This document shows positions 1-40,346 of a stretch of 40,346 nucleotides of DNA, in pieces. A model generated the notes under the pieces. That model had not been told where the DNA came from and made no database searches. It saw nothing but the letters and a program-made list of their open reading frames with translations. How positions within the stretch are numbered: position 1 is the stretch's first letter; every line of letters begins with the position of its first letter. The position numbers and the translations under genes were made by a program. Source of the DNA: an endosymbiont of Lamellibrachia barhami (GTDB lineage: Bacteria; Pseudomonadota; Gammaproteobacteria; Chromatiales; Chromatiaceae); assembly GCF_011947365.2 (NCBI RefSeq), contig NZ_JAAVSH020000001.1, positions 1,651,545 to 1,691,890 of the forward strand. Reading direction: 5' to 3'.

Positions 1-237
1 GCCACCGTTTAAGTTTATCCGGATGCATAGTTGGCGTAATGCAGTCAGTCCCTTAGCCAGCTTTGCCATGCCAAACCGCTGGCTTCATGAGGAGTTGAAG
101 TTGGTGGATATGGCCAGTACTCAGACAGGTATTTCTGTCTCAGTTATCTGAGATAATTGTTTACAGGAGCCGTATACGTGGTCCGTACGTACGGTTCTGT
201 GAGAGGGATGAGGCGGTGACGCCTCACCCTACTCGAT
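1..237 (+). mobile_element. Group II intron, 3' end (domains IV-end, V and VI)
   Basis: The segment ends like a bacterial group II intron. A domain V hairpin lies at about 167-197: GAGCCGTA pairs with TACGGTTC, and an inner TACG/CGTA stem carries a bulge. A domain VI hairpin follows at about 206-230, with arms around GAGGCG/CGCCTC and a GTGA loop. The tail CCTACTCGAT holds an unpaired A near the 3' end, as expected of a branch point. The intron reads on the plus strand and the window starts inside it, so its 5' end is not visible. The next base, 238, is inside an EamA transporter gene read on the minus strand. The intron is therefore antisense to its host gene and could not be spliced from that mRNA. 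The exact 3' boundary may be off by one or two bases. Confidence 0.8.
2..151 (+). CDS. C-terminus of group II intron-encoded reverse transcriptase/maturase (partial)
   Basis: An open frame enters from the left edge, runs 49 codons and stops at TGA 149-151, only about 15 bases before intron domain V. That is where the intron-encoded protein normally ends, in domain IV. The visible residues include SWRNAVSPLASFAMPNRWL followed by a short hydrophilic tail. They contain neither the reverse transcriptase motif nor a recognisable HNH motif, because only the extreme C-terminus is present. The assignment rests mainly on position and reading direction relative to domains V and VI. Whether the full protein is intact cannot be judged from this window. 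Confidence 0.5.
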   Translation, partial: PPFKFIRMHSWRNAVSPLASFAMPNRWLHEELKLVDMASTQTGISVSVI

Positions 238-760
238 CTCCCACTGCGGTAAAGCTATAGAGAAAGGCAACACTCAGCATGGTAAGGGGGCCGGGGTTGC
301 GAAAAATATGGGTCAGCGGGTTGCCCCAGGTGCGCCACTCCCGCAATTCAGCCTGATCGAAATTCAGCAGCCAGGCCCCTGCCACCACCAGCAGGATGCC
401 GATGAAGCCGTCACCGCTGACCGACTCCCCCAACAGCAGATAGCCGACCAGGGTGACAAACACAGGGGTAAAGGCCAGATATGGCAGGGTTTGTGACAGA
501 GGATAATCCCGGATCGCCCGAATATAGAGCAGCATCGCCAGGATCTCCAGCGGCACGATGGCGGCGACCCAGCCCCAGAAGACCCAGGGCAGTGCGGGAA
601 AAGGTTGGCTCAACAGCAGAGGCGATACCAGCAGTCCGGCCAGTGTCAGGCGCACGAAGGCCAGTTCCCGTGCCGAATAGTCGGAGAGTTTTGCTTTGGT
701 CAGGGTATCTGCGGCGGCGAGACTGAAGGCACAGAAGAGGGTCAGAGGAAACCAGTCCAT
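238..760 (-). pseudogene. EamA/DMT-family transporter, truncated by group II intron
   Basis: The product begins MDWFPLTLFCAFSLAAAD and has about five hydrophobic segments typical of one EamA repeat plus the start of the next. EamA proteins usually have about 280-300 residues and ten membrane segments. Here only about 174 native codons remain before the sequence runs into the intron end. The frame continues a few codons into the intron (DRVG) and stops at 224. EamA proteins are inner-membrane exporters of metabolites or amino acids; the substrate cannot be read from sequence. The gene starts 24 bases after the Fur-family gene on the same strand, so the two may have been cotranscribed. The intron is antisense to it, so the gene is probably inactive unless an N-terminal fragment works alone. 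Confidence 0.75.
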
Positions 761-784
761 TGTGGCTGGTCAGTGCACTACTGA

Positions 785-1237
785 TTAATAGGATGCGGCG
801 GTCTTTTCGCGCACCCGAATGACGATATCCACATCCTCAAGGAGGGTGCCTTGAGGAAGATCGCTCTCCACAAAGAAGGGATTCAGGTGCTCTTTGATAT
901 CGATCAGATCACCGGTGTCCACATTGTAGAAGTGGTGGTGGGGTTGGATATTGGAGTCGTAGAAGGTGCGGGATGAATCGACAAAGATCTCCCGCAACAG
1001 CCCCTTTTCAACAAACAGGCCCAGTGTGTTGTAGACAGTTGCCTTGGAGACGTAGCTCTGTCCCGGCTTCACGCTTTCATGGATCTGGTCAGCGGTCACA
1101 TGCTGGTGTTTGGCAAAGAGCTTTCCGGCAATCGTCAGACGCTGCTGCGTCGGGTTGATCCCATGCGCCCGCAGTCGCTGCTCCACATCTGCGGAGAAGG
1201 TTGTTGGAGGCGTGGATCTATACGCTTTCTCAATCAT
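785..1237 (-). CDS. Fur-family transcriptional regulator (Irr/PerR-like, no cysteines)
   Basis: The 150-residue product has the Fur architecture: an N-terminal winged helix (LRAHGINPTQQRLTIAGKLF, then SKATVYNTLGLFVEKGL) and a C-terminal metal-binding dimerisation half. The latter shows the histidine cluster QPHHHFYNVDTGDLIDI at about residues 97-113. There is no cysteine anywhere, so the CxxC structural zinc site of true Fur and PerR is missing, as in Irr-type regulators. The family controls iron, heme or peroxide genes by binding AT-rich palindromes; the actual effector here is inferred. A Fur-box-like sequence directly abuts the start codon, which suggests autoregulation. The start ATG lacks a strong ribosome binding site, so the true start is slightly uncertain. 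The truncated EamA transporter gene follows 24 bases downstream. Confidence 0.85.
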   Translation of the reverse strand: MIEKAYRSTPPTTFSADVEQRLRAHGINPTQQRLTIAGKLFAKHQHVTADQIHESVKPGQSYVSKATVYNTLGLFVEKGLLREIFVDSSRTFYDSNIQPHHHFYNVDTGDLIDIKEHLNPFFVESDLPQGTLLEDVDIVIRVREKTAASY

Positions 1238-1263
1238 GGAGACAATTATAAATCATTCTCATC
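1238..1263 (-). promoter_or_regulatory. Candidate Fur-type operator upstream of the Fur-family gene
   Basis: Read on the minus strand this holds TGAGAATGAT, which matches nine of ten positions of the classical Fur half site TGATAATGAT. It is followed by ATAATTGTC, an imperfect second half with one extra spacer base. It ends one base before the ATG of the Fur-family gene, so a bound regulator would block transcription or initiation. This is a pattern match by eye and binding is untested. Confidence 0.45.
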
Positions 1264-1311
1264 AGGAAAAGCGAAAACCGGAAACATCCATACTCGTTTC
1301 AGGGACGGATG

Positions 1312-3684
1312 TTACCCAGTGGGTCTCTTCAGCAGATCCCTGTTGTCGGTCACCATCTGTCGACCCAGATGAAATCCCAGCACACGATAGGCTTCGAACT
1401 GTTTCTCATCGAAGAACTGGTCGGCCGTGGATTCATCGGGGAAGGCCGGATGGGCTTTTTTATATCCGAGAAGGTCTTCTGGCAAATTGCGGACGTAGGT
1501 CGTTTTTATCAGGATCAGCGTGCCGTACTCAGCGCTGCTTTTTGCCCCCGGATACTTGATTGTCGCACGGACATAACCGGCGTCGGCGTATGGGATCTGT
1601 TTAGGGTCTTTGTGGTTACACTCATTGTGCGTCGATGGAATCAACGGACTCAGGCCCTCTTCGAATTCAATGCACACACCAAAGTCGGTACGGACCTTCT
1701 CGATGGCATTGGCAAGATCGCCGAACTGAAAATCGGGGTCGGCGCCGGCATCGCAGACAACGATCAGTTTCAGATGCCGCCGGATCAATTCATAGATGCC
1801 GAGGTTTTCGAAGTGGCCGCCGTCGCTCAGTTGCAGAAAAGATTCTTTTTCCGTCAGTTTCTTCCATGGCAGCAGTGGCCAGCTTCCAGGAGAGAGGAAA
1901 TTAGCCACCTTGGCCCATCTGCGGCATTGAGGGTCTGGATTGCTCACCCAGACACCCAGGCCGAGATTCAGAAACACCATCAGTCGTGACAGCAGGGGCT
2001 GACGGGTCGGGCCCTCGCCGCCGACGCCGGTATTCGGATTGGCAGCCGCCCCGGAGATGGCCATCGCGGTGGAGAGTGTCAGATCGCCACCCATATAGCT
2101 TTCGGTGCGGTGCCAGCCGGTGGCGTTGCTTCCGCAGAAACGTGGCGAGAGGAGAAAGTTGTCTCCGCCACGTCCACGGTATTTGTTGATGCCGGACTCC
2201 ACCAGGATCACGTTGGCATTGATCAAGTGATAGGGACCGACAGCGGAGTCCTTTGGATCCTCTGTTTCCACCGCACACATATCTTTCAGCGCGCCGATAT
2301 CCGCCAGGGGCGATGCCTGGGAAGGTCCCGGACTGCCGGCCAGAACGCGGCCGACATCCGGTAGATAGGACTCCATCAGGCGGTCACGGTAGTAACGATG
2401 AATGGAGAGATAGTTGATGCTGGCAAGCCATCCGATAAAGCTGGTGACCGCTACCCCCAATGCCAGATACCACCCGGCATCGATGTTGCTGCTCTCTGCG
2501 ACCCGAATCGCCATGTAGTAGGTGCCGACAAAAAGCCCCAGTGTGAGCAGCACGGATGCGATGAAGGCGAGCAGACCGGTGGAGAGTTTGCCCTGATCCT
2601 CTTTGCCGGATTTGAAAAATGAAGCCATCGCTGCAAGTACGCCGCCAATGGTGCTCAGCAGGGCCATCAATGGTCCCTTGGTATCATTGGCAATGTAGAT
2701 GGTTATGTCCGCCTTATTCAGATTCGGTTGCAGAAGTTTGGCAATCAGCTCGGTCAAGTCAGGCAGCCATCCCAACAATAGCAGTGCAGCACCGAGGGCT
2801 AGCAGGTAGGGCACCCATTTTTCATACTCCCGGCGCAACTTGTACCAGACAGTAATCCGCGACCATGCGCTTTTGTACGAAGAATTTTCCACCTTATGGG
2901 TTTTGCTCGACCAGCGGGTCAGAACGGCGTAAACAATCGACAGGACAAGGAAGGTGGCGAACAGTGCAAGGCCGCCAAAGGTGAACACGGTAACGTCACC
3001 ATAGACCTTGTCTGTGAACCAGCCGTTTTCCGCCAGTAGAAAGAAGACCAGCAGTAGCCAGGGAAGGAATACCATAATACTGATGAACATGCCCCGCAGG
3101 ATGACGCCGATCAGCGAGAGAAAGGTGATGCCGTCACCCGGTGTCAGATAGTTACCGTGTTGACGCAGATAGCGCAGGATGGCGGCGCCCCGGTAGTCGT
3201 CGCCACTGAGTTCAACCTTGTCGCCTTTGTCTGCTCCATTGTGCGGGTCTGCATCGCGGTTACGCAGTTTTGTGCCGTAGGGGAAGTCATCCACGGAGAC
3301 GCCGAAACGGATTTTGGGTGCGTTGGAGTCGTCATAAGCCTCCTTACGCTGTTTCCCCTCTGCCCATTTGCTGTGCAGAATCCAGGTCAGTGATGAACCG
3401 ATATAACCACCGCCAGAGACGGTGGAGAGATAGTCGAACCGCTTCATGATGCCTTCGCGGGCCAATGCCTGCATCACGCCAAGACAGAAGGTGGCGGAGC
3501 GGATACCGCCGCCGGAGAGGGCCAGGCCCGTCAGGTTTTTGTCTGTGGGTTCAGCCTGTGCGTGATTTTCACGCCGTTTGCTGATGTACTCATCCAACTC
3601 CTCCTGCATGATCTTCTCATCGGAGAAAGAGCCATCACTATTTCGGTAAGGAAGATAGGGTTCTTCGGTGGATTTTGCAGACAT
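1312..3684 (-). CDS. Patatin-like phospholipase with internal membrane domain
   Basis: The 790-residue protein carries a split patatin lipase fold. The oxyanion loop GGGIRS lies at residues 58-63, the nucleophile elbow STVSGGG has Ser at about 90, and the catalytic Asp is in SDGGHFENLG near residue 618. Between them, roughly residues 190-420, are about six hydrophobic segments that should span the membrane. The catalytic halves flank a membrane insert, unlike soluble bacterial patatins of 300-400 residues. The family hydrolyses acyl chains from phospholipids. The first residue of the GxSxG-type elbow is Thr rather than Gly. The start was set at ATG 3684, which has AGGG eight bases upstream; a GTG 54 bases earlier (3738) keeps the frame open but has no such site. 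The gene ends 75 bases before the Fur-family gene on the same strand. Confidence 0.85.
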   Translation of the reverse strand: MSAKSTEEPYLPYRNSDGSFSDEKIMQEELDEYISKRRENHAQAEPTDKNLTGLALSGGGIRSATFCLGVMQALAREGIMKRFDYLSTVSGGGYIGSSLTWILHSKWAEGKQRKEAYDDSNAPKIRFGVSVDDFPYGTKLRNRDADPHNGADKGDKVELSGDDYRGAAILRYLRQHGNYLTPGDGITFLSLIGVILRGMFISIMVFLPWLLLVFFLLAENGWFTDKVYGDVTVFTFGGLALFATFLVLSIVYAVLTRWSSKTHKVENSSYKSAWSRITVWYKLRREYEKWVPYLLALGAALLLLGWLPDLTELIAKLLQPNLNKADITIYIANDTKGPLMALLSTIGGVLAAMASFFKSGKEDQGKLSTGLLAFIASVLLTLGLFVGTYYMAIRVAESSNIDAGWYLALGVAVTSFIGWLASINYLSIHRYYRDRLMESYLPDVGRVLAGSPGPSQASPLADIGALKDMCAVETEDPKDSAVGPYHLINANVILVESGINKYRGRGGDNFLLSPRFCGSNATGWHRTESYMGGDLTLSTAMAISGAAANPNTGVGGEGPTRQPLLSRLMVFLNLGLGVWVSNPDPQCRRWAKVANFLSPGSWPLLPWKKLTEKESFLQLSDGGHFENLGIYELIRRHLKLIVVCDAGADPDFQFGDLANAIEKVRTDFGVCIEFEEGLSPLIPSTHNECNHKDPKQIPYADAGYVRATIKYPGAKSSAEYGTLILIKTTYVRNLPEDLLGYKKAHPAFPDESTADQFFDEKQFEAYRVLGFHLGRQMVTDNRDLLKRPTG

Positions 3685-3967
3685 TTGTTCATTCCCTGGA
3701 TTGGTTTTTTGTTGGCATGGAGGCGTTTTGTTCCTCACTTACAAGACTAGGCGAAAACCAGGTATTAAGAAAGATGCGGGTCGGATCGAACACATAGGCC
3801 AGTATCGGCTCAGACTTTGCTGAATCGAACCTCTTTGCCCGATCCGCTACGCTTGATCAGGCCTACATGGGTGGGGGATCATAATCGTCCTTGGTTGTGA
3901 AATAACCTACATCCCAGAAATGTAGGTCGGTTCAAGCGTAGCGGAACCGGCAATTTCGTCTGAATGA
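3685..3967. other. Intergenic stretch between dusA remnant and patatin gene
   Basis: About 280 bases without a convincing gene. The left part holds a pair of palindromic repeat units, listed separately. The part next to the patatin gene carries its ribosome binding site and presumably its promoter, but I could not pick out clear -35 and -10 boxes. Confidence 0.5.
3837..3953. repeat. REP-like repeat pair (family A)
   Basis: Two related units face each other: GATCCGCTACGCTTGATC followed by AGGCCTACAT, and ATGTAGGTCGG followed by TTCAAGCGTAGCGGAACC. Each is an imperfect palindrome. Close copies occur at about 11860, 21831, 25678 and 34527 in this window, always between genes. Such units usually act as mRNA-end hairpins or as targets of REP-associated transposases. 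Confidence 0.75.
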
Positions 3968-4285
3968 TCACGACGCGGCGTTGCCGGACCCTTCCGGAAC
4001 CAGAGCCGCCGCCTGCTGAATCAGCTCAGGACCTGCGTCGGGGTTATGGGCATGCTCGCTCAGATGGCGGCGCCAGGCACGAGCGCCGGGACAGCCGTGA
4101 AAAAGTCCGAGGATGTGCCGGGTGATGCGTTTGAGTGGAATACCTTTTTGGCACTGTAACTCAACAAATGGCAGGAGACTCTCCAACACCTGATGACGGC
4201 TGGCCAGAGGTCGTGTATCGCCATAAAGCCGGTGATCGGCTTGCGCCAGAATCCAGGGATTGTGGTAGGCAAGTCTCTTGCGTAC
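3968..4285 (-). pseudogene. dusA: tRNA-dihydrouridine synthase A, C-terminal remnant
   Basis: The translation from about 4285 down to TGA 3968-3970 matches only the C-terminal helical domain of DusA: LAYHNPWILAQADHRLYGD, then ITRHILGLFHGCPGARAWRR and HLSEHAHNPDAGPEL. DusA proteins have about 320-340 residues with an N-terminal FMN-binding TIM barrel that reduces uridine in the tRNA D-loop. The barrel and its catalytic cysteine are absent. The open frame continues upstream only by running antisense-free through the tRNA-Cys sequence, which is not protein-coding. The fragment lies directly downstream of tRNA-Cys, so a deletion or an excised element probably removed the 5' part. Family identity is strong; lack of function is inferred from the missing catalytic domain. 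Confidence 0.8.
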
Positions 4286-4337
4286 CAATTTTACTTCATC
4301 CGGGCGGATGAGCAGACAACAGAAGTTACAAAAGTAA

Positions 4338-4416
4338 TGGAGGCTGAGGTCGGAATCGAACTTCGGCGATCCACGGCTTTGCAGGCCGCTGCAGATAACC
4401 ACTCTGCCACTCAGCC
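4338..4416 (-). tRNA. tRNA-Cys (GCA), T-arm abnormal, possibly a pseudo-tRNA
   Basis: Acceptor strands GGCTGAG and CTCAGCC pair fully, the discriminator is T as in tRNA-Cys, and CCA is encoded. The D-stem GCAG/CTGC is intact. The anticodon stem-loop is GCGGC-CTGCAAA-GCCGT, giving anticodon GCA. The T-loop TTCGATT is normal, but the five bases before it (CGAAG) hardly pair with CCGAC after it, and the variable/T region is two to three bases too long. The gene also lies just after a strong terminator that follows tRNA-Gly. It may be a decayed copy or a chimera made when the dusA fragment arrived. Confidence 0.65.
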
Positions 4417-4464
4417 TATGAGAGGCTCAGATTCTACCACCATTAAGGTGGCAAATCTTGAAAC

Positions 4465-4490
4465 AAAAAAGCCTCGGTTTAGCCGAGGCT
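4465..4490 (-). terminator. Rho-independent terminator after tRNA-Gly
   Basis: On the minus strand AGCCTCGG, a short loop and CCGAGGCT form a perfect stem followed by TTTTTT. It lies 12 bases past the 3' end of tRNA-Gly and upstream of tRNA-Cys, so it should separate the two tRNAs, which are cotranscribed in many relatives. Confidence 0.85.
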
Positions 4491-4501
4491 CTTGAAAATA
4501 T

Positions 4502-4577
4502 TGGAGCGGGAAACGAGATTCGAACTCGCGACCCCAACCTTGGCAAGGTTGTGCTCTACCAGCTGAGCTATTCCCGC
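4502..4577 (-). tRNA. tRNA-Gly (GCC)
   Basis: A complete 76-base cloverleaf with encoded CCA. The acceptor stem starts GCGGGAA, the D-arm reads GCTCAGCTGGTAGAGC, the anticodon loop is CTTGCCAAG with anticodon GCC, and the T-arm is GCGAG-TTCGAAT-CTCGT. All stems pair well. In many gammaproteobacteria this tRNA lies right after pgsA; here a 7 kb operon separates them. Confidence 0.95.
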
Positions 4578-4683
4578 GTCACATAAGAACGAGGCGTATT
4601 TTAACGACACAGGTGCTACTGTCAACCCCTTTTTCCCTAATTAAAGAGGGATCAGAGGTCCACTCCCTCTCCAAGCGACGAAA

Positions 4684-5121
4684 TCAGTAACGAAAACCCT
4701 CACGCACCGGCAGGGTAATAGTCACTAGGTTCTCACTTTCAGCCCGTTTCATATTCTCCACATCGGCATCCCTGGGAATCGAAATGCGTTGACTGAAACT
4801 GCTCGAACTGCGACTGTAACTGTAGCTACCCTGCTCATTGCTCCGTTCTGCCTCCCGGCTGGTATCATTACTGATCACCAGGAATCTTCCCTTCACATTC
4901 ACCTGAACCGCTTGGGGATCGATGTTTTCAGTATGGATCCTTACCACATACCCCGCTTCGCTCCTGCCCTTTTCAATTCTCAACCGTTGAAAATGACGAA
5001 AACCGGAAGCTTGGTAAGGTGATCCCACGTATCCCGGATATCCATAGGGCGGCTGGGCATTCACCAGGAAGGCAAGACTCAGCAACACAGCCAAACTCAA
5101 TATTGTCAGTAACCGTTTCAT
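4684..5121 (-). CDS. Secreted small heat shock (Hsp20/alpha-crystallin) protein
   Basis: The 145-residue product starts with a Sec signal peptide (MKRLLTILSLAVLLSLAFLV, cleavage probably after NAQ), then a Pro/Tyr/Gly-rich linker (PPYGYPGYVGSPY). An alpha-crystallin-like beta domain follows: YVVRIHTENIDPQAVQVNVK, a serine-rich strand region, then FSQRISIPRDADVENMKRA and LVTITLP. Ordinary Hsp20 chaperones are cytoplasmic, so an exported form suggests a periplasmic chaperone or scaffold. It is the last gene of the six-gene AmmeMemoRadiSam operon: its ATG lies one base after the TAA of the Memo-AMMECR1 gene, whose final codons contain its AAGGAG site, so the two are translationally coupled. This placement suggests it assists an exported product of the same system, which is inference. 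Confidence 0.8.
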   Translation of the reverse strand: MKRLLTILSLAVLLSLAFLVNAQPPYGYPGYVGSPYQASGFRHFQRLRIEKGRSEAGYVVRIHTENIDPQAVQVNVKGRFLVISNDTSREAERSNEQGSYSYSRSSSSFSQRISIPRDADVENMKRAESENLVTITLPVREGFRY

Positions 5122-5124
5122 CTT

Positions 5125-6675
5125 TTACTCCTTTGCAGTCTCATGGCTGGAGCCATAAGGCGCTGCATACTTCTCACTATAAAACACTTCAAACTCTGCC
5201 CCATCTTTCCAGGCATCTGCGGGCAATCCCGCCTTTCTCGCCAGATAGGTCAGCGTCTGCTCCCGATTCCAACCCTGCTCCACCGCAACCTCCGGAAGAA
5301 AAACCGCACTTCGACCCTGTTTTGTTAAAATAATGCCCTGTTGACCCACTTTGAACGCTTCGTAGTGGGCAATGGGACGCGGAGGCGTCAGTACGCTCAC
5401 CTCAATCTCAAGCCCTTCCAACTCTTCCGGCGTTACCGGCGGAAAGCGGCGGTCCCGTACCGCTGCATTGCCACCATTCTTCAACACAGCCTGGAAGAGT
5501 GGGTCGCGTGGCCGGATATAGCCGATGCAACCGCGCAACATACCATCCTTCTTGAGAGTCACGAATGCCCCGGATGGCCGCTCAAGCTCCGGCGGCAGAT
5601 TGCGCAACCACTGCTCGCCTTCATGCTTGTCATCCAGTACCGCACGCCTGACTCCGGCCACGGCAATCCGGTGTAATATCTTGAGCTGCTCGCGACTCAG
5701 CCTCCCGTCTGAACCCTGGCTGTCAGCGATTGCTGTCTGGGCACTCACTGCAATCACCACGTAGCTGACCGAATTTTCATAGTCGCCGGTCAGTTGACCA
5801 CTGGTCTCATAGACCAGCTGTTCCAGTTCAGCCGAGACCGGCAGCATGTGCAGCAGTAGTGCAATGGGACGAAATCCACAGATGGTGATGCCGGTGCGCT
5901 GTTGATAGTCGAGAAACCCCCTTGCATCCCCCTCCACTATCCGTTCAATCGCATCCCCATCCAGTTGCTGGATATTTGCAGGCGTCTCATCATTCAACGG
6001 AAACGGCGTATAGCCAAACCGTTTGCCATAGTGTGCGAAGTCGCTGGAGACCACCACCAGGGTTTGCTCATCCGCCAGCTCCCGCAGCAGTTTTGCTGCC
6101 TGCGGGTAGGTCTCATCGTCCATCTGCCCCACCAGTACCGGCACCAGTTTCCAGCCTGGTTCCAGCACGCGTTGCAGCAGCGGCAGTTCAATTTCGATGC
6201 TGTGTTCCCGTTTGTGTGCCTCTGTATGGGCACTGACAAGGGGAGATCTGCGCAACTGCTGCACTGCAACCTGATCCAGCGACACAGTGCCCAGCGGAGT
6301 CTGATAGGCAGCCACATCTGCAATAGAGAGTCCCTTGAAGGCGCTGTAGTGGCTGGGCGCCAGCAACAGAACCCGTGTGAAATCCATGCCGCGCACCAAC
6401 CTGAAGGCTTTGGCTGCGGTTGGCCCGCTGTACATGTAACCGGCGTGGGGAACGATCAGCGCCCGGAGAGGATTTTTCGCCTTGGGCCGGACATCGGAAG
6501 GGTCATCCAGAAAGCCGTCCACAACCTTGGCCAGCTGTAGCGAATTATCCGGATACCAGGCGCCTGCAAGCACACTCTCCCTGACCTTTTCACCCGCAAG
6601 GGAGTGGGATATCAGCAACAGCCCCGCCACCAGCAGCGCGGCAATTATCCATAGCCGAAACTGACCGAATCTCAT
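5125..6675 (-). CDS. AmmeMemoRadiSam system proteins B and A fused (Memo + AMMECR1), exported
   Basis: The 516-residue product has an N-terminal hydrophobic signal (residues 8-27, WIIAALLVAGLLLISHSL), then a Memo domain (about 35-310) and an AMMECR1 domain (about 325-505). Memo hallmarks are PHAGYMYSG with His77, APSHY with His109 and TICGFRP with Cys266, the positions expected to bind metal in the active-site cleft. The AMMECR1 hallmark LRGCIGYI is at 380-387. In other genomes Memo and AMMECR1 genes sit beside a radical SAM gene and the role is unknown; here both are fused and carry an export signal. The gene lies 12 bases after the small Tat-signal gene, with GGGGAGAGAAG as ribosome binding site, and overlaps regulatory sequence of the Hsp20 gene downstream. 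The biochemical activity is not known. Confidence 0.9.
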   Translation of the reverse strand: MRFGQFRLWIIAALLVAGLLLISHSLAGEKVRESVLAGAWYPDNSLQLAKVVDGFLDDPSDVRPKAKNPLRALIVPHAGYMYSGPTAAKAFRLVRGMDFTRVLLLAPSHYSAFKGLSIADVAAYQTPLGTVSLDQVAVQQLRRSPLVSAHTEAHKREHSIEIELPLLQRVLEPGWKLVPVLVGQMDDETYPQAAKLLRELADEQTLVVVSSDFAHYGKRFGYTPFPLNDETPANIQQLDGDAIERIVEGDARGFLDYQQRTGITICGFRPIALLLHMLPVSAELEQLVYETSGQLTGDYENSVSYVVIAVSAQTAIADSQGSDGRLSREQLKILHRIAVAGVRRAVLDDKHEGEQWLRNLPPELERPSGAFVTLKKDGMLRGCIGYIRPRDPLFQAVLKNGGNAAVRDRRFPPVTPEELEGLEIEVSVLTPPRPIAHYEAFKVGQQGIILTKQGRSAVFLPEVAVEQGWNREQTLTYLARKAGLPADAWKDGAEFEVFYSEKYAAPYGSSHETAKE

Positions 6676-6687
6676 TCTTCTCTCCCC

Positions 6688-6849
6688 CTATTCGTCTGAT
6701 CCCCTGGGCCGGTAGTAGTCCGCCTCACGCATGGCCATTTTCTTCTCCCGCGCGCTTCCAACCGTCCAGGGGAGGGCCACCACTCCTGCGAGCATACCAC
6801 CCAGCACTCCCAGAAAACGTCTGCGGGAATGCCTGTTGCGTTTCATCAT
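6688..6849 (-). CDS. Small Tat-signal protein of the AmmeMemoRadiSam operon
   Basis: A 53-codon frame fits between the radical SAM gene and the Memo-AMMECR1 gene. It starts with a twin-arginine signal, NRHSRRRFLGVLGGMLAGVV, which matches the S-R-R-x-F-L consensus, followed by ALPWTVGSA as a likely cleavage region. The remaining mature part is only about 20 residues, REKKMAMREADYYRPRGSDE. Two adjacent ATG codons (6849 and 6846) can serve; the first has GAGG about nine bases upstream. Its stop is 12 bases before the next gene, so it belongs to the operon. It could be a peptide substrate of the radical SAM enzyme or a Tat-exported accessory factor. Both are inference, and the function is unknown. 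Confidence 0.7.
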   Translation of the reverse strand: MMKRNRHSRRRFLGVLGGMLAGVVALPWTVGSAREKKMAMREADYYRPRGSDE

Positions 6850-6860
6850 CTCTCTCATCC

Positions 6861-7841
6861 TCATTGCCAGACTCCCGGAACCGGCTCATTACAGGTCGGG
6901 CAGCGACCGTCGCTGGTCAGGTTGTATTCACTGATCAGGAAACCCTCTCTCTTGATCAACAGAGTGCCGTCGACCGGACAGTAGGTTGAATTGCCCATAT
7001 GTCCTGAGATATTGCCGATATAGACGTATTTCAACCCCGCATCCATCGCCTCCTGACGCGCACGATCCAGGGTCTCTCCCGGCGTCGGCGGCAGGTTGCG
7101 CATCCGGTACATGGGATGAAAGCGGCTGAAGTGGAGGGGAGTACCCTCCCCCAACTCACTTCTGATCCACTTCGCCATGCGCCGGATCATGGAGAGATCA
7201 TCATTCAGCGTCGGGATAAGCAGATTGGTCACCTCCAGCCAGACCCCCTCCTCCCGAAAAGTCACCAGGGCATCCAATACCGGCTGCAGCGTTGCCCCGG
7301 TGGTTTTGCGGTAGAAACCGTCGTCGAATGCCTTCAGATCGGTGTTAGTGGCATCGATCACTTTGCAGAGACGGCGCAGAGGCTCGGTATTGATATAGCC
7401 GGCGGTGATGAATACATTCTGCATCCCGGCCTCATGCGCCAGGATACTGCTGTCATAGACATATTCGTAGAAAACCACCGGATCGGAGTAGGTGTAGGCG
7501 ATGCTTTCGCAGCCCTGATCTCTGGCCAGGGCAACGAGATCCACGGGGTCAGCGTTGAAGATCTTCTCTATCTCCTCCCCGCCACTTTGGGAGAGTTGCC
7601 AGTTCTGGCAGTTGAGGCAGTGCAGGTTGCAACCTGCCGTCGCAATGGAAAACACGGGTGAGCCGGGATGAAAATGGTAGAGCGGTTTCTTCTCCATCGG
7701 ATCGACGTGCATCGCAGAGGGCCGTCCGTAGGTGGAAGCCAGCAGTTTGCCACCAATATTAACCCGCACCCGGCAGTCACCTGCCCCCCCTTCGGGGATC
7801 ACACACTTGCGCGGACAGAGTTCGCAAACCACCTCTCTCAT
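6861..7841 (-). CDS. AmmeMemoRadiSam system radical SAM enzyme
   Basis: The 326-residue product has the cluster motif CNLHCLNC (Cys71, Cys75, Cys78), a CX3CX2C site for the SAM-binding 4Fe-4S cluster. A cysteine-rich N-terminus (CELCPRKC, then Cys23) and a C-terminal pair of zinc-ribbon-like motifs (TYCPVDG and GRCPTCNEP) complete the pattern of the AmmeMemoRadiSam enzymes, which resemble pyruvate formate-lyase activating enzymes. No signal peptide is present, so it acts in the cytoplasm. The start was placed at ATG 7841: AGGGG lies seven bases upstream and the ATG overlaps the TGA of the 88-residue gene (ATGA). An in-frame start 57 bases further up would overlap that gene more. It is followed after 11 bases by the Tat-signal gene. 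Its substrate is unknown. Confidence 0.9.
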   Translation of the reverse strand: MREVVCELCPRKCVIPEGGAGDCRVRVNIGGKLLASTYGRPSAMHVDPMEKKPLYHFHPGSPVFSIATAGCNLHCLNCQNWQLSQSGGEEIEKIFNADPVDLVALARDQGCESIAYTYSDPVVFYEYVYDSSILAHEAGMQNVFITAGYINTEPLRRLCKVIDATNTDLKAFDDGFYRKTTGATLQPVLDALVTFREEGVWLEVTNLLIPTLNDDLSMIRRMAKWIRSELGEGTPLHFSRFHPMYRMRNLPPTPGETLDRARQEAMDAGLKYVYIGNISGHMGNSTYCPVDGTLLIKREGFLISEYNLTSDGRCPTCNEPVPGVWQ

Positions 7842-8104
7842 GGCGTACCCCTGGGCTTGCGTTGCTGCAACTCCGCTGGTTTGGCGACGTGGAACCACTC
7901 AGCTTCATGAGCGCTCAACTTGCCGCTATCCAGCCTTTCCTGGAAGATTTCCATATCGATTCGCCGCCAGCTTGAGCCGGTCATCTCCGTCTGTTGCTGC
8001 CCGACCAGAAACAGCGCGATCACGACCAACGTCAGGCTCAACAGCCCGACGAGTCTGTAATCACTGCTATGCCAATGTCGGATCGCTTGCAACATGGAGA
8101 TCAT
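7838..8104 (-). CDS. Small single-span membrane protein of the AmmeMemoRadiSam operon
   Basis: The 88-residue product has one hydrophobic segment (about residues 18-35, RLVGLLSLTLVVIALFLVG) and a polar tail of about 50 residues rich in charged side chains. No known domain was recognised. Its stop overlaps the start of the radical SAM gene by ATGA, and it begins 70 bases after the large fusion gene, so it is clearly inside the operon. A second ATG three codons in (8095) is equally possible; neither has a strong ribosome binding site. It may anchor or link the cytoplasmic enzyme to the membrane fusion protein, but this is only a guess from context. Confidence 0.65.
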   Translation of the reverse strand: MISMLQAIRHWHSSDYRLVGLLSLTLVVIALFLVGQQQTEMTGSSWRRIDMEIFQERLDSGKLSAHEAEWFHVAKPAELQQRKPRGTP

Positions 8105-8174
8105 GGCCCAAATTTTCCGCTTCCTTCTAACAGTTTAGACAGAAACTTCCGGCCTGTGTTTTACCCGATTACCG

Positions 8175-11100
8175 CTATCTCTCCTTGCCGAACCCACGGA
8201 GCTTGAGATGGGTATCCCTGCCGGTAAGACAGCGGTTGCAACGGATACAGTCGATATCGAAGGTTTCCCGCACTCCGAGGTCACAATGGTTGAAACGGCG
8301 CTCCGGCGCCAGTCGCTGCAACAGGGCAAATTTATTGCCGAAGGCCAAAAACGCCCCCAGCGGGCAGAGATAACGGCACCAAAAACGGTAGTGGAACAGC
8401 GCGCCCAGCAAGACCAGCAGCAGAATTCCCAGCATCCATTCAGGCCAGTGCTCACCGAATACATACTGCATCGGATCGAATAGTGCCCAGGATGAATCAC
8501 CGCTACCCCATACCACAATCAACAACAAACCGAGCAGCAGATACTTCAAAAACCGCAGCCGGGAATCCAACGGGCGGCTGGCATAGCTGCGCAAACCCAG
8601 CCGATGCCCGATTCGGGAGACAAACTCCTGCAATGCCCCAAACGGACAGAGATAGCCACACCAGACCGGACCAAACAGCAGGGTCGTAACAAGCGCAAAT
8701 CCGATCAGCAGCCAGTGTTGCGGATTATCGGCAATAGAGGAGAAAAGCCCAAAACCAAGATTGACCAGATCCACCTCAGTCACCTGGCTGTTGAGCCAAA
8801 ACCCAAGAATCATCAAGGCAGCGAACTGATAGATCAATCTGCCATTTTCACTGCCTGAAAGATAAACGGGAAAAAACAGCAGCAGCAGTCCCACTGTCAC
8901 CATAAACTCAGGAGAGTACCAAGCGGGTTGTGCCTCCTCTTGTGATGCGGCTTGGGCAAAACTTTTACCGAACGCGGTTTGCCCTGCCACGCGAGCCGCC
9001 TGGTTGATCGATGCCAAAGCCGCCTCACTACTGATGGTCGCTCCGGTGAGGGCATCAACACGGGAGAGCGATAACGGCCCAACCGAGAGGTCCATGCCTG
9101 CAAGCCCGGTAAGCCAACCATCGATGCCGGAAATATAGGAGGGGGTCTCATTGGAATCGATATAACGCACCTCCCGCAATCGCCCCTTTGCATCCACGGA
9201 GAGCAACAGGTTGATCGGTCCGGCAAAACCCAACACCTCCGGCGCCACCGCCATTGTAGCCAAGGCAAAAATATCGGCAGTACCCTTTGGAACCGACCCA
9301 AGATAGTGGATGAAAGGCATTTCCTTCAGTTCAAACACGCTCGATTCACTGACTGTCGCCAGCAATTGATCACTGAAATGGAGTTGAGGCGCAGGTTTTA
9401 TGGCCTGCTGATACTGTGCCCAGGCAAGACTCAGCAACACGAGAAAAACCAGCCTCCACCCCAGATTGGGCCAGGGAAAGGCGTGTCTGCCCCTGAGCTG
9501 TAGTGGCGTCATCCTTTGCGGCGCTATTGCAGTAAACAGCAATGGCAGGAGCATCAGTAGGGTGAAGATCGCCAGCAGGTAGCTGCTCCACTCGATACCA
9601 AGCAGCGGCACCATCAACGCCCCGGTCAGCAGTCCGCCAACAGCGCCACCCAGGTTATCCGCCGCCTGGGTTATGCCACTGCTACGCACCACCGCCGCCT
9701 GCTCCAACTCGGTGATCTTTACTGCCAACGGAAATCCTGTGCCCGCCAGCAGCCCCAACAGCAGCGAGATCAGAAGATAGCCCCACTCCTGCCAGCCAAT
9801 CGCCAACTGACCAAGCCAGTTCAACAGATGGGGCAGCGCAGCCAGAAATATGGTCACCAGTATCAGTACGATCCCCAGGCGGAGGGCAGGACGATCGGTA
9901 CGAGCCAGCAGACTGCCCGCCCCTGCCCCTAACGCCAGACCGGTCATAAAAAGCCCATTGAGCAGGGCCACCCGCTCAAACATAAAGCCGATATGGGACT
10001 GGTAACTGAACAGCACGGCAAGCTGGGCGGCCATCGCAACCAGTCCGAGCACGAAGAGGATCAGCGTGGATGCCTTGCGCAGACGGCTGCTGCGTTGACC
10101 ACCTTCAAGTGAGGTGCGCAGCAGCCAGAGCAGAAGAAACAGCAGCATCGGCAGCAAATAAGCCCAAATTCCCACACCACGCAACTGTTCCATCCAGTCG
10201 GCAAAGCCAGAGGCGCTGAACTGCCCCCACAACAGCATGTTCAGGTAGTAGGTAACGGGCCGTGCATCGCTGTTGCGTTCACTGCCGGGCTGCTCCAGCT
10301 GATCCCGCACAAAACGCACCTCATCATCCGGCAAGATCGTGTAGAAAACTTTCGCCGGGAACCGATGATCTTCGAGCGGGATATCCAGGTAGCGCAATTC
10401 CAGCTCCGACGCCGATTCAGTCACTCGTCCGGCAGCGGTGGATGCACAGAAGAGATAATTATCACCGGGTGCGACCGCTACATTTGGCAACACCTCCCGC
10501 AGCGTGCGAAAGACCGACCCGCTGAAACTGCGAACTGTGCGCCCGAGATAGTTGGAGGCGCCACTCACGCGGGTGCAAAACACCCCGTCTGACGCGAGTT
10601 GATGCCGCACGCCCTGATAGAACTCCGAGGTAAAATAGCGGTTGCTGTAGGCGCTGGAAGGGGTCGCATTGAGCACCAGCACCAGATTGTAGTGTTCGGC
10701 CACCGGTAAGCTGTTGAGATAGCGTCGACCATCCATGAAATGAATCTGGAGACGGGGATCGGCCAGTGCCTTGCGGCTCTGCTCCGGCAGGTAGGGCATG
10801 ACTTTCCGAAAGGCCTGCTCATCCTCTTCCACCACGTCGATTTGGGTAACCGGGTAGTGCAGCAGCTCCACCGCCAGGCCACTGGCAAATCCGCCGAACA
10901 GCAGTACCCGTTTTGCGCCTGCCGCCTGGGACATGAGATAGGCAGCCTGTTGACGAATCTCGAGCGGCAAGGGAAAACTCTCTGCCACCTGGCCGTTGTT
11001 CACCAGCGTCGTCTGCCCGCCAAAACCCGCTATAGCCAAATGCCCATAGCGAGTCTCCGTCGCATCGAACAACTCCAGGCCCGGCTGCAAGGTGGAAAAA

Positions 11101-11813
11101 CGCAGGGTCTCCATCTGCCGGTCGAGCCAGGGACTGACGACAGGTAAAGTAATGATTAAACCGAGAACTGCCAGCAGGATGGCTGGCCAGCGTGATCCGG
11201 CGCTGCTTCGTTTTAATTTTAGCGCTGTGACCGCCAGCAACAGGGTAGTCACCCCAAGCGTAGCGGTGATTCCCAGCCACTGTATAAAGACAAAGGTGAA
11301 GAGCACCCCACCCAGCAGGGCTCCAAGTGCATCCGCAATGTAGAGCCTGGAGATATCCCTGACGGTTTCCTGATTCCCCCCATCACCGGCATAATCCCGC
11401 AACGCTTTGCAGGCCAGCGGAAAGGCGAAACCCAACAGCAGGCTGCCGGGGGCGACAATAAGAAAGAGGGAGAGAAAGAGCTCCCCCAGTGGTACGAATT
11501 CGCTGGCGGAGACATCCAACAGCAGACGCACGGTGCGTAACATCAACACCTGCAGGATCAGTACCAAAGGTAGCAGTAGCAACAGGCGGCTGATCCAGGG
11601 CAGAGGATCCTGCACCATAGGCCGTTCCCGCCAACGCACCACCAGCAGGGAACCCAGTGCCAGCCAGAAGAGCCAGCTGCCGAAGAAAGCACCCAGACTC
11701 ACTTCGTTGCCGTAGAAGACCACCAGCCCCTCCCTAATCAGAAGAGCCTGCACGATCTGGGAATAGGCGCCCAGAATCAGGATGGCAAGAAAGATCCTGC
11801 GGCTGGTTGGCAT
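8175..11813 (-). CDS. Membrane fusion: spermidine synthase-like transporter/methyltransferase fold, FMN-binding domain, NosR/NapH-type Fe-S domain
   Basis: At 1212 residues this combines modules usually found in separate proteins. Residues 1-215 are a membrane bundle as in fused MFS/spermidine synthase proteins. Residues about 225-500 form a Rossmann spermidine synthase-like domain (RVLLFGGFASGLAVELLHYP near 300, then IDVVEEDE). A second membrane bundle runs to about 790. An FMN-binding domain (about 830-935) carries DALTGATISS near 920, the flavin attachment motif modified by ApbE. The last 220 residues hold membrane segments with CGYLCPFGAL, CRYLCPLGAF and CIRCNRC, as in NosR/NapH electron-transfer proteins. 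It probably passes electrons across the inner membrane to the exported partners, which is inference. It heads the operon; no regulatory site was recognised upstream beyond a repeat pair. Confidence 0.8.
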   Translation of the reverse strand: MPTSRRIFLAILILGAYSQIVQALLIREGLVVFYGNEVSLGAFFGSWLFWLALGSLLVVRWRERPMVQDPLPWISRLLLLLPLVLILQVLMLRTVRLLLDVSASEFVPLGELFLSLFLIVAPGSLLLGFAFPLACKALRDYAGDGGNQETVRDISRLYIADALGALLGGVLFTFVFIQWLGITATLGVTTLLLAVTALKLKRSSAGSRWPAILLAVLGLIITLPVVSPWLDRQMETLRFSTLQPGLELFDATETRYGHLAIAGFGGQTTLVNNGQVAESFPLPLEIRQQAAYLMSQAAGAKRVLLFGGFASGLAVELLHYPVTQIDVVEEDEQAFRKVMPYLPEQSRKALADPRLQIHFMDGRRYLNSLPVAEHYNLVLVLNATPSSAYSNRYFTSEFYQGVRHQLASDGVFCTRVSGASNYLGRTVRSFSGSVFRTLREVLPNVAVAPGDNYLFCASTAAGRVTESASELELRYLDIPLEDHRFPAKVFYTILPDDEVRFVRDQLEQPGSERNSDARPVTYYLNMLLWGQFSASGFADWMEQLRGVGIWAYLLPMLLFLLLWLLRTSLEGGQRSSRLRKASTLILFVLGLVAMAAQLAVLFSYQSHIGFMFERVALLNGLFMTGLALGAGAGSLLARTDRPALRLGIVLILVTIFLAALPHLLNWLGQLAIGWQEWGYLLISLLLGLLAGTGFPLAVKITELEQAAVVRSSGITQAADNLGGAVGGLLTGALMVPLLGIEWSSYLLAIFTLLMLLPLLFTAIAPQRMTPLQLRGRHAFPWPNLGWRLVFLVLLSLAWAQYQQAIKPAPQLHFSDQLLATVSESSVFELKEMPFIHYLGSVPKGTADIFALATMAVAPEVLGFAGPINLLLSVDAKGRLREVRYIDSNETPSYISGIDGWLTGLAGMDLSVGPLSLSRVDALTGATISSEAALASINQAARVAGQTAFGKSFAQAASQEEAQPAWYSPEFMVTVGLLLLFFPVYLSGSENGRLIYQFAALMILGFWLNSQVTEVDLVNLGFGLFSSIADNPQHWLLIGFALVTTLLFGPVWCGYLCPFGALQEFVSRIGHRLGLRSYASRPLDSRLRFLKYLLLGLLLIVVWGSGDSSWALFDPMQYVFGEHWPEWMLGILLLVLLGALFHYRFWCRYLCPLGAFLAFGNKFALLQRLAPERRFNHCDLGVRETFDIDCIRCNRCLTGRDTHLKLRGFGKER

Positions 11814-11859
11814 ACCACTAGTCTAGGTGAAATTGACCACCAGAAAATACCAATAACCC

Positions 11860-11950
11860 GCAGGCCTGATCAAGCGCAGCGAATCAGGCGTAATGCGCCA
11901 TGAATGATCAGCTTATGCCGGATCCGCTACGCTCGATCCAGCCTACATTT
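11860..11950. repeat. REP-like repeat pair (family A)
   Basis: Two facing units: AGGCCTGATCAAGCGCAGC with AATCAGGC, then GCCGGATCCGCTACGCTCGA with TCCAGCCTACAT. It occupies most of the gap between pgsA and the large fusion gene. It resembles the pairs at 3837, 21831 and 25678. Confidence 0.75.
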
Positions 11951-11973
11951 CGAGTGGGATGGGATCAGGTTGC

Positions 11974-12558
11974 TCACTCTTTTTCCAGTTCACCCTCAAC
12001 CACAACCTGGCCCTTCAAACTGGGCCAGGCTGCACGCAGGTAGATAATCATCGACCAGAGCGTCAGAATCGCCGATATATAGAGCAGTACAAAACCGACT
12101 GTATGGATCGGCAATCCCCACAAGTCTTGCTGAATGATCAGTAGCAGAATAGCCAGCATCTGAACCGCAGTTTTGAATTTGCCAATGACAGACACCGCCA
12201 CCTGAGCCCGAGCCCCCAGTGCGGCCATCCACTCCCGCAGGGCCGATATGGTGATCTCACGTCCGATAATGATGGCGGCGGGCAGTGCCAGCCAGGGGGT
12301 GGGTTCCGACTGCACCAGCAATAACAGAGCAACGGCTACCATCAGCTTGTCGGCAACCGGGTCGAGAAAGGCCCCAAAGGGCGACACCTGTCCCCAGCGG
12401 CGGGCCAGAAATCCATCCAGCCAGTCTGTGACTGCAGCCAGAGAGAAGACGGCGGCGCAGCCTATCCGCGCCCACTCGACCGGCAGATAGAAAATCAGCA
12501 CGAAGACCGGTATCAGGACGATCCGCAGCAAGGTGAGAAGATTGGGGATGTTCCACAT
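11974..12558 (-). CDS. pgsA: CDP-diacylglycerol--glycerol-3-phosphate 3-phosphatidyltransferase
   Basis: The enzyme makes phosphatidylglycerol phosphate from CDP-diacylglycerol and glycerol 3-phosphate in the inner membrane, the committed step to phosphatidylglycerol and cardiolipin. The 194-residue product has the full CDP-alcohol phosphatidyltransferase signature at residues 45-70: DWLDGFLARRW, then G and D residues ending FLDPVAD. Several membrane helices follow. The length is normal. It starts six bases after the uvrC stop, with GGAGAAG as ribosome binding site inside the uvrC end, so the two genes form one transcript as in most gammaproteobacteria. Downstream, where tRNA genes would normally follow, there is a repeat pair and then the AmmeMemoRadiSam operon. 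Confidence 0.95.
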   Translation of the reverse strand: MWNIPNLLTLLRIVLIPVFVLIFYLPVEWARIGCAAVFSLAAVTDWLDGFLARRWGQVSPFGAFLDPVADKLMVAVALLLLVQSEPTPWLALPAAIIIGREITISALREWMAALGARAQVAVSVIGKFKTAVQMLAILLLIIQQDLWGLPIHTVGFVLLYISAILTLWSMIIYLRAAWPSLKGQVVVEGELEKE

Positions 12559-12564
12559 GCTTAG

Positions 12565-14397
12565 CTAATCTTCTCCATGAAAGGTCTGATAAATCTGTTC
12601 CGCCAGCTTCAGACTGACGCCCTCCACCCGCGATATATCCTCGATGCCGGCCCGGGCAAGCTCCTGCAGACCACCAAACTGTCTCAGCAACCTTTGGCGC
12701 CGCTTGGGACCGATGCCGGGGATCTCCTCCAGCACCGAGGTTCTGCGTCTACGCTCTCGACGCTGTCGATGAGCAGTGATGGCGAAGCGATGGGCCTCGT
12801 CCCGAATCTGCTGAACCAGATGCAGGGCGGGGGAGTCCGCAGGCAGTATAATCGGCGTATTGCTGCCTAACAAGAAGAGCTGCTCCATTCCGGCTTTTCG
12901 ATCCGCTCCCTTGGCCACGCCCACCAGAGTCAACTCGGAAATCCCCAACTCCCGCAGACTCGCCTCCACTACGCCGAGCTGCCCCCTGCCGCCGTCGATG
13001 AAGAGGATATCCGGCAACGGCACCTCACCTTTTTTGATACGGGTGTAGCGGCGTTCCAGCGCCTGCTGCATGGCGGCATAGTCGTCTCCCGGCGTGATCC
13101 CCTCAATATTGAAACGGCGATAGTCGGACTTCAGCGGCCCCTGCTCGTTGAACACCACGCAGGAGGCCACAGTCAGTTCACCTCGGGTATGGCTGATGTC
13201 GAAACACTCCATGCGAGCGGGCAGTTCCGGCAGATCCAGTGCCTGTTGCAGCGCTTCCAGCCGCCCCTCCATATCGATACGGCTGGCTAACCGGGCCTTG
13301 AGCGCCAGCTCCGCATTGCCTTCGGCCATCCTGAGCCAGCGAGCCCGCTCACCTCTGACCCGGCTGCTGAGACGCACCTTGTGTCCCGACTGGTTACTTA
13401 ACACCTCTTGCAGCAGGGTTCTGTCCTGCGGTTCCTTATTAAGGATAATCTCGGAAGGCACCGGTTTGTCGAGATAGTATTGAGAGACAAACGCCGACAG
13501 CACACTGGCCTCACTGGCCCCGGAGGGTAACCCCGGGTAGAAACTCTTATTGCCCAGATTGCGTCCAGAGCGGATAAAAAAGACCTGCACACAAGCACTG
13601 CTTCCTATCAGGGAGACCGCCACGATATCGAGATCGCCGCCCTCCCCGCTGACATACTGCCGCTCCTGAATACGCCGCAGCCGTTTGATCTGATCCCGGT
13701 AGAGCGCCGCCTTTTCAAACGCCTGTGTCTGGGAGGCTGACTCCATGCGCGCCACCAGTTCATCGATCACACGGTTGGCCTTGCCTTCCAGAAAAAGCAC
13801 CGCATGTCGCACATCTCTGGCGTAGGTCTCTTCATCGACCAGGTCGACGCAGGGGGCATCACACCGTTTGATCTGATACTGCAGGCAGGGCCGGGAGCGA
13901 TTGCGGAAGAAACTCTCTTCGCACTGACGCACGGAGAAGAGTTTTTGCAGAATCTGCAGTGTTTCGCGGGTCGAACCGGCACTGGGATAGGGGCCGAAAT
14001 AGCGCCCCTTACCGGTGCGGGCACCACGTCGAAAGCTCAGACGGGGAAACTTCTGATCAGTGGAGAGATGGATGTAGGGATAGCTCTTGTCGTCCCGCAG
14101 CAGAATGTTGTACTTGGGCTTCAGCGACTTGATCAGGTTGTTTTCCAGGATCAGCGCTTCCGCTTCGGTATGGGTCACCACCACCTCGATGCCCTCGATC
14201 TGGGAGACCATCAGCTGGATACGCCGGTTCAGGGAGCGACTGAAGTAGCTGCTGACCCGCTTTTTCAGGTTCTTCGCTTTGCCGACATAGAGGAGTTTGT
14301 CATCCTGGCCCAGCATCCGGTAGACACCGGGACGGGTGGTCAGTGTCGAGAGGAAAGTCTTGGCATCAAAGCCGGGGTGGGACGGTGTCTCACTCAT
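12565..14397 (-). CDS. uvrC: Excinuclease ABC subunit C
   Basis: UvrC makes the two incisions flanking a DNA lesion in nucleotide excision repair after UvrA and UvrB load. The 610-residue product shows the N-terminal GIY-YIG nuclease (TRPGVYRMLGQDDKLLYVGKAKNLKKRV), a UVR motif for UvrB contact near residue 200, the UvrC RNase H-like domain (ECFDISHTRGE and DILFIDGGRGQL) and a C-terminal tandem helix-hairpin-helix (LEEIPGIGPKRRQRLLRQFG). The length is typical. The start was set at ATG 14397, but an ATG three codons upstream (14406) is also possible; neither has a convincing ribosome binding site. It follows the uracil-DNA glycosylase gene after 120 bases and precedes pgsA directly. Confidence 0.97.
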   Translation of the reverse strand: MSETPSHPGFDAKTFLSTLTTRPGVYRMLGQDDKLLYVGKAKNLKKRVSSYFSRSLNRRIQLMVSQIEGIEVVVTHTEAEALILENNLIKSLKPKYNILLRDDKSYPYIHLSTDQKFPRLSFRRGARTGKGRYFGPYPSAGSTRETLQILQKLFSVRQCEESFFRNRSRPCLQYQIKRCDAPCVDLVDEETYARDVRHAVLFLEGKANRVIDELVARMESASQTQAFEKAALYRDQIKRLRRIQERQYVSGEGGDLDIVAVSLIGSSACVQVFFIRSGRNLGNKSFYPGLPSGASEASVLSAFVSQYYLDKPVPSEIILNKEPQDRTLLQEVLSNQSGHKVRLSSRVRGERARWLRMAEGNAELALKARLASRIDMEGRLEALQQALDLPELPARMECFDISHTRGELTVASCVVFNEQGPLKSDYRRFNIEGITPGDDYAAMQQALERRYTRIKKGEVPLPDILFIDGGRGQLGVVEASLRELGISELTLVGVAKGADRKAGMEQLFLLGSNTPIILPADSPALHLVQQIRDEAHRFAITAHRQRRERRRRTSVLEEIPGIGPKRRQRLLRQFGGLQELARAGIEDISRVEGVSLKLAEQIYQTFHGED

Positions 14398-14439
14398 GGA
14401 GCACATTATACCGACTTAAAATAGCAGAAGGTCGGAGTC

Positions 14440-14515
14440 AAACAGCGCAGTGCCGGAACGTCGATCGCGAATGATGCGGTTCGCAAGCTCACCTGCATCC
14501 TACGTTCCGTTAGAT
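14440..14515. repeat. Palindromic repeat upstream of uvrC
   Basis: On the minus strand the unit reads TAGGATGCAGGTGAGCTTGC followed by GAACCGCATCATTCGCGATC, with partly complementary GATGC/GCATC arms. It differs in sequence from the family A units elsewhere in the window. It fills the gap between the glycosylase gene and uvrC and might act as a processing or attenuation hairpin. Confidence 0.45.
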
Positions 14516-14517
14516 GT

Positions 14518-15141
14518 CTAAAGCAGTTTCCTTGCACGGGCAAAAACCGCATGGAACATCTTGGGGGTGAGACGTTTGGTCTGGGTGTTGTAACGGCTGC
14601 AATGGTAGGAATCGAGCAGCCGCAACCCGCTGGGTAGTTGATGCTCGGCAGCATGGCCAAAAAGATAATCCTTCTGCCTACCATCGCAGGCCTTCACTAC
14701 CGCCTTATGGGCAATGGAACCGAGCGCAAGGATCACACTGTTCCCTGCAAGCATCTGCAACTCCTCCCGAAGAAAACCGTTGCAGGCGTTGATCTCAGCA
14801 CCCACGGGTTTGTTCTGTGGCGGCAGACACTTCACCGCATTGGTAATACGGCAGTTGTGCAGTGTCAGTCCATCATCCGCAGAACGGGATTCCGGGGCGC
14901 TGGCGAAACCGAATCTGTGCAGCGTTTCATAGAGCAGGATGCCGGCATGGTCACCGGTGAAAGGACGGCCGGTTGCATTGGCCCCGTGCATACCTGGCGC
15001 CAGCCCGACGATGAGCAGCTGGGCGTCAGGGGCGCCAAACGGGGCTACCGGGCGCGCATGGTAGGCCGGGTAGTCGGCTTTGACCTGATCAAGAAAGGTC
15101 GCCAGCCTCGGGCAGAGACGGCACTCCAGATTGAACGGCAT
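14518..15141 (-). CDS. Uracil-DNA glycosylase, family 5 (UDGb)-like
   Basis: The enzyme excises uracil or related damaged bases from DNA to start base excision repair. The 207-residue product has motif 1 GLAPGMHGANATGRPFTGD at about residues 46-64, closer to the family 5 GLAPA/G form than to the GExPG motif of family 4. A C-terminal histidine region contains SYHCSRYNT. Cysteines 7, 10, 105 and 120 are spaced to hold a 4Fe-4S cluster. Its ATG overlaps the TGA of the response regulator gene by one base (TGATG), so translation is coupled. The gene lies between gacA/uvrY and uvrC, which are usually adjacent, giving a DNA-repair-rich operon. Family 5 versus family 4 rests on the motif only. Confidence 0.85.
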   Translation of the reverse strand: MPFNLECRLCPRLATFLDQVKADYPAYHARPVAPFGAPDAQLLIVGLAPGMHGANATGRPFTGDHAGILLYETLHRFGFASAPESRSADDGLTLHNCRITNAVKCLPPQNKPVGAEINACNGFLREELQMLAGNSVILALGSIAHKAVVKACDGRQKDYLFGHAAEHQLPSGLRLLDSYHCSRYNTQTKRLTPKMFHAVFARARKLL

Positions 15142-15788
15142 CAGCTCTGGCCGTTGTCGTTGAGGATACCGTAACGATAGGCGAGACGGGTCAGTTCCAC
15201 ATCGTTACGCACATCGAGTTTCTCGTAGATGCGCTGACGGTAGGTACTGACGGTCTTCGGACTCAGGCAAAGCCCGTCCGAGATCTCCTGATTGCGTTGA
15301 CCCTCCAGGATTAGCAGCATGACCTGCATCTCCCGTGATGAGAGTTCCTGGAAAGGCGTTGCGGACTGACGCTTCCAATCGGTAAGAATATGTTTTCTCG
15401 CCATCTCCGACGAGACATAGGGTTCGCCTTGGTGGACAGTGCGGATCGCTTTGATCATCTCCTCTGCCGGACAACCTTTTGTAAGGTATCCTGCGGCCCC
15501 AACCTCGTTTAGCCGGGCGGGAAATGGATCGTTATCAAGTACGGTCAATGCTATGACTTTCAGGGCAGGATTGATACGCAGGATGCGCCGGGTTGCCTCG
15601 ATACCACCGATGCCCGGCATATTCACGTCCATCAAAACCACATTGGGAGAGGTCTGTTGAACCATCTGCAGCGCATCTTCACCGCTGGCTGCCTCTGCCA
15701 CGACTTCAATATCAGAGGCACGTTCGAGAATACCCTTGACACCGGTTCGCACCAACTCATGATCGTCAACCAGCAATACCCGAATCAT
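15141..15788 (-). CDS. GacA/UvrY-type response regulator
   Basis: This 215-residue NarL/LuxR-class regulator has a receiver domain (residues 1-120) with acidic pair DD at 8-9, phosphoacceptor Asp54 in VVLMDVNMPG and Lys in LTKGCPAEE. The helix-turn-helix follows (LSSREMQVMLLILEGQRNQEI, then SPKTVSTYRQRIYEKL). GacA/UvrY, phosphorylated by GacS/BarA, activates small RNAs that titrate CsrA/RsmA; the position upstream of uvrC-pgsA supports this identity. The start was placed at ATG 15788, where GGGGAAT lies just upstream; a longer frame starting at 15836 would add 16 residues without family support. The gene overlaps the uracil-DNA glycosylase gene by one base. Confidence 0.9.
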   Translation of the reverse strand: MIRVLLVDDHELVRTGVKGILERASDIEVVAEAASGEDALQMVQQTSPNVVLMDVNMPGIGGIEATRRILRINPALKVIALTVLDNDPFPARLNEVGAAGYLTKGCPAEEMIKAIRTVHQGEPYVSSEMARKHILTDWKRQSATPFQELSSREMQVMLLILEGQRNQEISDGLCLSPKTVSTYRQRIYEKLDVRNDVELTRLAYRYGILNDNGQS

Positions 15789-15897
15789 AGATTCCCCATA
15801 AAACACTGAAAAGCTGCGTCCCGCATCTGCATTCACCCATGCCTAAGCACCCGTGGATTCTACAGTGTTGTTAACAGTTGAGAAACAATGTACTTGC

Positions 15898-16386
15898 TTA
15901 CAGTGCTTCGAAGGCATGGACACCGGAAAACCCGGCCCCTCCCGGGTTGAAACTGTGTCCCTGCAGCACACAATAAGCCAGCCATTTAGAGAGAAAGAGA
16001 TTGATCTTCCAACGTTGTTCGAGCGTAGGATTATCGCCCCAACGCTTGAGAGGCAGTGCCGACTGGCGAATATCGATCACATCCACCTGTCGTGAATCGT
16101 GATAGACACGCAACATTGCGTCAGGGTCGGGATAGTGCCCGGTGGCATGGGGGAAATAGTAGGTCAAATGGAGAAGTGTTGTGTATGGTGTCTGCTCCTT
16201 GATCTCCAGATGCAGATCCATGCCATGATCAAGACATGAGAGCAGCTCGCCTTTGATCAAGTGCAGCTCCGGGGCCATACGCATCAGCAGGCTATAGTTC
16301 TCTTCGCTGAGATCGATCACCACACCAATCGTTGGCCGCCCACTCAGCAGACTTCTCAAACTCCAGGGATAGTAAGGTGCTCTCAT
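15898..16386 (-). CDS. DUF1249 family protein (YqiB-like)
   Basis: The 162-residue product matches the DUF1249 pattern in length and features: YSLLMRMAPELHLIKGELLS near the N-terminus, LHLTYYFPHATGHYPDPDAM in the middle and a C-terminal WKINLFLSKWLAYCVLQGH. No signal peptide or membrane helix is visible, so it is cytoplasmic. In enterobacteria the homologue yqiB lies with nudF and cpdA, but its function is unknown. Here it stands alone upstream of the response regulator (110-base gap) and downstream of the thioredoxin terminator. The start ATG fits the family, although no clear ribosome binding site was seen. Confidence 0.8.
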   Translation of the reverse strand: MRAPYYPWSLRSLLSGRPTIGVVIDLSEENYSLLMRMAPELHLIKGELLSCLDHGMDLHLEIKEQTPYTTLLHLTYYFPHATGHYPDPDAMLRVYHDSRQVDVIDIRQSALPLKRWGDNPTLEQRWKINLFLSKWLAYCVLQGHSFNPGGAGFSGVHAFEAL

Positions 16387-16436
16387 GATCCTGAAACCGG
16401 TGATCGACGCATATGAATTTTAGCTGTCTGCCCCAT

Positions 16437-16475
16437 AAAAAAAACCCCGGCAGTCCGAACTACCGGGGTTTTCTC
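16437..16475 (-). terminator. Rho-independent terminator after thioredoxin gene
   Basis: AAAACCCCGG and CCGGGGTTTT form a perfect 10-bp stem. Read on the minus strand it ends in a run of about eight T. It lies 20 bases after the thioredoxin stop. The A-rich left flank and T-rich right flank mean it could work in both directions. Confidence 0.9.
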
Positions 16476-16493
16476 TTCAATTCAACAGAATAA

Positions 16494-16871
16494 TCAGGCG
16501 TTCTGCTCGCCCTTCTGTTCTTCCTCGATCTGGGCACGAACCTCATCCATGTCCAGTCCACCGGCCTGGCCAATCAGCTCCTTGAAAGCTGACTCCGGCA
16601 GTGCGCCGGGCTGGGAGAAGATGATGATCTGCTCGCGGAAAATCATCAGGGTCGGAATGGAACGAACCTGGAACTGCATTGCCAGGTCCTGCTCATCCTC
16701 TGTATTGACCTTGGCAAAAACGATCTCGGAATGACCCTCCGAAACCTTCTCATAGGTCGGCGCGAAGGAGCGGCAGGGACCACACCAAGGCGCCCAAAAA
16801 TCGATAATCACAAAATCGTTGTCGGAAATGGTCTCGTTAAAATTTTCTTTGGTCAGCTCTACGACAGCCAC
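16494..16871 (-). CDS. Thioredoxin family protein
   Basis: The 125-residue cytoplasmic product has the thioredoxin fold with active site WAPWCGPC (Cys30, Cys33) and the cis-proline loop RSIPTL. It reduces protein disulfides using electrons from thioredoxin reductase. It is longer than TrxA (about 108) by an acidic tail, LDMDEVRAQIEEEQKGEQNA, whose role is unknown. The start is GTG 16871 with AGAGG eight bases upstream. It is monocistronic: a terminator follows and the adk terminator precedes it. A perfect 15-bp palindrome lies about 65 bases upstream of the start. Confidence 0.92.
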   Translation of the reverse strand: MAVVELTKENFNETISDNDFVIIDFWAPWCGPCRSFAPTYEKVSEGHSEIVFAKVNTEDEQDLAMQFQVRSIPTLMIFREQIIIFSQPGALPESAFKELIGQAGGLDMDEVRAQIEEEQKGEQNA

Positions 16872-16935
16872 GTTGCAGCCTCTTAAATCCAGTGAAATCC
16901 GCCAGAATAATATCAGGACGTTCTAATAAAGTCAT

Positions 16936-16950
16936 CCGTCTGTCAGACGG
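16936..16950. promoter_or_regulatory. Palindromic site upstream of thioredoxin gene
   Basis: CCGTCTG-T-CAGACGG is a perfect 7-1-7 palindrome. It lies between the adk terminator and the thioredoxin start. On the minus strand TATTAT, a possible -10 box, follows about 25 bases downstream, so the palindrome is placed like an operator near -35. No T run follows, so it is not a terminator. Confidence 0.4.
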
Positions 16951-16982
16951 GCATCACTTTAATTCTTCGGTTGAGTTTCTTC

Positions 16983-17008
16983 ACAAAAAAGCCGGGGAAA
17001 TCCCGGCT
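16983..17008 (-). terminator. Rho-independent terminator after adk
   Basis: On the minus strand AGCCGGG, a five-base loop and CCCGGCT form a stem followed by TTTTTTG. It starts about 22 bases past the adk stop codon. Confidence 0.88.
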
Positions 17009-17030
17009 CTCTGTTTCCAGGCCTGTCTCT

Positions 17031-17687
<657 letters not shown>

Positions 17688-17790
17688 TTATGGTGAACCG
17701 AGTCTGACACAGCACTGCCCGGCCGACTATTCGAGGCTATCAATGGGTGGATATATGGGTCTTATGGTGATTGATGAAGAATATCGAAAC

Positions 17791-17867
17791 GTAGGCCGGG
17801 TTACGATGCGCACAAAGCCAGGTGGCAAAACCCGGCTTGAAACACTGCGCATCTAACCCGACCTACA
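17791..17867. repeat. Inverted repeat (family B, GTAGG-TTGGGTTACGATGCGC type)
   Basis: GTAGGCCGGGTTACGATGCG on the left and TGCGCATCTAACCCGACCTAC on the right are nearly complementary and enclose about 35 bases. It lies between adk and htpG. Related units with TGGGTTACGATGCGC occur at 28098-28272. The unit would form a long hairpin in RNA. Confidence 0.7.
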
Positions 17868-17889
17868 GAAATACCACTGTGTGCGAACG

Positions 17890-19797
17890 CTATTTACCCG
17901 ACAGATTCAGCATCAGGCTATTCAGGCGCCGTACGAAGGCGGCCGGGTCGTCCAACTGCCCCCCCTCGGCCAGTTGCGCCTGGTCGAACAGAACCTGGGT
18001 CAGATCCCCGAAACGGGCCTCATCGTCCTCGTTTTCCAGACGTTCCACCAGCGGATGCTCCAGATTTACCTCTATGATTGGAGCGGTGACTGGCGCGTCC
18101 TGACCCACGGACTTGAGTACCCGGGCAAGGTTAGCGCTCATATCGTGATCTTCCACTACCAAACAGGCAGGGGAGTCGGTAAGCCGGTGGCTGATGCGCA
18201 CCTCTTTGACACCTTCGCCAAGCACCTCCTTCATCTTTTCCAACAGGCCCTTGTGCTCCTCCGCCTGCTTCTCCTGAGAAGCCTTCTCTTCTTCGTCATC
18301 CATGTCACCCAGGTCGAGTTCGCCCTTGGCCACGGACTGTAGCGACTTACCTTCATACTCGGTAAGACCGGACACCAACCATTCATCCACCCGGTCGGAG
18401 AGCAGCAGGACTTCAATGCCCTTTTTCTTGAAGACCTCAAGATGGGGACTGAAACGGGCTGACGCAGCACTTTCGGCGGTGATATAGTAGATTTTCTCCT
18501 GTCCATCAGGCATGCGGGAGAGGTAATCATCCAGCGAGACATTCTGCTCATCGCCTTCATTGTGAGTGGAGGCAAAACGCAGCAGCGCTGCAATCTTGTC
18601 CTTGCTGCCAAAATCCTCTGCGGGTCCCTCTTTCATGACCTTGCCGAACTGATCCCAAAAGATCTGATACTTTTCCGCATCGTTTTTCGCCATCTTCTCC
18701 AGCACACCCAGCACACGTTTGGTGTTGGCCTGGCGGATGGTGTCGATCTTGCGGTTGTGCTGCAGGATCTCACGGGAGACGTTGAGCGGCAGGTCGTCGG
18801 AATCGACCACTCCCTTAACGAAGCGCAGGTAGCGCGGCATCAGTTTTTCCGCCTCGTCCATGATGAAGACACGGCGCACAAAGAGTTTCACCCCGTGTTT
18901 CTGATCCCGGTCCCACATATCGAAGGGGGCGCGACTCGGAATGTAGAGCAGTGCAGAGTATTCGTTATTACCTTCCACCCGGTTATGGGCGTGGGCCAGC
19001 GGCGCTTCGAAATCGTGGGAGACGTGCTTGTAGAAATCGTCGTACTCCTCATCTGATATCTCAGATTTGGCGCGCATCCACAAAGCGGTACCGGTATTGA
19101 CCCGTTCAAATTCAGGGGTCTCGGGTTTCTCTTCATCCTCACCGTAGAACTCTTTCTCCATTTCAACCGGCATGGAGATGTGATCGGAGAACTTGGAGAT
19201 GATGCCGCGCAGACGGTAGCCCGCCAGGAACTCCTTCTCATCCTCCTTGAGGTGAAGGATTACATCGGTACCCCGACTTGGCTTATCGAAGTTTTCAATG
19301 CTGTAGGCGCCCTGCCCGTCCGACTCCCAACGCACACCATGCTCCTCACCCAGACCGGCGCGGCGTGTAACCAGTGTCACCTTGTCGGCAACGATGAAGG
19401 AGGAGTAGAAACCGACACCAAACTGGCCGATCATCTCGCTGTCCTTACTCTGATCACCCGTCATCGATTCGAAGAACTTCTTGGTGCCGGAACTGGCGAT
19501 GGTGCCTATGGTCTCGGCCACCTCATGTCGGTTCATGCCAATGCCGTTATCGGAGATGGTAAGTGTTCCCGCCTCCTCGTCGAAGGTGACGCGGATCTTC
19601 AGATCCGGATCGTCTTCGAAGAGAGCGTCATCGGTTAGCGCCTCAAAACGCAGCTTCTCTGCCGCGTCCGAGGCATTCGAGATCAATTCGCGCAGAAAGA
19701 TCTCTTTGTTGCTGTAGAGAGATCGTATAACCAGGTTCAAAACCTGACTGACTTCCGCCTGGAACTCCAGGGTCTCTTTTTGTGCTTCAACAGACAT
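17890..19797 (-). CDS. htpG: Molecular chaperone HtpG (Hsp90)
   Basis: This 635-residue cytoplasmic Hsp90 has the N-terminal GHKL ATPase: [18 protein letters not shown] with the ATP-binding Asn near residue 41, then DNGIGM and [10 protein letters not shown] middle domain ([20 protein letters not shown] and [14 protein letters not shown]) and a C-terminal dimerisation domain follow. Length is normal. A sigma-32-type promoter lies about 115 bases upstream, so it is likely a heat shock gene. GGAGG precedes the ATG by 11 bases. It is transcribed divergently from phosphoglucomutase and appears monocistronic. Confidence 0.97.
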
Positions 19798-19907
19798 GGG
19801 TGAAAGCGACCTCCATCGCAGTCAATAATCTACAATCCTGCCAGTTCGGATAAGAATAGTGACAGTAGTACGGTAAATTTTGGCGGATTCTAACAAATCC
19901 AGAACAA

Positions 19908-19938
19908 TAAAGTGGGGATAGACTGGTTCGAATTCAAG
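19908..19938 (-). promoter_or_regulatory. Sigma-32 (RpoH) type promoter for htpG
   Basis: On the minus strand CTTGAA is followed after 15 bases by CCCCACTT, close to the heat shock consensus CTTGAA and CCCCATNT. It lies about 115 bases upstream of the htpG start codon. Promoter activity is inferred from sequence and gene identity. Confidence 0.75.
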
Positions 19939-19973
19939 CGGCAGACGTATTTAACCATATGATGGGGTTCTAA

Positions 19974-21668
<1,695 letters not shown>

Positions 21669-21674
21669 TGCCCG

Positions 21675-21782
21675 TCCGGAAACACTGTTTTTACCACGAA
21701 GCACACGAAGAGTACGAAGGTAAGAAATGGATTAACAATAAATCTTCTTCGTGTGCTTCGTGGTTAGATATGGGTTTCCGGA
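21675..21782. mobile_element. MITE-like inverted repeat element
   Basis: This 108-bp element has 9-bp terminal inverted repeats (TCCGGAAAC and GTTTCCGGA) and perfect 19-bp inner arms: ACCACGAAGCACACGAAGA at 21693-21711 and its complement at 21746-21764. No coding frame lies inside. A further GTCCGGAAAC copy stands at about 21802, in direct orientation. The element starts right after the pgm stop and could also act as a transcript-end hairpin. Confidence 0.6.
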
Positions 21783-21830
21783 TAGATGCCATTTAAGTGT
21801 CTGTCCGGAAACGCTCCTGAAAACGCAAAT

Positions 21831-21909
21831 GTAGGCCCGATCAAGCATAGCGGATCGGGCGTTTGAGGATCGTATGTTGCCGGTTCCGCTACGCTTGAAC
21901 TGGCCTACA
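21831..21909. repeat. REP-like repeat pair (family A)
   Basis: GTAGGCCCGATCAAGCATAG with CGGATCGGGC faces TTGCCGGTTCCGCTACGCTT with GAACTGGCCTAC. It fills much of the gap upstream of the first GTPase gene. Together with the MITE-like element it accounts for most of the 299-base non-coding stretch 21669-21967; no clear promoter was recognised there. Confidence 0.75.
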
Positions 21910-21967
21910 GTTATTTATTAGCGTTCATTGGCGTTGTTTGCGGATGATTATTTTAATTCCATAGTGC

Positions 21968-23698
21968 GTGGCTAACCTGGAACATCTACAGCAACTCGTC
22001 ACCCGGCTTATCTCCTGCTTGGAGACAAGGCCGGAGATCCCCGACTTCGAATCGGATGCACTCATCTATGCTGACGCACTGCTGAGACGATATCGTCTAT
22101 CTGAAGAAACGTCTGCCCTTCGACAGTTGATGGTAGTCGGCCCCACCCAATCGGGTAAAAGCAGCCTGGTCAACCTGTTGCTGGAGGAACCGCTGGCGGA
22201 AGCGAGTCCCCTCGCCGGTTTTACCCAACACCCCCAGGGATTTGCCACAGTCGCGCTCAGCGAAACGCAACAGCTTGCAATCGCAAAACAGTTTCCCGGC
22301 TGGCAACTGAAGCAGACGCTCGATGCTGCAGACCCTCTGGGTTATACGCTTCGAGCCATCAGCAGTGCCAGCACAGGCTTTTTCGTGCCCGCCATTGTCT
22401 GGGACAGCCCCGATTTCGATTCGGTCAGCTCACGCAGCTACCGGCAACGCGTACCTGTATTGTGTGCCATGGCTGACCTTATCCTCCTGGTTGTCAGCCG
22501 GGAAAAATACGCCGACCAGTCTGTATGGCAGTTATTACGACTCATCGCCCCACTGCATACGCCACTACTGATTTGTCTGAACAAGACAACTTTGGAAGAA
22601 GCTGAATTATTGGAGCGGGAGATTCGGCAGCGACTGAAAAAAGAGCAAATCGAAGCCCTCGACGTCATACCTCTCCCTTTCGTAATGGGAGACGAACAGC
22701 TGCAAGCCACTCAGAGCGCAACCGAACTGCGGCGGGCCATCAGCGAACAGCTCGGACGACGGCCACAACCCTTTCCAGCAAATCATCTGCAACAGCTACT
22801 GCAACAGCACTGGCCGAGCTGGACTGAAACAGTACGCCAGGAGATTGCCGCAGGGCAATATTGGCAATCACTGGTTGAAGCCACTATCGAGGAATCCATC
22901 GCGCTCTATGAACGGGACTATCTCGAAAATCCGCACTACAGTGACACCCTGCAACGCACCCTCGCCCGGCTGCTTGAGCTGATAGAGATTCCGGGCATTG
23001 CCGGGGGACTGGTCAAAGCCCGTGAACTCCTTTCCTGGCCCGCTAGAAAACTACAGGCCATCTATCGTCACAAGAGCGGCAAGTCCGCTTCGACCAGCCC
23101 GGACCACGAGATCAGCGTATTGACTGATGCAGTAAACCACCTGTTATTGAGGTTGCAGCGGGAGATCGGAGAGCAGGCGATATCTGGCCAAAATGTGCCA
23201 GGATGGTGGCAGAGCCTGTTGAACCAATTCTCCTCCGAGCGCAAAACAATCGAAACACAGGCGCTGGAAACGGCGAAACACCATCAGCAACTTTTCGAGA
23301 GTGAAATCGAAAACGCAAGCCAGAGGCTCTTTATCCATCTGCAAAAACACCCCGCCACTCTCAACAGCCTGAGAGCCGCCCGTGTCACCGCAGATGTCGC
23401 TGCACTGGCGTTAGCACTGAAGACCGGCGGCATCGGGCTGAACGACCTGATCCTCGCCCCGGCGATGCTCTCATTTTCCACCCTGCTCACCGAGGGGGCA
23501 CTGGGACACTACATGCATACTGTGGAACAGGACTTGAAGGCAATCCAATTGAAGGCCGTCAGGGAACAGCTATTTGCCGATGTGCTGAAGCGGGCACTTT
23601 TGGGGTTGCCGGAAAATCTCTCCGCCCCTGGACTCTGCCTCATCGACCAACAACAACTGTTTGCGGCAGAGTCGGAGCTGGAGGCCTTGACACAATGA
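21968..23698 (+). CDS. Dynamin-like GTPase, first of an overlapping pair
   Basis: This 576-residue P-loop GTPase has G1 GPTQSGKSS at residues 58-66, G3 DSPDFDS near 140 and a probable G4 NKTT near 200, where NKxD is expected, so the G4 Asp is replaced. A long helical region follows, with a hydrophobic stretch near residues 465-510 (VAALALALKTGGIGLNDLIL, then APAMLSFSTLLTEGALG) that may insert in or lie along the membrane. The architecture resembles bacterial dynamin-like GTPases, which remodel or fuse membranes, but no close family name is claimed. The start is GTG 21968 without a good ribosome binding site, so it is uncertain. It overlaps the second GTPase by four bases (ATGA), which implies coupled synthesis of two partners. 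Confidence 0.75.
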   Translation: MANLEHLQQLVTRLISCLETRPEIPDFESDALIYADALLRRYRLSEETSALRQLMVVGPTQSGKSSLVNLLLEEPLAEASPLAGFTQHPQGFATVALSETQQLAIAKQFPGWQLKQTLDAADPLGYTLRAISSASTGFFVPAIVWDSPDFDSVSSRSYRQRVPVLCAMADLILLVVSREKYADQSVWQLLRLIAPLHTPLLICLNKTTLEEAELLEREIRQRLKKEQIEALDVIPLPFVMGDEQLQATQSATELRRAISEQLGRRPQPFPANHLQQLLQQHWPSWTETVRQEIAAGQYWQSLVEATIEESIALYERDYLENPHYSDTLQRTLARLLELIEIPGIAGGLVKARELLSWPARKLQAIYRHKSGKSASTSPDHEISVLTDAVNHLLLRLQREIGEQAISGQNVPGWWQSLLNQFSSERKTIETQALETAKHHQQLFESEIENASQRLFIHLQKHPATLNSLRAARVTADVAALALALKTGGIGLNDLILAPAMLSFSTLLTEGALGHYMHTVEQDLKAIQLKAVREQLFADVLKRALLGLPENLSAPGLCLIDQQQLFAAESELEALTQ

Positions 23699-25263
23699 TC
23701 GAACAGTTCAAACAGCAGTATCAGGGCCTCAAGCAATGGGCCGAGACCGCGCAGCAGGATGGCTGGCTCAACAGCAGCGATCTGGCGCGGTTTCAGCAGA
23801 TCGAGCAGCAACAAGCCGACACGCTCTTTGCCCAGCAGGGGCAGCGTCCTTTGATCGTCGCCTTCTTCGGTGGTACCGGTGTCGGCAAGAGTAGTCTGCT
23901 CAACCGTCTTGCCCGGGCGGACATTGCCCGCACCGGTGTGCAGCGTCCCACCTCACAGGAGGTAACCCTCTACCTTCACGAAGATTATCAGCTGGGAAAA
24001 CTACCAGACGAACTACCTGTTGAGCATACCCGGATCGCCTACCATCAGGATGAGACCCGCCGCCTGATTGCATGGCTCGACATGCCTGACTTCGACAGCG
24101 TGGAACAGTCACACAGGGAGCAGGTAGAGGCCTGGCTGCCCTATATCGACTGGCTGGTCTATGTGGTCAGTCCCGAGCGCTACCATGACGATGTCGGTTG
24201 GCGTCTGCTGCAACAGCGTAGCGCAAAACACCACTGGCTGTTTGTTATGAACCATTGGGATCGGGGGTCAGATCCGCAATTGGAGGACTTTCGACAGCGA
24301 TTACAAAAAGAGACATTCGATACACCCAATATTCTGCGCACCAGTTGCCGAAAAAACGGGGGTGACGACGACTTCCCTCAGCTGGAACAGACCATCAATC
24401 ATGCAATCGAAGCACACGGGCTTGCGCTGCTGCAACAGCTTGGCATACAGGCACGGCTCAATGAACTGCACGCGGTTGAACAGGCGCTCAGACAACGCCT
24501 CGAAGGGTTTGGGCGCTCTGAAGTGGCCGATGCCTGGCAGGAGACCACAGTAGAGTGGCTTAATGAGATCGAAGATGCGCTTCTGCTCAATCGCACGGTC
24601 CTCAAGCAGACACTCCTGGCGCAGGAGCAGCTATCGCAATCCCTCTTCAAGCGTCAAACAACCCTGCCCACCTCGCTTCCGACCACGAAGCAAGTGATTG
24701 AACAGATCTGGAGTGAACGCTTCAACGACCTTATCAGTGACTTGACCACAGAACTCGAAAATCTGCTTGGCCAGCATGACATCCCGGTAACCCCTTATGC
24801 CGGACCACTCACTGCCATTCCAGAGAAGCTGCAATCGACTTTTAAGGCGCAACTGGAAAGCTCCGTAGGCAAGGCGCTGGTCAAACCAGGCACAGCCGTA
24901 CAACGATTTTTCTATAAAATAACGGGGGAGATGAGTTGGTTTTTGCCGCTATCGGCAGCTGGGTGGGCAATCTATCACATCATTAGCCGTTTTCATGCCG
25001 GCACTCAGGGAGAGGGGCATTTTCTGGGCATCGACTTTGCCGTCCACTCAGGCCTGCTGATTCTGCTTGCCTGGTTCATTCCCTGGCTGGTGCAAAGAAA
25101 ACTGCACCCTTCGATCGCAGGCACCCTCTCAAAAGGACTCACCGAAGGCATTCATGCAGCAGTCGATGCCTGGAAATCAGAATTTGAGTCACTTTGGCTG
25201 GAACAGGAAGGAAGCCGTCTCAGCCATCTTGAGGCATTGAAAAACAGACCATCTCCCCAATAA
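23695..25263 (+). CDS. Dynamin-like GTPase with two C-terminal membrane helices, second of the pair
   Basis: The 522-residue product has G1 GGTGVGKSS at residues 59-67, Thr-rich switch I (QRPTSQEVTLYL), G3 DMPDFDS near 131 and G4 NHWD near 185, a proper NxxD. A long predicted helical stalk runs from about 240 to 400. Two hydrophobic segments follow, MSWFLPLSAAGWAIYHIISR near 412-431 and SGLLILLAWFIPWLVQ near 448-463, with an amphipathic tail. The N-terminal GTPase, helical stalk and membrane hairpin resemble fusion dynamins and mitofusins. It overlaps the first GTPase gene by ATGA. The two proteins share the DxPDFDS G3 form and are probably a heteromeric membrane-remodelling machine, by analogy with other paired bacterial dynamins. 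Downstream is the DUF2934 gene with its own ribosome binding site. Confidence 0.78.
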   Translation: MIEQFKQQYQGLKQWAETAQQDGWLNSSDLARFQQIEQQQADTLFAQQGQRPLIVAFFGGTGVGKSSLLNRLARADIARTGVQRPTSQEVTLYLHEDYQLGKLPDELPVEHTRIAYHQDETRRLIAWLDMPDFDSVEQSHREQVEAWLPYIDWLVYVVSPERYHDDVGWRLLQQRSAKHHWLFVMNHWDRGSDPQLEDFRQRLQKETFDTPNILRTSCRKNGGDDDFPQLEQTINHAIEAHGLALLQQLGIQARLNELHAVEQALRQRLEGFGRSEVADAWQETTVEWLNEIEDALLLNRTVLKQTLLAQEQLSQSLFKRQTTLPTSLPTTKQVIEQIWSERFNDLISDLTTELENLLGQHDIPVTPYAGPLTAIPEKLQSTFKAQLESSVGKALVKPGTAVQRFFYKITGEMSWFLPLSAAGWAIYHIISRFHAGTQGEGHFLGIDFAVHSGLLILLAWFIPWLVQRKLHPSIAGTLSKGLTEGIHAAVDAWKSEFESLWLEQEGSRLSHLEALKNRPSPQ

Positions 25264-25305
25264 TCCCTATTGGTAATGGCTTGTTCCTGTTTTTTGTATA
25301 GAATG

Positions 25306-25324
25306 TGCGGTTATCATGACCGCA
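25306..25324 (+). promoter_or_regulatory. Small hairpin or operator before the DUF2934 gene
   Basis: TGCGGT and ACCGCA flank a seven-base loop, immediately before the AGGAG site of the next gene. It may be an operator or an mRNA hairpin that limits translation. A possible -10 box, TATAGA, lies just upstream at about 25297. Confidence 0.35.
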
Positions 25325-25340
25325 ATCAGGAGAAGTAAAC

Positions 25341-25658
25341 TTGAGTAAGAAAACAAAGAACGACGAGACCCAAAGACCCAAAGTCAGCAAAAAGAGTGTG
25401 ACCAAAAAGAAGGTGGCTGCCAAGAAAAAAGTTGTCGCCAAAAAGAAGGTGGCAGCTAAGAAAAAAGCTATGCCGGCCAAGAAAAGGGTTGCCGCCGCCA
25501 AACCCGCTAAGCCCGTAATCAGTCCCCGCGAACGCTACGAGATGATCGCCACTATGGCCTATTACCGGGCGGAGCAGCGCAACTTCGATTATGGAAGTGA
25601 CCAGAACGACTGGTTTGAGTGTGAACAGATCGTGGATGATATGCTGGGCAACAGATAA
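25341..25658 (+). CDS. Lysine-rich histone H1-like protein with DUF2934 domain
   Basis: The 105-residue product has two parts. Residues 1-57 consist of lysine/alanine repeats (KKKVAAKKKVVAKKKVAAKK), as in histone H1-like or AlgP-type tails that bind DNA. Residues 58-105 match DUF2934: PRERYEMIATMAYYRAEQRN, then DWFECEQIVDDML. DUF2934 proteins are small and of unknown role. The start is TTG 25341 with AGGAGA six bases upstream, which decides it. The combination suggests a nucleoid- or RNA-binding protein, by inference. It follows the GTPase pair but is separated by 77 bases containing a hairpin and possible promoter, so it is probably a separate unit. Confidence 0.8.
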   Translation: MSKKTKNDETQRPKVSKKSVTKKKVAAKKKVVAKKKVAAKKKAMPAKKRVAAAKPAKPVISPRERYEMIATMAYYRAEQRNFDYGSDQNDWFECEQIVDDMLGNR

Positions 25659-25677
25659 ACCTCTATCCGCTAGAACC

Positions 25678-25752
25678 TGTAGGCCTGATCAAGCGCAGCG
25701 GATCAGGCAACAAAGCGGCTTGCCGGTTCTGCTACGCTCGAACCGGCCTGCA
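25678..25752. repeat. REP-like repeat pair (family A)
   Basis: TGTAGGCCTGATCAAGCGCA with GCGGATCAGGC faces TTGCCGGTTCTGCTACGCTC with GAACCGGCC. It lies between the convergent DUF2934 gene and the copper receptor gene. Confidence 0.75.
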
Positions 25753-25760
25753 ATGAAAAT

Positions 25761-25818
25761 GCAATAACAGATAGTTTGAAGCGCAGGCACGGCTAAAAGC
25801 CCGTGCCTGCGTTATTGC
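25761..25818 (-). terminator. Hairpin terminator of the copper receptor gene
   Basis: CGCAGGCACGG (25782-25792) pairs perfectly with CCGTGCCTGCG (25801-25811), and the outer GCAATAAC/GTTATTGC arms extend the stem. It begins three bases beyond the receptor stop on the minus strand. No strong T run follows, so it may protect the mRNA end rather than terminate alone. It lies between convergent genes. Confidence 0.6.
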
Positions 25819-25821
25819 CTT

Positions 25822-27909
25822 TTAGAACTTCACTGAACCTTTCACCCAAAGCTCACGGCCAGGCTCGTTGACCTGGATCGCTTCAGGGCTGAAGGGATCA
25901 AGATTTGCCCGATTCACATGATAAGCGTAGCTCTTGTCGAACAGGTTGTTGACACCAAAGCGCACATTGGCGCTATCGGTTACAGCATAACTGCCGAAAA
26001 GATCGAGCACTACCCACCCTGCAGTCTCCCCGACATCCTGACCACTTCCGTCAATGATATCGGCCCGCGTCTGTTCGGCATTCGCTCTGACGGTACCGCC
26101 AAAATCCCAAGCACCTGTGGTGTAATCCGCACCCAGGGTCATCTCAAGCGGCGAGATCTGGGCGATGGGACGACTGTCGGTGGTATTTTCCGCATTCACA
26201 TAGGCGAGACTTGCCCGGCCGGAGAGTGAGTTCGATATGAAATAAGATCCTTCCCACTCCAGTCCATAGAATCTGGCTTCGATGTTGCGGTAGATGGTGG
26301 CTCCATTGGCGAGCAGAATACCCTCCTGGCCACGCGCCCGATCCCGCAGAATATAGTCACTGACATCATTGTAATAGGCAGTAAAACCGCTCGACCAGAC
26401 ATCTCCGTAGACCTCAAAACCTGCCTCAATCTGGTGATGTTGTTCAGGGTCGAGTTCCGGATTGCCCACCCAGTCCAGCACCATGGCGCCCATCCTCATG
26501 AAACTGGCAATATAACGTTCACTGGCATCCGCCGTGCGCACGCTGCGGCTGACACCCATGAAGAGATTGCCATTGTCGATGGCATGTTCATAACGCAGAA
26601 AACCGCCGATATTATTCTCGTCACTGCTCTCCGATGCCTGAGCATAATAGAGCGCATAGAGATCATTCGGCGTCGGACTCATACCTACCTGCGGCTTTTC
26701 GGCACCCCTTGAAATGGAGGCATTGACCTTGTCGTAACGAATACCCGCCTTGAGGCTGTCATCCTGATTCATCGGCATCGACAATTCTGCGAAAAAACCT
26801 GTCTGCTCCAGTTCAGCTCCTGGCCACATGATCGACTGCACTATTGTCGGATCAGTGGTCAGCATCATATCTGCAGCCGTCAGACGCTCTGCATCACGGT
26901 CATTTTTCTGGTAATCGACACCCAGGGTCAGCATCTTGTTCCCAAACATCAGGTCACCACTGGCACGCCCACCAAGCGTGTCCGAGGTGGTCGGCGTCTT
27001 CGCATTTGACATCGCCGTACGTTCCCGCAGAGAGTAGTTATCCATGAGGTGAGTGACATCGGTCTTGTAGATGTTGGCTTTCAAAGCGGTGAATGGCCCC
27101 ACCGTCGCCTGCCGGTCAAACTTTAATCGAATATTGTCAGAATCGCTCTCTGGAGAGTCCATGTTGGCGCCGGAAAAGAGTACATCACGCTCTCGATTCG
27201 CTTCGAGATTGAGTTCAATCCGGGTATCCTTGTCTGGTGTATATCCCGCTGTCAGATTTCCTGAACGGGTGTTATAAGCAGAACGAACCTCCTGACCATC
27301 GCCATCCTCGTAGTTGTCTGCGTCCTTGTAGCCAAACACACCCCTGACATAACCGGTCTCGGCACCGGCCGCCAGATCAGCAGAGATCTCCTTGGTCCCG
27401 GAGTTGCTCTTATAACCGGCATCCACCTTGCCCTTGAAGTGATCACCCTCATCGAACTCGGGTACACCGCGCTCAAACAACACTGTGCCGCCACTACCGC
27501 CGCCACCGTAGAGTACCGTCTGGGAACCTTTGATTACGGTCACACTGTCGTAACTCTCCATCGCAGAATAGGCAGTGGGAGGATCCATTCGGTTGGGGCA
27601 GCCGCCATGGATATAGGCACCATCCAGCAGGATATTTAGGCGATTCTGGCTCTGGCCGCGAATGATCGGCTCGATTCCATGGCCACCCATGCGCGCGCCG
27701 GAGACACCTGTGACACCACGAAGCAGATCAGCGGCATCTGCCGGCATGCCCTGGGATGGCTCGTCCAACGGCATGACAGTTAGCGCGGGAGAGGATTGCG
27801 CCTCACCTTCGACCACAACATCGGAAAGCACTTCAGGTTGGTCGGCCGCAAAGAGCGGTTGGGCTGCCAACATACTGCTGATGGCTACTGCAAGGGTCTT
27901 CAACTTCAT
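25822..27909 (-). CDS. TonB-dependent copper receptor (OprC/NosA-like)
   Basis: This 695-residue outer-membrane protein has a signal peptide (MKLKTLAVAISSMLAAQPLF, cleaved after AA), a plug domain with LLRGVTGVSGARMGGHGIEP and GQSQNRLNILLDGAYIHGG, then CPNRMDPPT. The HGGCPNRMDPPT stretch is characteristic of the TonB-dependent copper receptor family and supplies Cys, His and Met ligands for copper. A 22-strand barrel follows, ending in Phe (GSVKF) as needed for barrel assembly. Length is typical. GAGGTAGGATCC precedes the ATG. The nearby TtpC/ExbB2/ExbD2/TonB2 operon on the same strand could supply its energy. Copper is established for family members; the substrate here is inferred. Confidence 0.92.
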   Translation of the reverse strand: MKLKTLAVAISSMLAAQPLFAADQPEVLSDVVVEGEAQSSPALTVMPLDEPSQGMPADAADLLRGVTGVSGARMGGHGIEPIIRGQSQNRLNILLDGAYIHGGCPNRMDPPTAYSAMESYDSVTVIKGSQTVLYGGGGSGGTVLFERGVPEFDEGDHFKGKVDAGYKSNSGTKEISADLAAGAETGYVRGVFGYKDADNYEDGDGQEVRSAYNTRSGNLTAGYTPDKDTRIELNLEANRERDVLFSGANMDSPESDSDNIRLKFDRQATVGPFTALKANIYKTDVTHLMDNYSLRERTAMSNAKTPTTSDTLGGRASGDLMFGNKMLTLGVDYQKNDRDAERLTAADMMLTTDPTIVQSIMWPGAELEQTGFFAELSMPMNQDDSLKAGIRYDKVNASISRGAEKPQVGMSPTPNDLYALYYAQASESSDENNIGGFLRYEHAIDNGNLFMGVSRSVRTADASERYIASFMRMGAMVLDWVGNPELDPEQHHQIEAGFEVYGDVWSSGFTAYYNDVSDYILRDRARGQEGILLANGATIYRNIEARFYGLEWEGSYFISNSLSGRASLAYVNAENTTDSRPIAQISPLEMTLGADYTTGAWDFGGTVRANAEQTRADIIDGSGQDVGETAGWVVLDLFGSYAVTDSANVRFGVNNLFDKSYAYHVNRANLDPFSPEAIQVNEPGRELWVKGSVKF

Positions 27910-28302
27910 GGATCCTACCTCTTCTATTGTTATATTCCATCCAATAAAGCAAAGAGGGTGCCAACTTTTTATCTATTTGTTATTCAATAACTTCCTTTGA
28001 TACCAATTGAATGCCAGCCCGATAGAGTGTGGCATTTCACTCACTTGATGTGTCATTTGGCGCAATCGCAATGCCGGGAATCAGTGCCTGAAACCTCGTA
28101 GGTTGGGTTAGGTACACATCACCGCTAAGAAAAACATTTCCTCCAAAGCCAAGCGTGTACCGTAACCCAACACTCTCCGCGAATTTCAAGCCCAAGCGTT
28201 GGGTTACGATGCGCTCAAACAGGGTCGATAAACAGAAAGCGTGGCTGTGTCGCGCTTCTAACCCAACCTACATTTCTTGCAACGGCAAGATCGAGATGGG
28301 AG
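27910..28302. other. Intergenic region upstream of the copper receptor gene
   Basis: 393 bases without a gene. The left part (about 27910-28080) is AT-rich and should hold the receptor promoter on the minus strand; it contains the half-repeated motif AAATGACACA and GAAATGCCACA, not matched to a known operator. The right part is a family B repeat cluster. Confidence 0.5.
28098..28272. repeat. Inverted repeat cluster (family B)
   Basis: GTAGGTTGGGTTAGG on the left and CTAACCCAACCTAC on the right form the outer arms. Internal GTAACCCAAC and GTTGGGTTACGATGCGC copies form nested hairpins, giving two stacked units in about 175 bases. It is related to the unit at 17791. It separates the TPR gene from the copper receptor gene. 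Confidence 0.7.
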
Positions 28303-29508
28303 CTATTCTGCAGCCAGATACTCAAGCCACTGTTCGGCCTGATGGCGCTCCTGTTTTTTTACCGAAGCGTCCCGTGCCTTGGTGAAAGCGTCGATAGCCT
28401 GCTGACGACGTTCCGATCGGGCATATGACGTACCCAATAACAACCAGTCACGAGCAGAAGGTTTTTTCTTTCTTTCGATACCCCGCTGCAGTCGGGTTGC
28501 AGCGGTTTCCCAAAGCTCCAGCTCAATCAATAATGATCCCCACTTCAGGTCCGATCTGCCACTAAGATCGATATTAGACAGGCGTGAAAAAATCGGCAAC
28601 GCTTTCTCAGGCTCGCGGGCCAGCACCCACGCATCGGCCAGCAGACTCAGATTTCGGACATTGGCCTTGAGCAGTCCCGACATTATATGGATTTCCACCA
28701 GCTCAGCTGCATCCAGCGGCATATTCTGGTGCAGATAGAGGTTGGCAAGACGACGAAGCTCCCCCGCTTTCAACAATCCCTTCTCGGCCGCCAGCGCCAT
28801 CACCGCTGTGGCCGCCTTTTCCCGCTGCTGCTGCATCAATACACCGGCCAGTTGACGCCAATAATCTGCATTGTCGGGAAACATTCCTACCATCTTTTGC
28901 AGCAGTTCAGCAGCCGGCTGCAACTGCTCAGTTTCCAGATAGAGTCCAACGAGCAGCTGATACCAGGACTCTTCAACTTCGTCCGACTGTTTGATCGCGA
29001 GTTTCAGTGCCTTGATTGCCGGTTTCCACCGTGCCAGCGAACGATAGACCTGCGCCAGTAGCACGTACGCACGGGGAGGTGGCTGCTGTTCCAACTCAAA
29101 CCATAACTGCAACAGTTGCAGCGCCGCTTTGGCATTATCTTCCTGCAACTGTAACTGAGCCGTGGTGTAGCGCAGGCTATGGGTAACCTGATCTGGCAGG
29201 GCTGATGAGTTGATCGCCCCCATGAAATGGGTGATGGCAGCGGGATAATCATTCAGGCCGATAGCAACATAGCCATAGGTCTGATGAACCAGGGCTGTTT
29301 CGTAGCGATTGTCTGCCACACGAGCCAATAATCCATCCAGCTCTTCGGCAGCCTCTGTATATCGTTCGTGACGGATCAGCGCCTCGACTAGAAACAGATA
29401 GTCGTATGTGAGCTGAGTGGCGATGTACTCATCTCCACCGTCTTCTTCTGCCTGAGTGCCAAACCCCACCAGCAGGAGCAACAAAATGGGCAGACCCAAC
29501 CACTTCAT
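28303..29508 (-). CDS. TPR protein of the TonB2-type operon
   Basis: The 401-residue product has a signal peptide (MKWLGLPILLLLLVGFGTQA) and about eight to ten tetratricopeptide-like helical pairs (for example YVLLAQVYRSLARWKPAIKA and LLLGTSYARSERRQQAIDAF), so it acts in the periplasm as a protein-binding scaffold. It overlaps tonB by four bases (ATGA) and is last in the operon. In Vibrio a TPR gene holds the same place next to tonB2-exbD2-exbB2-ttpC, where it is thought to help the TonB2 complex. No enzymatic motif is present. Confidence 0.85.
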   Translation of the reverse strand: MKWLGLPILLLLLVGFGTQAEEDGGDEYIATQLTYDYLFLVEALIRHERYTEAAEELDGLLARVADNRYETALVHQTYGYVAIGLNDYPAAITHFMGAINSSALPDQVTHSLRYTTAQLQLQEDNAKAALQLLQLWFELEQQPPPRAYVLLAQVYRSLARWKPAIKALKLAIKQSDEVEESWYQLLVGLYLETEQLQPAAELLQKMVGMFPDNADYWRQLAGVLMQQQREKAATAVMALAAEKGLLKAGELRRLANLYLHQNMPLDAAELVEIHIMSGLLKANVRNLSLLADAWVLAREPEKALPIFSRLSNIDLSGRSDLKWGSLLIELELWETAATRLQRGIERKKKPSARDWLLLGTSYARSERRQQAIDAFTKARDASVKKQERHQAEQWLEYLAAE

Positions 29509-30149
29509 TTTTTCTTCATCGTAAAGTGGATGGTCTGACTTGCAGATCGGGAAACGGCAATCCCATCCTCAACTTTAGGTTGAAACTTCCAGCGCCGAAT
29601 CGCCCGTAGTGCCGCCTGCTCGAAATAGCCCACAGGTTCCGCCTTCAACACCTCTGGATCACTCACTGAGCCATCGGCTGTGATAGTAAAGTTCAAGGTA
29701 ACGCTGCCCTCCACATGACGCAGCAACGCCCGTTGAGGGTAACGTGGCGCAAAACGCAGCAGCGGTATAGGATCAGAGGAAGGGATAAGCGGCATCGCAG
29801 GCGGACGAAAAGCGCCAAGATAGGGACCCGAGCCAATGTTCAGAGGAATATCGATCTTCGGCGTATCCCAGTTCGGCAGTTTGTTTCCTGGCTGCTTGAA
29901 AGAGAGCCGTTGAGGTTGCGGTGCGCTGGGCGAGGCTGTTGGTGGCGGTTGATCCGGTTCATCCGACAGCTCTGGTGGCGGAGGTTCCGGCTCCGCATTC
30001 AGGCGTATGAAATCCACCACCAAGGGTTCGGCCACTGATCGGTCGAGCGTTGTACTCTCCCCGATCACCATGCGCTGCATGACCCAGAAGAGGGCTACAT
30101 TCACCAACAGGGCAAACAGGATTGCAGGAAGATAGGCCGAACGGCTCAT
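29505..30149 (-). CDS. TonB2-type energy transducer
   Basis: The 214-residue product has an N-terminal membrane anchor (SAYLPAILFALLVNVALFWV), a proline-rich spacer (EPEPPPPELSDEPDQPPP) and a C-terminal TonB domain (RYPQRALLRHVEGSVTLNF, then RRWKFQPKVEDGIAV). It couples the proton motive force harvested by ExbB/ExbD to outer-membrane receptors. The spacer is shorter than in E. coli TonB, as in TonB2 proteins. It overlaps exbD by ATGA upstream and the TPR gene by ATGA downstream. Its receptor is not proven; the copper receptor downstream is a candidate. Confidence 0.92.
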   Translation of the reverse strand: MSRSAYLPAILFALLVNVALFWVMQRMVIGESTTLDRSVAEPLVVDFIRLNAEPEPPPPELSDEPDQPPPTASPSAPQPQRLSFKQPGNKLPNWDTPKIDIPLNIGSGPYLGAFRPPAMPLIPSSDPIPLLRFAPRYPQRALLRHVEGSVTLNFTITADGSVSDPEVLKAEPVGYFEQAALRAIRRWKFQPKVEDGIAVSRSASQTIHFTMKKK

Positions 30150-30559
30150 CCCCCGGCATCCTGTGAAGCGGCAATTGAAACACTCTCCACCCCTGCCAGA
30201 CGCGCCTGATCCAATACCCGCACCACAGTGCCGGTAGGCGCCTGTTCATCAGCCAGGATCACCACCGCCCCTTCCGGATTCTCCGCATGCAGACGTTCAA
30301 CATTGGCGCGCACTGCCCGTAGATCAATGCGGCGTTTATCGATCCAGACCTCCCCTTTACGGGTAACGGCTATGAGGATGCTGGCACGCTCCTTACGAAC
30401 TGCTGTAGCCGCACTGGGCCGGTCAATATCAACTCCGGTCTCTTTCACAAAGGAGGAGGTCACCATGAAAAAGATCAGCAGAATGAAGACCATGTCGATC
30501 AACGGCGTCAGGTTGATGGTAACGCCGCCACTTTCAGATTCAGTATGCCGGTGGCGCAT
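30146..30559 (-). CDS. ExbD-type biopolymer transport protein
   Basis: The 137-residue product has one N-terminal membrane helix with the proton-path Asp, LTPLIDMVFILLIFFMVTS, and a periplasmic domain ending AGVESVSIAA. With ExbB it forms the proton channel that drives TonB. The start was set at ATG 30559, which overlaps the exbB2 stop (TGATG) and has GGGGAG upstream; an earlier in-frame ATG at 30580 lies inside exbB2. It overlaps tonB by four bases. Confidence 0.92.
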   Translation of the reverse strand: MRHRHTESESGGVTINLTPLIDMVFILLIFFMVTSSFVKETGVDIDRPSAATAVRKERASILIAVTRKGEVWIDKRRIDLRAVRANVERLHAENPEGAVVILADEQAPTGTVVRVLDQARLAGVESVSIAASQDAGG

Positions 30560-31029
30560 CAGGTAATCTCCCCGCAACATGTTGCATCCTGCAGGCGGTG
30601 ACGCAGATCACTGACGAAGTAGAAGCCGGAGAGTGAAGTGACCAGCCCCGCCATTGTGGTGATCAGAGCACTGGAGATCCCCCCCGCCATGCCACGAATG
30701 TTGCCGGTACCGTGACTTGCAATGACATAGAAAACATCGATCATGCCCTCCACAGTCCCAAGCAGACCAAGCATCGGCAGGATCTGAGCCAAGGCAGTGA
30801 TGAGGGGCAAACGACTCTGTCCCGCGATCCTGGCAGCCCCGATTCCGGCAAACCAGATACGGCTGTAACAGAGCGTGATCATGCTCCACATCAACAGCGA
30901 CAGCAGCAGGATCAGCCAGAGCACAGGTCCGCCCTGCTCCAGGAAGCGCAGACTATCGGTTGGCAGCCACTCAATCAGCCGTTCCACCGGATTCCGCCCT
31001 ATGCGCCACCATTGCAGCACTCTGTTCAT
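30559..31029 (-). CDS. ExbB2-type MotA/TolQ/ExbB proton channel protein
   Basis: The 156-residue product is short, as ExbB2 proteins are. It has the first helix GGPVLWLILLLSLLMWSMIT and a helical pair with PMLGLLGTVEGMIDVFYVIA and GGISSALITTMAGL, the conserved proton channel motif. The start ATG 31029 lies inside the end of the TtpC gene, giving a 59-base overlap; a shorter start within the overlap cannot be excluded. It overlaps exbD by one base. It works with ExbD and TtpC at the inner membrane. Confidence 0.9.
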   Translation of the reverse strand: MNRVLQWWRIGRNPVERLIEWLPTDSLRFLEQGGPVLWLILLLSLLMWSMITLCYSRIWFAGIGAARIAGQSRLPLITALAQILPMLGLLGTVEGMIDVFYVIASHGTGNIRGMAGGISSALITTMAGLVTSLSGFYFVSDLRHRLQDATCCGEIT

Positions 31030-32323
31030 CAAGGATCTGGATCAGCCGGTTGCTGCGGCCGGAGAGATAACTGTGCAGCAGCACCAGAGGTATCGCTACC
31101 GCCAGTCCCAGCTCAGTAGTCACCAACGCCTGGGAAATGCCGCCGGACATCAGTTTTGGATCGCCGGTTCCAAACAGGGTGATCGACTGAAATGTCTCGA
31201 TCATGCCCGTAACTGTACCCAACAACCCCAGCAGGGGGGCAACAGCTGCCAGGATACCCAACATCGGCAATCCCCGCCTCAGTGCAGGCAACTCTTTCAG
31301 GATGGCCTCGTCAGAACGCAATTGTAGCGCTTCGGCATCGCTATCGGCCTGCGTATTCATCGCCAGCATCAGGCGTCCCAAGGGATTCTTCCCGGATGCC
31401 GAACGATTACCAATCTGCTTTTTAACCCGGCGTCCGGTAACGAAGAGTAAAATCAGTCGTTCGAGGGTCAGCAAAATACCCACCGCGCCCAAGCCGATGA
31501 TGATGTAACCGATAACCCCACCCTGCCGAATGCGCTCCAGCAGAGTGGGTGACTGTACCAACAGCGACAGAATTGCGCCGCGGGAGGGATCGACCGCCAT
31601 GGTTTCAATTGTCTCTTCGGCGGCCTCAAATTTTTTCGCCATCAACTGAAAACGCGGAGTGGGCTGCCGGCCCAACGCCATCAGACGACCGCTCTCCGGC
31701 AGATAGCGTAGATAACGTCCGTTGGATATGGCGTTGAAGGGACCAATCCGGGTAACCATCTCATTCTGCTCGACCCCATCGCTGGTAATCACGGGGGTTT
31801 CAAAACGTTTGATTTTACCCGCTTCCACCAGACGTTCGAGAAACAGTTGCCAGAGTGCCTCCAGTTTTTCAATAGAGGGAAGCTTCTGACTGCCCGCCAA
31901 TTCATCCAACAACAGCAGATCCTGTGGTCGTTCCACACTGATCAACGAAGCGCCAAAAATATTCCGACTCTCGGATGCCACCTGGCGCACACTGCCGAAT
32001 AGTTCGCCCAAGGTGCCGCTCTTCTCTTTCAGTTGAGCCCGTTGCTCGATCAGACGCCCCTGATTTTCAGTGTAGCGCTGATCCAACTCCAGCTTGCGCT
32101 GTTTGGCAATGGCAAGCGCCTGTTTGGCCTCATCGAGCAGGCGCTCGCGCTGATCCCGTTGTTCGAGAAACCGCTGCTCTCTCGATCTATCCCGCTTCTG
32201 CTGCAGTTGCCTGGATTCACGCACCTGCTGCAACAGACTCTCTAGAGAATCAGCCTTGGCAGCAAAAAGCAGACTGCTTTGGGATAGCATCAGCATAAAC
32301 AGCAGAAAGAATAATTGCTTCAT
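30971..32323 (-). CDS. TtpC-like MotA/TolQ/ExbB protein
   Basis: The 450-residue product has a signal sequence (MKQLFFLLFMLMLSQSSLLF), a long charged coiled coil in the periplasm (about residues 25-140), a globular part and then a C-terminal TolQ/ExbB domain with three membrane helices, including LGILAAVAPLLGLLGTVTGM and GGISQALVTTELGLAVAIPL. In Vibrio TtpC is an extra component required for TonB2 function. The start was set at ATG 32323, which overlaps the DUF3450 stop (ATGA); a longer frame would start inside that gene. Its 3' end overlaps exbB2. Confidence 0.9.
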   Translation of the reverse strand: MKQLFFLLFMLMLSQSSLLFAAKADSLESLLQQVRESRQLQQKRDRSREQRFLEQRDQRERLLDEAKQALAIAKQRKLELDQRYTENQGRLIEQRAQLKEKSGTLGELFGSVRQVASESRNIFGASLISVERPQDLLLLDELAGSQKLPSIEKLEALWQLFLERLVEAGKIKRFETPVITSDGVEQNEMVTRIGPFNAISNGRYLRYLPESGRLMALGRQPTPRFQLMAKKFEAAEETIETMAVDPSRGAILSLLVQSPTLLERIRQGGVIGYIIIGLGAVGILLTLERLILLFVTGRRVKKQIGNRSASGKNPLGRLMLAMNTQADSDAEALQLRSDEAILKELPALRRGLPMLGILAAVAPLLGLLGTVTGMIETFQSITLFGTGDPKLMSGGISQALVTTELGLAVAIPLVLLHSYLSGRSNRLIQILDEQSAAMVAHRAESGGTAD

Positions 32324-33096
32324 GGCATCCGCTCCGGCACGATCAGAGGGAGTGGCATCAGATCGGGGGGAAGCCGTTTTTCGGCAATCTGTAGCGCCCT
32401 GTCGATCTTGCGGTTGTGTTCCTGCGCCAGCGGTTCCCAACGGGAAACCGCTCTATTCCAAATACCCGCGGCCTTGCCATCCAGCGTCAGGTAGTAGAGC
32501 GCAACCCGTCCCAAGCGCAGAAAGGTCACCAAACGCGGTTCACCATCGAGTTCCAGTTTTCCGCGGTAGGATTCGATGGTTCGCCCGTACTCGGTCTCCA
32601 CCTGGTAGGCCTCCAGCAAACGACGATAACGCTCGGGAAGAGTGGCATTGCTCTGTCCCTCAAGATCCTGCAACTGTGCAATACGTTTGGCACGCTCATC
32701 CGGTAGAAAAGGTGTATCCAGTTCGACAAAACGATCCAACACGTCCAGCATCCGTTCCATAAGCGGTTCAATTTCGCGACGGGTGTTATCGATGGAGAGA
32801 AGTTGCTCGGCAAGACGATGAAGCTCTTCGTCCTGCGAGGCTACGAAACGCTGACGATGCTCATTGTACTGTTCCAGTCTTTCCAGTTCTGCAGAGACCT
32901 GACGATAGCTTTCCAACAGATTGCGGGACTCGTCGTCGAGTTGCTCGACCCGCTTCTGCGAATCGATAGCCTCACTGACCGCCCTCTGCTGCTCAGAAAG
33001 TGCTGCACTGAAGCTGTCAGCCATAACCGGAAACGGTAGAAACACAAGGAGTACGACAAGCCGGAAAAGTCTCATCAAAAAGACCAAAAATCGCAT
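32320..33096 (-). CDS. DUF3450 family periplasmic protein
   Basis: The 258-residue product has a signal peptide with LFRLVVLLVFLPFPVMADS, then a long coiled coil (about residues 27-125, rich in Glu, Gln, Leu and Arg) and a C-terminal region with the DUF3450-type GEPRLVTFLRLGRVALYYLT and NRAVSRWEPL. It opens the TonB2 operon, as its homologue does in Vibrio, and probably assists TtpC at the periplasmic face; its action is unknown. The start was placed at ATG 33096 with GGGTAA upstream. TTG 33114 and ATG 33075 are alternatives, the latter giving a shorter signal peptide. Confidence 0.85.
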   Translation of the reverse strand: MRFLVFLMRLFRLVVLLVFLPFPVMADSFSAALSEQQRAVSEAIDSQKRVEQLDDESRNLLESYRQVSAELERLEQYNEHRQRFVASQDEELHRLAEQLLSIDNTRREIEPLMERMLDVLDRFVELDTPFLPDERAKRIAQLQDLEGQSNATLPERYRRLLEAYQVETEYGRTIESYRGKLELDGEPRLVTFLRLGRVALYYLTLDGKAAGIWNRAVSRWEPLAQEHNRKIDRALQIAEKRLPPDLMPLPLIVPERMP

Positions 33097-33454
33097 AATC
33101 GAAACATTACCCAAAAATCAGAGTCAACGAAAAACAGCCAAATTATATATAGATTGGAAACCTTTCATGACACGACCACCGTTCAAGCTTGGCCATCCAC
33201 ATGATACCCGAGGTTTATACCTTAAAAAGGGTAAAGACAACAAATAGGCGGCAGTTGAACATATCGTAAAATATTCTGAATTGACTTACATCCATCCTCC
33301 CCGGATCTCAGTCCAACCAAGCCGTGATTTACACAATGCAATAGCGCAATAATTCTCTGTTAAGCCGGTAATGCCTATGTTAAATAGGGGGATACTTGGG
33401 GTATGAACTGAATCACACACTCAATCGAAGCAAAATCAAAGAGGGAGAAAGAGG
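33097..33454. other. Divergent promoter region between the TonB2 operon and malyl-CoA lyase
   Basis: About 358 bases between divergent genes, AT-rich with a TATATAT stretch near 33145. A 26-codon frame at 33167-33247 lacks a ribosome binding site and is probably chance. GAGGGAGAAAGAGG at about 33440-33453 is the ribosome binding site of the next gene. No defined operator was recognised. Confidence 0.5.
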
Positions 33455-34420
33455 ATGGCCTATAAACACCGTCTGCATCGAAGTGAACTGGCCGTGCCCG
33501 GCAGTAACGAGCGAATGCTGGAGAAAGCCCCCAAGGCGGGCGCCGATCTCGTGTTTCTTGATCTGGAGGACTCCGTCGCCGTCCCCGACAAGGAGCAGGC
33601 CAGGAAAAATGTCATCCATGCGCTGAACAATTTCGACTGGTCAGGCTGTTCCGTCTCGGTGCGCATCAACGGGCTGGACACCCACTTTTGCTATCGCGAC
33701 ATCATCGATGTTGCGGAACAGGCGGGTGACAAACTGGATACTTTACTGGTACCCAAGGTCGGTCAACCCTCCGACCTGCAGTTTGTCGCCCTGCTGCTGA
33801 AACAGATCGAGGCAGCCAAAGGGCTGAAACCGATCAATCTGCATGCCCTGATCGAAACCGCCATGGGCATGGCCAACGTGGAGGCCATCGCCCAAGCCTG
33901 TCCCGACAGGCTGGAAGCACTGGTCTTCGGCGTTGCCGACTACGCCGCTTCCACCCAAGCCCGAACCGTCAGCATGGGGGGACCCAACCCAGACTACTTG
34001 ATGCTCGACACGCCGGATGAAAATGGTAACCGGCAGACCTGTCTGGGCAATCAGTGGCACTTCGCCATGTCACGGATAATCGTTGCCTGCCGCGCCTATG
34101 GCCTGCGTCCCATCGATGGACCCTTTGGCGATTTCAGCGACCCGGAGGGCTACCTGGCTGTGGCCAGAGCCTTTGCGGCACTGGGCGGTGAAGGAAAATG
34201 GGCGATTCACCCCTCACAGATTGCCCTGGCCAATGAGGTCTTCTCTCCCGGAAAGGCCGAGGTGAATCGCGCCCAGCGCATCATCCTGGCGATGGAAGAG
34301 GCCGAAACTGAAGGCAAGGGCGCGGTCAGCCTGGAGGGAAAGATGATCGACGCCGCTTCTATCAAGCAAGCTCAGGTTGTGCTTGAAAAGGTAAAACAGA
34401 TCAGCAAACAAGCGGTCTGA
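33455..34420 (+). CDS. CoA ester lyase (malyl-CoA / beta-methylmalyl-CoA lyase-like, HpcH/HpaI family)
   Basis: The enzyme cleaves malyl-CoA to acetyl-CoA and glyoxylate, or runs in reverse, using Mg2+. The 321-residue product has the TIM-barrel signature RSELAVPGSNERMLEKAPKA, the metal-site strand DLVFLDLEDSV, ALIETAMGMANVEAIA with the metal Glu, and FGVADYAAS with the Asp. The family also includes citramalyl-CoA lyases, so the exact substrate is not certain. The ATG follows a strong purine-rich ribosome binding site. A remnant of a succinyl/malate-CoA ligase beta gene follows 11 bases later with its own AGGGGAC site, so an ancestral operon could convert malate to malyl-CoA and then glyoxylate. 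Glycolate oxidase genes 3 kb away also handle glyoxylate. Confidence 0.85.
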   Translation: MAYKHRLHRSELAVPGSNERMLEKAPKAGADLVFLDLEDSVAVPDKEQARKNVIHALNNFDWSGCSVSVRINGLDTHFCYRDIIDVAEQAGDKLDTLLVPKVGQPSDLQFVALLLKQIEAAKGLKPINLHALIETAMGMANVEAIAQACPDRLEALVFGVADYAASTQARTVSMGGPNPDYLMLDTPDENGNRQTCLGNQWHFAMSRIIVACRAYGLRPIDGPFGDFSDPEGYLAVARAFAALGGEGKWAIHPSQIALANEVFSPGKAEVNRAQRIILAMEEAETEGKGAVSLEGKMIDAASIKQAQVVLEKVKQISKQAV

Positions 34421-34431
34421 AGGGGACAGGC

Positions 34432-34533
34432 GTGGATATTCATGAGTATCAAGCCAATGAACTCTTCGACCGCTTCTTCGCCAATGCATCCAACATCGCA
34501 CCCGCAGCGTATCTTTTAAGATCATTGGCCTGA
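34432..34533 (+). pseudogene. Remnant of malate-CoA ligase / succinyl-CoA synthetase beta subunit
   Basis: From GTG 34432, preceded by AGGGGACAGGC, the frame reads VDIHEYQANELFDRF before losing similarity. This matches the invariant N-terminus of ATP-grasp beta subunits (MNIHEYQAKELF in SucC, similar in MtkA). Only about 15 of nearly 390 residues remain, and the frame stops at 34531-34533 inside a palindromic repeat. The rest of the beta gene and any alpha gene are missing. Position right after malyl-CoA lyase favours malate thiokinase (mtkA) over sucC. Confidence 0.75.
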
Positions 34534-34560
34534 TCTGCTGCGCTTGATCAGGCCTAACCC
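34527..34560. repeat. REP-like unit (family A) at the end of the truncated ligase gene
   Basis: GGCCTGATCTGCTGCGCTTG and ATCAGGCC form an imperfect palindrome of the family A type. It overlaps the stop codon of the ligase remnant, so it may mark the deletion junction. Confidence 0.65.
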
Positions 34561-34613
34561 GGGGTGAGTTGTTGGTTCTCACGCAGGTTGCTGAAATTAC
34601 AAGATTGAAGACC

Positions 34614-35429
34614 ATGATTCGAATCACACTTTTTCTCACCCTCCTGGGATTCATCACCGGGATATACGCCGCCCCCAAAGCCGAGCTTTGGCCGCGTTGG
34701 CAAACCCATGATGAAACCTCATCACTTTTGGTCGACCACGCCCCCTGGCAAGACTTTCTCGATAGTTATCTGTCTCAGGGTGGCGATGGCATCACCCGTG
34801 TCGACTACGCTGGGGTCAACAGTGCAGCGAAGGCAGCGTTACAGGCCTACCTGAATCAGCTGCAACAGACCCCTGTATCCCGCCTCAACAGAGATCAGCA
34901 GCGCGCTTTCTGGATCAATCTCTACAATGCCGGCACCGTGATGGTCATACTCAATCACTATCCGGTGGACTCCATCCTCGACATCGATATCTCTCCGGGT
35001 ATCTTCAGCAATGGCCCTTGGGGCAAGAAGCTCTTTACCATCGATGGCCACAAAGTCGCGCTCGATGACATCGAACACCGTATTCTCCGTCCCATCTGGC
35101 GTGACCCTCGACTCCACTATGCCTTGAACTGCGCGTCTATCGGCTGTCCCAATCTGCAGCAAAGCACATTCACGGTATTAAACACTGAGAGTCTCCTGGA
35201 ACAGAGTTCGCGTGAGTACATCAATCATCCCAGAGGGGTAAACATCGAAGATGGAGAGTTGATCGTCTCCAGCATCTATCATTGGTTTAAAGATGATTTT
35301 GGCGGCAGTGATCAGCAATTGTTGGCACATTTCCGGCATTACGCGGAACCGGCGCTTCTCACATGGCTATCTAAGATCGATGAGATTGAAGACCATCATT
35401 ACAACTGGCAGCTCAACAGCGCCAAATAG
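34614..35429 (+). CDS. DUF547 family exported protein
   Basis: The 271-residue product has a signal peptide (MIRITLFLTLLGFITGIYAA) and the DUF547 fold: QRAFWINLYNAGTVMVILNH, GPWGKKLFTIDGHKVALDD, then EHRILRPIWRDPRLHYALNC and ASIGCPNLQQ. Two conserved cysteines lie in the LNCASIGCP part, which recalls cysteine-peptidase-like sites, but no activity is established for the family. The start was placed at ATG 34614, giving a normal signal peptide; the site upstream is weak. The next gene overlaps its last 50 bases, so the two are probably cotranscribed. Confidence 0.85.
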   Translation: MIRITLFLTLLGFITGIYAAPKAELWPRWQTHDETSSLLVDHAPWQDFLDSYLSQGGDGITRVDYAGVNSAAKAALQAYLNQLQQTPVSRLNRDQQRAFWINLYNAGTVMVILNHYPVDSILDIDISPGIFSNGPWGKKLFTIDGHKVALDDIEHRILRPIWRDPRLHYALNCASIGCPNLQQSTFTVLNTESLLEQSSREYINHPRGVNIEDGELIVSSIYHWFKDDFGGSDQQLLAHFRHYAEPALLTWLSKIDEIEDHHYNWQLNSAK

Positions 35430-36864
35430 AGGGTGGCGCACATGCCTCTGCGTCCTGGGTGTGCTATTTCAAATCACAGGGTGCAGCACACTGCAAACCG
35501 AGCCGGCAGCGGTCGGCAATGCAACGGCCGAATGCCTGGCACTGTTTCAACAGGCGGACGCGCTGGTTTTGCAAGCCGGTACAGTTGATGGTGGATTTGC
35601 ACGTATCCCCGATTTTCCCTGGTTGCGTACCAATCGTTTCTTTGCTTTCCTCTCCAATGAAACCCTATCTACAGACAGTTATGCGCAGTGGCTCAGCCAA
35701 CTGGAGCAGATGGACCGTGAAGCCCGGCACATAGAATTAAGCAATGCCGACACCGATCCTTCGCTGGAACAACAATTGCACCTTTGCCGCACAATACTCA
35801 GCACAGAACTACTTGGGGAGAGAGAGAAACGGTCACAACTGCAGCGCATAATAAAGGTAAACGACAACTACTCATCCCTACAAAGAGCAATTGGCCTCTA
35901 CCCCATCACAGCCATCTTTGTTGATATCGTCGCCAGCAACTGGCGGGATAAATCAAGGTTGCGTTTGAGTGGGACATCGGGCAGACAATCTGATGCGGTG
36001 TCTGTACGTTATATTCCCCCTAGCGGGAAAACGATAAGCAGTGACAGAGTGGCAAATATCCTCTCAAAAGCCACCGCCAACCCCCTCAAACTTCCCGACG
36101 TGGATGGAATAGAGCTGCAACAACTGCTGCTGAACTTCGCACCAATTTGGGTCGTTGAGACAGAAGATGATAATGACCGCATCGGCACACCCAGATTTGA
36201 TTCCAACGGCAATCCACCCTATATCGATACCAGCAGGCCGGTAGTCTATACGTACAAAAGCTTCACCCACTGGCAGGACAATAACCTGCTGCAGTTAAAC
36301 TATGTCATCTGGTTTCCCGCCCGCCCACTGGAGAGCCGTTTTGATATTCTTGGAGGCCATCTGGACGGTTTGAACTTTCGGGTTACCCTCTCTCCCTCCG
36401 GCCAACCGCTGCTCTATGACACCATCCACAACTGCGGCTGCTATCACACGCTTTTTCCCACACCGTCCCTGACTTTCCAGCCACCCTCAGGTGCTGAACC
36501 ACCTCTCCTGGCCGACACGGTTCCTGAATCTTCTCAACGCAAGGAGATAAGACTCACCGCAGGCGCACATCACATCCGCAAGTTCGCTAACTCGATCCTG
36601 GATTCTGGCAAGCGTTACGAACTGATCGATTACCAACAACTGACAACCCTCCCGCACACCTCCGGCAATCGTTCGCTCTTCTCTGAGGACGGGATCGTAC
36701 AAGGGACGGAGAGAGGGGAACGCTGGCTGCTCTGGCCGATGGGTATAACTTCGCCTGGCGCAATGCGTCAGCGTGGCCGTCATGCCACAGCCTTTGTGGG
36801 TCGCCGCCATTTCGACGACCCGGATCTGATGGAGCAACTGTTCTTTCCTACAGAAGCAGACTGA
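35380..36864 (+). CDS. Putative lipoprotein of unknown function
   Basis: The 494-residue product carries a lipobox, LFQITGC-S, after a hydrophobic stretch (CLCVLGVLFQITGC), so it is probably a lipoprotein. The start was set at ATG 35380, which overlaps the end of the DUF547 gene by 50 bases; it gives an unusually long 35-residue leader, and no shorter in-frame start leaves a usable signal. Notable parts are VVYTYKSFTHWQDNNLLQLN, then YVIWFPARP and YDTIHNCGCYHTLFP, where the His/Cys cluster could bind a metal. I do not recognise the family. Context with DUF547 suggests a shared envelope role. Confidence 0.7.
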   Translation: MRLKTIITTGSSTAPNRGWRTCLCVLGVLFQITGCSTLQTEPAAVGNATAECLALFQQADALVLQAGTVDGGFARIPDFPWLRTNRFFAFLSNETLSTDSYAQWLSQLEQMDREARHIELSNADTDPSLEQQLHLCRTILSTELLGEREKRSQLQRIIKVNDNYSSLQRAIGLYPITAIFVDIVASNWRDKSRLRLSGTSGRQSDAVSVRYIPPSGKTISSDRVANILSKATANPLKLPDVDGIELQQLLLNFAPIWVVETEDDNDRIGTPRFDSNGNPPYIDTSRPVVYTYKSFTHWQDNNLLQLNYVIWFPARPLESRFDILGGHLDGLNFRVTLSPSGQPLLYDTIHNCGCYHTLFPTPSLTFQPPSGAEPPLLADTVPESSQRKEIRLTAGAHHIRKFANSILDSGKRYELIDYQQLTTLPHTSGNRSLFSEDGIVQGTERGERWLLWPMGITSPGAMRQRGRHATAFVGRRHFDDPDLMEQLFFPTEAD

Positions 36865-36982
36865 TCAGATTCAATAATATTCCTTGTCAACCATTCCCAT
36901 ACTGGTGCGTTTTGCACAGTGAGACGACCAAAAAGCTGTCGTCAAATCATTCAAACAACGCTTACCACTAGAGGTAATAACA

Positions 36983-37309
36983 ATGAAATCACTGCTCGCA
37001 AAACTCACCATTCTGGGTCTTCTCACCACTGTTGCCTTCAGCGCAAGTGCCGGACAGGGTCATGTCAAGGGCAAAGGCTGGGCTCAGGGTTCTGGCGTCG
37101 TCCAAGGCACCGGCATCGTCAGGGGTTCAGGCACCGCCAGCGGGAAAGGTGTTGTTGTCTACCGCGACGGTAACGGTAACATCCAGTACAAAAAGGGTTC
37201 AGGCACCGTCTCCGGCCGGGGCATAGCCATTGGTAAGGGTGCTTTTGCAGGCACGGGTAAAGCCTATGGCAGAGGCCGGGCAGCCGGGAATGGCAGAACC
37301 TGGAGATAA
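36983..37309 (+). CDS. Secreted glycine-rich protein with G-x-G-x-x-x repeats
   Basis: The 108-residue product has a signal peptide (MKSLLAKLTILGLLTTVAFS, cleaved after ASA). The mature part is almost wholly a tandem hexapeptide G-x-G-x-x-x: GQGHVK, GKGWAQ, GSGVVQ, GTGIVR, GSGTAS, GKGVVV, then a 12-residue insert YRDGNGNIQYKK, and GSGTVS, GRGIAI, GKGAFA, GTGKAY, GRGRAA, GNGRTW. Regular repeats of six suggest a beta-solenoid or polyglycine-like fibre outside the membrane. AGAGGTAATAACA precedes the ATG. No family was recognised. It is flanked by its own upstream region and by a long inverted repeat. Confidence 0.8.
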   Translation: MKSLLAKLTILGLLTTVAFSASAGQGHVKGKGWAQGSGVVQGTGIVRGSGTASGKGVVVYRDGNGNIQYKKGSGTVSGRGIAIGKGAFAGTGKAYGRGRAAGNGRTWR

Positions 37310-37325
37310 CGCCTTTCGGCGTGCC

Positions 37326-37397
37326 GGGGCGGCGTCAAATCAGCTGGATGGTGTATGTATACTTTTACAGTATGCCAGCCTGATTTGACGCCGCCCC
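37326..37397. repeat. Long inverted repeat after the glycine-rich gene
   Basis: Perfect 18-bp arms GGGGCGGCGTCAAATCAG (37326-37343) and CTGATTTGACGCCGCCCC (37380-37397) surround 36 bases that begin CTGG and end CCAGC, extending the stem. There is no T run, so it is not a classical terminator. It lies 16 bases past the glycine-rich gene and upstream of glcD. Confidence 0.8.
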
Positions 37398-37469
37398 CTC
37401 ATGAGGGGCCCACTATTTCCAGTAGAAAAACAGGTTAACCCCAACCACTTTTTTTGCAAGAATGGCCCT

Positions 37470-38963
37470 ATGCAGGGTCAATCCGACAACAATTCACTTC
37501 GCCGGCAGCGACAACGCCGAACTTTGGCCAACGCCTTTCAAAAGATGCTGCCCGCAGAGGCTGTCATCTATCGGGAAGAGGAGTTGGTCCCCTATGAGTG
37601 CGATGGACTCTCTGCTTACCGGCAGGTGCCCCTGATCGTGCTATTGCCCTACGATACAGGCCAGGTTCAGGCCATCCTTCGCTACTGCCACACCAACAAA
37701 ATACCCGTGGTGGCGCGCGGCGCCGGAACCGGACTCTCTGGCGGTGCACTGCCCCATGAAGATGGCGTACTGCTCAGTCTGGCGCGTCTGAATAAGATCC
37801 TGGAAGTCGACCAACCCAATATGCGCGCCAGGGTGCAGCCGGGTGTGCGCAATCTGGCGATCAGCGATGCCGCCCGGGCTCATGGACTCTACTATGCACC
37901 CGACCCCTCCTCCCAAATCGCCTGCTCCATCGGCGGCAACGTAGCGGAAAACGCAGGAGGGGTACATTGCCTGAAATATGGTCTGACCGTGAACAACCTG
38001 CTGGAAGTCACTCTGATCACCATTGAAGGAGAGCAAATCACTCTGGGAGGTGGCGGTCTCGACAGTCCGGGGTTCGATCTGCTGGCGCTAATGACCGGTT
38101 CTGAAGGCATGTTGGGGGTGATTGTGGAGGTTCTGGTCAAGCTGCTGCCGATACCCGCCAAGGCTCAGGTCATCCTGGCGGCATTTGACGAGGTAGAGGC
38201 CGCAGGCAATGCGGTTGCCGTTATCATCGCCAACGGCATCATTCCTGCCGGGCTGGAATTGATGGACAACCTCTCCCTGCGCGCTGCAGAAGCGTTCATC
38301 CATGCGGGTTACCCGGTGGAGGCCGCTGCCATTCTGCTCTGTGAACTGGATGGTAGTGAGGATGAGGTTACGGTTTCGGTGGCATCTGTCTGTTCTATCC
38401 TGAAGCAATCCGGAGCCAGCGAAGTGCGCATCTCCAGGGATGAGGCCGAGCGGCTGCGTTTCTGGGCCGGACGCAAGGCTGCATTCCCGGCGGTGGGTCG
38501 ACTCTCACCGGACTACTACTGTATGGACGGCACTATCCCCCGCAAGCAACTGGCGATGGTACTGAAAAAAATCGCCGGGATGTCTGAACGCTATGATCTC
38601 CGCTGCGCCAACGTCTTTCATGCCGGGGACGGCAATCTGCATCCTCTGATTCTCTACGATGCCAATATCCCTGGTGAACTGGAAAAAGCCGAGAGATTCG
38701 GCGGCGAGATATTGGAACTCTGCGTGGCAGTAGGTGGCACCATCACCGGTGAACACGGTGTGGGTTTAGAGAAAATCAACCAGATGTGCGCGCAGTTCCC
38801 CGATGCGGAACTTGAGATCTTCCATGCAGTAAAGGCAGCCTTCGACCCTGATAACCTGCTCAATCCCGGTAAGGCGATCCCCACCCTCGCCCGCTGCGCC
38901 GAATTCGGTGCCATGCATGTGCATGCCGGACAGCTGCGTTTTCCTGAACTGGAGCGGTTCTAA
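37470..38963 (+). CDS. glcD: Glycolate oxidase subunit GlcD
   Basis: GlcD is the FAD subunit of glycolate dehydrogenase, which oxidises glycolate to glyoxylate and feeds electrons to quinones. The 497-residue product has the PCMH-type FAD-binding domain (PVVARGAGTGLSGGALPHED, then DPSSQIACSIGGNVAENAGG) and the C-terminal catalytic domain (NVFHAGDGNLHPLILYD, GEHGVGLEKI and FDPDNLLNPGKAIP). Length matches GlcD. The start was set at ATG 37470; an in-frame ATG at 37401 adds 23 residues with no family support and lies near the inverted repeat. It is followed immediately by glcE. D-lactate dehydrogenases share this fold, but the GlcE partner favours glycolate. Confidence 0.92.
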   Translation: MQGQSDNNSLRRQRQRRTLANAFQKMLPAEAVIYREEELVPYECDGLSAYRQVPLIVLLPYDTGQVQAILRYCHTNKIPVVARGAGTGLSGGALPHEDGVLLSLARLNKILEVDQPNMRARVQPGVRNLAISDAARAHGLYYAPDPSSQIACSIGGNVAENAGGVHCLKYGLTVNNLLEVTLITIEGEQITLGGGGLDSPGFDLLALMTGSEGMLGVIVEVLVKLLPIPAKAQVILAAFDEVEAAGNAVAVIIANGIIPAGLELMDNLSLRAAEAFIHAGYPVEAAAILLCELDGSEDEVTVSVASVCSILKQSGASEVRISRDEAERLRFWAGRKAAFPAVGRLSPDYYCMDGTIPRKQLAMVLKKIAGMSERYDLRCANVFHAGDGNLHPLILYDANIPGELEKAERFGGEILELCVAVGGTITGEHGVGLEKINQMCAQFPDAELEIFHAVKAAFDPDNLLNPGKAIPTLARCAEFGAMHVHAGQLRFPELERF

Positions 38964-40025
38964 GTGGACAGCAACCAAGACATCAGTGAAGTACTGCAAG
39001 CCGAAGTGGTTCAGGCGGTGGAGAGCGGACAACAACTCTGCCTGCGAGGAGGCAACAGCAAAGGTTTCTACGGCCGCGAAACGACAGGGGGAATTTTCGA
39101 CCTGAGCAAACACCAGGGCATTGTCAATTATGAACCCACTGAACTGGTCGTCACTGCCCGTGGCGGCACGCTGCTCTCCGAGATCGAGGCAGTTCTGGCT
39201 GCACAGAATCAGATGCTCCCCTTCGAGCCACCGCATTTCACAGAGGCAGCGACAATCGGCGGCGCCATTGCGAGTGGTCTCAGTGGCCCCCGCCGTCCCT
39301 GGTTTGGTGCTTCCCGAGATCTGCTGTTGGGGATCACACTGCTGGATGGACGGGGACAGATTCTGAACTTCGGCGGCCAGGTGATGAAAAACGTGGCTGG
39401 ATATGACCTCTCCCGGCTCATGGCCGGTGCCTTGGGCACCTTGGGCATCCTGCTGGAGGTGTCGATAAAAGTCCTGCCTCTGCCGCCGCAGGAGACAACC
39501 CTTTTATTCGAAGCCGACACAGAGAATGCTCATGCAATCACGCAGCGTTTAAGTCTGGATGCCGCCCCCATCTCCGGCAGTTGTCACATGGATGGACAAC
39601 TGCACATTCGGTTTGATTGTGATGAAACCCGAATATCACAGCTCCAAAAACGCTTCGGCGGTGAACGGTTTGAAGATGCTGAAATGTTCTGGAGAGCACT
39701 TCGGGATCAGCAGTTTGCCTTTTTTCAGACCGACGCCCCGCTCTGGCGACTGTCACTGCCACCAGCAGCTGACTTTAGTCTAGCGGGGAAACAGCTCATG
39801 GAATGGGGTGGTGCATTGAGATGGTTCAAAGGAGATCACTCGATGGAGGCCATCCGCTCCGCCGTCAGCGCAACCGGTGGTCACGCCACACTGTTTCGAA
39901 ATGGTGATCGCAGCGGCGATATCTTCCATCCCCTGAATCCCACTATTGCATCGCTACATCAACGCCTGAAGTCAGTATTCGACCCCAAATTCATCTTTAA
40001 TCCGGGACGGCTCTATCCTGAATAG
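38964..40025 (+). CDS. glcE: Glycolate oxidase subunit GlcE
   Basis: GlcE is a second FAD-binding subunit of glycolate dehydrogenase. The 353-residue product has a GlcE-type FAD-binding core: RGGNSKGFYGRETTGG, TELVVTARGGTLLSEIEAVL, PPHFTEAATIGGAIASGLSG, then GQVMKNVAGYDLSRLMAGAL. It ends FIFNPGRLYPE as in the family. The start is GTG 38964, directly after the glcD stop, with GGAGCGG upstream. The iron-sulfur subunit gene glcF, which normally follows, is absent: the next sequence is a gene remnant on the other strand. The complex needs GlcF, so it must be elsewhere or the operon is partial. Confidence 0.92.
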   Translation: MDSNQDISEVLQAEVVQAVESGQQLCLRGGNSKGFYGRETTGGIFDLSKHQGIVNYEPTELVVTARGGTLLSEIEAVLAAQNQMLPFEPPHFTEAATIGGAIASGLSGPRRPWFGASRDLLLGITLLDGRGQILNFGGQVMKNVAGYDLSRLMAGALGTLGILLEVSIKVLPLPPQETTLLFEADTENAHAITQRLSLDAAPISGSCHMDGQLHIRFDCDETRISQLQKRFGGERFEDAEMFWRALRDQQFAFFQTDAPLWRLSLPPAADFSLAGKQLMEWGGALRWFKGDHSMEAIRSAVSATGGHATLFRNGDRSGDIFHPLNPTIASLHQRLKSVFDPKFIFNPGRLYPE

Positions 40026-40272
40026 ACCAGCTTGTTTTTATTGGCTGCCGACATACGTTTGATCTCCATCTCCCGCCTCGCGCCTCCATGTACGCACAGA
40101 TTCCAGGTGTGTAGAGTAAATCAACCGGCAGTCTGCTACGAGTGTACTTGGCACCCTGCCCTGAATTATGTTTCTTGACCCGTGCAGCCACATCTTTGGC
40201 AATCCCGGTATAGAGCGAGCCGTCACAGCACTTCAGGATATAAACGTGCCAAAAATCGGCCGGTTCATTCAT
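40013..40272 (-). pseudogene. GIY-YIG nuclease-like protein (UPF0213/YhbQ type), frameshifted
   Basis: The N-terminal part reads FWHVYILKCCDGSLYTGIAK, then KKHNSGQGAKYTRSRLPVDL, a clear short GIY-YIG domain. The expected C-terminal motif REMEIKRMSAANKNKLV is present, but in another frame ending at TAG 40013-40015, so one frame change near 40078-40083 separates the halves. Without it the reading frame runs on to 39997 with an unrelated tail. The native length would be about 86 residues, normal for the family, which comprises small single-domain nuclease-like proteins. A sequencing error is possible. Its 3' end overlaps the glcE 3' end on the opposite strand. Confidence 0.7.
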
Positions 40273-40279
40273 CTGAGAA

Positions 40280-40346
40280 TCACGCTTTCAGCCAGGCAAT
40301 AGCCTCAGCAAATGCCGCACCGCCGAAGAACATGCGTAACCCCCAA
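40280..40346 (-). CDS. C-terminus of an unidentified protein (partial)
   Basis: An open frame enters from the right edge and reads WGLRMFFGGAAFAEAIAWLK-A before TGA 40280-40282. It lies seven bases upstream of the GIY-YIG start, so the two may form one transcript. The residue mix (Phe-Gly-Gly-Ala with Trp) looks coding, but 21 residues do not allow identification. Confidence 0.4.
   Translation of the reverse strand, partial: WGLRMFFGGAAFAEAIAWLKA

Follow-up and report, generated by a model that had tools for sequence, protein, structure and literature searches.

Does a run of six genes in the genome of an endosymbiont of Lamellibrachia barhami form one system, and on what might such a system act? 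The genes lie on the minus strand between positions 4684 and 11813 of the window (the whole stretch of 40,346 nucleotides analysed), and their products include all three families of AmmeMemoRadiSam (TIGR04335/TIGR04336/TIGR04337; amrA, amrB, amrS), each over its cut-off and encoded by near-adjacent genes. Conservation of MEMO1 extends from archaea to man according to a passage in PMC7694686, and PMC11081632 still describes the primary molecular function of this protein as unknown. A survey table in a portion of PMC13386939 gives, in our own reading of its columns, 3.38% for AMMECR1 (PF01871) in aerobic versus 50.66% in anaerobic bacteria.

Gene order and the parts of the locus

Inspection of the open reading frames recovered all six genes named in the first-pass annotation, with some corrections to their spacing. 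The ATGA overlap, which had been placed between the genes for the 1212-aa and the 88-aa proteins, is formed by the stop codon of the 88-aa gene and the ATG of the radical SAM gene at 7841; the former two genes are separated by 70 bases. Between the Memo-AMMECR1 and Hsp20 genes we measured 3 bases rather than 1, and the gaps of 11 and 12 bases flanking the mini-protein gene are correct if it starts at the ATG at 6849. A sequence scan of positions 4300-12200 detected 16 terminator-like sites, some of them inside genes (7.5 in shuffles), and 2 promoter-like sites (3.8 in shuffles), the sole one on the minus strand lying at 4625-4598, ahead of a tRNA; the scan yielded no support for a single transcript.

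The radical SAM enzyme (6861..7841) matches TIGR04337 with 396 bits (cut-off 220), and an ordinary, cytosolic AmmeMemoRadiSam set is also present elsewhere in the genome. The protein encoded at 5125..6675 is a fusion of a Memo domain (TIGR04336, 229.2 bits, cut-off 26) and an AMMECR1 domain (TIGR04335, 161.6 bits, cut-off 99) preceded by an N-terminal signal, whereas four Memo rows of the ordinary system show no clear one; the export call is based on the hydropathy of the N-terminus only. All 45 Memo rows of the exported set have a hydrophobic N-terminal segment (two of them, L180 and L199, being one protein), and a lipobox was flagged in 8/45. Their hydropathy window means span 1.44-3.44 versus -0.52 to 1.31 in four ordinary rows, so that the highest ordinary row comes near the weakest exported one. 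The predicted metal ligands of the fusion, H77, H109 and C266, are those of MEMO1 and are invariant across 19 aligned exported Memo proteins. MEMO1 is the top match of the Memo fold, followed by AMMECR1 proteins and by DOPA and aminophenol ring-opening dioxygenases; the two-domain model has a pTM of 0.65, and the mutual arrangement of Memo and AMMECR1 was therefore not used. Passages in PMC11081632 report that MEMO1 binds iron via H49/H81/C244 and has no dioxygenase activity on the substrates tried, L-DOPA included, and a passage in PMC7694686 that the active-site pocket of MEMO1 binds an ERBB2 phosphotyrosine site. The two domains were not always found together: locus L153 has AMMECR1 without Memo, and L143 Memo without a detected AMMECR1.

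The 1212-aa membrane protein (8175..11813) exceeds the Pfam cut-offs for PF01564, PF04205 (FMN_bind, 41.5 bits, cut-off 22) and, in two stretches, PF12801. From hydropathy and the positive-inside rule only, its N-terminal part is predicted to have 14 transmembrane segments, with a spermidine-synthase-like domain (within residues 228-546) between the seventh and the eighth, and its C-terminal part a 15th segment, the FMN-binding domain (862-940), five further segments with two CX3CP motifs, and a four-Cys end motif. The protein scores 50.6 bits (cut-off 40) for the fused MFS/spermidine synthase family NF037959, from which it differs in that its domain is predicted to face the outside of the membrane. 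The domain and fold of polyamine aminopropyltransferases are kept, but alignment with 6qmm and 3bwb shows that GGGDGG is replaced by GGFASG and that DxxDP is absent. We take the acid of GGGDGG and DxxDP to be the catalytic acids of spermidine synthase. The C-terminal part resembles flavinylated electron-transfer proteins of the NosR/RnfG type in its FMN_bind match, the [ST]GAT site of predicted flavinylation (D920 and G924-A925-T926 are invariant in 16 aligned rows), the CX3CP membrane motifs and the C-terminal Cys residues; the genome carries two ApbE genes, both outside the window. Unlike those proteins, it is fused behind a membrane spermidine-synthase-like protein and has, by Pfam, Fer4_5 alone and no further ferredoxin domain, and its score for the NosR equivalog NF046105 is 65.3 bits against a cut-off of 1000.

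The signal-bearing Hsp20 (4684..5121; PF00011, 33.8 bits, cut-off 20.8) had also been assigned to the system. Among the mapped loci, some of which stop a short way beyond Memo-AMMECR1, we found its gene next to the set only in the genus itself (all six genomes) and in a single MAG of Sedimenticola (L110; same contig as L136). This restricted distribution rules against Hsp20 as a core member, and we regard it as a local neighbour.

Recurrence of the gene set

The radical SAM enzyme proved too general as bait for a class-wide search, with matches in 183 of 369 genomes and identities spanning at least 44-51% among the matches listed outside its own genome; searches were instead baited with the large protein and Memo-AMMECR1. 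Ordinary radical SAM enzymes also occur on plasmids in six records, the one inspected being from Segatella (KECRYYTKIEEG).

The set is not confined to this genome: it reappears, little changed in composition, in several bacterial phyla that are only distantly related. In the order, the large protein is present in 28 of 210 genomes and exported Memo in the same 28 plus one (G023, from which the large protein is absent), i.e. in 28/28 genomes with the large protein and 1/182 without it, and the co-occurrence holds where the genes lie on separate contigs (G516, G426, G563). Among the 60 sources scanned, the mini-protein gene is placed between the radical SAM and Memo genes in 36/36 loci with that pair. 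Such recurrence speaks against chance, shows that the genes travel together, and defines the core as the cytosolic radical SAM enzyme, the mini-protein, exported Memo-AMMECR1, the large protein and the 88-aa protein. Other recurrent neighbours were discarded: by eye, the clusters listed looked mostly like antisense shadows of core genes.

FMN and Fe-S motifs are widespread among the homologues of the large protein, and in L170 its gene is followed by rnfA, rnfB and rnfC. However, the first-pass view of electron transfer as the essence of the system is weakened by homologues in Verrucomicrobiota-type genomes, which are devoid of the Fe-S part and in some cases also of FMN. The FMN domain is missing in L285-L287, and both FMN and the tail are absent from L288 and L289, yet their genomes carry a radical SAM enzyme of the exported set. 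What stands from that annotation is the set itself, a membrane-spanning AmmeMemoRadiSam with exported Memo-AMMECR1 and a membrane FMN/Fe-S partner, which is conserved as a unit.

The shared tail motif

The 88-aa one-span protein (7838..8104) and the 53-aa twin-arginine mini-protein (6688..6849; tail MREADYYRPRGSDE) reached no family cut-off in the profile searches. The former ends in LSAHEAEWFH, an instance of the pattern LS-x-[HR]-E-A-x-aromatic-aromatic, and a similar motif is found at the end of 22/36 mini-proteins and at the start of 13/38 non-gamma radical SAM enzymes that belong to other types. In other loci, a motif tail of the 88-aa type is often fused to the large protein; the FMN domain continues into the tail without a transmembrane segment in L170 and L274 (maximum hydropathy 0.71), in L297 and, by eye, in L292, L298 and L299, which bears on the side of the membrane where the tail lies. 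Scored with a matrix built from 88-aa-type tails, 15 hand-listed mini-protein tails reached 9.5-21.8 versus 9.0 for the best of 3000 random 12-mers. A genome-wide DNA pattern of the motif matched only at the 88-aa and mini-protein gene sites, the same two from which it had been derived, and a reversed control gave 3 matches.

All 36 mini-proteins passed a permissive filter for a twin basic motif and a hydrophobic stretch. Against the Tat signal profile TIGR01409 (cut-off 16.7), three of the five scanned scored 13.4-14.5 bits, the one from this locus 13.4, and the other two gave no match. Both the mini-protein and Memo-AMMECR1 bear predicted export-type N-termini. In Planctomycetota- and Verrucomicrobiota-type loci the tails differ (YPG...GKWAG), and the mini-proteins of L072 and L147 have no aromatic residue within the conserved last 16 positions, so that no single target residue is conserved in the mini-proteins.

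The radical SAM proteins of the exported set form one clade in the tree, with support of 83/97, under the usual 95. The enzyme of this locus begins directly at its cysteine domain and is without the N-terminal aromatic element of other members. An aromatic pair a short way ahead of the first Cys occurs in 43/44 canonical gamma enzymes and 31/38 others (74/82), and in 0/12 members of the exported-set clade; E/Q-A/C precedes it in 13/38 non-gamma and 0/44 canonical gamma enzymes. These direct pattern counts supersede a matrix scan of the N-termini, which was rejected as proof of the motif because 10 of 100 column-permuted matrices equalled the observed count. It had matched 15/58 proteins in one run, 15/23 in another and, in the run with permutations, 31/82 (permuted mean 12.1, maximum 57) along with 1/12 of the exported-set clade; permuted matrices score as well because the match is driven by nothing more than the aromatic pair. 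What appears to be new in these sequences, and was not noted in the first-pass annotation, is a motif that the 88-aa tail has in common with many mini-proteins and with N-termini of other radical SAM enzymes in the family, and that is absent from the N-termini of the exported set. It may represent a docking or substrate peptide that was moved outside together with Memo-AMMECR1.

A putative pathway and its alternatives

Our leading, still tentative reading, to which we give a little less than an even chance, is that the locus encodes one functional, membrane-spanning form of AmmeMemoRadiSam that matures the Tat mini-protein, with Memo-AMMECR1 acting outside. In this scenario the cytosolic radical SAM enzyme would work on the mini-protein encoded right after it, the first candidate for the exported target, and the finished peptide would be exported by Tat. 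Outside, the motif tail, whether on the 88-aa protein or on a tail-fused large protein, would anchor Memo-AMMECR1 to the membrane, perhaps with help from the periplasmic spermidine-synthase-like domain; Memo-AMMECR1 would bind such tails and perform an iron-dependent step. The FMN/Fe-S part, where present, could pass electrons from the cytosol or the quinone pool to the periplasmic FMN, either keeping the Memo iron reduced or reducing the product. The E-A-x-aromatic-aromatic element would then be a contact or substrate peptide of Memo/AMMECR1, carried in the ordinary cytosolic system by the N-terminus of the radical SAM enzyme.

It is also conceivable, though unlikely, that the mini-protein and the 88-aa tail serve in assembly, as short linear motifs by which Memo-AMMECR1 is clipped to the membrane complex, and that a small molecule, handled by the spermidine-synthase-like domain in the periplasm, is the true substrate. 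The presence of the motif on two different small proteins and on other radical SAM N-termini has the look of docking, and that domain keeps its fold without the GGGDGG acid and DxxDP; however, neither Tat export nor a fixed place directly after the radical SAM gene (36/36) would be required of a subunit for docking, and a related radical SAM type is found in peptide-processing systems (a passage in PMC7159879). We consider it quite improbable that the main task of the system is to handle a metal, iron or a different one, on the outer side of the membrane, with the FMN/Fe-S protein reducing and exported Memo binding it. Iron binding by MEMO1 (PMC11081632, in part), the ligands invariant in the 19 exported proteins and the widespread FMN and Fe-S motifs agree with such a role, but it does not account for the radical SAM enzyme or the mini-protein, some lineages are without FMN, and no metal transporter was recognised in the clusters of neighbours listed, a weak argument. 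Finally, genes in one operon can serve different substrates, and Hsp20 illustrates that neighbours come and go; that the radical SAM enzyme has some other target and the genes have only the operon in common is nonetheless very improbable, given the co-occurrence across contigs and phyla and the single clade of the exported-set enzymes.

Among the closest known systems, compared by description, is the maturation of quinohemoprotein amine dehydrogenase: its small subunit undergoes modification by a radical SAM enzyme in the cytosol before export, as is proposed here for the mini-protein. A passage in PMC7159879 describes FtsH-ternary systems in which a related Memo-Ammecr1-like radical SAM gene stands beside a gene for a small protein with a conserved C-terminal peptide; compared by description, our locus differs in that no metallopeptidase or conflict gene was recognised in the unannotated neighbour clusters listed. 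From ordinary AmmeMemoRadiSam it is set apart by the fused, exported Memo-AMMECR1, the distinct radical SAM clade, and three further proteins, namely the mini-protein, the tail protein and the large membrane protein. The exported form is apparently unreported in the literature searched: no paper was found there that combines AMMECR1, MEMO1 and a radical SAM enzyme, the AmmeMemoRadiSam passages inspected being mere gene mentions, or three or more of Memo-like protein, AMMECR1, spermidine synthase, FMN-binding and radical SAM, and the main text of the flavinylation paper (PMC8238504) does not mention spermidine, memo or radical SAM.

A bolder and rather doubtful proposal is that AmmeMemoRadiSam is at heart a modifier of peptide tails, the E-A-x-aromatic-aromatic tail being its substrate or docking peptide, and that the exported form turns a peptide delivered by Tat into a redox-active (e.g. 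tyrosine-derived) cofactor read by the FMN/Fe-S chain of the membrane. If so, the tail would reside on the radical SAM enzyme in the ordinary system and on exported small proteins here, and such peptide-binding enzymes would be the ancestors of human MEMO1 and AMMECR1. Parts on two sides of the membrane and a tail shared by two tiny proteins point to testable partners, with the mini-protein as the putative substrate and the tail as the putative ligand, and the exported form thereby gives an unexplained ancient three-protein system concrete candidate targets.

The gene run in the window and its ordinary counterpart

The minus-strand run from 11813 down to 4684 comprises genes for a 1212-residue membrane protein, an 88-residue one-span protein, a radical SAM enzyme, a 53-residue twin-arginine mini-protein, a Memo-AMMECR1 fusion and Hsp20, the last two both signal-bearing; pgsA and uvrC lie upstream of the set, and tRNA-Gly and tRNA-Cys downstream. 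The intergenic gaps reported in the first-pass annotation hold for all but two pairs, as the supposed overlap of the 1212- and 88-residue genes is a gap of 70 bases, and the single base before Hsp20 is in fact three. The window also encodes a patatin-like protein with hydrophobic stretches (1312-3738) and a regulator of the Fur family that comes close to Irr models (785-1237).

The 4.17-Mb genome further contains the ordinary cytosolic AmmeMemoRadiSam genes (records L002, L020 and L034): a second radical SAM gene (648 bits) with a Memo gene that lacks an export signal at 1.11 Mb (G000:C1:1111013-1112869), adjoined by an ORF that was taken by eye for the end of HypF, and AMMECR1 at 1.134 Mb (1133971-1134495). 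The set in the window is therefore a paralogue of the ordinary one. One genome of the genus carries a third TIGR04337-type radical SAM gene (G005:C1:4242925-4243782, L076; 229 bits).

Recurrence of the set and its radical SAM clade

Within the order, the 1212-residue protein was matched in 28 of 210 genomes (E up to 1e-30), which are related and do not represent independent trials, and Memo-AMMECR1 in 29 (E up to 1e-60), namely the same 28 and G023, with some matches, e.g. in G489, confined to the Memo part. The two genes lie on separate contigs in G516, G426 and G563. The ORF upstream of the 88-residue ORF in G023 resembles, by eye, a MerR-type regulator, and at locus L121 about 3 kb (7035-10063) separate the large protein gene from the 88-residue gene.

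With an alignment of 16 large proteins as the query, 54 loci were retrieved from Gammaproteobacteria, Magnetococcales, a Myxococcales MAG, Deltaproteobacteria, Planctomycetota, Verrucomicrobiota-type lineages, Hydrogenedentota and others; in the Armatimonadota and Omnitrophota the match is limited to about the first 760 residues. According to custom HMMs, the parts of the set recur jointly, if not at every locus, for which contig ends are part of the reason. The order radical SAM, mini-gene, Memo-AMMECR1, large protein is found, as far as the contigs reach, in 12 non-gamma loci (L160, L161, L163, L169, L171, L172, L174-L177, L180 and L181), while the Magnetococcales locus L153 keeps the gamma gene order. 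The latter has AMMECR1 at the exported position, with no Memo detected there, and in L163 the mini-gene and Memo-AMMECR1 are about 2 kb apart, with additional ORFs in the interval (6317 to 8335).

TIGR04337 was present in all 22 genomes checked (22 of the 54 loci were sampled). Judged by score, model start and locus, the set-type radical SAM enzyme was counted in 17 of the 19 genomes whose large protein extends to the FMN part; it was not counted in the other two (G575, G586) or in the three whose large protein is of the 760-residue kind (G585, G589, G594). A tree built from 53 radical SAM proteins groups the set in a single clade of 25 rows (support 83/97), from Planctomycetota to Gammaproteobacteria, comprising 23 labelled rows and two (L073, L107) that the label pattern missed and that were assigned by eye. 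In the Verrucomicrobiota-type phylum, the large protein of L170 was matched in 38 of 288 genomes, and we sampled 30 of these and 20 of the 250 without a match. A radical SAM protein scoring 353-406 bits was found in 28 of the 30, of which three (L322, L328, L329) proved on reading to be of another type; no more than 25 of the 30 thus have the set-type enzyme, with one more should an unread second match in G833 be included to make 26, an upper figure, as most sequences were taken by score band alone. Eight of the 20 negative genomes have any radical SAM match at E up to 1e-60, and none of them has one in that band.

Predicted export and the tail motif

All 45 Memo rows of the set, among which L180 and L199 are the same protein, start with a hydrophobic segment (window means 1.44 to 3.44, against -0.52 to 1.31 in four ordinary Memo rows), and a lipobox is flagged in eight; the assignment to export is based on hydropathy and not on a signal predictor. 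H77, H109 and C266, invariant across 19 aligned exported proteins, align by hand count with MEMO1 H49, H81 and C244, given as iron ligands in one report (PMC11081632). For the Memo-AMMECR1 model (pLDDT 90.7, pTM 0.65) the first match is MEMO1 (TM 0.87 by target length); AMMECR1-type proteins come next, followed by DOPA and aminophenol ring-opening dioxygenases. In L186, L190, L256 and L257 the radical SAM enzyme lies inside open frames of 1078-1171 residues, which are probably natural multi-domain fusions; those of L186 and L190 include AMMECR1 together with a partial match to Memo that is weak.

The mini-gene was sought in 60 sources (the window, L072, L074, L119, L125, L206 and L128-L181). 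In 36 of them Memo or AMMECR1 comes no more than 3.2 kb after a radical SAM gene, and all 36, five from one genus, have between the two a short ORF that combines a twin basic motif with a hydrophobic stretch, according to a permissive filter. The mini-protein has a C-terminal glycine in 24 of 36 loci and EA-x-aromatic-aromatic/His close to its end in 22; Planctomycetota-type tails differ (kind YPGPVRPLD...GKWAG).

A similar tail, [VI]D...L...I...LS-x-[HR]-E-A-x-[FWY]-[YFW] or a near variant, ends the 88-residue protein and its homologues. It was found in 21 gamma proteins and 16 further loci, and in two more from the survey of mini-protein tails (L145 and L118 are one contig, and L072, L115, L159 and L166 lack the E); several lineages carry it as a fusion at the end of their large protein. 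In L170/L274 and L297, and by eye in L292, L298 and L299, the FMN domain continues into the tail with no membrane span between, and seven fused proteins with the Fe-S part have 5-7 intervening spans by crude count, where six are expected. Across 20 proteins of the 88-residue type, positive charges favour an N-terminus on the inside in 11 and the reverse in one, with eight ties. The tail therefore most likely lies on the FMN side of the membrane.

In the radical SAM enzymes, the stretch 4 to 21 residues ahead of the first Cys contains an aromatic pair in 43 of 44 canonical gamma proteins, in 31 of 38 others and in none of 12 from the set's clade. The fuller motif [EQ][AC]-x-aromatic/His-aromatic was found there in 13 of the 38, e.g. 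LSLREAMYYDKL (L271), KEARYW (L193) and REALYY (L322), in none of the 44 or the 12, and nowhere in the remaining 12,624 residues of the 38. In G833 and G964 a motif-bearing enzyme adjoins a tail-less membrane spermidine-synthase-like protein, which suggests that the motif on the enzyme and the tail on the membrane protein may be complementary in placement; L288 and L289, however, are at odds with this. A matrix scan of the N-termini gave 31 matches among 82, a figure equalled by 10 of 100 matrices with permuted columns. In L303/L328 and L301/L329 such a tail-less protein is neighboured by a radical SAM enzyme of a different type, whose N-terminus bears HEARFY or REALYW.

Electron supply and a probable unit across the membrane

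The large protein has 20 spans by hydropathy, and its charges fit spermidine-synthase-like and FMN domains outside and a C-terminal Cys motif inside. Its structure model recovers the spermidine-synthase-like fold, the acid motifs of which are lost; 16 gamma proteins share the FMN site and eight Cys without exception, both are frequent beyond them, and the genome has two ApbE genes. L170 lacks the Fe-S part, and its rnfA, rnfB and rnfC genes (3783-6337) directly follow the spermidine-synthase-like/FMN/tail gene, so that in this single case another membrane electron carrier seems to take its place; the set's radical SAM and Memo genes are on a different contig (L201). L285-L287 lack FMN as well, and retain the tail, with Memo and AMMECR1 matches nearby. 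The electron supply is therefore common in the set, but not universal.

Three papers, each concerned with proteins other than those of the window, lend some support to the mechanism proposed here. A radical SAM type related to the Memo-Ammecr1 ones is described from peptide-processing systems (PMC7159879), the active-site pocket of MEMO1 binds a phosphotyrosine site (PMC7694686), and in extradiol enzymes ferredoxins are said to return oxidised iron to its reduced state (PMC3222310), which by analogy may serve as a model for the electron carrier of the set. We tentatively propose as the best mechanism, at somewhat less than even odds as a whole, that the mini-protein is the radical SAM substrate: the enzyme would modify it, and Memo-AMMECR1, outside the membrane, would then act on or hold such tails. 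It is very likely that the gene set as a whole constitutes one functional unit that spans the membrane.
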